From: Aquisphaera giovannonii
GTDB taxonomy: Bacteria; Planctomycetota; Planctomycetia; Isosphaerales; Isosphaeraceae
Assembly (NCBI RefSeq): GCF_008087625.1
Contig: NZ_CP042997.1
Location: 3,472,001-3,536,000, forward strand
Direction: 5' to 3'
Length of the DNA stretch: 64,000 nt
Below, piece after piece: positions 1-64,000 of this stretch. The notes under the pieces are model-generated. The model ran no database searches. It was not told the DNA's origin and saw only the letters and a list, made by a program, of their open reading frames with translations. The position numbers and the translations under genes are program-made. Each line of letters starts with the position of its first letter. Position 1 is the stretch's first letter.

Positions 1-472
1 CCATCGTGATGGCCTCGGCGAACCGCTTCGCCTCGTCGTAGCAGCCCCGCGGGCCGATCGGATTGACGTGGCCCCAGTAGTCCTCGCGCTGGGGGTGGAC
101 GTCGGGGTCGCCGTACACCTCGGACGTGCTCGCCAGGAGGAACCGCGCCCCCTTGGCCTTGGCCAGCCCCAGGGCATTGTGGGTGCCCAGCGACCCGACC
201 TTGAGGGTCGGGATCGGGTGGGCCAGGTAATCGGCCGGGCTGGCCGGGCTCGCGAAGTGGAGCACCGCATCCACCGGGCCGTCGACCTCGACGGGATCGG
301 AGATGTTGTGCTCGACGAACCGGAACCGCGGATTGCCCGAGAGGTGCTCGAAGTTCCTGCGGCTGCCCGTCAGCAGGTTGTCCACGCAGAGGACCTCGTG
401 CCCCTCCGCCAGGAACCGGTCGCAGAGATGAGACCCGACGAAGCCGGCGCCCCCGGTGATCACTGTCCGCAT
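1..472 (-). CDS. UDP-glucuronate decarboxylase-like NAD-dependent epimerase (3' end outside window)
   Basis: An extended short-chain dehydrogenase that would decarboxylate UDP-glucuronate to UDP-xylose for surface polysaccharide synthesis in the cytoplasm. The first 157 residues are present. They show the N-terminal Rossmann motif GGAGFVG, the segment SEVYGDP, a YWGxVNPIGPR stretch and CYDEAKR containing the catalytic Tyr-x-x-x-Lys, all hallmarks of the UXS family. The start is the ATG at 472, which directly begins the nucleotide-binding strand (MRTVITG). The reading frame is open to the window edge, so the C-terminal half lies upstream of base 1. It is separated from the next gene by about 200 bases and is probably its own transcript. 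Confidence 0.9.
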
Positions 473-680
473 GTCATGCTCCTGGATCGCCCGGGGCCGG
501 CCGCGACGAGAGATCCCGGCCGCCCCCCGGGCCAGGCTGCCATGATACTGACCCGGCTCAGGACCTGGAACCCGAGGAGCGTCTGCGGCCCGGGGCCGCG
601 GCGATCGTCGCCCGCGGCCCCCGATTCATCCTCCGCGGGCCCGCCGCGCGGGTCTTCCACGATCGTGCCCGGCGCGGGCT

Positions 681-1328
681 TCATGCCTCCCGATCGCCGC
701 CGCCCCGCGCCCGCGACGAGACCTCTCTCGCCCGACGGGCGAGCCGACCGAGGGCACCGGCGAGCCGCGCCCTCCACGAATCCGGCTTGCCGGGCTGACC
801 GTCCTCGGCAACCTTCAGGTCGGACAGCCATTCCTCCAGGTCCATGCCGAAGGGCTGGTAGACGCACGAAAGCCCGTGCTCGCGGAGGGCCCTGAGCATC
901 AGGCCCGCGGCCCTCACGTTGTGCGTGTGGACGATGAAGAGCGTGTCCCGGAACGGCGCGGCGGGCTTCGCGATGATGGTCCTCACGACCTCCATGCCGC
1001 AGTCGGCCCGGCAGGAATCCACGTAGACCTCGCCCGCCAGGTCGTGGTCGAGATGCACCTCGTCCCACGGCTCCGCGAGCCGGGCGATGCAATCCTCCGC
1101 CGTCTCCACGAGCGCGGCGGTCGGGTTCCGCAGGCGGAAGGCCGCCGTCCGCTCGGGGTCGTCGTCCAGGAACAGGATCCGGCGGCCCCGGGGCTCGCCT
1201 CCCGGGCCGCGCCCGTCGCCCCCGGCGTCACGCCCCGGGCAACCCGGCTCCCCGCCAGGCCGAGCATCCTCGGCGTCCCGCCGCTCCGCGTGGCCTCCGG
1301 CGGTCGGTCGGGGCGAACCGGTCTCCAC
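681..1328 (-). CDS. Stand-alone cyclic-phosphate-processing receiver (cREC) domain protein
   Basis: A 215-residue protein. After a Gly/Arg/Pro-rich N-terminal stretch of about 50 residues comes a receiver-like fold: strand ILFLDDDPER, then DEVHLDHDL, a Cys-containing loop, IVHTHN and a C-terminal helix. The acidic cluster DDD plus the DHD motif match the family described as cyclic-phosphate processing receiver domains, which are thought to act on cyclic phosphates in nucleotide or RNA metabolism rather than in two-component signalling. The GTG start at 1328 has a GGAGG about 8 bases upstream, and no other Met, Val or Leu start occurs before the domain. It is the last gene of the thrC-dapB string, 34 bases after the small Cys-pair gene. 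Family assignment is by motif only; the function is unknown. Confidence 0.65.
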   Translation of the reverse strand: METGSPRPTAGGHAERRDAEDARPGGEPGCPGRDAGGDGRGPGGEPRGRRILFLDDDPERTAAFRLRNPTAALVETAEDCIARLAEPWDEVHLDHDLAGEVYVDSCRADCGMEVVRTIIAKPAAPFRDTLFIVHTHNVRAAGLMLRALREHGLSCVYQPFGMDLEEWLSDLKVAEDGQPGKPDSWRARLAGALGRLARRAREVSSRARGGGDREA

Positions 1329-1362
1329 GGGGATCCTCCTCGACCGGGGGCGGCCCGGGCCC

Positions 1363-1749
1363 TCAGCGGCCCGCCGGGCCGGGCGAGCACTCCGCCGCCT
1401 CGCGGCCCGCCGGCCCCGCCAGGGGGTACTCGACGATCGGCAGGCCGAGCCGGACGACCTCGTCGAGCCGCAGGTAGCCGGCCGTCACCCTCGCCTCCTC
1501 GCGGGCCACGAACTCGGGGTCGAGCTCGTCCCTGGCGAACGGCCCGTCCACCGACACGGCCGGGAAGCCGGGCGCCGCGATGAACTGGGCCAGCACGGGG
1601 TTGCACAGGATGTGCCGCTCGGGGAGCCGATGGAGGGACTCGGGCTCGACCTCGCCCAGCACGTAGCGCAGGTAGAGGTCCGACTCCCGGATGCTCTCGA
1701 CGTCCCGGCCGCACACCTCGCAGCGATAGCCCTCGTCGCACCTCGCCAC
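1363..1749 (-). CDS. Conserved hypothetical protein with N-terminal CxxC knuckle
   Basis: A 128-residue cytoplasmic protein with no signal peptide or membrane segment. Near the N-terminus is CEVC (residues 10-13), with another Cys near residue 49, suggestive of a half zinc site. The middle of the protein (HILCNPVLAQF) and the part around DELDPEFV look globular and well conserved in style, and the C-terminus is Ala/Gly/Pro-rich. The GTG start at 1749 follows a very strong GGAGGAGGG. It lies 46 bases after dapB and 34 bases before the cREC gene, so it is probably co-transcribed with both. I do not recognise a named family and assign no function. Confidence 0.7.
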   Translation of the reverse strand: MARCDEGYRCEVCGRDVESIRESDLYLRYVLGEVEPESLHRLPERHILCNPVLAQFIAAPGFPAVSVDGPFARDELDPEFVAREEARVTAGYLRLDEVVRLGLPIVEYPLAGPAGREAAECSPGPAGR

Positions 1750-1795
1750 GTCGTCCCTCCTCCGTCCCCGGCCGTGGGGCCTCGCCCCGGCCCGT

Positions 1796-2593
1796 TCAGG
1801 CCAGGACCTCGGCCATGGTGTAGACCCGCGCGGGCTTGCCGGCCAGGAACTTGGCCGCGTCGATGGCCCCGCGGACGAAGCCGTCGCGATTGAGGGCCCG
1901 ATGGCTGAGTTCCAGCGACTCGCCCATCAGCCCGAAGATCACCGTGTGGTCCCCCGGGGCGTCCCCGGCCCGGACGGCGTGGATGCCGATCTCGTCCCGG
2001 GGCCGCTCGCCCACGAGCCCCTCCCGCCCGTGGACGAGCCGGGAGATCCCGGCGCCCCGGGCCGCGAACTCCGCCAGCCGCAGGGCCGTCCCGCTGGGCG
2101 AGTCCTTCTTGTGGCGATGATGACGCTCGACGATCTCGATGTCCACGTCCGGCCCGAGGGCGCGGGCCGCCTCCTCCACGAGCTTCATCAGGAGGTTGAC
2201 CGCGCGGCTCATGTTGGGCGAGATCAGGATCGGGATTCGCGCCCCGAACCCCTCCAGCCGCGCCCGCTGGTCCGGCTCGAAGCCCGTCGTGCCCACGACC
2301 AGCGGGAGGCCCCGGCCGGCGCAGAACTCCGCCGCGGCCAGCGAGGCGGCCGGCTGCGAGAAGTCGATCATCGCGTCGAGGCGGGGCGGCTCGTCCGCGA
2401 GCGTGCCGAGGCGCACCCCGACGGGCGGCAGGCCCGCCAGGCTCCCCGCGTCCTCCCCGAGCTGGGCATGCCCGGGCCGATCCGCGGCGAAGGCCAGCGA
2501 GGCCTCCGGATCCTGAGAGATCAACTGGACGAGCCGGATACCCATCCGGCCCGACGCACCGTGCAGCCCCAGGCTTCGCTTCGTCGCCGACAC
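1796..2593 (-). CDS. dapB: 4-hydroxy-tetrahydrodipicolinate reductase
   Basis: Reduces 4-hydroxy-tetrahydrodipicolinate with NAD(P)H in the diaminopimelate/lysine pathway. The 265-residue length is normal for the family. Visible are the N-terminal nucleotide-binding loop (GASGRMG), MIDFSQP, VGTTGF, SPNMSRAVN, and the family signature EIVERHHRHKKDSPSGTA with the catalytic His and Lys. The GTG start at 2593 is preceded by GAGGGAGAG at good spacing. A longer reading frame runs back through thrC in another frame but is only a shadow. The gene sits 56 bases after thrC, so two branches of aspartate-derived biosynthesis are coupled in one transcript. Confidence 0.95.
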   Translation of the reverse strand: MSATKRSLGLHGASGRMGIRLVQLISQDPEASLAFAADRPGHAQLGEDAGSLAGLPPVGVRLGTLADEPPRLDAMIDFSQPAASLAAAEFCAGRGLPLVVGTTGFEPDQRARLEGFGARIPILISPNMSRAVNLLMKLVEEAARALGPDVDIEIVERHHRHKKDSPSGTALRLAEFAARGAGISRLVHGREGLVGERPRDEIGIHAVRAGDAPGDHTVIFGLMGESLELSHRALNRDGFVRGAIDAAKFLAGKPARVYTMAEVLA

Positions 2594-2649
2594 TCCGTCT
2601 CTCCCTCTTCGTTGGCCGGTTCGCGGGCTCCCGCCCGGCCGGGCGGCGA

Positions 2650-4131
2650 TCAGGCCAGATCGGCCGGGCCCGCGCCGGCCCCGCTCGCCGGGCCCGAGTG
2701 CCGCGCGATGGCGGCGAGGATCTCGTCCAGGTCGTTGCCCACGGCGACCGGCCGGTTCGCGAACCCGGCGCGGCGGACCCCGCGGCTGCCGAGGACCTTC
2801 TCGAAGGCCTCCGGGTCCGTCCCATGATACGCGACCGTGGCCGTCGGGTCCTTGAGCTGGTGGCCGGTGAGGATGCACACGACCCGGTCCGAAGGCGCGA
2901 TGATCCCGTCCTCGCGGAGCCGACGGGCGCCGGCCACGCTGGCCGCGCTCGCCGGCTCGCAGCCGAGCCCGCCCGCGCCTACCTGGGCCTTCGCGTCCAT
3001 GATCTCCTGGTCGCTGACCTGCCGCACCACGCCGTCGCAGAAGTCCAGCGCCCTCAGGCACTTCTTGAGGTTCACCGGCCGGTTGATCTCGATCGCCGTG
3101 GCGATGGTGGAGGCCCGGATCCGCTCCCGGTCGAGCCGCTCGTAGTAGGCCCCCACGCGGCCCATGTCCGGCAGGCCGCTCATCCAGGCCACGTTCTGCC
3201 GGGCGTGGAGCTCCTCGAGCGTCCTCGCCCCCGCCGCGTTGATCACCGCCAGCCGGGGCACGCGGTCGATGAGACCCAGGTGCTTCAGCTCGATGAACGC
3301 CTTCCCGAAGGCGCTCGAGTTGCCGAGGTTCCCGCCGGGCACGACGATCCAGTCCGGCACCTCCCAGCCCATGGCCTCGAGGACCCGGTACATGATGGCC
3401 TTCTGGCCCTCGAGCCGAAACGGGTTGACCGAGTTCATCAGGTAGATGCCCAGCTCCCGCGCCACCTGCTGGACCCGGGCCATCGCGTCGTCGAAGTCGC
3501 CCGCGATCTGGAGGGTCAGCGCCCCATGGTCGAGCGCCTGAGCCAGCTTGCCGTATGCGACCCTCCCCGACCCGATGAAGATGATCGCCTCGAACCCGTG
3601 GTCCGTCGCCGAGCAATAGACCGCCAGGGCCGCGGAGGTGTTCCCCGTGCTCGCGCACGCCACCCGCCTCGCCCCCACCATGCGGGCGTGCGTGAAGGCG
3701 GCGGTCATGCCGTTGTCCTTGAAGCTGCCCGAGGGGTTCATCCCCTCGTACTGGAGCAGCAGGCCCCCCTCGTCCATCCCCACGTAGCGCCCGACCTTGT
3801 CCGACCTCCGGAGCAGGGTCTGCCCCTCGCCGATCGTCACGACCATCGGCTCGGGGGCGAAGGGGAGCAGCTCGCGGAATCTCCAGACGCCGGAGAAGTT
3901 CAGGGGGTTGAGCCGGTCCGCCCACTTTCGCTGGAAGTCCGCCAGCCGGCCGGGGACCGGCAGCCGGTCCCATTCGTAGACGACGTCCAGGAGGTTCGCG
4001 CAACGTGGGCACGAAAAATGCACTTCCTCCACGTTGAATGTGGCCGCGCACCCAGGATGAATGCATTGCTGGTAGGCCGCGTTTCGCTTCGCGGCCCCCG
4101 CGGCGGCTTCCACAATCGTTGCGCCGGTCAT
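2650..4131 (-). CDS. thrC: Threonine synthase
   Basis: A PLP-dependent enzyme converting O-phospho-L-homoserine to threonine. The 493-residue form starts at the ATG at 4131, with AGGAG about 11 bases upstream; an in-frame ATG at 4218 would only add a Pro/Gly-rich leader. A small zinc-ribbon-like region at the N-terminus (C-x4-C then CPRC) precedes the fold-type II domain. The PLP lysine lies in [10 protein letters not shown], the phosphate-binding loop in STGNTSAA, and a Gly-rich GGNLGN follows. First gene of the thrC-dapB string. About 375 bases separate it from the divergent ArsR gene. Confidence 0.95.
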
Positions 4132-4356
4132 CGGGGAGGGAACTCCTGATCCTCGGCCCGTCGGCGGCGGGCCATCGATGCCGGGCCCATCTCGCCCGGG
4201 CCCCGGGAATCTCGCCAAACGTTCAGCTTACTCTAACGGGATCGCCGGCCCCCCGGCAAGCGATCTCGGGCGGGGCTCGCGTACCGGCACGCCGGCCGCG
4301 GGCCCCGCCGCCTTCGTAGATGCACATGAAATTCAAGGGGCCTCGACATGACAGGA

Positions 4357-4370
4357 TTCAATTAATTGAA
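4357..4370. promoter_or_regulatory. 14-bp perfect palindrome, candidate operator
   Basis: TTCAATTAATTGAA reads the same on both strands. It ends 14 bases before the -35 box of the ArsR-type gene. Its position and symmetry fit a dimeric regulator, either the ArsR protein itself or an activator. The AT content contrasts sharply with the surrounding high-GC DNA. Confidence 0.5.
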
Positions 4371-4384
4371 AGTCCCAGGAGGGG

Positions 4385-4413
4385 TTGACCCCTACGACGC
4401 GTGTTCCTATTAT
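4385..4413 (+). promoter_or_regulatory. Sigma-70 promoter of the ArsR-type gene
   Basis: The -35 box TTGACC (4385-4390), a 17-base spacer and the -10 box TATTAT (4408-4413) are close to consensus. The expected start of transcription near 4420 gives a leader of about 88 bases. The -35 box is embedded in an inverted repeat AGGGGT-TG-ACCCCT (4380-4393), so a protein bound there would block polymerase. Confidence 0.7.
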
Positions 4414-4507
4414 GACCTGTAGCGATCCATAGCTACCGATACCGCGATCCGACGTCTCCGCGCCCCCACCGGCGCCAACCCGAACTGCAAGGCAGTCGAG
4501 ACCAACA

Positions 4508-4843
4508 ATGCCCCCGACCACCACCCGCTCCAGCCGCTCTTCGAAGGCCGCCGCGGCGGCCAGCCGATCCCTGGCTGAGATCCGCCGCGTCGCGGAGCTC
4601 CTCAAGCAGGTCTCGGATCCGACGCGCCTCCAGGTGCTGATGCTGCTCAGCGAGAAGGAGCGGAACGTGTCGGAGCTGTGCGCCGACCTCGGCACGCAGA
4701 GCCAGCCGGCGGTCAGCCACCACCTCGCGCTCCTGCGGCACGGGCGGCTGATCGAGCCGCGCCGCTCCGGCAAGCACAACTTCTACGCCCTCACGGAGGC
4801 GGGCAGGGAGCTCGCCCAGGTCGTCGATACCGTCGTCGGCTGA
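4508..4843 (+). CDS. ArsR/SmtB-type winged-helix transcriptional regulator
   Basis: A 111-residue DNA-binding repressor. A Ser/Ala/Arg-rich N-terminal tail of about 25 residues is followed by the family core: LLKQVSDPTRLQVLMLLS, then NVSELCADLG, and the recognition helix QPAVSHHLALLRHGRLI with the beta-wing GKHNFYALT. The metal site of arsenic sensors (ELCVCDL) is reduced to ELCADL with one Cys, so a classic arsenite/cadmium site is absent and the inducer is unknown. No transporter or resistance gene adjoins it. Own promoter at 4385-4413 with symmetric elements suggests autoregulation. Confidence 0.9.
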   Translation: MPPTTTRSSRSSKAAAAASRSLAEIRRVAELLKQVSDPTRLQVLMLLSEKERNVSELCADLGTQSQPAVSHHLALLRHGRLIEPRRSGKHNFYALTEAGRELAQVVDTVVG

Positions 4844-5173
4844 GAGTCCGTCCCGCAAGCGACGCGACCCGGGAACCTTTCGAAGAAGGCCGGCCGATCC
4901 CGGTTCTCCCAACTACGAAGGGGGAGTCAGAAGGGGTGTCTTGGTCCAGCCGAGCCGATCGAACTCACCCCCCTTTATCCCCCCTTCGTAAGGGAGGAAC
5001 CGGATCCGGCCCTCCGCGATGACCAGGGCGTGCCGATGCACTCCGGGGCCCCTCGGAGCGGCCTTAAGAGGCAGGCACCGAGTCGACCCGCCCCGGCCGC
5101 CGGCGCGGGCGGGCCGTCGGCCGATCGGGCGGCCGCCACGCCGCCCCCATGCGGCCTGACGGCCCTCCCTCGT
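4844..5173. other. Intergenic region with long-range inverted repeat
   Basis: A 330-base gap between two convergent genes with no gene visible. It carries an 11-bp inverted repeat described separately. The remainder is Pro/Arg-type GC-rich sequence without a credible reading frame. Confidence 0.6.
4914..4990. repeat. Inverted repeat, candidate mobile palindromic element or bidirectional terminator
   Basis: TACGAAGGGGG at 4914-4924 is exactly complementary to CCCCCTTCGTA at 4980-4990. Inside, AAGGGGTG near 4931 can pair with CACCCC near 4968, extending the fold. It lies between the ends of two convergent genes, where a terminator or a small dispersed repeat would be expected. There is no T-run, so an intrinsic terminator is less likely. 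Confidence 0.45.
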
Positions 5174-6046
5174 TCAGGAGTCGAGGCACTCGCGGAGGAA
5201 GGCCAGGCCCGCGGCCACGTCGCGGACCCGGCCCGCCTGGTCGCCGACCTCACGCTCCACGACGAGCGGCCCGCGGTAGCCCACCCGCTTCAGCGCCTTC
5301 ACGAACTCGGGGATGTTGACCTCCCCCTCGCCCAGCGGCACCTCCTCGCCCCAGACGCCGGCGGCCTTCGGGCGGCGTGCGTCCTTGACGTGCACCGACC
5401 GGATGTCCGGGCCGAGCACCTCCACGGCCCGGATCGGGTCCCCCATGTCGTAGAGGAGCATGTTGGCCGGGTCGAAATTGACCTTGATGTTCGGGGATGC
5501 CAGCTCGTCCAGCGTCCGGCGCAGCAGGTCGGCGGTCTCCTGGCCCGTCTCGAAGGCGAGCGTCACCCCCTTGCTCGCGGCGAGGTCGCCGGCCCTGGCC
5601 AGCGTGTCCAGGAACGCGGACCGACCCGGGTCGTCCGGGGACGGGAGGAAGCCGGCGTGGAGCGTGAGGTCGGCGAGCCCCATCGCCCGGGTCCGGTCGA
5701 GCGCCCAGCCGAGCCGCTCCAGGCGCTCGGCCCGCCACGACGGCTTGCCGAATCCCCCCGTCTCCTTGATCGACTGGGGCGTGGTGTAATCCTCGCCGGG
5801 GAAGCCGAGCATCGCGGCGCTCATGGCGATCCCAGACGCCCTCACCGCCTCGGGCAAGGCGTCGCCCTCCACCCAGGTGGCGTGGTGCGGGTCCCCGCAC
5901 GCGATCTGCACCAGGTTGACCCCGAGAACGGACAGCAGGTCCTTCAGCTCCGGGATGCTGGAGACCTGCAAGCTCCAGCTACAGACGCCCAGGCTGAGCG
6001 GGGCCGGGGCCGGGGCCGCGGGGGACGTGGGCGAGGGCTGCGTCAC
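5174..6046 (-). CDS. Sugar phosphate isomerase/epimerase (xylose-isomerase-like TIM barrel)
   Basis: A 290-residue member of the AP-endonuclease-2/xylose isomerase-like superfamily. Strand motifs are visible in order: LGVCSWSLQV at the N-terminus, VQIACGD, LTLHAGFLPSP, LAFETGQE, VNFDPANMLLYDMGDP, VHVKDA and VVEREVG near the C-terminus. The acidic and His residues on these strands (Glu in AFETG, Asp in NFDPAN, His in VHVKDA) are the expected divalent-metal ligands. A GTG start at 6046 is preceded by AGGTGAT. No signal peptide. The substrate cannot be read from the sequence; such genes are abundant in Planctomycetes for carbohydrate turnover. Confidence 0.88.
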   Translation of the reverse strand: MTQPSPTSPAAPAPAPLSLGVCSWSLQVSSIPELKDLLSVLGVNLVQIACGDPHHATWVEGDALPEAVRASGIAMSAAMLGFPGEDYTTPQSIKETGGFGKPSWRAERLERLGWALDRTRAMGLADLTLHAGFLPSPDDPGRSAFLDTLARAGDLAASKGVTLAFETGQETADLLRRTLDELASPNIKVNFDPANMLLYDMGDPIRAVEVLGPDIRSVHVKDARRPKAAGVWGEEVPLGEGEVNIPEFVKALKRVGYRGPLVVEREVGDQAGRVRDVAAGLAFLRECLDS

Positions 6047-6163
6047 GGCGTATCACCTATCGTTTTCCGGTGGCGTGGGGGTCCTGTCGGCCCGACGGGG
6101 CGACACGACGTCGATCTTACCCCCGCGGACGCCCCCGGGCGACGGTCCACCGGCATGCGGCGC

Positions 6164-7153
6164 TCAGCCGGCCAGGACGGGAAAGAAGCCGTCCACGGAC
6201 TCGGTCTTCGCCGCCGGCCTGCTCGGGCTCGCCTTGGCACACACGACCCGATTCCGCCCCGTCCGCTTGGCCTCGTACAGGGCGCGATCGGCCGCCTTGA
6301 TCAGCTCGACGAGCTCCACGACGGCCCCGGCAGGGCGGAAGGCGAGGCCCAGGCTGACGGTGACCGGGATCGCCCCGCCGTCGATGGCGAGCGGGCTCGC
6401 GGCCAGCGACGCCCGGATCCGCTCCGCCCGCTCGAGCGCATGCGCGGCCGACCCGATCGGCAGGGCCAGGACGAATTCCTCCCCGCCGTATCGGGCCACC
6501 AGGTCCTCCGATCGCGTCGAGTCCCGGAGGATGGCCGCGACCTTCCGCAGGACGCGGTCGCCCGCGTCGTGGCCGTGGGTGTCGTTGATCAGCTTGAACC
6601 GGTCGATGTCCGCCAGCAGCACCGCCAGGCCCAGGCCGGAGGGCGCATTCCGATCGGCCAGGGCCCCGACCTGGTTGAGGAAGTATCCCCGGTTGTACAG
6701 CCCGGTGAGCTGGTCTCGGACCGCCCTCTCGTACATCTCCCGCTGGAAGCCCTCCTCGCACGAGTCGAGGGTCACGAACTTCAGCAGGGTCGTCGAGCCG
6801 ACCTGGATGCGATTCCCGTCCCGCACGCGGAGCGGGGCATGGGGCGTCAGCCGTCGCCCCTCCACGAAGGTCCCGTTGGAGCTGCCCAGGTCGGTGATCC
6901 ACGCCGCACCCTGGCCGTCGATGGCGATCGAGGCGTGCCGGCGGGATATCGTGCCCTCGGAGAGCTGGCAGGTATTCTCCAGGGCCCGCCCCAGCGTGCT
7001 GCACCCCTTCGCCAGCCGATACATCGTGCCGGGGATGCCGCCGCGGACCACGATGAGGTACTGCATCAGGGGTTCGGCAGCCGCGGGCATCGCCGGGAAG
7101 TCGTCGCAGGTCACCGGCGCGATGCCGATCTGTGTCTGGCCGCGTAGGTCCAC
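6164..7153 (-). CDS. FHA-GGDEF diguanylate cyclase
   Basis: A soluble 329-residue protein joining a phosphothreonine-reading FHA domain to a cyclic di-GMP synthase. The FHA domain (about residues 33-125) shows GR near 56, SRRHA at 70-74 and SSNGTF at 91-96. The GGDEF domain (about 145-310) has DxLTGLYNR, the metal-binding DIDRFK, an intact GGEEF at 223-227, and the inhibitory RxxD site (RSED, 214-217) five residues before it. It should therefore be active and product-inhibited. The input is probably a phosphorylated partner protein rather than a two-component phosphotransfer. The GTG start at 7153 follows a G-rich ribosome site. Confidence 0.92.
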   Translation of the reverse strand: MDLRGQTQIGIAPVTCDDFPAMPAAAEPLMQYLIVVRGGIPGTMYRLAKGCSTLGRALENTCQLSEGTISRRHASIAIDGQGAAWITDLGSSNGTFVEGRRLTPHAPLRVRDGNRIQVGSTTLLKFVTLDSCEEGFQREMYERAVRDQLTGLYNRGYFLNQVGALADRNAPSGLGLAVLLADIDRFKLINDTHGHDAGDRVLRKVAAILRDSTRSEDLVARYGGEEFVLALPIGSAAHALERAERIRASLAASPLAIDGGAIPVTVSLGLAFRPAGAVVELVELIKAADRALYEAKRTGRNRVVCAKASPSRPAAKTESVDGFFPVLAG

Positions 7154-7225
7154 GGTTCCCCCCCTGGCTACCGCGATCGCGAACCCTCGGAGCGACTGCC
7201 TCCAAGATGAAGCTCCCGTTACACG

Positions 7226-7253
7226 AATGTAGGTCGCCGTACGGGCCTGTCAA
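7226..7253 (-). promoter_or_regulatory. Sigma-70 promoter of the FHA-GGDEF gene
   Basis: On the minus strand, TTGACA (complement of 7248-7253), 16 bases, then TACATT (complement of 7226-7231). The -35 is perfect and the -10 matches four of six. The expected start is about 7219, some 65 bases before the GTG start. Confidence 0.55.
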
Positions 7254-7419
7254 ATCGATGGTGGCCGGGCGCCACGGCGACGATGCCGAGGGCCGACGGC
7301 CCCGGTGGGGCGATGAAATCCGGCGCGGCCATCGGCTAGAGTAGACCCTTCGGCCGCCCGGGACCGCCTCGTGGCCCGGAGTCTGGGCGGCGATCCTTCC
7401 GGGGAGGCGTCCGAGGCCC

Positions 7420-8553
7420 ATGTCGTGGTCCCTGAAAATCGGCCGGGTGGCCGGCATCCCGATCTTCGTCCACTGGACGTTCCTGATCCTGCTCGGCTGG
7501 ATCATGCTGGGCCAGTGGGGCCAGAGTCGCGACGCGACGGTCGCCCTGGCCGGGGGGCTGTTCATCATCACGCTCTTCGCCTGCGTCGTCCTCCACGAGC
7601 TCGGCCACGCCCTGATGGCGAAGCGGTTCGGGGTGGAGACGAGCGCCATCACCCTCCTGCCGATCGGCGGCGTCGCGAGCCTCCAGCGGATCCCCGAGCA
7701 CCCGGTCCAGGAACTGCTGATCGCCGCCGCCGGGCCGATGGTCAATGTGGTCATCGCGGCCGTGCTGTACCTCGCCCTCGGCGTCCGCTTCCCGGGCACG
7801 GTGGATGACGCGGTGCACCTGGAGCAGGGCGACTTCTGGGCCCGGATCCTCAAGGTCAACGTCTTCCTGGTCGGGTTCAACCTGATCCCGGCCTTCCCGA
7901 TGGACGGCGGGCGCATGCTCCGGGCCCTTCTCGCCATGCGGCTCCCGTATGCCCGGGCGACGCGGCTGGCGGCCTCGATCGGGCAGGCGCTGGCGATCGG
8001 ATTCGCGTTCCTCGGCTACTCGTCGAACCCGATGCTCATGCTGATCGCCCTCTTCGTGTGGATCGGCGCCGAGGCCGAGGCCCGGCAGGTCGAGGACCGC
8101 ACGGCCCTCCGGGGGCTCCGGGTCCGGGACGCCATGCTGACGGAGTTCCACGCGCTAAAGCCCACGGACACCCTCGGCCACGCCGCCGACCTGCTGCTGG
8201 CCGGCACCCAGCACGACTTCCCCGTCTCCTCGCCCGGCGAGACCCGGTTCCGGTCCATCCTGACGCGGGCCGACCTGATGGCCGGGCTGGCCGCGTCGGG
8301 GCGGGAGGGGACCGTCGCGGGCCACGCCCGGACGGAGCTACCGGCCGTCGAGGTCGCCTCCGACCTCGCCGAGGCCGTGGCGAGCCTCCAGGAAGGACAG
8401 CTGTCGTGCCTCCAGGTCACCGACCGCGACCGCACGGTCGGCCTGCTCTCGCTGGAGAACGTCGGCGAGTGCCTCCTCGTCCGATCGGCTCTCCGGGGAT
8501 CGGACTCGGCCCCGCCCGGGCCGGGCCGTCGCCTGATCGCCGCCGAGGCCTGA
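7420..8553 (+). CDS. Site-2 protease family (M50) membrane metalloprotease with CBS pair
   Basis: A 377-residue polytopic protease of the S2P/SpoIVFB type that cleaves membrane substrates. The zinc motif HELGH is at 59-63, in a membrane helix. The second motif NLIPAFPMDGGR (154-165) provides the Asp ligand. Further hydrophobic helices occur at about 10-50, 95-120 and 170-200. The cytosolic C-terminal part (about 220-355) resembles a tandem CBS module (RDAMLTEFHALKPTDTL, then SCLQVTDRD), likely binding an adenine nucleotide and controlling activity. Divergent from the GGDEF gene and followed 21 bases later by an HNH gene. Its substrate is unknown. Confidence 0.92.
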   Translation: MSWSLKIGRVAGIPIFVHWTFLILLGWIMLGQWGQSRDATVALAGGLFIITLFACVVLHELGHALMAKRFGVETSAITLLPIGGVASLQRIPEHPVQELLIAAAGPMVNVVIAAVLYLALGVRFPGTVDDAVHLEQGDFWARILKVNVFLVGFNLIPAFPMDGGRMLRALLAMRLPYARATRLAASIGQALAIGFAFLGYSSNPMLMLIALFVWIGAEAEARQVEDRTALRGLRVRDAMLTEFHALKPTDTLGHAADLLLAGTQHDFPVSSPGETRFRSILTRADLMAGLAASGREGTVAGHARTELPAVEVASDLAEAVASLQEGQLSCLQVTDRDRTVGLLSLENVGECLLVRSALRGSDSAPPGPGRRLIAAEA

Positions 8554-8574
8554 ACGCTCACGGGGGACGGGCGT

Positions 8575-8931
8575 ATGACCCGGGGCGAGCTCCTCTCCAG
8601 GGTGGCCGAGACCGATTCCACGTTCAACCGCCGTGGGCCGGACTGGGTCGGCAAGTGCCTGATCTGCAATGGCCCCCTCGCCTTCGACGCCCGCACCGGC
8701 GAGGGCGCCACGCTCGAACACATCCGGGCGCGAGGCAGGGGGGGCGGCGATAACCTCGCCAACCTCGCCGTGGTCCACGGGAGCTGCAACTGGGAGAAGG
8801 GGCGCCGCTGGGACCCGAAGCGGCGTCGATCCCGGGCCGATTACGACGCCCTCGTCGCCCGCCTCCTGGAGAAGCGGATGGCCCGCTGGCGAGACGCCCC
8901 GCCCCCGCCATCGCGAGCCGACCGGCCCTGA
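8575..8931 (+). CDS. HNH endonuclease-domain protein
   Basis: A 118-residue protein with a canonical HNH nuclease core: CLIC zinc knuckle (residues about 23-26), LEHI containing the first His, then a Gly-rich loop, DNLANLAVVHGSCNWEKG with the Asn, His and second Cys/Asn. The C-terminal tail is Arg/Pro-rich and likely binds nucleic acid. It starts 21 bases after the protease gene and is probably co-transcribed. There is no methylase or phage gene nearby, so a restriction or phage packaging role is not supported; a DNA repair or defence role is open. Confidence 0.85.
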   Translation: MTRGELLSRVAETDSTFNRRGPDWVGKCLICNGPLAFDARTGEGATLEHIRARGRGGGDNLANLAVVHGSCNWEKGRRWDPKRRRSRADYDALVARLLEKRMARWRDAPPPPSRADRP

Positions 8932-9096
8932 ATCACGGGCCCGATCTGCGTTGAATGGACCCTCGGATCTCGCGACGCCGCCGGGCCGAAAATCCTCTCC
9001 CCCGCCCGCTTGCGTGACAGGGATGGGGTAAGGCTCTTCGAACGCATAAGCAAGCCGGAAGGCCCTCGCGGGGAGCCGCTCGCCCCGATCTCCCCA

Positions 9097-10332
9097 TCAA
9101 TACTGGTCCGCGCTCACGATCTCCCCTCGGGACCGGGTGGACAGGCACTGGTACACGCCCGGGACCGGCTGGACGCTGAAGAGGCAGGTGGACGAGTCGT
9201 AGCCGACGTTCGTCGGCTTGCCCGTCGCCGGGTCGAACGGCCAGGAGCCGATCGAGTCCTTCAGGAACCGCACCGAGCCGTCCGCGAACGCGAAGTTGCA
9301 GCCCCCGGGGTGGAAGCTCGACGCCGCAATCGACGCGTTGCTCTCCTGATTATCGTAGCTGTAGAAGAAGTCGCCGTTCGGGTTCGGGTCGCGGCCCGCC
9401 CGGCTGAACGGGTTCATCGGGAAGAGCGTCGTGAACAGCGTGTCCCCGAAGTTCCCGGAGACCCACGCACCGTTGTAGACGTAATCGATCGAGTAATTGA
9501 CGTCGGGGGCCCGATTGAACTTGCCGTGGGCCTTCTCGCCGAAGGCCATGGTGTTGCTCAGGCCGTCCGTGACCGACGCGACGGTGGCCGGGCGGATGCT
9601 CCCCGGGCTGGCAGGCGCGATCGGGTTGGGGGAGACCGGCGGGCTGATCGATGGCCAGCCGAGGTAGGCGAAGAGGCCGTCGGCCTGGTTCAGGACGGCC
9701 ATGTGCTGGCCCGCCGAGGAGACGTTCACCGGCACCTTGCAGAAATTCCCCATGCACCCCGCGTAGCTGGTGTAGGTGAGGACCTGCGTCGAGCCGTCCC
9801 AGCCCCAGCCGGGGTAGCTGACCTTCAGCCCCGCGATGTCCCCGTCGCTCGGGCACCAGAGGGCCGCCAGGCCCGTGCCGCCGACCGTCGAGTTCTCCGC
9901 GACCCAGTTCGTCAGGCTCGTGTTGTACGCGTTCGCCAGGACCTGCTGCTCGAGCTGGGGCAGGAGCCGGACGAAGAGGCTGCTGCCCACGTAGTAGCCG
10001 TTCGGGCTGAACGACCGCGGGCCGGTATTCTCCCGGGCCATCCCGTACGGGTAGCAGGAGTTCGCCCCCTCGTAATTCGCCAGCGCCAGGCCGAGCTGCT
10101 TGAGGTTGTTGACGCACTGCGCGCGGCGGGCGGCCTCGCGCGCCGACTGCACCGCCGGCAGCAGCAGGGCGATGAGCACGGCGATGATCGCGATCACCAC
10201 CAGCAGCTCGATCAGCGTGAACCCGCCCCTCGCGGGAACCCTCCGGATGGGTCCCGTCTCCCCTCGGGGTCCGGGCGAGCCGCGGCCCTCTGCAGTCTCC
10301 GCGGGACGACCACGCACCTCAAAACCCTTCAT
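9097..10332 (-). CDS. DUF1559 pilin-like secreted protein
   Basis: A planctomycete-specific family of type II pseudopilin-like proteins that are greatly expanded in these genomes. The prepilin motif GFTLIELLVVIAIIAVLIAL begins about 35 residues from the ATG and forms the membrane helix. NLKQLGLALANYE follows, and the long C-terminal beta-rich domain ends in the family-typical FAFADGSVRFLKDSI (H-X9-DG type). The ATG at 10332 is used here; a GTG at 10341 in the same frame has the better spaced GAGG and may be the true start. Lies just after the small lipoprotein gene and in the same direction, the common planctomycete pairing. Function unknown, probably cell-surface. Confidence 0.93.
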   Translation of the reverse strand: MKGFEVRGRPAETAEGRGSPGPRGETGPIRRVPARGGFTLIELLVVIAIIAVLIALLLPAVQSAREAARRAQCVNNLKQLGLALANYEGANSCYPYGMARENTGPRSFSPNGYYVGSSLFVRLLPQLEQQVLANAYNTSLTNWVAENSTVGGTGLAALWCPSDGDIAGLKVSYPGWGWDGSTQVLTYTSYAGCMGNFCKVPVNVSSAGQHMAVLNQADGLFAYLGWPSISPPVSPNPIAPASPGSIRPATVASVTDGLSNTMAFGEKAHGKFNRAPDVNYSIDYVYNGAWVSGNFGDTLFTTLFPMNPFSRAGRDPNPNGDFFYSYDNQESNASIAASSFHPGGCNFAFADGSVRFLKDSIGSWPFDPATGKPTNVGYDSSTCLFSVQPVPGVYQCLSTRSRGEIVSADQY

Positions 10333-10382
10333 CTTCGCCACGACGCTCCTCGATTCGAGCCGCTCCGCCCGGCCTATCCCCG

Positions 10383-10604
10383 TCAATGCGAGGCCCCCTT
10401 CGAGGCCCCCGGCGATCCCCGACGCCCCGCCTTCGACGCCGCCCGGTCCTGCACATCGACGCGCTTTTTCATCACCGCCGCGCGGGCCTCCTCGGACAGC
10501 TCCCCCTGCGTCGGGCCCGGGCCGCCGCAGCCGTGGAGCGCCAGCCCGGCCAGCGCGACGGCGACCGCCGGGCCGGCCCGGGCCTTCCGCGTGACCCTCT
10601 CCAT
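10383..10604 (-). CDS. Small lipoprotein paired with DUF1559
   Basis: A 73-residue predicted lipoprotein. A basic N-terminus (MERVTRKAR) is followed by a hydrophobic stretch and lipobox LALHGC, with Cys near residue 27. The mature part is short, charged and Gly/Ser-rich. It starts 14 bases after the S46 peptidase stop and ends about 40-50 bases before the DUF1559 start. Small lipoproteins next to DUF1559 genes are a recurring planctomycete arrangement. It is hidden in a much longer antisense-like frame. Confidence 0.75.
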   Translation of the reverse strand: MERVTRKARAGPAVAVALAGLALHGCGGPGPTQGELSEEARAAVMKKRVDVQDRAASKAGRRGSPGASKGASH

Positions 10605-10618
10605 CCGCGTGCCCCGCC

Positions 10619-12703
10619 TCACTCGCCCGCGAGCTCCTTCACCAGCCGGTCGGTCTTGTAGATCGACCGCAGCGCCTCCAGGATCCCGCGCGAGTCCACC
10701 GAGACGGCCCGCGCCACCTTGTCGTCGTAGCCGAAGTCGAGCACCAGAGACTGGATGTTGCCGTCGAAGATGAGGCCGACGACCTCGTTGTCCCGGTTCA
10801 CGACCGGGCTCCCCGAGTTGCCGCCGATGATGTCCGCGGTGGACACGAAATTCAGGGGCGTCTCCAGCTTCAGCGCCCCCGAGTCCTTCGCCTTGTGCCA
10901 CGAGGCCGGCAGCTCGTACGGGTCCTTGTTGCCGTGGGCCTCGGCGTGCTGGAAGGCGCCCGCCATGGTCGTGAACGGCGGGACCGTCTTGCCGTCGGCT
11001 TCGTAGCCCTTCACCGTCCCGAAGGCGAGCCGCAGCGTGAAGGTGGCGTCGGGGTAGACCTTGTCCCCCTTGTCCTCGAACAGGGCCCGGGCGATCAAGG
11101 CGTAGTTCGTCGCCTCGACGCCGTCCACCTTGTCCTCGCGCTCCTTGCGGACCGCCCGGGCGTCGGCGTCCACCGCCAGCGCCAGCTTGATCATCGGGTC
11201 GTCCGACGCCGCGATCCCCGCCTTGCCCTCGGCCGCCAGCTTCTTGCGGAAGGGCACGTGGGCCAGCTTGGACCCGGACACGAAGTCGTGCGCCGCCGCC
11301 TCCGGGGTCCGGCCCCGCAGGACCTGCTCGACGAGCGGATGGTCGGGCATGACCTTCTTCCAGTAGGCCAGCGACTGGGCGAGCTTCGCCTCCTCGAACT
11401 CGGGATAGATGGGCGCGTCGGAGAAGAGCCGGAGCTCCAGCGAGGCCATGCCCGACTCGCGATACTCCTTCAGCCGGTCCGAGTTCGGCTTGGCCTTCTC
11501 GTCGGCCAGCCGGACCAGGATCCGGGCGATCCGGAACAGCTCGGAGTCGAACGCGAACCCCCGCTCCAGGAACGAGTACGGCTTCAGGAGCGTCGCGGCG
11601 GTGGCCTGGGCCTGGGCGATCCGGTCCCAGGCCTTCTCGTAGAGGGCCTTCTTCTCCGGGTCCGCCGCGATCCGCGACCGGAGCTCGTTCTCGGCCTGGG
11701 CCTTCCTCGCCATGAAGGACTCGTCGCGGAGCCCGCCCAAGCCGCCCACCCGGGCCTTGCGGCTGTTCTGGATGCTGAAGAGGTCCTCCTTCGACTGCCG
11801 GAAGGCCTCCGCGCCCTTCTTGCCATACTCGAGGAGGAAGGCCTCCTTCGTGTGCAGGTAGTCGAGCAGGACCGGCATCGCCTGGTCCTTCATGTAGGCG
11901 AGGCTCGCGTGCGTGTTCAGCCGGTCGGTCCGCCCGGGATGCCCGGCCACGAAGACGAGCTCCCCGTCCTTCGCCCCGTCCTTGCTCCACTTCAGGTAGT
12001 GGGCCGGCCGCGCGGGCTTGCCGTCCTCGTAGGCCCGGAAGAAGCAGACGTCGAGGTCGTAGCGGGGGTACTCGAAGTTATCCGGGTCGCCGCCGAAGAA
12101 GGCCGACGCGAACTCCGGGGCGAAGACGAGCCGGACGTCCGTGTACTTCTTGAAGGTGTAGAGGTGATACTGCCCGCCCTGGTAGAGGGTGACGACGTCG
12201 CTCCGCAGGCCCGTCTTGTCGGTGGACTCCTTCTCGATCTCCGCCATCGCCTTGCGTCGGGCCTTCTCCGCCGCGGCGTCGTCGTGCCCCGGCTCGATCG
12301 CCGCGTTCACCCGGGCGGTCACGTCCTCGATCCCCACCAGGACATTCAGCTCCAGGTCGGGCGCCTTGGCCTCCTCCTCGTAGGTCTTGGCGAAGAAGCC
12401 GTCGCGATAGTAGTCCTTGTCCTTGGTGCTCAGCTTCGCCAGGGTGTCCGCCCCGACGTGGTGATTGGTCATGATCAGGCCGTCGGCCGAGACGAACGAC
12501 CCGGAGCCGCCGCTGTTGAACCGAACGGCGGAGGATCGCAGGTGGTCGGCCCAGCCCGGCGGCGGGACGAAGTCGTACCGGGCCTTGAGGGTCTCCAGGG
12601 GCAGGTTGTTGAAGACCCACATCCCCTCGTCGGAATAGCCCGCGCTGCCGAGGATCATGATCACCAGTCCACCAAGTAGCCCGAGCCGTGCACCTTTGCG
12701 CAT
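10619..12703 (-). CDS. S46 family serine dipeptidyl peptidase (DPP7-like)
   Basis: A secreted or periplasmic exopeptidase releasing N-terminal dipeptides. The 694-residue size fits DPP7/DPP11. A signal peptide is visible (MRKGARLGLLGGLVIMILGSAGYS), then the mature start DEGMW typical of the family. The catalytic His lies in TNHHVG (about 79-84) and the Ser in GGNSGSP near residue 630. The residue 18 after the catalytic Ser, which sets specificity in characterised members, is Gly in FDGN, as in DPP7, arguing for hydrophobic rather than acidic P1 residues. The ATG at 12703 with GGGGGAG upstream is preferred over an upstream ATG at 12754. First gene of the three-gene minus-strand group. Confidence 0.93.
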   Translation of the reverse strand: MRKGARLGLLGGLVIMILGSAGYSDEGMWVFNNLPLETLKARYDFVPPPGWADHLRSSAVRFNSGGSGSFVSADGLIMTNHHVGADTLAKLSTKDKDYYRDGFFAKTYEEEAKAPDLELNVLVGIEDVTARVNAAIEPGHDDAAAEKARRKAMAEIEKESTDKTGLRSDVVTLYQGGQYHLYTFKKYTDVRLVFAPEFASAFFGGDPDNFEYPRYDLDVCFFRAYEDGKPARPAHYLKWSKDGAKDGELVFVAGHPGRTDRLNTHASLAYMKDQAMPVLLDYLHTKEAFLLEYGKKGAEAFRQSKEDLFSIQNSRKARVGGLGGLRDESFMARKAQAENELRSRIAADPEKKALYEKAWDRIAQAQATAATLLKPYSFLERGFAFDSELFRIARILVRLADEKAKPNSDRLKEYRESGMASLELRLFSDAPIYPEFEEAKLAQSLAYWKKVMPDHPLVEQVLRGRTPEAAAHDFVSGSKLAHVPFRKKLAAEGKAGIAASDDPMIKLALAVDADARAVRKEREDKVDGVEATNYALIARALFEDKGDKVYPDATFTLRLAFGTVKGYEADGKTVPPFTTMAGAFQHAEAHGNKDPYELPASWHKAKDSGALKLETPLNFVSTADIIGGNSGSPVVNRDNEVVGLIFDGNIQSLVLDFGYDDKVARAVSVDSRGILEALRSIYKTDRLVKELAGE

Positions 12704-13162
12704 CGCCGTCCACTCCCCCAACCCGGCGTCCCCGGGGTGCCACCGCATCCTCACCGGCGCCGGCCTTCAACGGCCGGCACACCGCGTCCGCCTCGCGGGA
12801 AGAGGGGCATTCGCGAGGCCCGCGCGCCGAGGCCGCGGCGTCCTCCGGTGGGGCCTCGCCGCGACATCCGCCAAAGAGGCCATGATGCGAGCCCTCGAGA
12901 CGCCCTGTCAAGGCCGTAGGCCGGCCGTCGCAAAGTCGCTCCCGCCGCCTCCCCCGGCTCTCGACGGCCTTCTATACCGTCGCGACGACCGCCTCGCCCC
13001 GAGCTTCACGGCGGCCGGCGCCCGAGTCCCGCAGTCCACCGCCGGCTTGGCCGTCCGGTGGGTCCGCTCGTCGCGCAGCCTGGGCATGGTCGCCATCGGA
13101 CCGTTCGTTGCACGTCCGAACGTAAAAGGCAGCAGAATGCCGGTGATCGGTGACAAAACGAA
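12704..13162. other. Intergenic region without recognisable gene
   Basis: About 460 bases upstream of the S46 peptidase gene and downstream of the tRNA terminator. Reading frames here are Arg/Pro-rich noise and run into the tRNA. A short hairpin (GCCGGCC...GGCCGGC near 12763-12779) is the only local structure. I see no convincing promoter. Confidence 0.5.
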
Positions 13163-13191
13163 GAACCCCGGCCGAGAGCTGGCCGGGGTTC
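13163..13191 (-). terminator. Intrinsic terminator downstream of tRNA-Pro
   Basis: An 11-bp perfect stem GAACCCCGGCC/GGCCGGGGTTC with a 7-base loop, followed on the minus strand by a T-rich tail (TTCGTTTTG). It lies 75 bases after the 3' end of the tRNA. Confidence 0.8.
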
Positions 13192-13266
13192 TATCGTTCG
13201 TCCCAAGTTCCTTGCAAGAGACGGCCAAGGCATCGTTGAGAAGCCCTGACAATCCCTGCCTTCCAA

Positions 13267-13341
13267 TCGGGCCGAGGGGATTTGAACCCCTGACCTCTAG
13301 CACCCCAAGCTAGCGCGCTAGCCAAGCTGCGCTACGGCCCG
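13267..13341 (-). tRNA. tRNA-Pro(GGG)
   Basis: A 75-base cloverleaf on the minus strand. The acceptor stem is CGGGCCG/CGGCCCG, the D stem GCGC/GCGC, the anticodon stem CTAGC/GCTAG with loop TTGGGGT giving anticodon GGG, and the T arm AGGGG-TTCAAAT-CCCCT. The 3' CCA is not encoded. A strong promoter and terminator flank it, so it is a single-gene transcript. Confidence 0.95.
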
Positions 13342-13397
13342 ATACCTGGCCAAGAAAAACCGCCCCGCGAAGGGTGACTGTTCCCGCCAGGAACTAG

Positions 13398-13425
13398 ATT
13401 GTATGATAATGAGGCGGTCTGTCAA
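13398..13425 (-). promoter_or_regulatory. Sigma-70 promoter of tRNA-Pro
   Basis: On the minus strand, TTGACA (complement of 13420-13425), a 16-base spacer and TACAAT (complement of 13398-13403). Eleven of twelve positions match consensus. The predicted start near 13391 leaves a 50-base leader before the tRNA. Confidence 0.8.
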
Positions 13426-13450
13426 TGAGGATTGTCGGGAGCGTTCAACG

Positions 13451-14386
13451 GTGAACTTCGCGGACCAGCTCGTCGAGGCCGTGCGTCGCAAGCGGAACCC
13501 TGTCGTGGTCGGGATCGATCCCCGGCCGGAGGAGCTGCCCGGAGGGTTCCTGGACCGCTTCCCGGGCGATCGGGCGGGCGTGGCCGCAGCCCTGAAGGCG
13601 TTCGGGTGCGACGTGCTCGACGTCGTGGCGCCGCTCGTGCCCGCGGTGAAATTCCAGTCGGCCTTCTACGAGGCGTACGGGCCCGAGGGGCTCGCCGCAC
13701 TCCACGCGACCGTGGAACACGCCAAGTCGCGCGGGGCGATCGTCCTCTTCGACGGCAAGAGGAACGACATCGGCTCGACGGCCGAGGCGTATGCCCGGGC
13801 CTACCTCGGCAAGGTCCCCATCGGAGGGGCATTCGAGCCGCCCTGGCACGCCGACGCGATCACGGTCAACCCGTACCTCGGCACCGACGGCATCACCCCG
13901 TTCGTCCGCGTCGCGGCGCGCGAGCAGAAGGGCGTCTTCGTCCTCGTGAGGACGAGCAACGCCTCCGCGCGAGAGTTCCAGGACCTCGTGGCCGACGGCA
14001 AGCCGCTGTACCGCCACGTGGCGGAGAAGCTGCTGACGTGGGGGGCCGGCCACGCCGGCGAATCCGGGTACAACCTCGTCGGGGCCGTCGTGGGGGCCAC
14101 CTACCCGCAGGAGCTTGCGGAGCTCCGCGAGGCGATGCCCGGGATCCTCTTCCTGGTCCCCGGCTACGGCGTCCAGGGCGGGACCGCGAAGGACATCGCC
14201 CCGGCCTTCGACGAGCACGGGCTCGGGGCGATCGTCAACAACTCCCGGGGGATCACGTTCGCCTACGAGCGGCCCCACTTGGCCGCGCAGTTCCCGGGCA
14301 ACTGGCAAGGGGCCGTCGAGCAGGCCGTCCGCGACATGATCCAGGACCTGGCCGCGAACACGAGCGCAGGCCGACTCCGCGACTGA
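13451..14386 (+). CDS. pyrF: Orotidine 5'-phosphate decarboxylase (PyrF type 2)
   Basis: Decarboxylates OMP to UMP, the last step of pyrimidine synthesis. The 311-residue protein belongs to the longer bacterial type-2 subfamily. Motifs are the early VVGIDPRPEELP, the substrate-binding PAVKFQSAFYEAYGPEG, and the catalytic FDGKRNDIGSTAEAYA with the Lys and Asp pair; the C-terminal phosphate-binding loop is NNSRGITFAY. The GTG start at 13451 follows CGGGAG at about 9 bases; an earlier in-frame ATG at 13403 overlaps the tRNA promoter and is unlikely. Confidence 0.95.
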   Translation: MNFADQLVEAVRRKRNPVVVGIDPRPEELPGGFLDRFPGDRAGVAAALKAFGCDVLDVVAPLVPAVKFQSAFYEAYGPEGLAALHATVEHAKSRGAIVLFDGKRNDIGSTAEAYARAYLGKVPIGGAFEPPWHADAITVNPYLGTDGITPFVRVAAREQKGVFVLVRTSNASAREFQDLVADGKPLYRHVAEKLLTWGAGHAGESGYNLVGAVVGATYPQELAELREAMPGILFLVPGYGVQGGTAKDIAPAFDEHGLGAIVNNSRGITFAYERPHLAAQFPGNWQGAVEQAVRDMIQDLAANTSAGRLRD

Positions 14387-14469
14387 CGAGCGGCCGCGGC
14401 GGGGCCGGGCCGATTTGTCCGTCGAGACGCCTGAGCCGGGGGCCCGGCGGGAGGGCCCGGCCCGACCGA

Positions 14470-14718
14470 TCAGAACTCGGGCATCGTGCCGTTCACCACG
14501 GCGCGACGGACGAGGAACGCCCCGGTGCAGATGAGGCACAGCGGCATGCCCAGCATCAGCAGGATGCTCCAGTTGTAGCCGCTCGCCATCCGCGCAACCT
14601 CTTCCGGCTGCGCGGAGATGGCCTCCTTGCAGTTCGGGCAGGCCCAGGCGGGGCCTGCCGGCACGAACGTCAGGGCGGCGCAGAGGACCAGTGCCGGCCA
14701 GGAGAGACGTCGGGGCAT
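14470..14718 (-). CDS. Small secreted/membrane protein with CPNC motif
   Basis: An 82-residue protein. A signal peptide (LSWPALVLCAALTFVPAGPAWA) is followed directly by CPNCKEAIS, then a charged stretch and one C-terminal membrane helix (WSILLMLGMPLCLICTGAFLV) ending in a short basic tail. The CxxC pair faces the periplasm and could bind metal or take part in thiol exchange. The ATG at 14718 gives a proper signal peptide; a longer frame to 14799 does not. It sits between convergent pyrF and the beta-helix gene. I do not recognise a named family. Confidence 0.75.
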   Translation of the reverse strand: MPRRLSWPALVLCAALTFVPAGPAWACPNCKEAISAQPEEVARMASGYNWSILLMLGMPLCLICTGAFLVRRAVVNGTMPEF

Positions 14719-14845
14719 GCGAGGATCCTCCCTGCGAGGTGGGCCAGAGATCTGACCAATCCTAGCCGGCGCCGCCGCAGCCGTCAAACGACGAGGCAAG
14801 GCCCGCGGCCATCCTCTCGTCGGCTCGCTCGGCCGCTCTCGGGGA

Positions 14846-17800
14846 TCATCTTCGCTTCGGCGCGACCCTCGCGGCGAGCTTGGCCTTCGCCCGTGCCGGA
14901 TGCCTCGGCGTCGGCGCGGTCGCGGCCGGCGCGGCCAGCGCCTTGCTGTTCCTGGCCAGGAAGGGCGTCTGCTTCACCAGGAAGGTCCTCGCGGACATGT
15001 TCACGCGGACCTGGCCGAACTGGCCGAGCCCTTCGACGTCCTCGAGCGTGGTCGTCCCCCCTTGCGGCCGATTGCCCCGGCCGACCGATCCGGTGAGCAC
15101 GGTCCGGCCGGGGATCCCGCCTTGCAGCCGGAGGCTCAGCCCCTGGCCGGTGGCGGACCGGAGCAGGTCGAGGAACCCGCCGCGCTGGGCCTTGATCGTG
15201 ACGAGATTGCCGCCGCCGTCGTAATACTTCAGGGTCGTGCCGCGGCCGAAGAGGGCGGTGTAATTCGTCCCGGGGATGCCGGTGGACGAGCCCGCGAGCG
15301 GGTTGCCCGCCAGGTCCGTGATCGCCGCGCCGCCGGTGCCGGCCACGAGGATCCGGTAGAAATGGCCCGCGGCGAGGGGCTGGGCCGGGACGAGCGTGAC
15401 CGTGCTCGTGCTCGGGTCGTAGGTCGGCATGGCGAGGCCGACGAGGGTCGCGTCGCCCGGGGAGGGCCGGCCGCTGGTCCCCAGGTCGGCCAGCATGTAT
15501 GCCCCGGGATTGTCGGCCATCGCGGCGACGAGGGGCTCGCTGAAGCGGACCGTGATCCGGTCGATGGCGTTCGCCGGGCCGTACCAGCGGACGTCGGCGA
15601 CCGCGGGCGGCGTGTTGTCGGGGTCGGTGTCCACGATGTGGAGCGTGGCCGTCGTGGGCCCGTCCCAGGCGACCCCGACGCCGGGCGAGTCGAACGTCAA
15701 CGTGACGTACTCGTCGGTCCTGTCGTGGGGGTTCGCCAGCACCGGGACGACGACGTTGGCGACGGTCTGCCCCGCGGCGAAGGTGAGGATCCCGGAAATC
15801 GGAGTGTAATCGACGCCTGGCGTGGCGTTCCCTCCCCCGGTCCAGTAGTGGATCGACGCGCCCTCGAGCGTGCCGAGGGTCCGGACCACGGGGAAGACCG
15901 CGTAGCCCGCCGTCTCGGGCACGGTCAGCGAGGTGCTCGCCAGGCAGAGGGTTCCCGGCGCGTCCTGGATGTCCACGGACGCCGCGGCGGCATTGTTGGC
16001 CGTCTGGAGGTCGTAGGGCGTCCCGCTCACGCTGGCGGTCCAGGTCGCCGGGCCGGGCGACTGGGCAAGCAGCGTGACGGAGAACGTAACGCTCTCGCCG
16101 GGGGACATCGTGCCGAGGGAGAGATCCAGGACCCCGGACGCACCGTCGTAGTCGAAGCGTCGGCCTCCCGCATCGGCCCGGACGAACGAGACGTTCGGCG
16201 GTAGCGGGATGCGGAGCCGGGCGTCGGTCGCGTCGGACGGGCCGGCGTTGGTCACCGTGCCCGCCAGCGTGATCGGATCGCCGACCCGCGCCGCGGGGGA
16301 CGCCAACGCGAGCCCCACGGACAGATCATCAGCGGGCTCGACGACGAGGGGCGCCGAGATCGTGCCTGCCCCCGTCCCCGGGTCGAAGTCGTCCGCCGCG
16401 ACGGCCGCGGAGAGCGTGTAGTTCGCGGGGACCGAGTCCACCGGCAGGTCGAGCCGGAGCTGGATCGTGATCGTGACGGTGCCCTGGTAAGGGATCATCC
16501 CGATCGCGGCCCGGTAACTGCCATCGTCCTCGAGCACCGGGGCGGCGCCGAGCGTGGACGTCGCCGAGATCGGCTTCAGGCCGGGGGCCAGGGGCAGGGC
16601 CAGCGTCACGCCCGTCGCGTCGGAGGGCCCGATGTTGGTGACGCTGACGGAATAGGTGAAGAGGTCCCCCTGATGGGACGTGCCGGAGGGCATCGACAGG
16701 CCGAGGTTCAGCCACGAGGACGGCACGACGTCGACCGGCACCGAGGCCGCGTGGTCGTCCGGGGTCGGGTCGATGTCGTCGGTCGTCAGCGTGCCCTGGA
16801 TGTCGGACTCCCCGACGGCCACGGCCCGGAGCAGGATCTGGATCGTGGCCGAGGAGCCCGCATCGAGGGTGCCGAGGTCGACCGAGACCACGCCGCCCGC
16901 GAACGAGGCGGTCCCCGGCGTCGAGCCGCCCGAGACGAAGGCGAACCCGGGCCCGATGGGCACGGCCAGCACGACGCCGGTCGCCGGGGTGGTGCCCGCG
17001 TTCGAGGCGACGAACGTGACCGGGAACGTGCTACCGAGCCGCACGCCACCGGGCAGGGGGCTGCCGCTCAGGGACACGTCGGCGACCGCGAGGACGGGGA
17101 CCGTGGCCGTGGCCGCGTTGTCGGCGGGATCGGGATCGGGCTCGGCCAGCGTCACGGTCGCGGTGTCCACCAGGCTCGTGCCGGGGGCCGCGGCCACGGT
17201 CGCGGAGACCGTGATCGTCGTCGACGCGCCGCCGGGGAGCTGGGCCATCGTGGCGGTCAGCACCCGACCGGCCAGCGCCGTGGAGACGCCCGTGGCCGAG
17301 GTCACGGAGAGCCCCGCCAGGCCGAGGGGCAGGCTGTTGGTCAGGACGACGTTGTGCGCCGTCGCCTGGCTCTTGTTGGAGATCGTGATCGTGTAGGTCA
17401 GCGCGGCGCCGGGGTAGGCCGGGGAGGGGTTGGCAGCGACCGAGACGGACAGGTCCGCCATCGCCCGGATCACCAGGTCCGGGGAGAACTCCGACGTGTT
17501 CCCGCCCGAGTCGGTGGCCGTCGCCGAGAGCACCATGCCGGGCTGGATCGTCGAGGGCAGGCCGAAGTTGAACGTCGCCCTGCCCATGGAATCGGTGGTG
17601 ACGCTCTTCGAGCCGAGGAAGACCGCCCCCTCGCCGAAGCCGGACGGGTCGGGGGTGGGCGAGCCGAAGAGCTGGATCGTGTAGCTCGAGGACCGGGCCG
17701 CGTCCAGGGTCCCCGCCGCGGACAGCGTCGCGCCGTCGGTCGCCGCGGCCGAGAGGACCGGATAGTTCTGGAAGTCGTTCGGCCCCATGATCATGCCGGG

Positions 17801-19090
17801 CGAATGGTTGGGCGTCGGCCCGTTGCCGAGGTTGATGCCGAGCCCCGCGTTGTCGTGGATCGAGTTGAAGAGGATCGCGTTACCGGCGACCAGCCCGACC
17901 AGCTGCACCCCGGCGCCCACCGCGCCCGTCCCGTTGAAGGCGATGATGTTCCCCGATCCGGCGGTGGACCCGCCCACGCTGTTCCCCTCCGAGCCCAGCG
18001 TCACGCCGTTGACGCCGTTGCCGAGGGGGACGAGCCCGCTGGAATCGGTGCCGATCGCGTTCCCGAAGATCCGGTTGCCGCCCAGGGCGCCGAAGGTCTC
18101 CACGCCGCTGCCGAGGTTCCCGCCGATGACGTTGCCGACGCCGGGCTCGATCCCGCCGATCTGGTTGCCCCCCGCGCCGTTGAGCCGGATGCCGTCCTTC
18201 CGGTTGCCCAGCGCCGCGCGGCCGTCGGCCGTCGTGCCGATGAAGTTGCCGAGGAGCTGGTTGGAGGCGGCCCCCGAGTCGAGGCCGATGCCGTCCTGAA
18301 GGTTGCCGGAGACGACATTCCTCGCCGAGGAGACGAGCCCGCCGACGCTGTTCCCCGCCGCCCCCCAGAGGACGATCCCGCTCCCCCCGTTGCCCAGCGC
18401 GCCAAGGCCGCCCGCCGCCGTCCCGACCAGGTTCCCTTGGACGACGTTGGCGGAGGACGTCGACGCGACGACGGCGATCGTCACGCCGTTGCCGAGGTTC
18501 CCCGAGATCAGGTTCCCGTCGCGGGCCGCGGTGCCGCCGATGGTATTCGCGGAGGCGTCCTCCAGGAGGATGCCCACCCGATTCGGCCGCGCCGACTGTC
18601 CCGTCTCGTCCGTCCCCAGGTAGTTGCCCTGGATCACGTTGCCGTCGGAACGCTGGACGCGAATCCCGGCGCCCGAGAAGCCGCCGATCGCCAAACCTCG
18701 GATGATGCTCCCGCCGGCCTCCAGCACCAGCCCATCGCCCTGGGCGCCCGGGGCGGAGCCGTCGATCCGGATGAGGGGCTGCCCTGCATATCCCGGCTGG
18801 GTCGTCCCGTCGATCGTGACCGATCGGGTGATCGACGGCAGCGGGCTGGTCGGCGAGATCCGCTGGACCCCGTCCCCCGGCAGGTCGAACCGGATCGTGT
18901 CCCCGCCGCCTCCGGCGTCCGCCTGGAGGATCGCCCACCGCAACGAGCCGGCGTCCAGGTCGTCGGCCACCCGCTGGACGACGAACGTCGCCAGCAGGAG
19001 CCGAGACTCCATGCGTTCAACGGCAACCCGCGCCCGCCTCATCCTCGGGGGGCCGAGCCGAAATTCAGGTCCGCTCGTCTTGCGGGACAT
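14846..19090 (-). CDS. Giant secreted beta-helix / DUF11 / Calx-beta protein with LEPR-XLL-type N-terminus
   Basis: A 1414-residue extracellular protein. The N-terminus (basic, then VERMESRLLLATF, residues 24-36) is the planctomycete LEPR-XLL sorting signal. Next come right-handed beta-helix repeats (about 60-430) with recurring NxIxGNxIGTD units, as in polysaccharide-acting or adhesive helices. At least four DUF11-type repeats (about 545-1035) carry the motif AxNxGxSxATxV. A Calx-beta domain (about 1045-1150) and an Ig-like unit with ITVRFSEPL follow, and the C-terminus is basic and Ala-rich. No catalytic residues are evident, so adhesion or surface structure is the likeliest role. Base composition matches its neighbours. 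Confidence 0.9.
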   Translation of the reverse strand: MSRKTSGPEFRLGPPRMRRARVAVERMESRLLLATFVVQRVADDLDAGSLRWAILQADAGGGGDTIRFDLPGDGVQRISPTSPLPSITRSVTIDGTTQPGYAGQPLIRIDGSAPGAQGDGLVLEAGGSIIRGLAIGGFSGAGIRVQRSDGNVIQGNYLGTDETGQSARPNRVGILLEDASANTIGGTAARDGNLISGNLGNGVTIAVVASTSSANVVQGNLVGTAAGGLGALGNGGSGIVLWGAAGNSVGGLVSSARNVVSGNLQDGIGLDSGAASNQLLGNFIGTTADGRAALGNRKDGIRLNGAGGNQIGGIEPGVGNVIGGNLGSGVETFGALGGNRIFGNAIGTDSSGLVPLGNGVNGVTLGSEGNSVGGSTAGSGNIIAFNGTGAVGAGVQLVGLVAGNAILFNSIHDNAGLGINLGNGPTPNHSPGMIMGPNDFQNYPVLSAAATDGATLSAAGTLDAARSSSYTIQLFGSPTPDPSGFGEGAVFLGSKSVTTDSMGRATFNFGLPSTIQPGMVLSATATDSGGNTSEFSPDLVIRAMADLSVSVAANPSPAYPGAALTYTITISNKSQATAHNVVLTNSLPLGLAGLSVTSATGVSTALAGRVLTATMAQLPGGASTTITVSATVAAAPGTSLVDTATVTLAEPDPDPADNAATATVPVLAVADVSLSGSPLPGGVRLGSTFPVTFVASNAGTTPATGVVLAVPIGPGFAFVSGGSTPGTASFAGGVVSVDLGTLDAGSSATIQILLRAVAVGESDIQGTLTTDDIDPTPDDHAASVPVDVVPSSWLNLGLSMPSGTSHQGDLFTYSVSVTNIGPSDATGVTLALPLAPGLKPISATSTLGAAPVLEDDGSYRAAIGMIPYQGTVTITIQLRLDLPVDSVPANYTLSAAVAADDFDPGTGAGTISAPLVVEPADDLSVGLALASPAARVGDPITLAGTVTNAGPSDATDARLRIPLPPNVSFVRADAGGRRFDYDGASGVLDLSLGTMSPGESVTFSVTLLAQSPGPATWTASVSGTPYDLQTANNAAAASVDIQDAPGTLCLASTSLTVPETAGYAVFPVVRTLGTLEGASIHYWTGGGNATPGVDYTPISGILTFAAGQTVANVVVPVLANPHDRTDEYVTLTFDSPGVGVAWDGPTTATLHIVDTDPDNTPPAVADVRWYGPANAIDRITVRFSEPLVAAMADNPGAYMLADLGTSGRPSPGDATLVGLAMPTYDPSTSTVTLVPAQPLAAGHFYRILVAGTGGAAITDLAGNPLAGSSTGIPGTNYTALFGRGTTLKYYDGGGNLVTIKAQRGGFLDLLRSATGQGLSLRLQGGIPGRTVLTGSVGRGNRPQGGTTTLEDVEGLGQFGQVRVNMSARTFLVKQTPFLARNSKALAAPAATAPTPRHPARAKAKLAARVAPKRR

Positions 19091-19386
19091 TCGATGCCGC
19101 TCTGGTGGTGTCAGTCCGCCCGATCGCGAGCTACGGTCATTAAACCGGCATGCATCATCCGCGGTATCGCGGCAATCAATCCGAAATTTATCATACTCGA
19201 CGTCGATGCAACGAGTCGAGGACGATCCCGCGCTGTCAAAGCCCCACCATGACAGCCACGGATACTACGTTTCAGGTACGCAATTCTCGGATCGACCTTT
19301 CGGAATTCCAATGCAATCACACATGAAGAGTGCGTGACGAACGGCTCCTCGATCGCCGTGAGAGAGGCGGCATGGCGGCGGGCGGT

Positions 19387-20553
19387 TCAGGAGAGGGGCG
19401 AGGATGCCGGTGCCGGCAGGTGGTAGAGCATCACGTAGATGACGACGCCGGTGACGGAGACGTACATCCAGATCGGGAATGTGACCGCCGCGGCGCGTGC
19501 GTGGGCGGCGAAGAGGCCGCGGAGGGCCCGGTTGAGGCTGACCAGCACCAGGGGGACGACGCCGAATGTGGCCAGGAGGGTGTGGGAGAGCAGGATGCTG
19601 AGGTAAAGCCAGCGCATCGCGCCGGCGCCACGGAACGCGACGCTGCCGGCCTGGTAGTGGTAGGTGAGGTAGCAGCCCAGGAAGATGGCCGAGGTCACGA
19701 CGGCCGCCACCATGCAGAAGACGTGGCCGCGGACCGCCGGGACATGCAGGATCGGGGACGCGGGGGAGGGGGCCGAGTCGGGCCCGGAATCCCGGCCGGT
19801 CCCCGCCACGTCCCGGAGGCGGCGACGGCGGATGAGGCTCCACCCGGTCAGCAGGAGGAGGGCGCAGAGCCCGTTGAGGCTGGCGTTGACCGCGGGCAGC
19901 GCGCGGAGCCAGGCCGGCGCCGCCCGCCGCTTCGCCTGGGAGACGACCGCTTCCACCGCGGTGGGGTCGTTGGAATCGAACAGGCCGACGATCCGGCCGC
20001 GGTCCACGAGCGCCAGTCGGCTGCTGTGGGCGATCATCTCGACCTTCCCGTCGGCCGTCGGGACGGGGTTCGGATCCACCATCACGCTCAGCTTGAAGCG
20101 GGATTGGATCAGGTCATAGATCCGATCCCTGTCCCCCGTAAGGAACCACCAGCGACGGGGGTCGGCGTCGAACCGCTTCGCATACTCGTCCAGGACGGCG
20201 GGCGTGTCGTACTCCGGGTCGACGGACAGGCTGACGAGCAGGACGTCCGTCCCGGCCAGCTTGTCCTGGATGCCCTTCATGATCGAGCTGATCTTCGGGC
20301 ACTGCAGCGGGCATCGGGTGAAGATGAACGAGACGATCCCCACCCGGTTCGCCAGGTCCGCGTCGGTGACCTCCCGCCCGGACCGCTCCAGGAGGCGGAA
20401 CGGGCCGACACTCTCGGTCGATTCTCCCAGGTCCTCGGCCGCGCGCCGGGAAGGCGGGGCGAGGCCGGTGGCGGCCAGCACGATGGCGGCGGAGCCGAGA
20501 AAGGTCCCCAGGACGATCAGGATTCCGCGGCGGTAGAAGCGGGAGAGTTCCAT
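19387..20553 (-). CDS. SCO1/SenC copper chaperone fused to DUF420 membrane protein
   Basis: A 388-residue fusion of two cytochrome oxidase assembly factors. Residues 1-30 form a signal anchor. The thioredoxin-like SCO domain (about 48-205) holds copper ligands Cys81 and Cys85 (CPLQC) and His176 (IAHSS). A membrane helix near 225 is followed by a DUF420 region (about 265-388) with four helices and conserved His residues (HVPAVRGHVFC, YHYQAG, SHTLLATFG). SCO loads the CuA centre of subunit II, and DUF420 (CtaM-like) proteins help heme-copper oxidase maturation. Last gene of the oxidase operon, 31 bases after subunit IV. Confidence 0.92.
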   Translation of the reverse strand: MELSRFYRRGILIVLGTFLGSAAIVLAATGLAPPSRRAAEDLGESTESVGPFRLLERSGREVTDADLANRVGIVSFIFTRCPLQCPKISSIMKGIQDKLAGTDVLLVSLSVDPEYDTPAVLDEYAKRFDADPRRWWFLTGDRDRIYDLIQSRFKLSVMVDPNPVPTADGKVEMIAHSSRLALVDRGRIVGLFDSNDPTAVEAVVSQAKRRAAPAWLRALPAVNASLNGLCALLLLTGWSLIRRRRLRDVAGTGRDSGPDSAPSPASPILHVPAVRGHVFCMVAAVVTSAIFLGCYLTYHYQAGSVAFRGAGAMRWLYLSILLSHTLLATFGVVPLVLVSLNRALRGLFAAHARAAAVTFPIWMYVSVTGVVIYVMLYHLPAPASSPLS

Positions 20554-20584
20554 GAATCCAGGATATCAGGTAGGACCGGACGAT

Positions 20585-21025
20585 TTAACCGCGAGAGGTC
20601 TCGGCCGGGACATTCGCCCCCAGCAGGATCGGCTGCGCCTCCCCGGCGCCGGGCCGCGGGGCGGAGATGCTCATGGCCTCTTCCTCGTCCAACGGGTCCT
20701 CCGAGGACGACCTGAGCCCGATGTCCGGGCCCAGCGCGAGCGTGAGGAAGACGGCCAGGACGCAGGCCGGGATGATCATCAGGTAGACCCACTTCTTCTC
20801 GAACTTCAGGTGCATGAAGAACCAGCCGACCAGCCCCGCCTTGACGAGCGCCATGGACAGCAGCCCGAGCAGCAGCAGGGCGAAGTGGTCCTTCACCAGC
20901 ATCGCGTAGAAGTACTCGAGGAGCGTCAACCCCGCGAGCGCCGCCCAGACCTTCATGTAGGGCGCGTGGGACTCGACCTGGAGCTCCTCGGCCATCTCGG
21001 GAGTCAGGCTCTGGGGATCGGCCAT
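20585..21025 (-). CDS. Cytochrome c oxidase subunit IV family protein
   Basis: A 146-residue protein with three membrane helices (about 28-47, 50-70 and 80-98) and the typical FFMHLKFEKKW motif between the last two. It stabilises the bacterial heme-copper oxidase. The C-terminal 50 residues form an acidic, Pro/Gly-rich tail longer than usual. The ATG at 21025 is preceded by AAGGAG at 7 bases. It lies 25 bases after subunit III and 31 before the SCO fusion. Confidence 0.88.
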   Translation of the reverse strand: MADPQSLTPEMAEELQVESHAPYMKVWAALAGLTLLEYFYAMLVKDHFALLLLGLLSMALVKAGLVGWFFMHLKFEKKWVYLMIIPACVLAVFLTLALGPDIGLRSSSEDPLDEEEAMSISAPRPGAGEAQPILLGANVPAETSRG

Positions 21026-21050
21026 GATTCGGCTCCTTCGGGCTCGAGGG

Positions 21051-22019
21051 TCAGACGAGGTAGACGATCGTGAAGAGGATGATCCAGACGAGGTCGACGA
21101 AGTGCCAGTAGAGCCCGGCGTACTCGATCGTGTGGTAGTTCGTCGGGCCGTACGCACCCATGAGAGATCGGAGGAAGACGAGGATCAGGGTGATGACGCC
21201 GCCGGTCACGTGGAGGCCGTGGAACCCCGTCATCGTGAAGAAGCAGGAGGCGAACAGGCTCACCCACGGGCGGAAATGGCCCGTGGGGCTGATGCCCGGC
21301 GGGTAGTGCCGGCCGATCATGAGTTCGTAATACTCATAGACCTGGACGCCCAGGAAGAAGCTCCCGAAGGCGATCGTCAGCCCGAGGTAGGCCAGGCTCT
21401 TCCCCTTCTTGCCCTGCTGGATCGCCGAGAGCGAGAGGACCATCGTCACGGACGAGCAGATCAGGACGAATGTGTTGAACGCGGTGAGGTTGATGCTGAG
21501 GGGATTCGTCAGGTCGTCGTAGGGCTTGGGCCAGTCGTGCGTGACGACACCCTCGACGGCCGCCGCCGCGCCCAGGTTGGCGAGGCCGGCGGCGAGCGAA
21601 TCGGCCTTCTCCTTCGTCAGGTGGTTCACGACCATCGGCTCGCCCGCCGCGGCCTCGGTGACGATCTCATGGGCCTCTTCCGCGTTCACCTCGGGATTCG
21701 CGGAGCGGACGAGCTGGGCGGCGGCCTCGGGGTCGGACGCCCGAGACCGGAGGACGACCCCGTAGGTGCCGTCGATCTCCTTGAAGCTCGTGGTGGGGGC
21801 GTACAGGTTCGTGTACGAGGTCCTCGGGCTGCCGGCCCGGAGGACGATGTAAGAGCCGATCAGGCCCGTGAAGAACATGACCTCGGTGGCGAGGAAGAGC
21901 CACATGGCCACCTTGCCCGGCGTCACCGGGGCCTGGTGGTCGTGGTGATGGGCGACGGCCGGGGCCGGCCCGTGGGCCGGGCTCGGGGTCGCGGGCGGCG
22001 TCGCGGTCGCGTCGGCCAT
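21051..22019 (-). CDS. coxC: Cytochrome c oxidase subunit III with soluble insert
   Basis: A 322-residue five-helix subunit III: helices at about 37-61, 177-200, 208-232, 248-280 and 297-322. The N-terminal tail is His-rich (HHHDH, residues 24-28). The loop between helices 1 and 2 is about 115 residues instead of the usual few. Residues 101-158 of it follow the pattern of the ribosomal L7/L12 C-terminal domain (EEAHEIV, then LTKEKADSLAAGLANLGA). Membrane topology puts this loop in the periplasm. Family residues near FGSFFLGVQVYEY and GFHGLHV are intact, so the subunit should be functional. It lies 51 bases after heme O synthase. Confidence 0.93.
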   Translation of the reverse strand: MADATATPPATPSPAHGPAPAVAHHHDHQAPVTPGKVAMWLFLATEVMFFTGLIGSYIVLRAGSPRTSYTNLYAPTTSFKEIDGTYGVVLRSRASDPEAAAQLVRSANPEVNAEEAHEIVTEAAAGEPMVVNHLTKEKADSLAAGLANLGAAAAVEGVVTHDWPKPYDDLTNPLSINLTAFNTFVLICSSVTMVLSLSAIQQGKKGKSLAYLGLTIAFGSFFLGVQVYEYYELMIGRHYPPGISPTGHFRPWVSLFASCFFTMTGFHGLHVTGGVITLILVFLRSLMGAYGPTNYHTIEYAGLYWHFVDLVWIILFTIVYLV

Positions 22020-22070
22020 CGTGGTCTCCCTCGGGTCGAAGGCGTCGGGCGGCCGGGGACGTGCGGGTCC

Positions 22071-23000
22071 TCAGGCCGGGGGGTTCAGCACCAGCAGGAG
22101 CAGCACCAGGGGCAAGTACAGGAACGACATCCGCAGCAATCGCCGGGCCCCCGCGTCCGAGACGCCGGCCCAGAACCGGACGGCCGCGGCGAGGTACGCC
22201 AGGCTCAGGAGCAGCGCCCCCGTGAAGTACACGTGGCCGGCCAGCCCGATCATCGTCGGCAGCAGGCTCGCCGGGACGAGCGAGAGGGCGTAGAGCGTCG
22301 CCTGCCGGGCGGTGATCGAGCCGTCCGGGTCCACGTTCGGCAGCATCCGCATCCCGCCGCGGGCGTAGTCCTCGCGGTAGAGCCAGGCGATCGCCAGGAA
22401 GTGCGGGAACTGCCATAAGAAGACGATCAGGAAGAGCGCGAACGCCTCCATGCCGATCGTCCCGGTGGAGGCCGCCCAGCCGATGACCGGGGGCAGGGCC
22501 CCCGGGATGGCGCCGATGGCCGTGTTGAGGGTCGTCCGCGGCTTCAGGGGGGTGTAGACGAGCACGTACATCGCCAGCGTCGTGCCGGCGACGGCCGCCG
22601 CGGGCACGTTCGCCCCGGCCAGGAGCAGGGCCATCCCGGCGCAGCCGAGGACGGCGCCGAGGATCGAGGCCTCGCGCGGGGAGACCCTCTTCCGCGGCAG
22701 GGCCCGGTTGGCCGTCCGCCGCATCCGGGCGTCGCGGGCCCGCTCCATCCACTGGTTGAGGCAGCTCGCGCTGGCGGCGACCAGGCCGGTCCCGACCAGC
22801 GTGGACAGGAGCGTGGCGGGGTGCGGGCCGCCGCGGGCGCCGAGCACGTAGCCGACGACGACCGTGATCAGGACCATGAACACGATGCGAGGCTTGGTGA
22901 GCGAGGCGTAGTCGCGGGCCCGCCCGGAGATCGCGGCGAGCGCGGATTCGTGGGCGGGCGGTGCGATGTCGGACTGGCTGATGGTCGCCGCCGGTTTCAA
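22071..23000 (-). CDS. ctaB: Protoheme IX farnesyltransferase (heme O synthase)
   Basis: Transfers a farnesyl group to heme B, giving heme O for the oxidase. A UbiA-type membrane prenyltransferase of 309 residues with the Asp-rich motif NQWMERARDARMRRT, the conserved YTPLKPRTTLNTAIGAIPGALPP and the second acidic loop REDYARGGMRML. It starts with TTG at 23000, whose TG is shared with the TGA stop of ctaA (TTGA overlap). GGAGG sits 7 bases before that TTG. This overlap implies translational coupling of the two heme-modifying enzymes. Confidence 0.95.
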   Translation of the reverse strand: MKPAATISQSDIAPPAHESALAAISGRARDYASLTKPRIVFMVLITVVVGYVLGARGGPHPATLLSTLVGTGLVAASASCLNQWMERARDARMRRTANRALPRKRVSPREASILGAVLGCAGMALLLAGANVPAAAVAGTTLAMYVLVYTPLKPRTTLNTAIGAIPGALPPVIGWAASTGTIGMEAFALFLIVFLWQFPHFLAIAWLYREDYARGGMRMLPNVDPDGSITARQATLYALSLVPASLLPTMIGLAGHVYFTGALLLSLAYLAAAVRFWAGVSDAGARRLLRMSFLYLPLVLLLLVLNPPA

Positions 23001-23998
23001 GCGAGGGCCTCCAAATTGGCCGCGGGCTTCGTACCGGCGGTCGTGGGGTGGGGGATCCGGGCCTCCGGGGCCACCGCCGCACCTTCCAGGTGGCGGGTCG
23101 CGCGGAGGGCCAGGACGACGGTCGCCGCGAGCAGGAGGGCCGCATTCGTCTGGTGGCCGGTGCGGATGAGGGCTTCGTAGAAGGTGACCGGCCGGGGCAC
23201 GCCGCCGAAGGGGAGCAGGTAGATGAGCGCCGCGATGCCGAGGGCCACCTGCATCCAGACCGCCAGGACCAGCCCTCGGGCCGGCCAGGCGAGCTCGGGG
23301 AGGTCCGCCTTGGCCCGGTAGGCGACGACGCCGATCCAGGTCGCATGCCCCAGCACCGCCAGCGCGATCAGGCCGTGGACGGCCAGGGACTCGATCGTCC
23401 CGAAGTGCCGCAGCCAGGCGCCCGCGGCGATCTGGGCGGACACCAGGGCCAGCATCGCCCGGGACCGCGGCCTCAGCCGCCATCGGTCGACGACCGGCGG
23501 GCGGCCCTCCAGCCAGTCGCGGCCCGTCACCACGGCGAGGGCGACCATCAGGCCGAAGAAGGCCTGCCCCGTGCATCCGTGGACGGCGGCCAGCAGCGTG
23601 GACACCTGCGTGACCCGGGTGCCGCCGAGGATGCCCTGGGTGACGACCAGCACCAGGGCCAGGGCGCCCAGGCCCTTGACCCATCCCCGACGCTCGAACA
23701 GGAACAGCCAGGCCATCAGGCCGATGGTCGCCATCCCCACGGCGGCCCCGTAGAGCCGGTGGGTGTGCTCCAGCTTGACGCCGAAGGGGGCGTTGAAGAA
23801 GTCGTACAGGAACATGTTCATGCCGAACGTCGTCGGCCAGTCGGGGACCGCCAGGCCGACGCGGTAGGTGGTGACGGAGCCGCCCACGAACAGCAGGGGC
23901 AGGGTGAACAGGGCGGCGAGTGCCGCCAGGTAGTGGGGGCTCCGTCGGTAGGCGGGGGCTTCAATCGGGCGGGGGTCGATCGGTTTCTCGCGGTTCAT
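22997..23998 (-). CDS. ctaA: Heme A synthase (COX15/CtaA)
   Basis: Oxidises the methyl group of heme O to give heme A. The 333-residue protein has eight predicted membrane helices and two pairs of His ligands: LEHTHRLYG, AAVHGCTGQ, SLAVHGLIALAVLGH and RTGHQTNAALL. Conserved PDWPTTFG and ThrGlnGlyIleLeuGlyGlyThrArgVal motifs are present. It ends in a 4-base overlap with ctaB and starts 55 bases after subunit I. Confidence 0.95.
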   Translation of the reverse strand: MNREKPIDPRPIEAPAYRRSPHYLAALAALFTLPLLFVGGSVTTYRVGLAVPDWPTTFGMNMFLYDFFNAPFGVKLEHTHRLYGAAVGMATIGLMAWLFLFERRGWVKGLGALALVLVVTQGILGGTRVTQVSTLLAAVHGCTGQAFFGLMVALAVVTGRDWLEGRPPVVDRWRLRPRSRAMLALVSAQIAAGAWLRHFGTIESLAVHGLIALAVLGHATWIGVVAYRAKADLPELAWPARGLVLAVWMQVALGIAALIYLLPFGGVPRPVTFYEALIRTGHQTNAALLLAATVVLALRATRHLEGAAVAPEARIPHPTTAGTKPAANLEALA

Positions 23999-24053
23999 CT
24001 CGGGGTCGCGGGCAGGGGGGCCGCGTCCGGGGGACGCGGCGGACGAATCGGGG

Positions 24054-25922
24054 TCAGGCCATCACGGGGTCGAGCACGATGCCGGGCGGCAGGGGCTCGG
24101 TCTGGGGCAGGAAGTCCTGCTCCACCCCGGGCACGCTGTACTCGTAGGGCGGATGGTAGACGGTCGGGATCCGGGCGAAGTTGTAATGGGGCGGGGGGGA
24201 GGAGGTGCCCCACTCCAGGGTGTTCGCGTGCCAGGGGTTCACCGGGGCCTTCGGGCCCAGGAACAGGCTCGCGAGGAAATTATACGCGAAGATGAGCTGG
24301 GAAAGCCCCAGCAGGAAGGCGTTGATCGTCATGAACTGGTTCATGCCGATCACGCCGGCGCGGTTCAGGTACTCGTAGACGAGCGGGTCGGCGATCCGGC
24401 GGGGATGGCCGTGCATCCCGATGATGTGCATCAGGAAGAAGGTGCCGTTGAAGAAGACGAAGGTGAGGAAGAAGTGGATCAGCCCCAGCCGCTCGCTCAT
24501 CATCCGGCCGAACATCTTGGGGTACCAGTAATAGATCGCCGCGAAGATGCCGAAGGTGCTGCCGCCGAAGAGCACATAGTGGATGTGGCCGACGATGAAG
24601 TAGGTGTCGTGGATGAGGATGTCCACCGGGGTGGCGGCCATGAAGATGCCGGAGAGGCCGCCGATGATGAACATCGCCACGAAGGCCATCGCGTTGAGCA
24701 TGGCGGACGTGTACTGGATCCGGCCGCCCCACATCGTCCCCAGCCAGTTGAAGACCTTGATGGCCGAGGGGAGCGCGATCATCATCGTCGAGAGCATGAA
24801 CGTCGCCCCCAGGGCGGGGTTCATGCCCGACTGGAACATGTGGTGCCCCCAGACGATGAATCCGAGCCCGGCGATCCCGGCGATGGCGATCACCATCGGC
24901 TTGTAGCCGAACAGCGGCTTCCGCGAGAAGGTCGCGATCACGTCGGAGACCATGCCCATGGCCGGCAGGATCATGATGTAGACCGCCGGGTGGGAGTAGA
25001 ACCAGAAGAGGTGCTGCCAAAGCAGGGGGCCGCCGCCGCCGACCACCGGCGGCGAGTTCGCCACCTGCCAGCCCACCGGGCTGAAGAAGTTCGTCCCCGC
25101 CGTCCGGTCGAGGAGCTGCATGATCAGGGCCGAGGTCAGCACGGGCAGGGCGAACGCCTGGAGGATGGCGGTGATGAACATCGCCCAGACCGTCATCGGC
25201 ATCCGGAACATCCGCATCCCGGGTGCGCGGAGCATGACGATCGTCGTGATGTAATTGATCGACCCCATCAGCGAGGAGACGCCGGCGAACAGCAGGGCCA
25301 TCAGCCAGAAGGTCTGCCCGTTGAGGGAGCCGGGCGTGGCCCACTTGGCGATCGACAGGATCGGGTAGCCCGTCCAGCCTGCCTCCGACGAGCCGCCCTC
25401 GACGAAGAACGAGTAGGTGATCAGGACGAACGCCGGCCACATGAACCAGTACGAGAACATGTTCAGCTTCGGGAATGCCATGTCCCGGGCGCCGATCATG
25501 AGGGGGATCAGGAAGTTGCCGAAGGCGCCGGTCAGCAGCGGGATGATCACGAAGAAGATCATGATCGTCGCGTGCATGGTGAACAGCTTGTTGTAGAACT
25601 CCGGCGGCATCTGGTAGCCGAGGCTGGGCGACGACCAGAGGGCGGAGCCCAGGATCGGCAGCGGCTTCCACGGCCAGGCGAGCTGCCAGCGGATGGCCAT
25701 GGCCAGCAGGCCGCCCAGGACGAAGAAGATCAGCCCCGAGAACAGGAACTGGATCCCGATGATCTTGTGGTCCTGGGAGAAGACGTACTTCGTCAGGAAG
25801 TGGGACGGCGCCGGGTGGATGTGGTCGTGGCCGTGGCCGTGCTCGCGGGCGTGCCCGCGGCCCGGGTCGGTCGCCTGGGGCGCCGGGCCGCCGGGGTCGG
25901 AGCCGATCGATTCGGTGCTCAT
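24054..25922 (-). CDS. ctaD: Cytochrome c oxidase subunit I (heme-copper oxidase, aa3 type)
   Basis: The catalytic subunit that reduces oxygen and pumps protons. 622 residues with twelve canonical helices. The low-spin heme ligand His is in TMHATIMIF. CuB and active-site His-Tyr lie in QHLFWFYSHPAVYIMILP, with the HH pair in WGHHMFQSG and heme a3/heme a ligands in DTYFIVGHIHYVLFG. The D-channel entry residue is less clear and the N-terminal 45 residues are His-rich (HGHDHIHPAPSH), as also seen in subunit III. Starts 4 bases after the subunit II stop. Confidence 0.97.
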   Translation of the reverse strand: MSTESIGSDPGGPAPQATDPGRGHAREHGHGHDHIHPAPSHFLTKYVFSQDHKIIGIQFLFSGLIFFVLGGLLAMAIRWQLAWPWKPLPILGSALWSSPSLGYQMPPEFYNKLFTMHATIMIFFVIIPLLTGAFGNFLIPLMIGARDMAFPKLNMFSYWFMWPAFVLITYSFFVEGGSSEAGWTGYPILSIAKWATPGSLNGQTFWLMALLFAGVSSLMGSINYITTIVMLRAPGMRMFRMPMTVWAMFITAILQAFALPVLTSALIMQLLDRTAGTNFFSPVGWQVANSPPVVGGGGPLLWQHLFWFYSHPAVYIMILPAMGMVSDVIATFSRKPLFGYKPMVIAIAGIAGLGFIVWGHHMFQSGMNPALGATFMLSTMMIALPSAIKVFNWLGTMWGGRIQYTSAMLNAMAFVAMFIIGGLSGIFMAATPVDILIHDTYFIVGHIHYVLFGGSTFGIFAAIYYWYPKMFGRMMSERLGLIHFFLTFVFFNGTFFLMHIIGMHGHPRRIADPLVYEYLNRAGVIGMNQFMTINAFLLGLSQLIFAYNFLASLFLGPKAPVNPWHANTLEWGTSSPPPHYNFARIPTVYHPPYEYSVPGVEQDFLPQTEPLPPGIVLDPVMA

Positions 25923-25926
25923 CCGC

Positions 25927-26751
25927 TCATCTCCCCTGGTTGTCCGTGGCCATCGAGAGCTGGGACCGGTTCTGCTCCGCGAGGAGGTCCGCCTGCCACT
26001 TGGCGAACTCCTCGTCGCTGGCGTGCACCGTCACGTTGCCGCGCATCTTGTAGTGCCCCCAGCCGCAGAGCTCGGCGCAGACGAGCTCGAAATGGCCCGC
26101 GGTGTCGGAGTCGAACCAGACCGGGATGATCATCCCGGGCACGGCGTCCTGCTTGATCCGCATGTGGGGGAGGAAGAACGAGTGGATCACGTCCGACGAC
26201 CGGAGGTTGATCAGCGTCATCCGGTCCTTCACGAAGTGGAAGTCGTTGACGGTGTAGAGGTCGTCGGGCGTGTAGAGCTTGCGGTCGGGGCCGGGGTAGC
26301 GGAAGATCCACTGGAACTGCCGGGCGGTGACCTCCGCGGTCGGCTGGACCTTGGGCGCGGCGCTCCGGAACTTGATGTTAGCCCAGGTGCCCATCTGGTA
26401 GAGGGCGATGAACACGAGGATGGCCGCGGGGATGATCGTCCAGATCACCTCCAGGCGCTGGCTGCCGTGGAAGTACCGCGCCTGGCGGACGGGCCGGCCC
26501 GCGTCGTCGACCCGGTCGGCGAAGCGGTAGGCCTCCCAGACGAGGACCACCTGGGTGCCGATGAAGACGACCCCGGTGATCACCAGGATGATCACGAACA
26601 GGCTGTCGATCTCGCGGCCGAACGAGGAGACGCTGTGGTGCATGTCGCCCGACGGGTTGGGCAGCCACCAGTCGCCGGAGAGCGGGGCGTAGACGAAGGC
26701 CCCGACGGAGAAGATCGCCGCGAGGGCGAAGACGACGCTCCAGTATCGCAC
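25927..26751 (-). CDS. coxB: Cytochrome c oxidase subunit II with CuA centre
   Basis: Accepts electrons from cytochrome c through the dinuclear CuA site. The 274-residue protein starts at GTG 26751, with GGGGAG 8 bases upstream, avoiding an artefactual 39-residue extension. It shows an N-terminal hydrophobic segment (about 4-22), a membrane helix pair (49-75 and 100-120) and a periplasmic cupredoxin domain. CuA ligands are His190 (DVIHSFFLP), Cys225, Cys229, His233 and Met236 in CAELCGWGHYKM. No C-terminal cytochrome c domain is fused, so the upstream dihaem protein probably supplies that function. Confidence 0.95.
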   Translation of the reverse strand: MRYWSVVFALAAIFSVGAFVYAPLSGDWWLPNPSGDMHHSVSSFGREIDSLFVIILVITGVVFIGTQVVLVWEAYRFADRVDDAGRPVRQARYFHGSQRLEVIWTIIPAAILVFIALYQMGTWANIKFRSAAPKVQPTAEVTARQFQWIFRYPGPDRKLYTPDDLYTVNDFHFVKDRMTLINLRSSDVIHSFFLPHMRIKQDAVPGMIIPVWFDSDTAGHFELVCAELCGWGHYKMRGNVTVHASDEEFAKWQADLLAEQNRSQLSMATDNQGR

Positions 26752-26833
26752 GGGTGAGGCTCCCCTGAAGGGTCTTCCACTTCCGGTTCGGCCGCGGTTC
26801 CGCGGGGCCGGCCGGGACGTCTCGAGGCGGCGA

Positions 26834-28147
26834 TCAGCGGGCGGCGACCGGAGGCGTCCCCGACACACCCGGCGGGACTTCCGGCCCTCCGGGATGGGGC
26901 GACTCCCCGAGCAGCTCGGGCTCGAAGGGGAGGGCCAGGACGAAGTTCACGAGGTCCCACACCTTCTTCTCGTCGATGGTCGGGTAGTGGGCCGGCATCT
27001 GGGCGCCGGTGATCCCCTTGGCGATCCGCCAGTAGATGTCGATGGGCCGCCGGCCGCCCTTGTAGACGGTGTCCTTGCCCCGGTTCAGGTTCGCCGGGCG
27101 GAGCGGGTTGCCCCAGTCGTCCAGCTTCTGGCCCCAGAGGTCCTTCATCTCGGGGCTCAGGGCGTCGATCCGCTGCTGCCGCTCGCTCGGGTTGCCGCCG
27201 AAGACGACCTGGTTGAACACGTCCTGGGGGACGAAGCTCTTGCCGTCGCCCCTGGCCAGCAGGCCGTGGCATCCCGAGCATTCGAGCTTCTCCGGCGTCT
27301 TGCCGAGGAACAGCTCGCGGCCTCGGAGGATGCTCTCGCGGGTAGACTCGGTCCGGGCGATTGTCGGGTTGACGACCTTCGACTGGTCGGCGATCCAGCG
27401 CCGGATCACGCCGTCGGCGATCTCCGCGGCCGTCTCGGGCGAGAGGGCGTTGATGTCGGTCTCGTCCGAGATCGCCCCCTCGTCGATGAGCGCCAGCTCG
27501 GTCTCGCCGCGGATCGAGAGGAAGATCACGTAGTCCACGACCTGGTCGATCTCGAAGTCCGAGAGCAGGGAGTGGAACGCCGGCATCGAGGTCCCGTTGA
27601 GGCCGTTGCGGACGGTCCGCTTGAGGTCCTCCTTCGAGGGCCTCGCGCCGTTGGGCGTGGACGTGAACTTGAACAGGCCCTTGCGATAGTCGCGCGGGTA
27701 GGGATAGAGGAACGGGGCCGTCGGGCCGTCGCCGGCGCCCGAGACGCCGTGGCAGTGCAGGCATTGGCGGCGGTAGATCCCGTAGCCCCCCGCGTAGCGC
27801 GTGAACTGCTTGGTGACCGGGTCCTCGTTCGCCGAGTGCTTCACCACGCCGTCCTGGACCTGGTAGTTGCCCAGGTAGGCACCGCCGGAATTGAGCAGGC
27901 CGCCCATGGCCTCCGGGACGCGGATCCGCTGGGGATCCTCCCCGAAGATGTCCGCGAGGGCCTTGCGGACCTTCTCCTGGAGCCTCGGCTTGCCGACGAG
28001 GCTGGACCGGCCCTTGACGTCCTTCGTCAGGGCCTCGTTCTCCACGTAATGGAGCTTTCCCGCGAGGAAGCTGTCGGAGCAACCGGAGATGGCGGGAACC
28101 AGGAAGCAGAGGCCGATGACTCGATGAAGCCGACTCCGCACGGTCAC
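26834..28147 (-). CDS. Dihaem cytochrome c lipoprotein of the oxidase operon
   Basis: A 437-residue electron carrier anchored by a lipid. The signal ends in ISGC (Cys23). Two class-I haem sites are visible: CLHCH at 129-133 with Met189 as likely axial ligand (GTSMPAFHS), and CSGCH at 290-294 with Met in GAQMPAHYP near 388. The GTG at 28147 follows GGAGG and yields a proper lipoprotein signal; an upstream ATG would give a nonsensical leader. As the first gene of the cluster, 82 bases before coxB, it probably passes electrons to CuA. Only a weak promoter candidate is seen upstream. Confidence 0.92.
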   Translation of the reverse strand: MTVRSRLHRVIGLCFLVPAISGCSDSFLAGKLHYVENEALTKDVKGRSSLVGKPRLQEKVRKALADIFGEDPQRIRVPEAMGGLLNSGGAYLGNYQVQDGVVKHSANEDPVTKQFTRYAGGYGIYRRQCLHCHGVSGAGDGPTAPFLYPYPRDYRKGLFKFTSTPNGARPSKEDLKRTVRNGLNGTSMPAFHSLLSDFEIDQVVDYVIFLSIRGETELALIDEGAISDETDINALSPETAAEIADGVIRRWIADQSKVVNPTIARTESTRESILRGRELFLGKTPEKLECSGCHGLLARGDGKSFVPQDVFNQVVFGGNPSERQQRIDALSPEMKDLWGQKLDDWGNPLRPANLNRGKDTVYKGGRRPIDIYWRIAKGITGAQMPAHYPTIDEKKVWDLVNFVLALPFEPELLGESPHPGGPEVPPGVSGTPPVAAR

Positions 28148-28563
28148 GCGATCATCCTCCCCGCAACGGGGCGAAAGACTTCGACCCGTCGGTACCGACA
28201 AGAGGTCTCTAGACGGCCAGGAAACTGGCCAGGCACGAAACACCTGAGCGGCGGATCCGGGCGGCGCGAAGCCCTCGGAGCGTCGAGCCAACCCCACCCT
28301 CATAGGCCGGCCGCCGTAACGGAAGTTGTTGGCGACCAAGGAGTGGGGGTATTTTGACGCCCGGCATTCTGCGCCGTCAAGGCACGGACGACCCTCGATC
28401 GGGAAGTTATCCTAGTCATCTCCTCCGGCGCCGACAAGTCACCCGAAGTTTTCGTGAAATTCGCCGAGGACGAAATTTATGACGGGGCGGAAAACGCCCG
28501 ATATTGAGGAACGCTCCAGTCTCATTCCCCGTCGCCCGATCGCATACCAATGTGCGAGAGAAC
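28148..28563. other. Divergent intergenic region between oxidase operon and CPBP gene
   Basis: 416 bases with no gene. On the minus strand a weak promoter candidate, TTGTCG (complement of 28432-28437), 17 bases, TAGGAT (complement of 28409-28414), could serve the oxidase operon; its -10 hexamer is the same as that proposed for 6S RNA. A second feature is the pair TTGACG at 28354-28359 and CGTCAA at 28375-28380, an inverted repeat of 6 bp that could be an operator. Confidence 0.35.
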
Positions 28564-29406
28564 ATGCCATCCACCCGCCGAGGTAAGGGAGAGACGGACC
28601 GGCCGGTGCCGCTGCACCGGGAGTACCGGAACGGCAAGCCGCTGCTCGTCATCGAGTCCCCGGAGCCGCCGGCCACGAGCTACTGGTCGGCGACGAGGAG
28701 GCCGCTCCCCTCGCTGATCCTGGTCGCCCCCTTGATCTTGATGTACGAGCTGGGCGTCGTCTGGCAAGGGGGCTCGGGGGCGGCGGTACGCACCGGGGCG
28801 GACGCCTGGATGCGTCGGCTGCTCTCCTCGGTCGGGATGACGGACCAATGGCTGCCGCCGCTGGCGCTGGTGCTCATCCTCCTGGCCTGGCAGGTCTGCA
28901 GCCCTCGCAATTGGCGGTTCTCGCCGTCCACGCTGGTCGGCATGGTCCTCGAGAGCGGCCTGCTGGCGATCGCCCTGGTCGGGATCAGCCGGCTGATCGA
29001 CGTGGGCTTCACGTTCCTCGACCAGCATCCTCCCCTGGCGCTGGCCGTCGAGGCCCGGCCGGGCCTCTCGCCCTATGCGCCCCTGATCGGCTTCCTGGGG
29101 GCCGGGGTCTACGAGGAGGCGCTCTTCCGGCTGATCCTGGTGCCGGTCTTCTTCCACACCCTGAAGATCCTCCAGATGCCCCAGGTGCTGGCGAGCGCGC
29201 TGGCGGTCACGGGCTCCGCCCTCCTGTTCTCCCTGGCCCATCACGCCGGGACCCCGGGCGAGGCCTTCACCTGGTACGCGTTCGTCTTCCGATGGACGGC
29301 CGGCGTCTTCTTCGCCTGGGTCTTCATCGTCCGCGGGTTCGGCATCGCGGTCGGCACGCACACCGCGTACGATGTCCTCGTCGGGTGGGTGGGGTGGCAG
29401 CTCTGA
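28564..29406 (+). CDS. CPBP family intramembrane glutamic protease
   Basis: A 280-residue membrane protein of the Rce1/ABI group. A basic N-terminal 40 residues precede about seven helices. The catalytic signature is complete: EEALFRL (motif 1, Glu-Glu and Arg), SALLFSLAHH (motif 2 with His), and GTHTAYD (motif 3). Such proteases process prenylated or membrane peptides, or self-immunity peptides. The ATG at 28564 is used; the TTG at 28504 is less likely. It is followed 50 bases later by a phosphoesterase gene in the same direction. Confidence 0.9.
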   Translation: MPSTRRGKGETDRPVPLHREYRNGKPLLVIESPEPPATSYWSATRRPLPSLILVAPLILMYELGVVWQGGSGAAVRTGADAWMRRLLSSVGMTDQWLPPLALVLILLAWQVCSPRNWRFSPSTLVGMVLESGLLAIALVGISRLIDVGFTFLDQHPPLALAVEARPGLSPYAPLIGFLGAGVYEEALFRLILVPVFFHTLKILQMPQVLASALAVTGSALLFSLAHHAGTPGEAFTWYAFVFRWTAGVFFAWVFIVRGFGIAVGTHTAYDVLVGWVGWQL

Positions 29407-29456
29407 GCCGGCCGACCCGATCGTGACACCGTCGTGGACGCCGGCTCCGCCTCAAC

Positions 29457-30329
29457 ATGCCAGACACACGCCCCAGGCTCCGCATCGTCCACGTCTCGGA
29501 CATCCATTTCTGGCGGTACGCCTGGAACCCGCTGCGGCTCCTCGGCAAGCGGGCCGTCGGCATGGCCTCGCTCCTCAGGGGGAGGGCCGCCCGGTTCCGC
29601 CTGGAGCGGATCGAGGATGTCGTGGACAGGGTGCTGTCGCTGGAGCCGGATCACATCCTGATCACCGGCGACCTCACGACCACGGCCCTCCCGGCCGAGT
29701 TCCGCGCGGCGAGGAAGGCCCTTGGGCCCTGGCTGAGGGACCGCGGCCGCGTGACCGTGCTGCCCGGCAACCACGATCGCTACACCGTCGGCGCCCACCG
29801 GAATCGTCGGTTCGAGGAATACTTCGGCGAGTTCATGCCGAAGCCGACCTTCCCCTGGCTGCGTCATCTTGACGGCCGCACCGCGATCCTCGGCCTCGAC
29901 CCGACGCGGGCGGCGGTCTCGGCCCGGGGGTTGCTGCCGGCCCATCAGTTCGCGAAAGCCCGGGAGCTCGTCCAGGGGATGGAGCCCGCGAAACGCCGGT
30001 TGATCGTGGCCTGCCACTATCCGCTCCACGCGCCCGAGGCTCATCGGCGGGAATTGTCGGGCAAGCGGATGATCAATGCGGGCGAGGTCTCGGCCTGGCT
30101 CGCCGGCGTCGGGCCGCACGTCTACTGCTGCGGCCACGTCCACGCCGCCTGGTCGTTCCGGCCGGAAGCCATCCCGGGGCAGCTCTGCCTGAACGCCGGC
30201 GCCCCCCTGCTGCGCGACCATTCCGGCCACCGCCCCCCGGGGTTCCTCGAGATCACGCTCGAGGGCGAGCGGATCACGGTCGATCACCACGCTTGGAGAA
30301 GTGGCGGCTGGATTGTCGCGAAACTCTAG
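29457..30329 (+). CDS. Calcineurin-like metallophosphoesterase
   Basis: A 290-residue cytoplasmic dinuclear-metal hydrolase. All five signature blocks are seen: VSDIHFW (D-x-H), ITGDLT (G-D), PGNHDRY (GNHD), ACHYPLH and YCCGHVHAAW (GHVH). Residues 75-290 form the beta-sandwich core. The family acts on phosphomonoesters, diesters or UDP-sugars; the substrate cannot be named from this sequence. A basic region (residues 25-50, rich in Arg/Leu) may contact membrane or nucleic acid. Followed by a strong palindrome. Confidence 0.9.
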   Translation: MPDTRPRLRIVHVSDIHFWRYAWNPLRLLGKRAVGMASLLRGRAARFRLERIEDVVDRVLSLEPDHILITGDLTTTALPAEFRAARKALGPWLRDRGRVTVLPGNHDRYTVGAHRNRRFEEYFGEFMPKPTFPWLRHLDGRTAILGLDPTRAAVSARGLLPAHQFAKARELVQGMEPAKRRLIVACHYPLHAPEAHRRELSGKRMINAGEVSAWLAGVGPHVYCCGHVHAAWSFRPEAIPGQLCLNAGAPLLRDHSGHRPPGFLEITLEGERITVDHHAWRSGGWIVAKL

Positions 30330-30383
30330 TCAGGAGGCGGCCCCCCCGGAGGCGACACCGGCGGAGGCTCGTCCGGTGGCCCT

Positions 30384-30455
30384 GTAGGAGCCGCCTCCGT
30401 GCGGCGACCGGGATGGCCTCGGCTCACCCGGTCGCCGCACGGAGGCGGCTCCTAC
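30384..30455. repeat. 29-bp perfect inverted repeat, REP-like element and likely bidirectional terminator
   Basis: GTAGGAGCCGCCTCCGTGCG... (30384-30412) is exactly complementary to 30427-30455, with a 14-base loop. The outer head GTAGGAGC followed by a GC-rich arm recalls REP palindromes of gamma-Proteobacteria. It lies between the ends of two convergent genes (phosphoesterase and atpC), where it can terminate both transcripts. Confidence 0.75.
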
Positions 30456-30499
30456 CGCGATCGCACCGGATGCGAAACGCGGGCGTGTTCCGCCCTGGG

Positions 30500-30946
30500 T
30501 CAGTGAGCCTTGACGCGGAGCATGGCGCGGGCGCGGGCGACGCCTCGCGTCTTGGCAGCGAGCTCCTCGGGCGTGACGGCCCGGAGGTGCTCGGCCTTCT
30601 GGAGCTCCTGGGTCGCCGCGGCGGCGTCAATCTTCTCCGCCGCGATGGCGCGGGAGGTGAGCACGGTCACGACGTCGTCCCGGATCTGGACGAAGCCGCC
30701 GTCGACGAAGTAGCGGCGGGTTGTCTCGCCGGTCTTCGTGCGGAGCTCGCCGTAGCCGAGGCGGCCGATCGCCGGCGCCCGGCCGGGGAGGACGCCGAGC
30801 TCGCCGTCATGGAGTGGCAGGGCGACGAAGTCCGCCTCCTGCTCCAGCGCGGTCCGCTCGGGCGTCACGACGACGACCTGGAGGCGCCTGTCCTCGCCGC
30901 TGACCGGGCGCTTCTTCTCGACGCCCACCTCGACCGCTTCCGCCAT
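30500..30946 (-). CDS. atpC: ATP synthase F1 epsilon subunit
   Basis: The 148-residue central-stalk and regulatory subunit. The N-terminal beta-sandwich shows LQVVVVTPERTALEQEADFVALPLHDGELGVLPGRAPAIGRLGYGELR, with its conserved Gly-Pro-type turn, and YFVDGGFVQIRDDVVTVLTSRAI. The C-terminal helices (about 90-145) are present and Ala-rich. Last gene of the atp operon, 61 bases after atpD and ending about 45 bases before the REP-like palindrome. Confidence 0.93.
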   Translation of the reverse strand: MAEAVEVGVEKKRPVSGEDRRLQVVVVTPERTALEQEADFVALPLHDGELGVLPGRAPAIGRLGYGELRTKTGETTRRYFVDGGFVQIRDDVVTVLTSRAIAAEKIDAAAATQELQKAEHLRAVTPEELAAKTRGVARARAMLRVKAH

Positions 30947-31007
30947 GACGAATCAACCTCCCCGACAATTCGATCCGCTCCGCCGCGATGCGACCCGGGC
31001 CCCAACC

Positions 31008-32504
<1,497 letters not shown>

Positions 32505-32546
32505 TCACGCTCGCGCGTCGGTCGGTCTTGATTCGGGTCGGTCGTG

Positions 32547-33470
32547 TCAAGAGAGGGCGGCGGCGGCCCCCACGATGTCGGCGAGGTCGCCGGTGATCTG
32601 GGACTGCCGGGCCCGGTTGTACTGGCGGGTCAGCGACTTGATCAGGTCGTCCGCGTTCTGGGTGGCGCCCCGCATGGCGACCATCCGGGCGATCTGCTCG
32701 CTGACCGCCGCGTCCAGGAAGCACTTGAAGAGCCGGACCTTGAACGAGACCGGGACGATCTCCTCCAGGATGCTCCCCGCGTCGGGCAGGAACTCGTAGG
32801 GGACCCGCTCCTTGGACTTCGCGGCGGCCTCGTCGGGCCTCGGGGCCTTCGACTTCATCACCGGCTCGCCCGCGGCGCCCAGGTCCCCGGCCACGATGGG
32901 CAGCAGGGTGGTGAGGGTCGCCACCTGGCGGGCGGCGTTGATGAAGCGGGTGTAGACGACGTCGAGCTGGTCGATCTCGCCGGCGATGTACATGGCGATG
33001 TAGCGGTCGGCGAGCCGCTCCACCTCGTCGAACTGCGGCCGGTCCTCGAACTGGTTGTACGTCGCGTCCATCCGCGTCTTGCGGTACTTCATGAAGTTGA
33101 CGCCGCGCTTGCCGGAGACCTCCAGCCGCGTCTCGATGCCGTCGGTCTCCAGCTCCTGGTAGCGGCGATACGCCAGCCGCAGGACGTTGCCGTTGTAGCC
33201 GCCGGCCAGGCCGCGGTTGCTCGTCAGGACCAGGAGCAAGGACCGCTTCACCGGGTCCCGCTTCTCGAGCAGGGGGTGCTTGACGTCCCGAGAGGTCTCC
33301 CCCAGGTCGGCCACGAGCTCGGCGATCTTCCGCGTGTAGGCCTCCGCCTCGGTCGCGCGGTCGAGCGTCTTGCGGAACCGCGCCGTGGCGATCAGCTCCA
33401 TCGTCCGGGTGATCTTGCGGATGTTCTGGACCGCCTGGCGGCGCTTGACGATCGCTCGGGCTTTGGCCAT
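32547..33470 (-). CDS. atpG: ATP synthase F1 gamma subunit
   Basis: The rotary shaft subunit, 307 residues. N-terminal helix begins MAKARAIVKRRQAVQNIRKITRTMELIATA, and the C-terminal helix ends RQSQITGDLADIVGAAAAL, both typical coiled-coil ends. The central Rossmann-like region has LLVLTSNRGLAGGYN. An insertion of about 25 residues (around 205-230, rich in Lys/Glu/Ala) is longer than in most bacteria. Spaced 61 bases from atpA. Confidence 0.95.
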   Translation of the reverse strand: MAKARAIVKRRQAVQNIRKITRTMELIATARFRKTLDRATEAEAYTRKIAELVADLGETSRDVKHPLLEKRDPVKRSLLLVLTSNRGLAGGYNGNVLRLAYRRYQELETDGIETRLEVSGKRGVNFMKYRKTRMDATYNQFEDRPQFDEVERLADRYIAMYIAGEIDQLDVVYTRFINAARQVATLTTLLPIVAGDLGAAGEPVMKSKAPRPDEAAAKSKERVPYEFLPDAGSILEEIVPVSFKVRLFKCFLDAAVSEQIARMVAMRGATQNADDLIKSLTRQYNRARQSQITGDLADIVGAAAALS

Positions 33471-33531
33471 CGGTGGTGTCTTCCGCTCGCTCGAACAGGG
33501 GTCGGGGCGCCGCGGGGGCGCCCCGGAGGGT

Positions 33532-35235
<1,704 letters not shown>

Positions 35236-35829
35236 GCGTCTTTCCTTCGATCAGTCGCTGGCGAAGCTGTTCGAGTCGGTTGCGGACGGAGGCGTCGACG
35301 ACCTGGTCGCCGACCTGGACCACGAGCCCGCCGATGAGGGACGGGTCGGTCGTGACGTTCATGATCGGGGTGGCGCCGGTCATCTCGGCGAGGCGGCGGG
35401 CGAGGGCCTCGCGCCGGCCGTCGTCGAGCGGGACCGCCGTGCGGACGAACACCGGGACGCGGCGGTGCCTCTTGTCCCAGATCCGCCGGGCCTCGGCGGC
35501 GATCGGCGACAGGAGGCCGAGCCGGCCGTGGCGGTTGAGCACCCGTAGGAACCGGGAGACCACGGCGCCGACGTGCCCCTCGAACAGCTCGCGGAGGATG
35601 CGGTCCTTCTCCGCGGCGGGGACCCGGCCGGAGCTGAGCGTCCGGGCGAACGCCGGGTGCGCGGCGAGGACCTCGCGGTCGATCGCCTCCAGCTCCTCGA
35701 CGGCCCGGTCCGCGGACCCGTCGGCCGTCGCCGCCCCGATGAGGGCCTCGGCGTACTGGCGGACGACCTCCGCGTCCTCGCCCGTGGCCGCGGCGCGGTG
35801 CGCGGCGTCTGCGGCCGTCGCCTGGGCGC

Positions 35830-36582
35830 TCATGAGTGGGCCCCCCCCCGGCCGTTGGCGGCCGACGAGGCGAGGGCGGGCAGCTCCTTGATGGCCTCGT
35901 CGAGCAGCCGGCGATGCTCATCCTCGTTCAGGCTGCGGGAGAGGACCCTGCCGGCCACGGAGACCGCGGCGTCGGCCGTCTTGTTCCAGATCTCGGAGAG
36001 GGCCTGGTCCTTGGCGGTCGAGATCTCCCGCTGCGCCCGGTCTCGGGCGGCCTCGGCCTCGGCCTGCGCGGCGCGGACGATCGCGTCGGCGTTGGCCTGG
36101 GCGTCCTTCTGGGCCTTGTCGAAGAGGGCCCGGATGCGGTCGTCGGCCTGGGCCATCAGCCGCCGGTGCTCGGCCAGCAGCTTCTCGCTCTCGTCCCGCG
36201 CCTTCTCGGTCTCCAGGAGGGTGTGCTCGAGGTGCTCCTCTCGGTGGTGCAGGGCCTCGGCCAGGGGCGCCCAGGCGAACCGCCGGAGGATGAACAGGAG
36301 GCCGAGGAAGACGAGCACGGTCCAGATCGCCAGGGTCGGCTCGGGCTTCAGGGGGTTGTTCGAGCCCTCCTCGGCCTCGGCGGCGTGCCCCGCCTCGGCG
36401 CCGTGCGCCGCGGGGGAGGCCGCCGGCGTGGGGGCGTGGCCGGGCTCGGCCTCGGCCTTCGGTGCATTGCCGTGCACGGGCTCCTGCGGGGCCGCCGCGA
36501 AGCCGGACGCCGGCCGGGCTGTCGCGGCCGCCAGGAGGGCCAGGAGGCCCAGGTTCAAGAACAAGGTCCGACGCCCAAGCAT
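35830..36582 (-). CDS. atpF: ATP synthase F0 subunit b with signal peptide and Ala/His-rich extension
   Basis: The peripheral-stalk subunit, 250 residues against about 160 in most bacteria. The extra length is N-terminal: a signal peptide (about 1-30) and a Pro/Ala/Glu/His-rich segment (30-77) precede the usual membrane helix (about 83-103, TLAIWTVLVFLGLLFIL). The long amphipathic coiled coil (about 105-235) is normal. The extension places the N-terminus in the periplasm after processing. Ends with ATGA overlap with atpH. Confidence 0.93.
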   Translation of the reverse strand: MLGRRTLFLNLGLLALLAAATARPASGFAAAPQEPVHGNAPKAEAEPGHAPTPAASPAAHGAEAGHAAEAEEGSNNPLKPEPTLAIWTVLVFLGLLFILRRFAWAPLAEALHHREEHLEHTLLETEKARDESEKLLAEHRRLMAQADDRIRALFDKAQKDAQANADAIVRAAQAEAEAARDRAQREISTAKDQALSEIWNKTADAAVSVAGRVLSRSLNEDEHRRLLDEAIKELPALASSAANGRGGAHS

Positions 36583-36739
36583 GTGTCAGTTCCCGCGTGG
36601 AAGTTCCAGCCCGAAGACGCGAATCGGACGCGGCGCCCGGGCCCGCGGCGCCCCCGGCTGGCGCGGGCCCGCTTCGCGGCCGGGCGCGGCACGCCCCGGG
36701 CGGCCGGCGGGGCCGGGCCCGGGGGCCGCGGACGCGTCG

Positions 36740-37057
36740 TCACTTACCCAGGATGACCTGCAGCACGATGATGATCAGCGCGAAGAACGTCACGCCCTCG
36801 ATGAGGGCCGCCGCGATGATCATGGCCGTCTGCACGTTGGTGGCGATCTCGGGCTGGCGGGCCATGCTCTCCACGGCCGCCTTCGCCAGCATCCCGATCC
36901 CCATCGCCGCGCCCACGATCACGATGCCGGCGCCGATCGCCTTCAGGTCGGAGAAGGGGGCCACCGTCGGCCCGGCCGCGGGGGCCTGGGCGTACGTGGC
37001 TCCCTGGGCGAACAGCAGCATGCCGACGGCGAGGACGGCGGTCTTGATGAACTTCAT
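36740..37057 (-). CDS. atpE: ATP synthase F0 subunit c with signal peptide
   Basis: The rotor-ring proteolipid. 105 residues: a signal peptide (MKFIKTAVLAVGMLLFAQGATYA) and then a normal two-helix c subunit. The polar loop is ARQPE, and the ion-binding Glu is in ALIEGVTFFAL in helix 2. Helix 1 (GAGIVIVGAAMGIGMLAKAAVES) lacks the Gln ligand expected of sodium rings, so proton coupling is favoured. The ATG at 37057 with AGGAG upstream is correct; a longer frame begins inside a GC-rich leader. Confidence 0.95.
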   Translation of the reverse strand: MKFIKTAVLAVGMLLFAQGATYAQAPAAGPTVAPFSDLKAIGAGIVIVGAAMGIGMLAKAAVESMARQPEIATNVQTAMIIAAALIEGVTFFALIIIVLQVILGK

Positions 37058-37270
37058 CGGACGCTCGACTCCTGGATTGTAGACTGGACCTCGAAAGAAA
37101 AGGAGGCCGGGCATCACGACGCCCCCCCCCATCACCGGGGCGAGGCCCCATCGGCCGCGCCCCCTTCCTTCATCTCGACTCCGCCCCCGGGGACGGGCGT
37201 CGTCGACCTCGTCCCATCCGTCCCCGGTGCGACGGGGCTCTCGCCCCCTCGCGCCCACCGCGCGGCCGGC

Positions 37271-38098
37271 TCAGTGCGGGTGCACCGACGTCCCGATGAA
37301 GAGGGCCGAGAGGAAGGTGAAGATGTACGCTTGCAAGAACGCGACGAACAGCTCGAGGAGGCTAAGGGCGATCACGCCCAGCACGCTCGCCGGCATCACG
37401 AGGTAGAAGGCCCCGACGTGCCAGGCCATGAGGATGAAGCCGAGGATCACCGCCAGCACCATGTGGCCCGCGAACATATTCGCGAAGAGCCGCACCGCCA
37501 GCACGACGTGGCGGATCAGCAGGCCGGCGATCTCGATGAAAAACATCAGCACCCAGAGGAAGGGCTTCAGCCACGGCGGCACGTCGAGGTGGGGCACCAG
37601 CCCCACCCAGTAGCCGACGAAGCCCGCCTGCTTCACCCCGGCGAGGATCACCATCGCCAGGGTCATCATGGCCAGGGCGAAGGTGACGTTGATGTTGCCC
37701 GTCGCCGAGGCCAGGCCCGGGATCATCCCCAGCAGGTTGCAGAAGAGCACGAAGAAGAAGACGGTCCAGAGGAACGGCAGGTACTCGTCGGCCCCATGCC
37801 CCCCGATCGACGGCCGGGCGACCTCGTCCCGGATGAACAGGAGCATCGCCTCGAACGCGTTGCCGAACCTCCCCTTCGTCACCGGGCGGCGAGCCACCAT
37901 CCTCGCCATCGGCACCATGATCGCGACGACCAGGAGCGCGGCGACCACCTCCATCACCATAAACTTGGTGATCTGGATCCCGAGGACCTGGGGCAGGTGC
38001 CAGGTGACCTGCATCTCCGGCCAGTTGGAGAACCAGGGGATCTCGAGGTGGGGACTGTCCTGCACGTGGCTCAGGGGATTGGCGCCATGCCCAGCCAT
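37271..38098 (-). CDS. atpB: ATP synthase F0 subunit a
   Basis: The proton-channel stator subunit, 275 residues with six helices. The essential Arg lies in LAVRLFANMFAGH, and helix 6 ends with LLELFVAFLQAYIFTFLSALF. The N-terminal His/Trp-rich tail is short. Second gene of the operon, 78 bases after atpZ, followed by an unusually long 213-base gap before atpE in which I see no gene. Confidence 0.97.
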   Translation of the reverse strand: MAGHGANPLSHVQDSPHLEIPWFSNWPEMQVTWHLPQVLGIQITKFMVMEVVAALLVVAIMVPMARMVARRPVTKGRFGNAFEAMLLFIRDEVARPSIGGHGADEYLPFLWTVFFFVLFCNLLGMIPGLASATGNINVTFALAMMTLAMVILAGVKQAGFVGYWVGLVPHLDVPPWLKPFLWVLMFFIEIAGLLIRHVVLAVRLFANMFAGHMVLAVILGFILMAWHVGAFYLVMPASVLGVIALSLLELFVAFLQAYIFTFLSALFIGTSVHPH

Positions 38099-38176
38099 GT
38101 CAGCTCACATCTCGTACGGGTGTAGGTCTTGATGGGCCTCGGCGGGCCCGCCGCCGGTACGCCGGGCCCGGCCGGC

Positions 38177-38479
38177 TCACTCGGCCTTCGGGCCGCCGCC
38201 CCGCCCCGCCTTTCGGGCAGGGCCGTCGCCACGCGCACCACGGGCGAGTTCGGCGGGCAGCCGCAACACGTGCGTCATCCCGATGGCCACCCCGGCGATC
38301 GCCCCGGCCATCGCGACCCAGGGTGTCGTCCCCAGCCAGCGATCGACCCCGAAACCCAGGAGCGCCGGGAGGGCGAACTCCATCCCTATGGTCGTGACCC
38401 GCGTCCCCCACTCCATGCCGATCGAGAGGGCGGAACGCTCGTCGGGGTTCTCTCGCACGTCCGCCTCCCCGTCGATCAC
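38177..38479 (-). CDS. atpZ: AtpZ/AtpI-type F0 accessory membrane protein
   Basis: A 100-residue protein with two membrane helices (about 20-42 and 48-70) and the family pattern GMEFALPALLGFGVDRWLGTTPW followed by AIAGVAIGMTHVLRL. It helps c-ring assembly or divalent-ion transport. The GTG at 38479 is used with GAGG upstream. Longer starts to 38611 can be excluded, because the operon's -10 box sits at 38597-38602. Confidence 0.85.
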   Translation of the reverse strand: MIDGEADVRENPDERSALSIGMEWGTRVTTIGMEFALPALLGFGVDRWLGTTPWVAMAGAIAGVAIGMTHVLRLPAELARGARGDGPARKAGRGGGPKAE

Positions 38480-38803
38480 GCCCGCCTCAGAGCTGGACGG
38501 ATCCCGAAAAGGGCCCCCTTCCGCAGGCGGCGCGAGGGCGGAGGAAACGAAGGGGAAAGAGAACGACCATGGGCGGGAATTGCCGCACGCAGATCTTTTA
38601 TACAGGCCCAAAAACGCATGTCAATGACCCAGAACGGTGAGTTCGAGAAATTTTTCACGAACTCCGTCTCGGGCCTCGGCAGGCCCTCGCGGCGGCCGTC
38701 CGGGCGTCCCGCCGAGGGGGCTGGGAGCGAGTTGACGGGGCGGCCGGGGACGCGGCGGGCTCGCCACCTTGTCCGTTTTCGAACACGCAGACCGACATCG
38801 TTA
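38480..38803. other. Divergent control region of the atp operon
   Basis: 324 bases with no gene. It holds the atp promoter (minus strand) and ends at the start of the plus-strand promoter of the candidate RNA. The sequence near 38640-38800 shows no reading frame on either strand that resembles protein. Confidence 0.6.
38597..38624 (-). promoter_or_regulatory. Sigma-70 promoter of the ATP synthase operon
   Basis: On the minus strand, TTGACA (complement of 38619-38624), 16 bases, TATAAA (complement of 38597-38602): 11 of 12 consensus positions. Transcription should begin near 38590, giving a leader of about 110 bases before atpZ. This fits a highly expressed operon. Confidence 0.8.
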
Positions 38804-38833
38804 TTGACACGGTTCATGTCATTTTGGTATGTC
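38804..38833 (+). promoter_or_regulatory. Extended -10 promoter of candidate RNA 38841-39016
   Basis: TTGACA at 38804-38809, an 18-base spacer, and TATGTC at 38828-38833 preceded by TGG (extended -10). The -35 is perfect; the -10 is moderate but the TGn element compensates. Transcription would begin near 38841. Confidence 0.55.
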
Positions 38834-38840
38834 CTAGTGT

Positions 38841-39016
38841 GCGAGTAAGCGGGGCATCGAGGATTCGACGAGTCGTCGGCCCCCTTAATTTGGACATCCG
38901 GTTCGACAAGTGGGGACTCACCATGCTATCGCCCTGGCTCGGAGAGTCCGACCCGAGGGGAGCCACCAGGCGGCCTCGACTCACACATTAACGAGTCGAG
39001 AGCCGCTTTTTTTTTC
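38841..39016 (+). ncRNA. Candidate structured small RNA or attenuator leader
   Basis: A roughly 175-nt transcript bounded by the promoter at 38804-38833 and a strong intrinsic terminator. Internal pairings include CGACGA/TCGTCG near 38868-38880, GGACTC near 38915 with GAGTCC near 38943, and CTCGG/CCGAG flanking the latter. A 22-codon reading frame (38923-38991, starting MLSPWLGESD) ends in the terminator loop, so the region could alternatively be a leader-peptide attenuator for the DUF4912 gene downstream. I do not recognise a known RNA family. Confidence 0.45.
38971..39016 (+). terminator. Strong intrinsic terminator
   Basis: Stem CGGC-CTCGACTC (38971-38982) pairs with GAGTCGAG-A-GCCG (38993-39005; one bulged A), with a 10-base loop, immediately followed by ten T (39007-39016). 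It lies between the start of the candidate RNA and the DUF4912 gene. Confidence 0.9.
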
Positions 39017-39181
39017 GACTGCGTGGCAACGCTCGGGGCCGGTCATCGGGTCTCGGTTCGCTCGAGGGTCCTCCTGTCCGGGAATCAGGGAGTTTCCCGG
39101 ATCGGCCCACTCAGGGATGAATCCAGTCATTAACTCATCGCTCGCGCCTCCTCGGTGCGGGAGATGCCGGAGTGGTTCCGA

Positions 39182-40300
39182 ATGACCCTCGACGCACTCA
39201 AGGACTGTAATAAGAAGTCTCTTGCCCAGATGGCCAAAGAGCGAGGGATATCGGGCTGGCATGCCATGCGGAAGGATCAGCTGATCCGCGCCCTCTCGTC
39301 GGCACGCCCCGCCGGCGGTCCCAGGTCCAGGAAGGTCGAGCCGGCGGTCGTCAACGCGACCAGGCCCCAGGCGGCCCGCAGCAAGCCGGCCGCGGCCAGG
39401 AAGCAGTCCGCCTCGATCGCGGAGCCCGCCGTCGCGGGCCGGCGCCCGCAGGCGACCGCTTCGGCGATCCCCTCGCAGCCGCACACGCTGGATCACGCCT
39501 GCCAGAAGGACCGGATCATCGTCCTGGCCCGGGACTCGTACTGGCTGCACGCCCACTGGGAGCTCAGCCGGACGACGCTGGCCCGGGCCCAGGCGGCCCT
39601 CGGCCAGGAGTGGCACTCGGCCCAGCCGATCCTCCGGGTGATGGACGTCACCAGCGAGGACACCACGACGGCCACGGAGCGGCACCTCCGCGACGTGCCG
39701 ATCCACGGCGGCGTGAACAATTGGTACCTCGACGTGCTGGCCCCGCCCCGCTCGTTCCGCGTGGACATCGGCTACCTCTCGCGCCGGGGCAAGTTCTACG
39801 TCCTGGCCCGGTCCAACATCGTCACGACCCCGAGGGCCGGCGTCTCCGACGCGCTCGAGGAGAACTGGTCCGACGTGCAGCAGCAGTTCGATCGCGTGCA
39901 GAATCCCTCGACGATCGGCTCGCCGCGCATCAACACGGTCCTCGACCTCCGCGAGCTGTTCGAGGAGCGGCTCCGCCGCCCGCTCTGCAGCGGGTCGATG
40001 CAGAACCTCTCCATCGCCGGACTGCCCGGCCTGGGCCGGAAGTTCCACTTCGAGATCGACGCCGAGCTGATCGTCTACGGCACCACCGAGCCGAACGCCC
40101 GCGTGACGCTCCAGGGCGAGCCGGTCCACCTGCGGCCCGACGGCTCGTTCACCGTGCGGTACAGCCTGCCGGACTCCCGGCAGATCATCCCGGCGGTCGC
40201 CTCCAGCCCGGACGGGGTCGAGGAGCGGACCATCGTCCTGGCGGTCGAGCGGAACACCAAGGAGCTCGAGCCGACCATCCACGACAACAACGAGCTCTGA
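39182..40300 (+). CDS. DUF4912 domain protein with SAP/Rho-N-like N-terminus
   Basis: A 372-residue protein. Residues 1-40 resemble a Rho N-terminal/SAP helix pair (LAQMAKERGISGWHAMRKDQLIRAL), a fold that binds nucleic acid. A basic low-complexity linker (about 45-100) follows. The DUF4912 domain (about 105-240) shows DRIIVLARDSYWLHAHWEL and YRVDIGYL-type strands, and a C-terminal beta-rich domain (about 290-365, IYGTTEPNARVTLQGEPVHLRPDGSF) resembles a cell-surface Ig-like unit. The ATG at 39182 has GGAG at 9 bases; the GTG at 39155 is less likely. Downstream of the attenuator-like region. Function unknown. Confidence 0.8.
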   Translation: MTLDALKDCNKKSLAQMAKERGISGWHAMRKDQLIRALSSARPAGGPRSRKVEPAVVNATRPQAARSKPAAARKQSASIAEPAVAGRRPQATASAIPSQPHTLDHACQKDRIIVLARDSYWLHAHWELSRTTLARAQAALGQEWHSAQPILRVMDVTSEDTTTATERHLRDVPIHGGVNNWYLDVLAPPRSFRVDIGYLSRRGKFYVLARSNIVTTPRAGVSDALEENWSDVQQQFDRVQNPSTIGSPRINTVLDLRELFEERLRRPLCSGSMQNLSIAGLPGLGRKFHFEIDAELIVYGTTEPNARVTLQGEPVHLRPDGSFTVRYSLPDSRQIIPAVASSPDGVEERTIVLAVERNTKELEPTIHDNNEL

Positions 40301-40500
40301 TCGATCCGGGAGGGCCAGCCCCCTCCCGCACCGCGTCGACGAGGCCGCGAAGGGCGCCATCCCGGCGTCCCTCGCGGCCGTTTCACGCGCCCCCCCGGTT
40401 GCCAGCCCCAGGGTCCGGCCATACACTGAGATGATTCGTCGGATGACGGCCCCGGCCCGGGACGGGGCGGTGGACGCCGCCGGGCGCGGGGAGGTTGACC

Positions 40501-41268
40501 GTGGGCCAGGATATCTCGTCCGCCATCGCAGGCTGGGACTTCACCCCCGACGAATTCCAGGCCCGGGTCATCCGCGGCGAGGACGGCCGCGACAAGATCC
40601 AGATGAGGATCGACCTGGGCCTCCTCCAGATGGAGGTCGACGGCCGGCCCGACGGCGATCGGCCGCACGGCTTCGAGTCGCTCCTGGAGTATCACGAGGA
40701 CCGGCTGGGGCGGGCCGAGCGGGAGGGCGAGGAGTATGCGCTGGACCACGCCGAGTGCGCCCAGTTGATGCGCGAAGGACTCCAGTACTACCACCGCTAC
40801 CTCTCGGCGTTCCACCTCCGACGCTACGAGCTGGTGACCCGGGACACGGATCGCAACCTCCGCCTCTTCGCCTTCGTCGTCCGCCACGCCTCCCGGCGCC
40901 GGGACAAGGCCGAGTTCGATCAGTATCGTCCCTACGTCCTCATGATGCGGTCGCGCGCCCTGGCGCTCACCGCGATCGGGCGGTCCGACTACCCGAAGGC
41001 CCTCCAGGAGATCGACGAGGGCATCGCCCAGATCCGCCAGTTCCTGGCCGACTACCAGCGCGACGACGAGGCCGAGTGCGCGGAGCTCGGATTCCTCACC
41101 CGATGGAGGCGGGAGGTGGAGCAGGAGCGCCCCACCGGCCCGGTGGAGCGGCTCGAGCAGCAGCTCGAGCTCGCCATCTCGCTGGAAGACTACGAGGAAG
41201 CCGCGCGGATCCGCGACCAGATCCGCCAGCTCCGCGGGCCGACCATCGAGGAGAGCCGCCGCTCCTGA
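40501..41268 (+). CDS. UvrB/UvrC-motif protein of unknown function
   Basis: A 255-residue soluble protein. The N-terminal half (about 5-110) has an acidic helical region; the C-terminal 35 residues (about 215-245, LEQQLELAISLEDYEEAARIRDQIRQLRG) are a clean UVR motif, the helical hairpin by which UvrB and UvrC interact and which also occurs in ClpC adaptors such as McsA. The GTG at 40501 with GGGGAGG at 6 bases is preferred over the TTG at 40495. It lies 200 bases after the DUF4912 gene and 140 bases before 6S RNA. No nuclease domain is visible. Confidence 0.75.
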   Translation: MGQDISSAIAGWDFTPDEFQARVIRGEDGRDKIQMRIDLGLLQMEVDGRPDGDRPHGFESLLEYHEDRLGRAEREGEEYALDHAECAQLMREGLQYYHRYLSAFHLRRYELVTRDTDRNLRLFAFVVRHASRRRDKAEFDQYRPYVLMMRSRALALTAIGRSDYPKALQEIDEGIAQIRQFLADYQRDDEAECAELGFLTRWRREVEQERPTGPVERLEQQLELAISLEDYEEAARIRDQIRQLRGPTIEESRRS

Positions 41269-41351
41269 CCGGGCGGCGGCGGCCCCGAAAATCCGCCGTC
41301 GTTGCGGCGCCGGGACTTGCATCCGATCGGGCCGTTTCGAGGCCGTTTTCC

Positions 41352-41380
41352 TTGCCTTCGGGGCGTCGCGAAGCTAGGAT
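41352..41380 (+). promoter_or_regulatory. Candidate promoter of 6S RNA
   Basis: TTGCCT at 41352-41357, 17 bases, TAGGAT at 41375-41380. Each hexamer matches four of six consensus positions. The predicted start, 41387-41392, precedes the 6S closing stem by about 18 bases. Confidence 0.5.
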
Positions 41381-41389
41381 ACCGGTGTT

Positions 41390-41566
41390 CGGTTTCGGCC
41401 GAGCAAGCCTCTGCCATGTTCGACAAGGGGCGGTCCTTTTGGCGAACCAACGTGTAACCCGTAGGGACCCGATATCGGCTTCTTGAAGCTCCGGCTTCTC
41501 GCGGGCCTGTGGCTCCCACCTGAACTGCGGGTTCTCAAAAGCGCCCCAACGGCATTGCGGTGGAGG
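41390..41566 (+). ncRNA. ssrS: 6S RNA (RNA polymerase-binding regulator)
   Basis: 6S RNA sequesters the sigma-70 holoenzyme by mimicking an open promoter. Support: the 5' end CTCTGCCATGTTCG (41411 region) matches the E. coli 6S 5' end CTCTGAGATGTTCG. The terminal stem CCTCTGCC (41408-41415) pairs with GGTGGAGG (41559-41566), with two G-T pairs. The 3' half contains TCCCACCTGAAC, a conserved alphaproteobacterial-type 6S string. It lies directly upstream of 5-formyltetrahydrofolate cyclo-ligase, the classical 6S neighbour. About 160-177 nt, a normal length. No reading frame explains the conservation. Confidence 0.82.
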
Positions 41567-41572
41567 TTAGCG

Positions 41573-41611
41573 GCCCGTGCGTCCCCTCGCGGGGATGTCA
41601 CGGGCTCTTTT
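41573..41611 (+). terminator. Terminator of 6S RNA
   Basis: GCCCGTG (41573-41579) pairs with CACGGGC (41599-41605), with an inner TCCCC/GGGGA helix and a TCGC loop, followed by TCTTTT. It separates the RNA from the coding sequence starting at 41654. Confidence 0.8.
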
Positions 41612-41653
41612 CGTTTCGGGGCCCGCCCGCTCCCATTGAGCTCGAGTCCTCTC

Positions 41654-42250
41654 GTGGATCCGGATCCTTTCCTCCGTCAGCAAAAGCGTGCCGTCCGGCG
41701 ATCGGTGATCGCCTCGGTCCTGTCGATGACTCCCTCGGAGCGATCGGCCCAGGAGGAGGTGCTCGCGGGCCTGTTCCCCGGGCTCCCCGGCTACGCGCAG
41801 GCCTCCTCGGTGCTCCTGTACGTGAAGGCGTTCCCGGAGGAGCTCGACACCCGGCCTTTCCTGCATGCGGCAATCGCGTCCGGAAAGCGACTCGTCTGCC
41901 CTCGGGTGGATCGCGCGGAGCGGCGCCTCCGGCTGTTCGTGGTCCGCTCACTGTCCGAGGACCTCGAGCCGGGCACGCTGGGCATCCTCGAGCCTCGCGG
42001 GCATTGCGAGGAAGTCCGGCCGGGTGAGGTGGATTGGGTGCTCGTGCCCGGCCTGGCCTTCGACGAGCGGGCCCGGCGCCTGGGCCGCGGGGCGGGCCAC
42101 TACGATCGGCTGCTCCCCAGGCTGCGCCCGGGCACTCCCCGGCATGCCTTGGCCTTCGACTGCCAGATCGTGGCCGATCTCCCGGTCGAGCCCCACGACG
42201 TCCCGATCGACGGCGTCCACACGCCGAGCCGGGCCTTCTTGGGAGCGTGA
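41654..42250 (+). CDS. fau: 5-formyltetrahydrofolate cyclo-ligase
   Basis: Converts 5-formyl-THF to 5,10-methenyl-THF with ATP. The 198-residue protein shows the family's basic N-terminus (RQQKRAVRR), YVKAFPEELDTRPF, the ATP/phosphate loop RLGRGAGHYDRLL, and the C-terminal DVPIDGVHTP. A longer frame beginning at 41483 would run through the 6S RNA and its terminator and is rejected; the GTG at 41654 gives the normal size. An in-frame TTG at 41636 is an alternative. The 6S-cyclo-ligase pairing is classical in Proteobacteria. Confidence 0.9.
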   Translation: MDPDPFLRQQKRAVRRSVIASVLSMTPSERSAQEEVLAGLFPGLPGYAQASSVLLYVKAFPEELDTRPFLHAAIASGKRLVCPRVDRAERRLRLFVVRSLSEDLEPGTLGILEPRGHCEEVRPGEVDWVLVPGLAFDERARRLGRGAGHYDRLLPRLRPGTPRHALAFDCQIVADLPVEPHDVPIDGVHTPSRAFLGA

Positions 42251-42286
42251 CGAAACGGCCGATCCCGGATGACCGGCGCGCGCAGG

Positions 42287-43534
42287 TCAGCGCGACGTCC
42301 GGACGATCTCAGGCGGCTTGCTGTACGCCTCGAACGCCTCGCGTAGTCGAACCTTCGAGGCGTCCCCGCGGTGCAGGATCACCCGGTATCGGAGGCGGAT
42401 CTCCTGGCCAGCGGGGAGCGTGTGATCGCCCGACTTGCCGACGCCGAAGTCGTGCCAGCCGAACGGATTGGCGGCGAACAGCCCGTAAGTGCGGACGTGC
42501 CAGGTCGTGGGAAAGCGGAAGCTATCGGGATGATTGAGGATCGCGATGCCGACGTCCTGCCTTGACATGACGCCCGTAGCGATCAGCCCCCGATGATCCA
42601 CGGGCCCGGTGTAATCCACCCAGGGCGAGGGCTTCCCCCATGCGGCGTCGTCCTCGAGCCCCTCCGCGTTGACGATCTTCCCGCCGAGCTTCTTGTTCAC
42701 GTCCATCGTCGAGGCAACCCGGAGCCCGAAGCTGCCCTCCTTGGTGTCGCCGAACGTGACGGGCCCCGCGGTGGCCCGTAGAGTGATATCGAAATCGATG
42801 ATGCGGGGGGCGTCGAGGCCCCTCGTCGCGTAGAAGGTGAGCACGCGCTCGTCCTCGAGCACCTTGGCCCCGTCCGGCCCGAGCCATTCGTTCGTGGTCC
42901 TCAATCTCCCCAGCACGTGACCGGATACGACCGTCTTCCTCGCGGTCTCCCGGATCGTCCCGTGGCCCTTCGCCTCGGACCAGAAGTCGATGCCGTTCAC
43001 CTTGCCGTGCGTGAACCAGAAGGACCGCTGGTGAGGATGATCGCGGTCCTCGCCGGGGACGTCCTCCATGGGGTAGGCCCGGGTGTACCGGACGCCCCTC
43101 GGGCCCATGACGGGGAACAGGTAGGGTTTGGCCCCGCCGTCGGAGTGATACTCGGCGAGGAGATCATTCTCGACCTTCACGACGAGGTCGCGGCCGCGGG
43201 GCTCGATCGAGATGTGCGGCGAACCCGCCTTGAGATCCTGGGGGAAAGCCCCGATGTGGATCGACGTCGGCACCTCGCCCGGATCCATGACCATCGCGAG
43301 CCACTTGCGCCCATCGTCGTCGAAGACCTGCGCGGTGCCGAGAACGGCGGAACCCTCCGCCTGGACCATGTAATTCCCCGGGGGGACGTTCTCCCCGAGG
43401 CTCATGACGACCGGCGCCTCGCAACCGAGCCGCGGCCCACGAAGCGACAGGTGATGGACCTCATCGGCGGCCGCGACGAGGCCAGGAGGCGAGCACAGGA
43501 CCGCAACGAGGAGGGCGAATCGTGGTCGGATCAT
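42287..43534 (-). CDS. PmoA family (DUF6807) secreted protein
   Basis: A 415-residue exported protein. Signal peptide MIRPRFALLVAVLCSPPGLVAA ends before ADEVHH. The body has the PmoA/DUF6807 pattern YRFPVxGPRG..YPMEDVPGED-DHPHQRSFWFTHGKVNG-DFW, with the conserved His pair (DHPHQ), and a C-terminal beta-sandwich. The family is common in Planctomycetes and Bacteroidetes, often in carbohydrate-degradation loci, and is unrelated in chemistry to particulate methane monooxygenase despite the name. The ATG at 43534 is used because it begins the signal peptide. Confidence 0.88.
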   Translation of the reverse strand: MIRPRFALLVAVLCSPPGLVAAADEVHHLSLRGPRLGCEAPVVMSLGENVPPGNYMVQAEGSAVLGTAQVFDDDGRKWLAMVMDPGEVPTSIHIGAFPQDLKAGSPHISIEPRGRDLVVKVENDLLAEYHSDGGAKPYLFPVMGPRGVRYTRAYPMEDVPGEDRDHPHQRSFWFTHGKVNGIDFWSEAKGHGTIRETARKTVVSGHVLGRLRTTNEWLGPDGAKVLEDERVLTFYATRGLDAPRIIDFDITLRATAGPVTFGDTKEGSFGLRVASTMDVNKKLGGKIVNAEGLEDDAAWGKPSPWVDYTGPVDHRGLIATGVMSRQDVGIAILNHPDSFRFPTTWHVRTYGLFAANPFGWHDFGVGKSGDHTLPAGQEIRLRYRVILHRGDASKVRLREAFEAYSKPPEIVRTSR

Positions 43535-43561
43535 CGCGGCGGCACATCCTGAATTTTCTCG

Positions 43562-43590
43562 TTGAACGGGTTGAACGATCCGTATATAGT
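43562..43590 (+). promoter_or_regulatory. Sigma-70 promoter of the RRM protein gene
   Basis: TTGAAC at 43562-43567, 17 bases, TATAGT at 43585-43590: ten of twelve consensus matches. The expected start is near 43597, leaving a leader of about 163 bases that has no own gene and may be regulatory. Confidence 0.75.
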
Positions 43591-43759
43591 GCAAACGCTC
43601 CGATAGTTCGGCCACCGGGCGTCTTCGTCGAGGATGATTCGCGGCCGTTCGGCTCGGAGTGGAACCGCCCTAGGGTCCGATCGGGTGAGTCTGGCGGCTC
43701 CGGGTCTGGATGTCAACCCGATGCTCCGGCCGGTGGGGCGCCTGTTGCGGGCGATTGCG

Positions 43760-44128
43760 ATGGCGAAACGGCTTTACGTCGGGAACTTGAAGTACACGGT
43801 CACCTCCGAGCAGCTCCAGGAGATCTTCGAGCAGTTCGGCTCGGTCTCCTCGGCCCAGGTCCTCAGCGATCGCGACACCGGTCGCAGCCGCGGCTTCGGC
43901 TTCGTCGAGATGCCCAATGACGACGAGGCGCAGGCGGCCATCGACACCCTCGACGGCCAGGACCACGACGGCCGCCGTCTCACCGTGAACGAGGCGAGGC
44001 CCCGGACCTCCGGCGGCGGTGGCGGTGGCTACGGCGGGGGTGGCGGCGGCTACGGCGGGGGTGGCGGCGGTGGCTACCGCGGCGGGGGTGGCGGCGGTGG
44101 CGGCGGCCGCGGATACGACGACTATTGA
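43760..44128 (+). CDS. RRM RNA-binding protein with glycine-rich tail
   Basis: A 122-residue single-RRM protein of the cyanobacterial/planctomycete Rbp type. The RNP2 motif RLYVGNLKY (residues 4-12) and RNP1 motif RSRGFGFVEM (about 43-52) are intact. The tail (about 85-122) is repeated Gly-Gly-Gly-Tyr/Arg, the kind seen in cold-induced Rbp proteins, encoded by a GGTGGC-rich tandem array. The ATG at 43760 follows a 160-base leader from a strong promoter; cold regulation through that leader is a possibility only. First gene of a run with nifU-type and hemW. Confidence 0.9.
   Translation: MAKRLYVGNLKYTVTSEQLQEIFEQFGSVSSAQVLSDRDTGRSRGFGFVEMPNDDEAQAAIDTLDGQDHDGRRLTVNEARPRTSGGGGGGYGGGGGGYGGGGGGGYRGGGGGGGGGRGYDDY
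44019..44110 (+). repeat. Glycine-codon tandem array inside the RRM gene
   Basis: Imperfect repeats of GGCGGTGGCGGTGGC-type units encode the Gly-rich tail. It is coding low complexity, liable to slippage, not an independent element. Confidence 0.8.
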
Positions 44129-44177
44129 GCATCCACGACCCGCGTCTCCACGCGAGCCTTACCGAGGCCCATCCCGT

Positions 44178-44453
44178 ATGCCCGAGTCATCCCCCAGCGG
44201 GACCGTTGCGGAGGGGCGTTCCGCGCTCCTCCGCCGCATCGAAGAGGTCCTCGAACGCGAGGTCCGGCCGTCCCTGCGGGATGACGGCGGCGACATGACG
44301 GTGGTCGGCATCGACGAGGACAACATCGTGCAGGTCCGCCTCCTCGGCGCCTGCCAGGGCTGCACGTCCTCGGTCGTCACCCTGACGATGCTCGCGGAGC
44401 GGGCCGTGAAGGCGGAGGTCCCCGAGGTCCGCTTCCTGGAAGCCGTGCCCTGA
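44178..44453 (+). CDS. NifU C-terminal-domain (Nfu-type) Fe-S scaffold protein
   Basis: A 91-residue protein consisting of the NifU/Nfu domain: RIEEVLEREVRPSLRDDGGDMTVVGID, then the Fe-S cluster motif LLGACQGCTSS with the CxxC pair, and TMLAERAVKAEVPEV. It carries 4Fe-4S clusters to apo-proteins. Located 49 bases after the RRM gene and 14 bases before hemW, a radical-SAM 4Fe-4S enzyme, a sensible pairing. Confidence 0.92.
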   Translation: MPESSPSGTVAEGRSALLRRIEEVLEREVRPSLRDDGGDMTVVGIDEDNIVQVRLLGACQGCTSSVVTLTMLAERAVKAEVPEVRFLEAVP

Positions 44454-44467
44454 TCGAAGAGCGCCCC

Positions 44468-45652
44468 TTGCCATCTCCGCCCGCCGCCCACTCACAGGTC
44501 GCCTCTCCCCATAGCCCCCCCTGGATCTGGCCGCCCGCGGCCTATATCCACGTCCCCTTCTGCGCTCACAAGTGCGGCTATTGCGACTTCGCCTCGCTGG
44601 CCGGTGCGGATGACCTGGCCGACCGCTACCTCGACGCGCTCGGCGCCGAGATGGCCATGGCCCTTGACGCCCCGCAGGCCGTCGACACGATCTTCGTGGG
44701 CGGCGGTACGCCGACCAGGCTGGAGGCGCGGCAGCTCGGACGCCTGGTCGAGATCATCGGCCGCCACTTCGCGCTCGAGCCCGGCGGCGAGTGGACCATC
44801 GAGGCCAATCCCGGGACGCTGGACGCGGAGAAGGCGGACATCCTGGCCGCGGCCGGCGTGAACCGGATCAGCCTCGGCGCCCAGTCGTTCCACCCGGACC
44901 TGCTCCGGGTGCTCGAGCGGAACCACGGGCCGGAAGAGGTGCCGCGGGCCGTGGAGCTGGTGAGGCCCCGGTTCCCGCGGTGGTCGCTCGACCTGATCTT
45001 CGGCATCCCCGGATCGACGGTCCGGCAGTGCGAGCGCGACCTCGAGACGGCCCTTTCGCTGGGGCCGACTCATCTCTCCTGCTACGGGCTCGTGTACGAG
45101 AAGGGGACGAGCCTCTGGAAGCAGTGGCAGGCGGGGCACGTCGTCGCGTTGGAGGAGGACGTCGAGCGCGCGATGTATGAGCTCGTCATCGATCGGCTGG
45201 CGGCGGCGAGCCTTGAGATGTACGAGATCTCCAACTACGCACGCCCGGGGGACGAGTCTCGCCACAACCTCGTCTACTGGGCCAACGACGCCTATTTCGG
45301 TTTCGGCCTGGGCGCGGCGAGGTACGTCGATGGGGTCCGCTCGGTGAACACGCGCGACCTGCCGGCTTATCTGCGGAGGCTCGAGGCGGGCGAGCCTCCC
45401 GGGGGGCCGTCGGAGAGGCTGGACGCGAAGGGCCGGGCGCAGGAGACCGCCATGCTCAACCTGCGGCGGACGGTGCTCGGGATCGACCGCCCGGACTTCC
45501 TGATGCGCACCGGCCACTCGCTCGACGACCTCGCCGGCGAGGTCGTGGCGCGTTTCGTCCGCGAGGGCTTGCTGGAAGACGACGGCCGGCGAGTCCGGCT
45601 CACACGCGAGGGCCGGTTCCTCGCCGATCGCGTGCTCTGCGAATTCGTCTGA
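44468..45652 (+). CDS. hemW: HemW / radical SAM heme chaperone-like protein
   Basis: A 394-residue coproporphyrinogen III dehydrogenase-like radical SAM protein. N-terminal AAYIHVPFCAHKCGYCDFAS carries the CxxxCxxC cluster motif in the HemW form (last Phe). FVGGGTPTRL, SLGAQSFHP and SxDLIFGIPG confirm the family. It probably inserts heme into respiratory enzymes rather than oxidising coproporphyrinogen. The TTG start at 44468 gives a Pro-rich leader of 20 residues before the core; no better start is available. Fits the respiratory theme of the window. Confidence 0.92.
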   Translation: MPSPPAAHSQVASPHSPPWIWPPAAYIHVPFCAHKCGYCDFASLAGADDLADRYLDALGAEMAMALDAPQAVDTIFVGGGTPTRLEARQLGRLVEIIGRHFALEPGGEWTIEANPGTLDAEKADILAAAGVNRISLGAQSFHPDLLRVLERNHGPEEVPRAVELVRPRFPRWSLDLIFGIPGSTVRQCERDLETALSLGPTHLSCYGLVYEKGTSLWKQWQAGHVVALEEDVERAMYELVIDRLAAASLEMYEISNYARPGDESRHNLVYWANDAYFGFGLGAARYVDGVRSVNTRDLPAYLRRLEAGEPPGGPSERLDAKGRAQETAMLNLRRTVLGIDRPDFLMRTGHSLDDLAGEVVARFVREGLLEDDGRRVRLTREGRFLADRVLCEFV

Positions 45653-45679
45653 AGGCCACCCGCCGCGGGCCCGAGTCGC

Positions 45680-46573
45680 TCAGCCCTTGCGGAGGACCTC
45701 GGCGCGTCGGTAGAGGTTGAACGCCACGGCCTGGAACTGGCCGCGGGCGTTGGCGCCGGCCTCGCGATAGCTCTCGGGGAATCCTTCCGCCTTGGTCCAG
45801 TCGAGGACCTCCTGGATCCGATTGGCCATCAGCTCCAGCATCTCGTCGATCGTCGGCGCCGAGACGTCGACCGGCGGCTGGGCGGCCACGACCCGCGGAT
45901 CCTCGCCCCCCTGGAAGTGGACCTCCTCGGCGATCGAGGCCTTGCCGCGGGCCTTGCCGGGCGCCTCGTCCTGGTGGACCGCGGCGCCGCTCATGCCGCG
46001 ACGGCCGCGCTCGGGGCGGGAGTCGAAGTCGTCCTGGAACTGGGCGGGCTCGGGATAGGACTCCTCCAACTTCGGGCGGGGGAGTCCGGCGGACGTGTAG
46101 AGCTTGCCGTCGGCGCCGACGCGGCCCGGGTTGTTCGGGATCTGATTGCCTTCGATGAGCTGCCGCCGTATCTTGGCGACGAGCTCGCGGCTGACGGCCA
46201 GCTCCTCGGCCATCCGCCGGTCCGACCAGTCGTGGTGGAGCTTGAGCTTGACCTCGACGGCCCGCCGGCGTTCGGAGCGGGTCAGGGGCAGCCCGTGGAA
46301 CAGGTTGACGCTGGCGGCGAAGTCGAGGGCCTCGGTGAACGTGCCGGCGCGGACCTCCGCGGGGATCGTCCGCTTGCCCAGCATCACGGCGGCGGCGTGG
46401 CGGTGGAATCCGTCGGCGATGAGCAGCTTGCCGTCCACCTCGTAGAGGGTGATCGGCGGGAGCCGGTCCCACGAGTCGGCGTAGCGCTCGACCGTGAAGT
46501 CGTCGAGGCGGTCCCTGAGGTAGAGGTTCTGATCGAGGATCAGGTCGTTCAAGGCCACGTTGCGTATATCCAT
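45680..46573 (-). CDS. Lone ParB/sulfiredoxin-domain protein
   Basis: A 297-residue DNA-associated protein. The N-terminal ParB/Srx nuclease-like domain (about 1-100) shows DRLPPITLYEVDGKLLIADGFHRHAAAVML, with the CTP/phosphate-type motif in the form DGFHRH. A helix-turn-helix-like stretch (about 108-140, WSDRRMAEELAVSRELVAKIRRQL) follows. The rest is linker and a C-terminal helical domain. No parA or parS is nearby, so partition is unlikely; such lone ParB-like proteins act as regulators (StrR type). Divergent from the RfbD-like gene. Confidence 0.8.
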   Translation of the reverse strand: MDIRNVALNDLILDQNLYLRDRLDDFTVERYADSWDRLPPITLYEVDGKLLIADGFHRHAAAVMLGKRTIPAEVRAGTFTEALDFAASVNLFHGLPLTRSERRRAVEVKLKLHHDWSDRRMAEELAVSRELVAKIRRQLIEGNQIPNNPGRVGADGKLYTSAGLPRPKLEESYPEPAQFQDDFDSRPERGRRGMSGAAVHQDEAPGKARGKASIAEEVHFQGGEDPRVVAAQPPVDVSAPTIDEMLELMANRIQEVLDWTKAEGFPESYREAGANARGQFQAVAFNLYRRAEVLRKG

Positions 46574-46726
46574 CGAAGCCGCTCCAGCGTCGCCGTCGCA
46601 GGTGTCGGAGGGGGCAGTCCCTGGTCCAACGATGGACCCTTTGCGCCCTTGTGATCGGCGGCGGAAACGCGGCGGCTTGCACGAGATTTCGCGGCAATTG
46701 CCGGCTCCATTCCGAGGCTAACGAGC

Positions 46727-47605
46727 ATGCGGATTCTCGTGACGGGCGCGAGCGGACAGCTCGGAGCGTATCTCCTGGATGAAACGCTCACCCGTGGGCG
46801 GGCCGAGGTGACCGGTTGGTGCCACCGACCGGCTGCGGGCCCGAGGGATCGGCCCTTGCGAGCCGTGGATTTGACGGACGAGCTCGCGGTCGAGGCCGCC
46901 CTGCGCGAGGCCGCCCCGGAGGTCGTGATCCACCTCGCGGCCATCAGCGCGGCGGACGCCGTCCGCCGCGATCCGGAGCGGGGCCGGGCAGTCAACGTGC
47001 GGGCGACCGAGCGCCTCGCCCGCTGGTGCGGAGACCGCGACCGCCGGCTGATCTTCGCGTCCACGGACATGGTCTTCGACGGCGAGCGGGGCGGCTACCG
47101 GGAGGACGACCCGGCATGCCCCGTCCTCGAATACGGCCGCACCAAGGCCGAGGCGGAAGCCGCGGTCCTGGCGATCCCGCGCGCGGTCGTGGCGAGGATC
47201 AGCCTGCTGTTCGGGCCGTCGCGGGCCGGGCGGGAATCGTTCTTCGACCGGGCGATCTCGGCCCTGCGACGGGGCGAGCCGCAGGCCTTCTTCGAGGACG
47301 AGTACCGGACGCCGATGCACTACGCGACCGCGGCCCGGGCGCTGATGGGCCTGGCGGGCGAGGGCTCCTCGGGCATCATCCACGTGGGCGGCGCGGAGCG
47401 GGTCAGCCGATTCGAGCTGATGAGCCGCGCCGCGCGGGCCCTGGGCCTGGATCCGCGACTCGTCCGGCGGGGTCGTCGCGCGGACGTGCCGACGCCGGAG
47501 CCGCGCCCGCGGGATCTCTCCCTCGATACCGCGCTCCTTGCCGAGACCCTCCCGGGCCTGGAACGACCCTCGATCGAGGATTCGCTCCGGGACTCAGGCG
47601 AGTGA
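46727..47605 (+). CDS. dTDP-4-dehydrorhamnose reductase-like SDR
   Basis: A 292-residue NAD(P)-dependent extended SDR. GxxGxxG is in TGASGQLG, the catalytic Tyr-x-x-x-Lys is YGRTKAE and the STD motif FASTDMVFDG matches RfbD. VVIHLAAIS and FFDRAIS follow. It could reduce dTDP-4-keto-rhamnose or act on another nucleotide sugar. It ends inside the last 12 bases of the APC gene on the other strand (convergent). No rml partners are adjacent. Confidence 0.82.
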   Translation: MRILVTGASGQLGAYLLDETLTRGRAEVTGWCHRPAAGPRDRPLRAVDLTDELAVEAALREAAPEVVIHLAAISAADAVRRDPERGRAVNVRATERLARWCGDRDRRLIFASTDMVFDGERGGYREDDPACPVLEYGRTKAEAEAAVLAIPRAVVARISLLFGPSRAGRESFFDRAISALRRGEPQAFFEDEYRTPMHYATAARALMGLAGEGSSGIIHVGGAERVSRFELMSRAARALGLDPRLVRRGRRADVPTPEPRPRDLSLDTALLAETLPGLERPSIEDSLRDSGE

Positions 47606-49105
47606 GTCCGATCCGGCGGCCGTCGGCTCGTCGCTCCGCTTCAGCAGGACAAAGGCCGGGATGCCGAGCAGGATCAGGCCGATCCCGGCGAGGGCCTGCA
47701 CGCGGCTCTGCTCGTTGACGAGCATGCTCCCCAGGAAGACGACCGAGACGATGACGTAGAGGATGGGCGTGGCGGGGTATCCCCAGGTCCTGTAGGGACG
47801 CTCCTTATCCGGGAATTTGGCCCGCAGGACGAAGACGCTGGAGATGGACAGCAAGTAGAACAGGTTGGCGCCGAAGATGACGTAGGTCAGCAGGATGTCG
47901 TACAGGGGCGTCTGGTGGAGCTTGAGCCAGGCGGCGGAGATCCATCCCATGGCCCCGGCCGACTCGCCGACCGTGTCGGGCGCCCCGCCGGAGACGATGG
48001 CCGTGCCGACGACGACCAGCATGCTCGCCCAGAGTCCCTGGGCGAGCACGGCGTTGGCCGGCGTCTGGTAGCGCGGGTGGATCCGGCCCAGGGCCCGGGG
48101 CAGCAGGCCGTCGCGGGCCATGGCGAAGTAGGCCCGCGGGCCCGTGAGGGCATTGCCGTTGAGGGAGATGAATGTCGAGCACATGACGAGCATCGAGATG
48201 GCGACGACGCCGGGATGGCCGAGGAGCTCCGAGCAGTAGACGGCCGCGACGGCCTTCTCGATCTTGCCCTGGGGGTCGTTCGCGGCGGCGATGTCCGCGA
48301 GGGGGAGCACGTAGTGGTAGGCGACCGTCATGCAGAGGTAGACGGCGATGAGCGTGCCCATCCCCAGAATCAGGGCGCGGGGGATGTTCCGGCCGGGCTC
48401 TCGGACCTCCTCGGCCAGCGGCGTGACGTTGATCCAGCCGTCGTAGGCCCAGAGGACGTGGACCATGGCGGCCAGCATCGCCATCACCACCGACGTATTC
48501 CAGGCCTGGGGCCAGGCGGGCGCGAGGTTGGCCGGCGTGCCTCGCCGGAGGAGCAGGGGCAGCGACATCAGGGCGAGCACGCCCCCGACCTTGAGCACGG
48601 TGCCGACCACCTGGAGGGCGCTGCCGCGTCGCGTGCCCAGGATGTTGACCGTCGTCACGACCGCGATGGCCGCCACGGCCACGAGCCCCTGCCAGACCTT
48701 GCCGTCGATGCCGTCGGGCGGGGGCACGAGCTGGATGAAATAGCGCGCGAAGGCCGCCGCCAGGGTGGCCATCGAGCCGGTCCGCTCGATGGTGAACTCG
48801 GTCCAGCCGAACAGGAATGCCGGCAGCCGGCCGTAGGCGGCCCGCAGGTAGACGTAAGGGCCGCCCGCATGGGGCATCATCGCCCCGAGCTCCGCCAGGG
48901 TGAGCGCCCCGAGGCCGCTGAGGATGCCCGCGACGATCCAGACGATGAGGATGCCGCCGAGGAAGGGGACCTCGTGCGCCACCGTGGCGGGGACCATGAA
49001 GATCCCCGAGCCGATCACGCAGCCGACGACGACGCAGTACGCGGCGACGGGCCCGAGCACCCTCGGCAGGACGTGGCGTTCGGCGGGGACCGTGTCGGCG
49101 GGCAT
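47594..49105 (-). CDS. APC superfamily amino acid permease
   Basis: A 503-residue transporter with about 12 membrane helices. The family-typical helix 1 break is GCVIGSGIFMVPATVA, and helix 8-10 residues with RxxxxxGRIHPRYQTPANAV also match the LAT/AAT type. The C-terminal tail is short and Ser-rich. ATG at 49105 follows GGAGG at 8 bases; earlier starts give only Arg/Pro-rich sequence. The substrate (neutral or cationic amino acids) cannot be set from sequence. It shares 12 bases with the converging RfbD-like gene. Confidence 0.9.
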   Translation of the reverse strand: MPADTVPAERHVLPRVLGPVAAYCVVVGCVIGSGIFMVPATVAHEVPFLGGILIVWIVAGILSGLGALTLAELGAMMPHAGGPYVYLRAAYGRLPAFLFGWTEFTIERTGSMATLAAAFARYFIQLVPPPDGIDGKVWQGLVAVAAIAVVTTVNILGTRRGSALQVVGTVLKVGGVLALMSLPLLLRRGTPANLAPAWPQAWNTSVVMAMLAAMVHVLWAYDGWINVTPLAEEVREPGRNIPRALILGMGTLIAVYLCMTVAYHYVLPLADIAAANDPQGKIEKAVAAVYCSELLGHPGVVAISMLVMCSTFISLNGNALTGPRAYFAMARDGLLPRALGRIHPRYQTPANAVLAQGLWASMLVVVGTAIVSGGAPDTVGESAGAMGWISAAWLKLHQTPLYDILLTYVIFGANLFYLLSISSVFVLRAKFPDKERPYRTWGYPATPILYVIVSVVFLGSMLVNEQSRVQALAGIGLILLGIPAFVLLKRSDEPTAAGSDSLA

Positions 49106-49158
49106 CAAGCATTCCTCCGGTCGCTCGGTGACATGTCCGGCGGCGGCGTCTCCGCGCT

Positions 49159-51573
49159 TCAGCGCGGCTGGCCGCCCTCCGGCCGATTCGCCAGCCCGAG
49201 GGCCCGGCCGAGCTCGGCGGACGCGCGGTCGATGGCCCGCGCCGTCTCCTCGACGGGCCCCCCCAGAGCGTCCCATCGGTTCTCCTCGACGGCCTGGCGG
49301 ATCGCGGGCAGGGGCCAGCAACCATAGCCCGTGGTCACGCCGGGGGCGTAGACGGCGTGCTTGAACCAGGTGCGGCCGGCCAGGCCCCCGGGCAGCAGGA
49401 AGGAGCGCTCGAACCGCACCAGGGACTCGTTGAGCGATGCCGCGGGCGCCTCGCCCGAGATCCGGTCGAGCGCCCGGTCCAGCGCCGCCGCCCTGTCCCG
49501 GAAGGCCTTCACGGAGGCGACGAGCCGGTCCAGCCCGTCGAAGCTCTCGGCGGCCTCCAGCGACTGGGGGCCGGCCTGGCCGGGCACGCCGAACTTCGCC
49601 CGCGCCCGCCTCGCCGCGATCAGCCGCAGCTCATCCACGTAGTCCCGGAGCGCCTCGCCGTAGGGCGTGAAGCGGAACGGTAGGACCTCGGCGGACGCGG
49701 CCCGCATCATGATCGCGGTGTAGAGCCGGGCGGCCGTCGCGTGGTTGAGGAACTCGGGATCGCCGAACTTCTCCATCCAGTGGAAGTTGTCGTAGATCGA
49801 ATGGTAGACGCCGTAGCGGCCGCCCAGGCCGACGTCCGCGCAGGGGATGCCCAGGTGGTCCAGGAAGACCGTGAAGTCCGAGCCCGAGCCCAGCGGCTGG
49901 AGCTGGGGGACGAAGCCGCTCAGGCCCGGATGTCCGGCCGCCGACGTCGTATCCCAGAGCGGGTCGTGCAGGCTCAGGGGGGTCGCCGCCGCCCATGCGC
50001 CGCGACGGCCCTCCACCCACACCTCGCGGAGCGTCTTGCCGGTGCGGACGTCGACGACCGCCTGCGCGGCGTCCAGGAGCAGGTTGCGGAGCGAAGGGCC
50101 TCCGGCCATGTCGAGCTCGCGGCCGCTGACGGCCGAGTCCACGTTGAGCATGAAGGCGGCCTTGGCGTCCAGCTCCGCGGCGTGCTCCTCGGCCCACTCG
50201 GTCGAGCCGACGAGGCCGTATTCCTCCGCATCCCAGCTCGCGTAGACCATCGTCCGCCGGGGCTTCCATCCGGCCTTCACCGCGGCCCCGATCGCCCGGC
50301 AGGTCTCGAGCGTCGCGGCCGACCCGCTGGAGGGGTCGACGGCCCCGAAGACCCAGGCGTCGCGGTGGTTGCCCAGCATCACCCAGCGATCCGGCTCGGC
50401 CGCCCCCTTGACCGTCGCGATGACGTTCCAGATGGGGCGGATCTTGTAATCCATGATGATGCCGAACGAGGCTTCGACGGGCCCGGGGCCGACGTGGTAC
50501 GCCAGCGGCAGGCCGCCCGACCAGCCTCCCGGCGCCTCGGGCCCGGCGAGGACCTGGAAGATCTCGCGGGCCGTGTCGTAGCTGATCGGGAGCGAAGGGA
50601 TCGTCGCGAAGTAGTCCGACCGCTTGAGACCGGTCTGCCGCTCCCAGGCGGTCCCGAGATCCGACGCGAGGGCCGGGGGCGTCCCGGGCGCGAGGTCCAT
50701 GGGGAAACCGAGCCTCCAGTCGATCGGCAGCCGGGGGGCCCCCTCGATGGAAGGGCCATTCGGCGTGGAGGGATCGCCGGGGCCGAGCGAGAGGAACTGG
50801 ACGCTCCCGCGCTGGATCGCCGAGCCCGGGCGGAAAGGGCCGTTCGGGTAGGTATCCCCCTTGGCATAGCCGTCGTCGCCGGGGTCCGAGTAGATCAGGA
50901 TGCCGGTCGCCCCGCGCTTCTGGGCATTCAGCACCTTGAGGCCGCGGAAGTTGCCTCCGTAGCGGGCCAGGACGATCTTGCCCTTCACCGAGATCCCGAG
51001 CTTCTCGAGCGAGTCGAAATCCTCGGGCCGTCCGTAGTTCGCATAGACGACCTGGCCGGCGGCCCCGCCGCTCACGCCGTATCCGTGGAAGGCGGTGAAC
51101 GCCTCGCTGGAGGCGGAATCCTTGTCGGAGGGCAGGGGGGACTCGTCGAGCGCCAGGGCCTTCATCACCGGTTTCGTCAGCGCGAGCGCCGGCTTCCCCT
51201 CCGGGTAGTTGAGCAGCACCTGGAGCGGGCGGATCTCGGCGTCCCAGCCCCACTCGCGGAGCCGGTCGCGGACGAAGACGGCCGTCCGGTAGTCGGCGGG
51301 CGAGCCGGCCGGGTGGGGCTCGGCGGTCAGCTCGCGGAGCCACTTCCGCGCGCTCTCCGGCGTGGGTACCGCGAGCGCCTTCGCCTCGGCCTCGCGATAG
51401 GAGGCGCGGCCGGCTTCGAGGAAGCCGATCGGCGAGGACTCGGCGTGGTAGGACCCGTCCGCGGAGATCGCCGGGGCGGGGCCGGCATCCCGCCGGTCCG
51501 CGATCTGCTGGGAGGAGGCCATCGGGGACAGGGCCGAAATCACGACGATCAGGGCGAGCCGGGTGGGTCGCAT
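49159..51573 (-). CDS. Secreted M28 metallopeptidase of the glutamate carboxypeptidase II type
   Basis: An 804-residue exported peptidase. After a signal peptide (MRPTRLALIVVISALSPMASS) come a PA-like inserted domain (about 100-300), the M28 catalytic core with zinc ligands in HRDAWVFGAVDPSSGSA (His, Asp), EEYGLVGSTEW (catalytic Glu then Glu) and NVDSAV, and His in YGVYHSIYDNFHW, and a C-terminal transferrin-receptor-like dimerisation domain (about 660-780). Start at ATG 51573 with GAAGGG upstream. It releases C-terminal acidic residues in homologues; here the substrate is unknown. Confidence 0.93.
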   Translation of the reverse strand: MRPTRLALIVVISALSPMASSQQIADRRDAGPAPAISADGSYHAESSPIGFLEAGRASYREAEAKALAVPTPESARKWLRELTAEPHPAGSPADYRTAVFVRDRLREWGWDAEIRPLQVLLNYPEGKPALALTKPVMKALALDESPLPSDKDSASSEAFTAFHGYGVSGGAAGQVVYANYGRPEDFDSLEKLGISVKGKIVLARYGGNFRGLKVLNAQKRGATGILIYSDPGDDGYAKGDTYPNGPFRPGSAIQRGSVQFLSLGPGDPSTPNGPSIEGAPRLPIDWRLGFPMDLAPGTPPALASDLGTAWERQTGLKRSDYFATIPSLPISYDTAREIFQVLAGPEAPGGWSGGLPLAYHVGPGPVEASFGIIMDYKIRPIWNVIATVKGAAEPDRWVMLGNHRDAWVFGAVDPSSGSAATLETCRAIGAAVKAGWKPRRTMVYASWDAEEYGLVGSTEWAEEHAAELDAKAAFMLNVDSAVSGRELDMAGGPSLRNLLLDAAQAVVDVRTGKTLREVWVEGRRGAWAAATPLSLHDPLWDTTSAAGHPGLSGFVPQLQPLGSGSDFTVFLDHLGIPCADVGLGGRYGVYHSIYDNFHWMEKFGDPEFLNHATAARLYTAIMMRAASAEVLPFRFTPYGEALRDYVDELRLIAARRARAKFGVPGQAGPQSLEAAESFDGLDRLVASVKAFRDRAAALDRALDRISGEAPAASLNESLVRFERSFLLPGGLAGRTWFKHAVYAPGVTTGYGCWPLPAIRQAVEENRWDALGGPVEETARAIDRASAELGRALGLANRPEGGQPR

Positions 51574-51799
51574 CGAGTGCCCTTCGTTGGCTGGCTGAGT
51601 GCTTGACAGGACCGCGAGGCCGGGGGCAAACTCGGCCCATTCCCGGCGCGGTGGCCCCGAGGCGAGCGGAGGGGAGGGCGGCCGAGCCGGCGTCGCCGGC
51701 CCGGGTCGCGGGCTCGCCTGGTCGAGATCGAACCAGGATACGGATCGCGCCACGCCGTCGCCAGTGGTGCGCGGCGAAGGCCATCACGAGGAGACCGCC

Positions 51800-53329
51800 A
51801 TGCATCCCGCCCCCGCCCTGCTGATGATCCTTGCGACCGCCGCGCTCCCGCCCGGCCTTGCCGACCCCGCCGCACCGGCAGCCCGCGGATTCCTCCCGGC
51901 CGGCACTCCGGCGGAGCTGCGCGACGTCGGCCTCCTGGCGAGACTCCGCGACCCGGGCGTCCGGCCCGTCGGCTTCAGCTCCTACGACCGCACCGGCGGG
52001 AACAACGACGGCTTCAACGGCACATACTCGAAGCTCCGCGTCGAGCAGGGGAACTCCGTCCTGGCGGAGCTCTCCGGGCCCGGGATCATCCAGCGGATCT
52101 GGTTCACGCACACCGTCGGCGAGCGTCCCGGGCTCCTCGATCGCAAGCGCGAGCACATCCGGATCTATCTCGACGGCAAGGCCCACCCGGCGCTCGACAT
52201 CCCCGTCGAGGAGCTCTTCTCCGGCGACCATTCCCTCTTCCCGCACCCCCTGGTGGTCCGAGGATCGGGGGGGTTCGTCTCGTACGTCCCCATCCCGTTC
52301 CGGAGCGGATGCAAGGTCGTCGTGGACGGGCAGGGGGTCCGGTTCTACCAGATCGGGATCCTCCAGCTCCCGCGGGAGGGCTCGGTCGCCTCGTTCACGG
52401 ACGCCCCGGATACGCCGCTCCGCGAGGAGTTGAGGCGGACGGCGGCCGTCTGGTCGGACCCCGAGAAGGGGATGCCCGACCGGGCCACCGGGCTCCTCGA
52501 CGCGAAGTACGAGGTCGAGGGCCTGGGCGGGAGCACGCACCGCTACGTCCTGCCGCCGGGCCCGGCCACGATCCGGTCGCTCGAGGTCACCCCCGCGCCG
52601 GGCACCGAGGAGGCCTGGAAGGCCGCCCGGCTGCGGATGGCCTGGGAGGCGGACGACGACTCCGCCCCCGCCGTGGACGTCCCCCTGGGCGCGGCGTTCG
52701 GCATTGCGTATGGCTCCGCGCCCTATCGATCCATCCTGATCGGTCAGAAGGACGGGACCTGGTACGACCGCTACCCGATGCCGTACCGCCGCCAGGCGAT
52801 CCTCCGCATCGACACCGAGAAGCCGCTCAAGGGGACGATCGTCGCCCGCTACGTCAAGCAGGTCGCCGCCGACGACGGGTACTTCCGCGCGAGCTGGCGG
52901 GAGGCGACCCCCGCCCGAAAGGGGGAGGATTTCCCCTGGCTGAAGCAGGAAGGCCGCGGGCATTTCGCGGGCGTCTTCCTGATGACGGAGGGGACGTCCA
53001 AGCTGCCGTACTGGCTGGAGGGCGACGACCGGTTCCGGGTCGACGGCACGCTCGCCGTCCACGGGACGGGCTCCGAGGATTACTTCAATTGCGGCTGGTA
53101 CGCCCTCGAGGGCCGGCTCGATCGCCCCGGGACCTACCCGGTCCACGGATTCAGCGTGTACCAGAATCAGGGCGAGCGGTGGCAGGTCGCCGCCTACCGC
53201 TGGCACCTGCCCGACCCGGTCCCGTTCTCGCGGTCCATCGAGGCGGGCATCGAGCACGGCGGCCAGAACGATGTCGCCGCGGACTACCGGGCGGTCGTCT
53301 TCTGGTACTCGGAGCGGCCGAAGCCCTGA
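51800..53329 (+). CDS. DUF2961 secreted protein
   Basis: A 509-residue exported protein. Signal peptide MHPAPALLMILATAALPPGLA; the DUF2961 domain begins at about residue 60 with DRTGGNNDGFNGTYSKL and continues with GPGIIQRIWFTHT and IYLDGK, then a C-terminal beta-jelly-roll with HGTGSEDYFNCGWY. The family is common in polysaccharide-degrading Bacteroidetes and Planctomycetes; a member with difructose-anhydride/arabinan activity is known, so a glycoside hydrolase role is plausible. ATG 51800 follows GAGGAG. Divergent to the M28 gene and 110 bases before the sigma factor. Confidence 0.85.
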   Translation: MHPAPALLMILATAALPPGLADPAAPAARGFLPAGTPAELRDVGLLARLRDPGVRPVGFSSYDRTGGNNDGFNGTYSKLRVEQGNSVLAELSGPGIIQRIWFTHTVGERPGLLDRKREHIRIYLDGKAHPALDIPVEELFSGDHSLFPHPLVVRGSGGFVSYVPIPFRSGCKVVVDGQGVRFYQIGILQLPREGSVASFTDAPDTPLREELRRTAAVWSDPEKGMPDRATGLLDAKYEVEGLGGSTHRYVLPPGPATIRSLEVTPAPGTEEAWKAARLRMAWEADDDSAPAVDVPLGAAFGIAYGSAPYRSILIGQKDGTWYDRYPMPYRRQAILRIDTEKPLKGTIVARYVKQVAADDGYFRASWREATPARKGEDFPWLKQEGRGHFAGVFLMTEGTSKLPYWLEGDDRFRVDGTLAVHGTGSEDYFNCGWYALEGRLDRPGTYPVHGFSVYQNQGERWQVAAYRWHLPDPVPFSRSIEAGIEHGGQNDVAADYRAVVFWYSERPKP

Positions 53330-53439
53330 AACAGCGCGTCGTCGGTGCCGTTCGCGGATTTTTCCGGGCTCCTCGCTAAGGACCGGCCCGGTTGTCCGTC
53401 TTCCTGGATGTACGGGAACGCGTCCCCCAGCGAGCGTTG

Positions 53440-53979
53440 ATGATGGCGCAACGATCGGAGCCCGAGCGTGGGGCCTGGGTCCGCGAGGCGGTGACTCGCT
53501 TCGAGGGCCCGCTCACGCTCTACGCCACGCGACTCCTCGGCGACCCGGAAGCCGCGCGCGACGTGGTGCAGGATACGTTCCTGCGCCTCTGCTCGCAGGC
53601 GAGGGAGTCCGTCGAAGGCCACCTCGCGGAATGGCTCTTCACCGTCTGCCGGAACCGGGCCCTCGACGTCCTGCGGAAGGAGCATCGCATGACTCAACTG
53701 AGCGATGAGCAGGTGAATCGGTGCCTGAGCCCCGCACCGGGCCCGCAGGAGGCCGCCGAGCGCCACGATCTGGGGGCCAAGGTCCTGAGTTTGCTGGAAT
53801 CCCTCCCCGTCAACCAGCGTGAAGTCCTCCGCCTCAAGTTTCAGAACGGGTTTTCGTACCAGGAGATCAGCCGGATCAGCGGCCACAGCGTCTCGAACGT
53901 CGGTTACCTCATCCACGCCGGGATCAAGACGCTCCGCGGGCAGCTCTTCGACGGCCAGCCGGTCGAAGCCCGTGCCTGA
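53440..53979 (+). CDS. ECF-type sigma-70 family RNA polymerase sigma factor
   Basis: A 179-residue extracytoplasmic-function sigma factor. Region 2 (about 20-90) contains DPEAARDVVQDTFLRLCSQA and EGHLAEWLFTVCRNRALDVLRKE; region 4 (about 115-165) has SLPVNQREVLRLKFQNGFSYQEISRISGHSVSNVGYLIHAGIKTLR. The ATG at 53440 is favoured over the TTG at 53392. It lies 27 bases before the membrane anti-sigma/VWA gene, so the two are co-transcribed and the neighbour probably controls it. Confidence 0.92.
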   Translation: MMAQRSEPERGAWVREAVTRFEGPLTLYATRLLGDPEAARDVVQDTFLRLCSQARESVEGHLAEWLFTVCRNRALDVLRKEHRMTQLSDEQVNRCLSPAPGPQEAAERHDLGAKVLSLLESLPVNQREVLRLKFQNGFSYQEISRISGHSVSNVGYLIHAGIKTLRGQLFDGQPVEARA

Positions 53980-54006
53980 ATCCAGAAAGGGAAGGGAGAG
54001 CTCACG

Positions 54007-56931
54007 ATGATCTTCGACACCGACGACCCCCGGCTGACCGCCTTCGCCCTGGGCGAGCTCGACGCCGCCGAGGCGCGCGAGGTCGAGGCGCTCGTGGCCG
54101 AGAACGAGGACGCCCGCAAGTTCGTCGAGGAGATCCGCCAGACCAGCGCGTGGCTCGCCGAGGGCCTGAAGGCCGAGGGCGAGGCCGTCGCCGTGGTCTC
54201 GATCGCCCACCACCCGCTCATCGAGGCGACCCTCCAGGCCGCCGACGGCGACGCGAAAGGGGCGAGCCGGCCCTGGTGGCGGCGGAACTACGGCATGCTC
54301 TCGATGGCCGCGACCCTCCTCCTCGGCGGCACCGTCAGCCTGGTCACGTGGCGCACACTCGATGAGCGACGGCAGCGCGACGCGGCCCTCGTCGCGGAGG
54401 CGGCGCATGGTCGGGCCTACGCTCCGGCCCCCGCGGGCGCGGCCCGTGCCCCCGCCCCGGCCCCCGCGTCGCCGAAGCGGGCCCTCGCCGAGGCACCGGA
54501 AAGCGCCGCCGCGCCGAAGGATAGCGTCCCCCACGTGGTGAGGAGCAAGGCCGCCTTCGCGGAGAACGAGGCCATGCTCGCCACCGATGCCCCGGCCGCG
54601 GACAAGGCCTCCAAGCTGGTCGCCGCGCCTGAGCCGAGAGCTTCGCTGGCGCGGTCGTCACCCGCCCCGATTGCCGAGGCGGACGGGTTCGCCCTCGCTC
54701 CGGGGACGCGGCTGGGGGCCTCCGCGGCGGGCATGAGAGGCGCCGGGGGAGGCATGGGAGGCGCGGGAGGCATGGGAGGCTATGGCGGCGGCGGACGTTT
54801 CAACGGCCCGGCGGAGGGCATCGCCGCGTCGGGACGCGCCGGCCGGAGGGCCACCTCGCCGCCTGCTCCGGCCCCCTCGGGAGCCCGTGCCCAGTTTGGG
54901 GGCCTCGTCAAGCAGAAGGAATCGAAGGCGGAAGCTGGCCAGCAGATCGCCTCGTACGACCAGCAGAACGCCCAGGCCAGCCCGATGAACAACGCCGCCC
55001 AGGCGTCCAATTCCGGCCTCCCGGCGAAGGGCCCGTTCCAGCAGCGGCAGGCGGGCCTCGGATACTTCAATGAACGCCGGGACGCGAGTCAAGCTCCCGT
55101 GCCGGATCAGGCCGCCGGGTCCGGCAATGTCCCCTATGGCCGGGCCGCCTCGCCCATGGTCCCGTCCGCCCCGATGGTCGCCCAGGAGCCGCACGCCCCT
55201 GCGATGGCCGGCAAGCCGGACGCGCAGGCTCCGGTCGTGCGGTCCAGGGGCGAGATCAAAGAGCAGCGGGAGGCGCTGGGCGACGTGGCCGTCCAGGATC
55301 GTAAGAAGGATTCGGAAGCCGCCAAGGCTCCATCGACTTCCCCGGCTGAAGCGGCAAGGGGCGAGCCCGCGGATCGAAAGCCGGATCCGGAGGGCCGCGG
55401 GGCTGTTACAGCATTCCAAGAGGTCGACTTGGCGGCCGTTGCCGATCCCGAGGCGCCCCCCGCCCCGGCCGGGAACGACGCCTTCCCGCCCATCGTCGAA
55501 AACCCGTACGTCGTCGCCATGACCGAGCCGCTCTCCACGTTCTCGATAGACGTGGACACGGCGAGCTACGCGAACGTCCGGCGCTACCTCTTCCAGATGA
55601 ACCAGCTCCCGCCGCCGGACGCCGTCCGCCTCGAGGAGATGGTGAACTACTTCACCTACCAGGATCCCCCTCCGCCGCCGGGGAGCCCGGACCCGTTCGC
55701 CATCCACGCGGAGGTCGCCCGCTGCCCGTGGAATGCCGACCACCGGCTCGCCCGCATCGGCATCGCCGGCAAGCCGATCCTCCCGGCCGAGCGGCCGGCG
55801 GCGAACCTCGTCTTCCTGATCGACGTCTCCGGCTCGATGGCGGACTGGAACAAGCTGCCGCTCGTGAAGTACGGCCTCCAGCGGCTCGTCGAGCAACTCG
55901 GCGAGCGCGACCGGCTGGCGATCGTCGTCTACGCCTCGGCCTCCGGCGTCTACCTCACTTCGACCGCCTGCGACCCGGCCCACAAGCGGGAGATCCTCGC
56001 GAAGATCGACGAGCTCAAGGCCGACGGAAGCACGAACGTCGGCTCGGGCCTCCAGCAGTCCTACGACATCGCCGCGGCCCGGGAGAACTTCCGGCCCGAC
56101 GGCGTCAACCGCGTGATCCTGGCGACCGACGGCGACTTCAACGTCGGCATCACCGACCGCGTCCAGCTCCAGGAGCTGATCGCTGCCAAGGCGAAGAGCA
56201 AGGTCTTCCTGACCGTCCTCGGCTTCGGCATGGGGAACCTCAAGGACAACAACCTCGAGGCCCTGGCCGACAAGGGCAACGGCCACTACGCCTACATCGA
56301 CTCCACGGACGAGGCCGCCCGCGTGCTCGTCCGCCAGATGACCTCCACCCTCGTGACGATCGCCAAGGACGTGAAGGTCCAGGTGGATTTCAATCCGGCG
56401 AAGGTGGGCTCCTATCGGCTGATCGGCTACGAGGATCGCGCCATGCCCAACGCCGACTTCCGCAACGACGCCAAGGACGCCGGCGAGATCGGCGCGGGGC
56501 ACCACGTCACGGCCCTCTACGAGCTGGTCCCGCCCGACCAGGTCAAGGCATCGGAGCCCGGCAAGGCCGACGTCGCTTCTCGCTTCGTCAAGGAGCGCGA
56601 GCTCAGGGGCAACCTGCCGCAATCTTTCGACGTGAGCGTCCGCTACAAGAAGCCGAAGGACGACACCGTCGTCGAGATCAAGCAGTCCGTCACCGATCAG
56701 GGCCTCGACTACAGCCGCGCCTCCGACGACCTCAAGCTCTCCTCCGCCGTCGCCGGATTCGGACTCCTCCTGAGGCATTCCCCCTCGAAGGGCAACCTGA
56801 CCTACGACGCCGTCCTGGAGCTCGCCAATCCCACGCTCAGCTTCGACCCCTTCGGGGAGCGGAAGGAGTTCGTGGAGATGGTGAAGAAGGCGAAGGGCCT
56901 CGCGGCTCCCCCCGCGTTCCCCGCCCCTTAA
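54007..56931 (+). CDS. Membrane anti-sigma-like / VWA / DUF3520 fusion protein
   Basis: A 974-residue protein. Residues 1-75 are an anti-sigma-type helical region ([30 protein letters not shown]), with no zinc-binding HxxxCxxC. A helix at 95-115 spans the membrane. A Pro/Ala/Gly/Gln-rich linker (about 120-490) follows. The YfbK-type VWA-N region (about 502-590), a VWA domain (about 600-775) with the metal motif DVSGS, and a C-terminal DUF3520 domain (about 790-965) complete it. The extracellular VWA part can sense a ligand and the inner part can hold the ECF sigma factor. Confidence 0.9.
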
Positions 56932-57130
56932 TACTCAACTTCCCCCCTTCCATCCCCGACCCAGTCGCGGCCGGGGATGGAGCGGGCGAAGCAGGTTGTG
57001 CCCTCCCCAGACTCTCCTCATTCCTCTCTTCTCGTCTCGTCCTCTCTCCTCTCCTCCCCGTCTTCTCTCCTCGTCTTCCCCTCTTCTCTTCCGGTCTTCT
57101 CTGTGCCCTCTGTGCCTCTGTGGTGAGTCC
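56932..57130. repeat. Polypyrimidine tract with GTGCCTCTGTGG motif
   Basis: Positions about 57005-57120 are almost pure C/T on the plus strand (TCTCCTC... units), then CTGTGCCCTCTGTGCCTCTGTGGTGAG. It lies between two convergent genes. The tract could form triplex DNA or act as a rho-independent pause. The tail motif resembles a dispersed repeat seen in many environmental bacteria. No gene. Confidence 0.55.
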
Positions 57131-58441
57131 TCAGTCCCGTACCTGCCCGTCGCCGAGGACGATCCACTTGCTGCTGGTGAGCTCGCGGAGCCCGCAGGGC
57201 CCTCGGGCGTGGTACTTGTCCGTGCTGATGCCGATCTCCGCGCCCAGGCCGAGCTCGCCGCCGTCGTTGAACCGGGTGCTGGCGTTGACCATCACCGCGG
57301 AGCTGTCCACCTCGGCCACGAACCTGCGGGCCGCGGCGACGTCGTTCGTGACGATCGACTCGGTGTGGGCCGACCCGTGGCGGGCGATGTGCTCGATCGC
57401 GTCGTCGATCGAGTCCACGACCCCGACGGCCAGGATCTTATCCAGGAACTCGGTGTCCCAGTCCTCGACCTTCGCCGGGACCATGGAGGGGACGATCGCC
57501 CGCGCCGCCTCGTCGCCGCGGAGCTCGACGCCGGCCTCGGCGAGCGCCTTCGCGGCCGCGGGCAGGAAGCCCGGGGCGATTGCCCGGTGGACGAGCAGGG
57601 TCTCGGCCGCGTTGCAGACGCCCGGGCGCTGGGCCTTGGCGTTGACGATGATCCGCGTCGCCATAGCGGCGTCGGCCGCCGAATCGACGTAGACCGTGCA
57701 GATCCCCTGGTAGTGCTTCATGACCGGCATCTTCGCCTCGGCGGCGACGCGGCGGATCAGGCTCTCGCCGCCGCGTGGGATCGCCAGGTCGATGAACTGC
57801 GGCAGCCCCAGGAGGATCCCGACGGCCTCGCGGTCCGTGGTCGGCACGAGCTGGATGGCGTGCTCGGGCAGGCCGCAGGCGGCCAGCTCGTCCGCGAGGA
57901 TCCGGTGCAGGGCCTTGTTGGAGTGGAGCGCCTCCTTGCCGCCGCGGAGGATTGCGGCGTTGCCGCTCTTGATGCAGAGCGCGGCGGCGTCCACCGTCAC
58001 GTTCGGCCGGCTCTCGTAGATCATGAAGATGACGCCGAGCGGCACTCGGACCTGGCTGACCTCCAGGCCGTTGGGCCGGCGCCCGCCGGAGATCACCTCG
58101 CCCACCGGATCGGGGAGGGCGGCGACCTCCTCGAGAGCGCCGGCGATGCCGTCGATCCGCTTCGCGTCCAGCCGGAGGCGGTCGATGGCCGCCGCGGAAA
58201 GGCCGTAGCCGGGGGCCGCGGCGATATCCTTCGCGTTGGCCTCGACGATCTCCGCGGACCGCTCGCGAAGCGCGCGGGCGGCGTTCCTCAGCCATCGGTT
58301 CCGCGAGGCGCCGCTGGTGACGGCCATCTTGCGGGCCGCGGCCTTCGCGTCGCCCGCCATCCGGCGGCAGAGCGACTCCAGGGAGCCGGCGTCCGATCCC
58401 GAAATCCCGCCGCTCGTCCTCTCGGCCACCTGACCGCTCAT
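57131..58441 (-). CDS. proA: Gamma-glutamyl phosphate reductase
   Basis: Reduces glutamyl-5-phosphate to the semialdehyde in proline synthesis. The 436-residue protein has [32 protein letters not shown], the catalytic Cys in [13 protein letters not shown], and the C-terminal [22 protein letters not shown]. No fused ProB kinase is present. Last gene of the recO-bamD-like-lptE-folP-proA run, whose ATG shares ATGA with the folP stop. Confidence 0.96.
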
Positions 58442-59289
58442 CGCGCTTCACTCCAGCCCCGGACCGCCGTCCAGACCTTGATCGCGTCCGACATCGCCGC
58501 CACGTCGTGGACCCTCGCCACGGCGGCACCCGCCTCGCAGGCCGCCAGCGACGAGACCGCGGAGGCGACCGCCCGGCCCCGGACGTCCCGGCCCGTGATG
58601 CTACCCAGGAACCCCTTCCGCGAGGTCCCGATCACGACCGCACACCCCAGGCTGGCAAACCGACCGAGATTCCGCAAGAGATCGAGGTTGTGGTCGAAGG
58701 CCTTGCCGAAGCCGATGCCCGGGTCCACCGCGATGTTCGCCCGGGGGATGCCTCGGGCCACGCACCACTCGATCCGCCCCTCCAGGAACGCGAGCACCTC
58801 GCCGACAACGTCGTCGTAACGCGGGTCGAGCTGCATCGTCCTCGGGTCGCCCTTCATGTGCATCAGGACGACGCCGGCGCCGGCCTCGGCGACGACCTCG
58901 GCCATCGCGGGATCCCCCCGCAGGGCGGTGACGTCGTTGACGATTGCCGCGCCCAGGCCGAGCAGTCGCCGGGCGACCTCGGCCTTGGAGGTGTCGATCG
59001 AGAGCGGGACGCCGGCCGACGTCGCGAGCGACTCGGCCACCGGGAGGAGCCTGCGCAGCTCCTCGTCGGCCGGCACGGGTTCGGAGCCGGGCCTCGTCGA
59101 TTCGCCGCCCAGGTCGAGGATGGACGCGCCCTCGGCGACGAGTTCCAGGGCATGGCGGGCGGCGGCATCGGCCGAGACCCGGCCGCCGTCGGAGAAGCTG
59201 TCCGGCGTGACGTTCACGATGCCCATGATCCGCGGCGTGGCGTCCCCGGCACCCACGATCGCCCGCCCGCGGGCTTTCCATTCGATCAT
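58438..59289 (-). CDS. folP: Dihydropteroate synthase
   Basis: Condenses DHPPP with p-aminobenzoate in folate synthesis. 283 residues with both signatures: [14 protein letters not shown] near residue 24 and [12 protein letters not shown], then DTSKAEV, VNDVTAL and GTSRKGFLG. It overlaps proA by 4 bases and starts 4 bases after the lptE-like gene. With the cyclo-ligase elsewhere in the window, two folate steps are represented. Confidence 0.96.
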
Positions 59290-59293
59290 GTCG

Positions 59294-59887
59294 TCACGGC
59301 CCGTTCGATCCCTTCACGTCCGCCTCGTTGAACCACGGCTGCTCCATCATATCGACGACCTGCGTGGCCAGCCTCTGGTTCACGGCGTAGAAGGCGGTCA
59401 GCGACGTCTCGCCCGCCTCCGGCACGAAGTTCACCGTCTCCGAGACGATCGTCGGGCCCGCGCTCTTCTCCGCCTCGGTCGGCGGGTTGTGCGTCCACTT
59501 GACCGCCACCGTGACGGTGGTGTTGAGCTGGCGAGGGAGGTTGAAGGGGTTCTCGACGATGATGTTCTTGTTCTCGTAGTTGATGGTGCCCTCGAGGATC
59601 GTGTCCGCCCCCTCGGGGTTGCCGACGACCTTGTAGGGCGTCCGGTGCATGATCTCCTTCTGGATCATCTCCGTGAGGTTCAGGTTGAGGTCGCGGCGGA
59701 AGGTCCGGGTCTTGAGGACCGGGACGAAGACCGTCTTGACGCTCTTGTCGAACGGGGCCCGGATCGAGTAGCCGCAGCCGAGGGTGGCGGCGGGCAGGAG
59801 GGCCAGCGCGATCAGGCCCAGCCGCATGCCCGGCCCTCGCCCGCGCGTCCGCCGGACTCCCCCGCATCCTGTCGCACTGACGGGCAT
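59294..59887 (-). CDS. LptE-like LPS-assembly lipoprotein
   Basis: A 197-residue outer-membrane lipoprotein. The lipobox is LGCG after MRLGLIALALLPAAT, and the body (TVFVPVLKTRTFRRDLNLNLTEMIQKEIMHRTPYKVVGNPEGADTILEGTI) is the LptE/RplB fold. It pairs with LptD for LPS insertion. The ATG at 59887 has a good AAGGAGG at 9 bases; the ATG at 59827 would begin right at the signal peptide. It sits 4 bases before folP and 68 after the BamD-like gene, so outer-membrane assembly genes are clustered. Confidence 0.82.
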   Translation of the reverse strand: MPVSATGCGGVRRTRGRGPGMRLGLIALALLPAATLGCGYSIRAPFDKSVKTVFVPVLKTRTFRRDLNLNLTEMIQKEIMHRTPYKVVGNPEGADTILEGTINYENKNIIVENPFNLPRQLNTTVTVAVKWTHNPPTEAEKSAGPTIVSETVNFVPEAGETSLTAFYAVNQRLATQVVDMMEQPWFNEADVKGSNGP

Positions 59888-59955
59888 CTCCGTGCCCCTC
59901 CTTCCCCTTGGCGGGGCGAGGACGCCCCGCGGACGGAACACACCGGGCCGACGAG

Positions 59956-61407
59956 TCAACCCATGCCGCCGGGCATCGGCATGCCCATGCCCATGCCGCC
60001 CATGCCGCCGCCGGCGCCCCCGCCGGCGCCGCCGCCGAAATACGGGTCATTCGCGCCCGGCTGCGACATGATCTTGCTCGGAACCGTCGGCTTGCGGGGC
60101 ATCTTGGCGAGCGCGGCCAGCTCCGTCTTGGCCTTCACGGCCCAAGGGCTGGTGGGCCAGCGCTGGGGGATCTTGCCGAAGTAGAATTCCGCCGCCGGGA
60201 CGTACCCGGCTCGCTTGTAATACGCGCCGACGTTGAAACACTTCTCCGCTTCCGCGTCGTTGATCAGGTCCAGCGTGTGGAAGAGGCCGTCGAGGCTGGC
60301 CTGGCGGTCCGGGAAGGTCTTCGTCGTCTGGTAGACGAGCTCGCGGGCCTTGACCAGGCCGGAGCCGTCGTACTCGGGGCCGAGGTAGCCCTTGAGGCGG
60401 ACGTCGATCCCCTCGAGCTGCGCCTTCTGGACGAACGGGCTCTTGGGATGGGACTCGACGAGCTGGTCGTAATAGATGGCCGCGGACTCGTAGTCGCCGC
60501 TCTTCTTGTGGTACTCGGCGATCTCGAAGGCCGCGTCGTCGGCGAGCGCGCCGTCCGGGTCGTGATGGCGGACGTGCTCCAGCGCCTTGAGGCCGGTGCC
60601 CCTCGTGTCCAGGAGCGGCTGCTCGCCGGTGAAGTGCGTGTACCAGGCGAGCTTCGCCTCGGGCTTGGCGTTCGGGTCGCTCTGCGCGAGCCAGATCTGC
60701 GCCAGTGCGTACTCGCGGCTGACCAGCTTGTCGCGGAACTCGGTCCCGGGATAGTCGGCGATCAGCCTCTCGAAGCTGTCGTTCGCCCGCACGTATTTCT
60801 TCTGCTGATACTGGCTCTCCGCCAGGTAGAACTGGGCGGTCTCGCCCCAGTGCGTCCCCTTGCGGCTCTTGGCGACGGCCTTGCAGGCGGCCTCGGCCTC
60901 GGGGAACTTGCCCTGCTTGAAGAGGGCCAGCGCCTCCTGGAGCTCCTTGTCGGCCTCGGGGTTGGGCTTGGGGCGCATCATCGGCCGCCAGCCGTCGGAG
61001 CCGAGGATCAGGGAGGAGCCCGACCGGGACGCCGGGGAGGTGGAGGTCGCCTTGCTCTCCTCCGGCGCGTTGCTGCCGGCGGGGTTGAGCCAGCGGCCGA
61101 GGAGGGTGCGGGGGTCCTCCAGCTTGCTGGAGGCCGAGGCGGCCTTCTCCTCGTCGGTGAGCGGGCGAACCAGGCCCTTGTCCCGGCCCGCGCGCCACTG
61201 CGCGAACGGCACGTCGAGCCCCTGGCAGCCGGGTAGGAAGAGGCCGCAGGCCAGCGCCGCCGCGGGCAGCGAGAGCCGCCGGGCCGCCCGGAGGAGCCGC
61301 GCCGCGGGGGGCGTCACCGCCCGGGGGCGGGGCGACGGGCCGTCGCGGAGGGGGGTCGCGTCCGTTCGCCCTCGTCGGCCTCGGGCTCGGGGGGGGACCA
61401 GATCCAT
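59956..61407 (-). CDS. BamD-like TPR lipoprotein with Gly/Met-rich tail
   Basis: A 483-residue outer-membrane assembly-type lipoprotein. Lipobox LPGC (about residue 60) follows an Arg-rich N-terminus. TPR-like repeats (about 150-400: LFKQGKFPEAEAACKAVAKS, AQFYLAESQYQQKKYVRANDSFERLIADYPG, AAFEIAEYHKKSGDYESAAIYYDQLVESHPKSP) match YfiO/BamD. The last 30 residues are Gly/Met/Pro-rich (GGMGMGMPMPGG), which is not typical. It starts 5 bases after recO, implying coupling. The ATG at 61407 is taken because an upstream frame is shadow sequence. Confidence 0.85.
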   Translation of the reverse strand: MDLVPPRARGRRGRTDATPLRDGPSPRPRAVTPPAARLLRAARRLSLPAAALACGLFLPGCQGLDVPFAQWRAGRDKGLVRPLTDEEKAASASSKLEDPRTLLGRWLNPAGSNAPEESKATSTSPASRSGSSLILGSDGWRPMMRPKPNPEADKELQEALALFKQGKFPEAEAACKAVAKSRKGTHWGETAQFYLAESQYQQKKYVRANDSFERLIADYPGTEFRDKLVSREYALAQIWLAQSDPNAKPEAKLAWYTHFTGEQPLLDTRGTGLKALEHVRHHDPDGALADDAAFEIAEYHKKSGDYESAAIYYDQLVESHPKSPFVQKAQLEGIDVRLKGYLGPEYDGSGLVKARELVYQTTKTFPDRQASLDGLFHTLDLINDAEAEKCFNVGAYYKRAGYVPAAEFYFGKIPQRWPTSPWAVKAKTELAALAKMPRKPTVPSKIMSQPGANDPYFGGGAGGGAGGGMGGMGMGMPMPGGMG

Positions 61408-61412
61408 CTGGC

Positions 61413-62162
61413 TCAGACTCCCAGGTAAGGCCACAGCCTCGGGCGGTGGCCCAGGACATGGCTCATGACCGCGCCCACCGTCTGGCGGACCGCGCCGAGG
61501 CCCGGCGTGCGGGGCTCGAACGACAGCTCGCGCCAGGCCTGTCCGGGGCTGGCCAGGACACGAATCGCCTCGAGCGTCCTGCCCGAGACCGTCGCCACGT
61601 GGGGCTGGCCCGGCCGGCACGAGGTGCAGAGCACCCCTCCGGTGGCCAGGCCGAACGCCACGTCGCCCGAGGTGTCGACCTCGTTGCCGCAATGGGCGCA
61701 GAGGTCGAGCGCCGGCATGAAGCCGAGCTCGCGGAGGCAAGCCAGCTCGAACCGGAGCACCCTCCTCGCCCGCAGATCGGGCTCGCCCAGATGCCGCAGG
61801 GTGATCCTCGCCGCGTCGAACAGCTTGGGGTGCGGGTCGTGATAGTCCGTCAGGTCGGTCAGCAGTTCGGCGACGTAGTAGCCGGCATACAGGGCCGCCA
61901 GATCGCGGCGAAGAGATGCGAAGCGCTCGACAGGCGCGGCCTCCGTGAGGAGGTCCAGCGACTCCGACGCCTTGGGCAGGAGTACGATATCGGAAACGCC
62001 CAGCAGGTCAAGCCCACCCTGGAACGGGGACTTCAGCCGCCGCCCGCCCTTGGCCAGCGCCGCGACCTTACCCAGCTCCCTGGTGAAGAGCGTGACCACC
62101 AGGCTCGTCTCGAAGACATCCACGGCGCGGACCACCACCGCGAGCGAGCGATTCGCGGGCAC
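61413..62162 (-). CDS. recO: DNA repair protein RecO
   Basis: RecF-pathway mediator that anneals ssDNA and loads RecA. 249 residues: N-terminal OB-fold (about 1-80, ETSLVVTLFTRELGKVAALAKGGRRLKSPFQG), a helical domain and a zinc finger with Cys pairs LCAHCG and LCTSC. The GTG at 62162 is preceded by GGGAGGGG. First gene of the operon recO-bamD-like-lptE-like-folP-proA. Confidence 0.93.
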   Translation of the reverse strand: MPANRSLAVVVRAVDVFETSLVVTLFTRELGKVAALAKGGRRLKSPFQGGLDLLGVSDIVLLPKASESLDLLTEAAPVERFASLRRDLAALYAGYYVAELLTDLTDYHDPHPKLFDAARITLRHLGEPDLRARRVLRFELACLRELGFMPALDLCAHCGNEVDTSGDVAFGLATGGVLCTSCRPGQPHVATVSGRTLEAIRVLASPGQAWRELSFEPRTPGLGAVRQTVGAVMSHVLGHRPRLWPYLGV

Positions 62163-62328
62163 CCGATCCCCTCCCCCCGTCTGTCCGCGGGCGACGAACC
62201 CGGGCCCGCCGACCGATCATGGCGGGCCCCTCACGCCATGGTACACGGCGGACGTTATCATGGTGACCTCGGTTGCGCGGGGCGTCCGCCCCGGCCGCCG
62301 TCGGACGATCCAGCATGGGAGGTCGATC

Positions 62329-62829
62329 ATGGCCGAGTCGGACGCGGAAGTCGAAGTGCGGGCCCTCTTCGCGAGCCTGCTGGACGCCTGGAACCGCCGG
62401 GACGCCCGGGCCTTCGCGGCCCACTTCCGGCCGGACGGCGAGGCGATCGGCTTCGACGGGACCGCCATGAAAGGCCCCGACCAGATCGTCGCCAGTATCG
62501 AGCCGATCTTCGCGCACCACCTGACGGCGCGGTACGTGCCGATCGTCCGCTCCGTGCAGTCGCTGGGGGACCACGTCGCGATCCTCCGGGCCGTCGCCGG
62601 CATGGTCCCGCCCGGGCAGACCGACATCCACCCGGCCGTCAACGCCGTGCAGTCGCTCGTCGCGACGTCCGAGGGCGGCGGCTGGCGGATCGCCCTGTTC
62701 CAGAACACGCCCGCGGCCTATCACGGCCGGCCCGACCTGGTCGCGGGGCTCACCGAGGAGCTGCGCAGGGCCCTCCGTTTGCAGGAGGAGGGTGCGGCCG
62801 GCGAAGAAAGCGGCCGGGCCGCCGAATAG
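62329..62829 (+). CDS. SnoaL-like / SgcJ-type small-domain protein
   Basis: A 166-residue cytoplasmic protein with the NTF2-like fold of the SgcJ/EcaC group: VRALFASLLDAWNRRDARAFAAHFRPDGEAIGFDGTAMKG, with the typical WNRRD and FxxDG motifs, and WRIALFQNTPA at the end. Members are enzymes or ligand-binding proteins of unknown substrate. The ATG at 62329 has GGGAGG at 6 bases. Divergent from recO, 47 bases before the rhomboid gene. Confidence 0.88.
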   Translation: MAESDAEVEVRALFASLLDAWNRRDARAFAAHFRPDGEAIGFDGTAMKGPDQIVASIEPIFAHHLTARYVPIVRSVQSLGDHVAILRAVAGMVPPGQTDIHPAVNAVQSLVATSEGGGWRIALFQNTPAAYHGRPDLVAGLTEELRRALRLQEEGAAGEESGRAAE

Positions 62830-62876
62830 CTCCCGGGCGATCGCCCGTCCCGCACGCAGTCAGGAGTCGCAGTCCG

Positions 62877-63503
62877 ATGGCCGAACCTCCGAACACGATC
62901 CGCGACGAGATCCGCGGCGTCCTCGCCTTCGTCGGGACGATCTGGGCCGTCTACCTGCTGAGCTGGATCGTGCCCGGCATCGACCGCTTCGGGATCATCC
63001 CCCGGCACGCGATCGGGCTCGTCGGCATCCCGGCCATGCCGTTCCTCCACGGCAGCCTCGCCCACCTGGTGGGCAACACGATCCCGCTGATCGTCCTGCT
63101 CGTCCTGCTCGCCGGCTCACGGGCCGAGTCTTGGGAGGTCGTTGCCGCGATCGTCTTCCTGAGCGGGCTGCTGCTCTGGGTCTTCGGCCGCTCTTCCTAC
63201 GACGGGCACGCGGCGGTCCACATCGGCGCCAGCGGGCTGGTCTCGGGCCTGGCCGTGTTCCTCATCGTCGCCGGCCTCCTCGAGCAGCGCATCATCCCCC
63301 TGCTGATCGCCGTGCTCGTCGCCTTCCTGTACGGCGGCACCCTCATCTGGGGCCTGCTCCCCCGGCTCGGCTCCTCCGTCTCCTGGGACGGGCACCTCTG
63401 CGGCGCCGTGGCCGGGGGCCTCGTCGCCTACGCCCTCATCCGAGACACCGACGGCCGGCGGGCTACGCTGGCCAAGGCCCGCGCGGCCGACGAGCTCTCT
63501 TGA
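62877..63503 (+). CDS. Rhomboid family intramembrane serine protease
   Basis: A 208-residue protease with six helices. The active-site Ser lies in IGASGLVSG and the His in WDGHLCGAVAGG; the helix-1-2 HGSLAHLVGNTIPL is the L1-loop motif. It cuts within membrane helices. The ATG at 62877 lies 47 bases after the SnoaL-like gene and the C-terminal tail is short and basic. Confidence 0.93.
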   Translation: MAEPPNTIRDEIRGVLAFVGTIWAVYLLSWIVPGIDRFGIIPRHAIGLVGIPAMPFLHGSLAHLVGNTIPLIVLLVLLAGSRAESWEVVAAIVFLSGLLLWVFGRSSYDGHAAVHIGASGLVSGLAVFLIVAGLLEQRIIPLLIAVLVAFLYGGTLIWGLLPRLGSSVSWDGHLCGAVAGGLVAYALIRDTDGRRATLAKARAADELS

Positions 63504-63595
63504 ACGCGGGCGACGCCGGGGGGACAATCGCGTCCGGGCCGGCGACGGCGCGGCCCGCGATCGACCGTGACGGCCCGGATGCCAGAGTCGCCGAC

Positions 63596-64000
63596 ATGAA
63601 GAACCGACCAGCTCGATCCCGCGGGATGTCCCGCCGCGTCGCGGCCCTCGCCCTGGCCCTCGCCCTGGCCCTCGCCGCCCCCGTGCAGGGCCTCGCCTCG
63701 GAGCCCGTGCCCGGCGTGCCGTGGCCGGCGACCGACGCCGCGGGGCGGTCGCTGCCCGTGGCCGGCGAGCCGGGCGTGCCCGGCCCTCGGCCCGGCCGCA
63801 CGGTCGCCATGTTCTACTTCCTCTGGCACAACGACCCACGCGGGATGTCGCCCCCGGGGAGCGGCCCTTTCGACGTGTCGAGGATCCTGGGCGCCGATCC
63901 CGACGCCCTCCGCAAGCCCACCTCCCCGCCCTGGGGCCCGTTCGGCGCGTTCCACTACTGGGGCGAGCCGCTCTATGGCTATTATTTCTCCGCCGACGCG
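63596..64000 (+). CDS. Secreted protein, N-terminal part (possible GH99/71-like TIM barrel)
   Basis: The first 135 residues are present, with the frame open at the window edge. Signal peptide with repeated Ala-Leu codons (63637-63672, an imperfect 12-base repeat) precedes mature sequence. Motifs VAMFYFLWHNDPRG, then FDVSRILGADPDALRKPTSP and WGPFGAFHYWGEPLYGYY look like the beginning of a carbohydrate-active TIM barrel found in Planctomycetes; that reading rests on recall of similar sequences, not on a search. Confidence 0.6.
   Translation, partial: MKNRPARSRGMSRRVAALALALALALAAPVQGLASEPVPGVPWPATDAAGRSLPVAGEPGVPGPRPGRTVAMFYFLWHNDPRGMSPPGSGPFDVSRILGADPDALRKPTSPPWGPFGAFHYWGEPLYGYYFSADA

Follow-up and report, generated by a model that had tools for sequence, protein, structure and literature searches.

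A ribosomal L7/L12 C-terminal-like domain inserted in cytochrome c oxidase subunit III of the Isosphaeraceae

Five-helix forms of subunit III of the haem-copper oxidases (PF00510) have five transmembrane (TM) helices, a conserved glutamate in TM1 and the motifs FHGxHV and YWHFVDLVW. They are encoded in clusters with coxB, coxA, ctaA, ctaB, coxD and a SCO1 gene. Subunit III mediates the contacts between complexes III and IV in the supercomplexes of Flavobacterium johnsoniae and M. smegmatis (PMC8361435). In F. johnsoniae, where the oxidase is joined to alternative complex III (ACIII), these contacts are made by a five-helix subunit III (PMC8361435). The variability of subunit III may serve different partners (for review, PMC8361435).

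The C-terminal domain (CTD) of the ribosomal protein bL12 (L7/L12; PF00542, structure 1ctf) has about 70 residues in the order beta-alpha-alpha-beta-alpha-beta. In bL12 it is the C-terminal part, carried on a hinge, and the protein has a separate N-terminal domain for dimerisation and L10 binding. L7/L12 makes contact with EF-Tu through its helices 4 and 5 (Kothe et al. 2004, as cited in PMC5770553).

Here we describe a CTD of this type within the subunit III encoded in a 64,000-nucleotide stretch (the window) of the 10.5 Mb genome of Aquisphaera giovannonii. Both component families are known, and no description of an L12-like domain in subunit III was found in the literature searched, which consisted of open-licence papers. 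Their combination is thus undescribed in that literature, although automatic domain annotation may show it in species where the domain is better conserved. A domain of the translation machinery has apparently been recycled by a respiratory enzyme as an extracytoplasmic component; its old binding face is erased and its fold kept. Within one family, some orthologues of the oxidase have the domain and others lack it while gene order is unchanged, which constitutes a natural experiment. The effect of an added subunit III domain on oxidase assembly, partner choice and supercomplex formation becomes testable, and cultured genera that bear the insert include Singulisphaera, Paludisphaera, Tautonia and Aquisphaera.

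The oxidase cluster and its subunit III

The coxC gene (21051-22019, minus strand) encodes subunit III of a haem-copper oxidase in 322 amino acids, as read from its translation. The product matches Pfam COX3 (PF00510) at E=9.8e-21. An AlphaFold2 model built on an 18-sequence alignment has five TM helices and a compact domain between TM1 and TM2, and among solved structures of subunit III it matches the chains 2yev_A (Z 14.6) and 1v54_C (Z 13.6). Both the COX3 profile and the five-helix core fold of PF00510 are found in the window CoxC, as are the TM1 glutamate and the two motifs of the known proteins. The nearest relative found for the window is Aquisphaera insulae, at 83-84% identity.

Unlike the known five-helix proteins, CoxC has a folded domain of about 74 residues in its TM1-TM2 loop, which is approximately 108 residues long. 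TM1 (residues 34-62; 21834-21920, this and the following features on the minus strand) corresponds to TM3 of bovine subunit III; it is a helix in the model and includes the invariant ...WLFLATEVMFFTGLIGSYIV... of the alignment. It is followed by an N-terminal tether with the pattern GSP..YxNLY.P (residues 63-84; 21768-21833). The L7/L12-CTD-like domain (residues 85-158; 21546-21767) is delimited by the model, the fold match and the profile matches. A C-terminal tether that includes WPKPY (residues 159-175; 21495-21545) leads to TM2 (residues 177-201; 21417-21491), which corresponds to bovine TM4 in the model and in the structural alignment. The tethers were defined from alignments. Confidence in the full model is low at residues 58-68 and 163-174, and over residues 81-160 the mean pLDDT per ten residues is 77-96. 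Both tethers (GSP..YSNLY.P and WPxPY) are conserved across the Isosphaeraceae, insert or no insert.

In the subunit III family the loop ahead of the segment that comprises bovine TM4-TM7 faces the intermembrane space, which is equivalent to the periplasm in bacteria. TM2-TM5 of the window CoxC align structurally with bovine residues 122-260, that is, with TM4-TM7. By this analogy the TM1-TM2 loop and its domain would face the periplasm. The original prediction, made from the sequence alone, also placed it there, for which homology with subunit III proteins of known topology gives good grounds.

The neighbours of coxC encode a diheme c-type cytochrome, CoxB, CoxA, CtaA and CtaB, followed by CoxD and a protein in which SCO1 is fused to DUF420; the gene order is like that of the known five-helix clusters. 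All those detailed here lie on the minus strand. The gene for subunit I, coxA (24054-25922), was identified by translation and synteny. Subunit II, with its CuA motif (CAELCGWGHYKM), is encoded by coxB (25927-26868; Pfam COX2_TM E=8.6e-11, COX2 E=1.4e-10; synteny), the real start of which is perhaps further in. The prokaryotic oxidase subunit IV gene coxD (20585-21025; COX4_pro, Pfam E=1.1e-12) was given the start MADPQSL by eye. The cytochrome gene adjoining coxB (26834-28339) is syntenic; its product has two CxxCH motifs, a Cytochrome_CBB3 match (Pfam E=2.4e-18) and a lipobox-like motif, VPAISGC. From this conserved cluster CoxC is predicted to be put together with subunits I and II as an oxidase, for which the diheme cytochrome is a plausible electron donor.

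Several other features of the cluster were observed. The SCO1/SenC domain is fused with a DUF420 membrane domain in a protein of 388 amino acids (19387-20553, minus strand), and orthologues of similar length occur in the same cluster of other Isosphaeraceae genomes. Genes for ATP synthase (beta/alpha-type nucleotide-binding subunits and gamma) are found nearby at 31008-35235 (minus strand), where the ORF 31008-32447 carries a match to a V/A-type C-terminal domain.

Homology of the inserted domain to bL12

The whole-model fold search was dominated by the membrane core and silent on the insert, so the insert was modelled separately. The model of the insert alone, made with 27 orthologous inserts (pLDDT 77.7), and that of full CoxC have the same order of elements, beta-alpha-alpha-beta-alpha-beta. 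In CoxC these are strands at residues 86-90, 129-134 and 153-157 and helices at 97-107, 113-122 and 136-148. This agrees with the fold expected under the original prediction, which gave the domain as residues 101-158 (21546-21719). The end of that interval stands, and its start has to be moved to about residue 85 (21546-21767) as it falls inside the first helix and misses strand 1. The insert model matches L7/L12 in 8yeq (Z 8.8, rmsd 2.6, 71 aligned residues) and 1ctf (Z 7.6, rmsd 2.2, 67 aligned residues), and the top Foldseek match is the L12 structure 1dd3.

Taken alone, the window copy has a weak L7/L12 pattern. It scores 14.0 bits (E=0.065) against Pfam Ribosomal_L12, under the 25.9-bit cut-off, and a phmmer search of the PDB gave no match below E=0.1. 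Against a bL12 profile it scores 9.2 bits, a score reached by 0 of 100 shuffles. A match to MAGUK_N_PEST (Pfam E=0.0065) was rejected; it lies under its own cut-off and is missing from the relatives.

The relatives secure the assignment. Several orthologous inserts exceed the PF00542 cut-off (46.0, 31.2, 29.4 and 27.6 bits), and inserts of other genera match Pfam Ribosomal_L12 down to E=6.8e-12. Of all the copies, that of L011 lies nearest to bL12. Fourteen of 27 inserts match PF00542 at E<0.01 (best 5.9e-12), and TIGR00855 is matched by 10. When a profile of the inserts is run against all PDB sequences, bL12 alone rises above noise: the first 15 rows are bL12 chains (2bcw_B 8.5e-11, 1ctf 1.6e-10). 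Profile-profile comparison with L12 (hhalign) gives a probability of 98.3% and E=2.1e-14, so that the profile search proposed with the original prediction likewise returns L7/L12. Run through whole genomes, a TM1-insert-TM2 profile first retrieves coxC and next, in nearly all of them, the genuine bL12 gene; in the window genome the latter is a gene separate from coxC (G000:C1:1321612, E=2.1e-10). Apart from CoxC, bL12 is the sole family found in this way. The window insert belongs to the same set because a profile of the other inserts recovers it at E=1.5e-13.

ClpS, the N-end-rule adaptor, folds in the same way overall (7d34_A: Z 8.3, 77 residues at 3.0 A). However, it is a cytoplasmic adaptor and not itself an insert in a membrane protein, the family was not among the hmmscan results for the inserts, and it is told apart from L12 by the sequence profiles. 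A resemblance without homology, be it a convergent beta-alpha-alpha-beta-alpha-beta domain or descent from ClpS, could appeal to this near-equal fit and to the subthreshold score of the window copy, but it is very improbable given profiles that match bL12 rather than ClpS and a genome-wide search in which no third family appears.

Judged by sequence, residues 85-158 are homologous to the bL12 CTD; this is shown through the orthologues, the window copy alone being too diverged. Profiles in both directions and the predicted fold bear out the L7/L12-CTD-like domain within subunit III, and the inserted domain is a copy of the bL12 CTD or a very close relative of it. The two have in common the profile, the hydrophobic core with the conserved G62, L110 and G114-A115, the size and order of elements, and flexible tethering segments. 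Unlike bL12, the insert has no N-terminal dimerisation and L10-binding domain and no hinge; it is joined at both ends into a membrane protein, with CoxC TM helices on either side.

Apart from bL12, the only PF00542 match above cut-off in the genome is a small protein (L002, G000:C1:544554-544640) whose sequence AAIKAYRAATGAGLAEAKRAVEEFM resembles part of a helical pair of L7/L12.

Distribution and sequence evolution

The original prediction proposed looking for the insert in other Isosphaeraceae, and it is carried by 30 of 45 genomes of the family, which span 13 genera. Twenty-six of these match the full model, two are cut by contig ends and two have an extra segment of approximately 40 residues between the first two helices of the domain. 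This charged segment was seen in CoxC of two Singulisphaera-type genomes (L069 and L068; G010 and G055). Fourteen genomes have the same gene with a TM1-TM2 loop of 34-39 residues, as against 99-118 residues with the insert, and one has only another type of coxC. The extra stretch between TM1 and TM2 is therefore real, but its size, put at about 115 residues in the original prediction, is approximately 65-70 relative to the insert-less Isosphaeraceae orthologues and approximately 90 relative to planctomycetes with very short loops.

In searches that covered 398 genomes from the class and 392 from the phylum, no genome outside the Isosphaeraceae matches past TM1, and the insert was detected in none of the approximately 350 non-Isosphaeraceae genomes of the class. 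A scan of GTDB 220 (one genome per species) found full-length matches solely of the Isosphaeraceae type, including Aquisphaera, Paludisphaera, Tautonia and Singulisphaera; its patterns were tuned to this family and distant cases may escape. In another planctomycete lineage a different, unrelated-looking insertion of approximately 60 residues occupies the same TM1-TM2 loop (L099/L070, the CoxC of JACQDU010000450.1 and G266).

Gene order is identical with and without the insert, and insert-bearing and insert-less coxC are for this reason considered orthologues. No cluster gene was found whose presence follows the insert when the neighbours were compared, their order being alike in all. In a tree of CoxA, CoxB, the CoxC core, CtaA and SCO1, with an unresolved backbone, three state changes are required. 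The insert-less genome G017 nests among insert-bearers (support 80) and is a candidate for loss. An AU test does not reject the grouping of all insert-bearers in a single clade (p=0.114). Glycine replaces D55 of bL12 in 29 of 29 aligned inserts and histidine is found at position 92 in 20 of 29, shared features that favour a single origin. The insertion arose within the Isosphaeraceae, in subunit III of a stand-alone aa3-type oxidase.

Of the neighbours, only the diheme cytochrome upstream of coxB differs (26834-28339 in the window; loci L170, L172, L179 and L180). It is approximately 200 residues longer in the insert-less genus g6 and in G021 (674-714 versus 438-551 residues), and the extra sequence falls between the matched parts. 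Cytochrome length was rejected as a correlate of the insert, as other insert-less genomes have a diheme cytochrome of normal length.

Residues were compared between 29 aligned inserts and 21 Isosphaeraceae bL12s. The factor-contact residues of helices 4 and 5 (E. coli numbering) we take to be K65, V66, I69, K70, R73, L80, K81 and K84. K65, V/I66, K70, L80 and K81 are retained in none of the 29 inserts, I69 and K84 in three (10%) and R73 in 38%; the insert thus lacks the factor contacts of a functional stalk bL12. The buried core and turns are kept (V56, L58, G62, V68, A103, L106, L110, G114, A115), with G114, L110 and L106 among the positions retained in 25-28 of the 29.

When the same pairs of genomes are compared, the inserts are on average 31% identical, the CoxC cores 72%, the CoxA proteins 77% and the bL12 CTDs 85%. 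In 17 of 17 pairs dN/dS is below 1 (insert 0.16-0.90, core 0.05-0.40), values that are approximate as they come from the simple NG86 method on GC-rich genes. The domain evolves fast but under purifying selection; its fold is upheld and its surface drifts.

Possible roles of the domain

We tentatively favour, at somewhat less than even chances, the reading that the domain is a recycled stable fold with a contact or spacer role in the periplasm, on the outer face of the oxidase and towards lineage-specific partners. As a module that tolerates mutation and hangs on two conserved tethers, it would act there by passive contact or spacing on subunit III. It could stabilise or shape the association of the oxidase with a partner, for example the diheme cytochrome c of the same cluster or a complex of the bc type. 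It is neither a GTPase-binding module nor a dock for ACIII. This role is thought most likely because subunit III mediates supercomplex contacts elsewhere (PMC8361435). Against it, the low mean pairwise identity of the surface is more in keeping with loose constraint than with a specific interface, and the domain is missing from 14 of the 44 orthologues, whose cluster is otherwise identical.

Second in rank, possible though somewhat unlikely, is a near-neutral passenger, a self-folding insertion tolerated between flexible tethers that selection merely keeps folded, soluble and harmless. The insert evolves far faster than the core, CoxA and the bL12 CTD, its dN/dS is several times that of the core, orthologues without it exist, and further insertions have occurred within it in Singulisphaera. 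Nonetheless, 13 genera retain it and dN/dS stays below 1 in all pairs, and an extracytoplasmic domain that has no use costs the cell its synthesis and can easily be deleted.

The original prediction suggested a docking surface near CuA and the cytochrome c entry site, which the data do not support: net charge of the insert spans 0 to -13 across species, and its surface is poorly conserved relative to the core. The form of this idea in which the domain captures cytochrome c, soluble or as the co-encoded diheme lipoprotein, near CuA is unlikely. Positive evidence for such a possible dock is limited to the proximity of the syntenic cytochrome gene, with its lipobox-like motif, to coxB. Many inserts are acidic and basic cytochromes bind acidic surfaces, and in bL12 itself the CTD, on its tether, catches protein partners (PMC5770553). 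However, at least six inserts have a net charge of 0, which rules against conserved acidity, no conserved acidic patch was found on the inserts, and the insert-less orthologues retain the same cytochrome gene. Also unlikely is a reuse of the stalk's catching-arm principle outside the cell membrane. In that case subunit III would bring a specific redox partner to the oxidase by means of its tethered L12-type domain, much as translation factors are recruited by the ribosomal stalk, and a new binding face would have replaced the one for GTPases.

The contact or spacer role can also be considered beside ACIII. A second coxC in the genome, which has no insert, lies on contig C2 at approximately 6 kb from ActD (PF11821), a marker of ACIII, and no ActD was found in the oxidase cluster of the window. 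Two cytochrome b genes are also present in the genome. The insert therefore belongs to the stand-alone oxidase and not to an ACIII contact. Here the genome differs from F. johnsoniae, in that its ActD-side oxidase genes form a separate cluster with an insert-less subunit III. A role as ACIII dock was rejected on the same ground and also because insert-less species have ActD. Conversely, the domain might bar the stand-alone oxidase from an ACIII supercomplex that uses the insert-less subunit III. The existence of the two paralogues, and supercomplex contacts that go via subunit III (PMC8361435), are consistent with such segregation, but it is improbable: at least nine insert-less genomes have ActD, so the insert is not needed for it, and the paralogues are already very different (29-44% identical).

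The second oxidase cluster (coxB, coxA, coxC; L175, G000:C2:100000-119000) is on a contig of approximately 132 kb, at a distance of approximately 4 kb from ActD, and the ACIII-oxidase locus may therefore be located on a secondary replicon.
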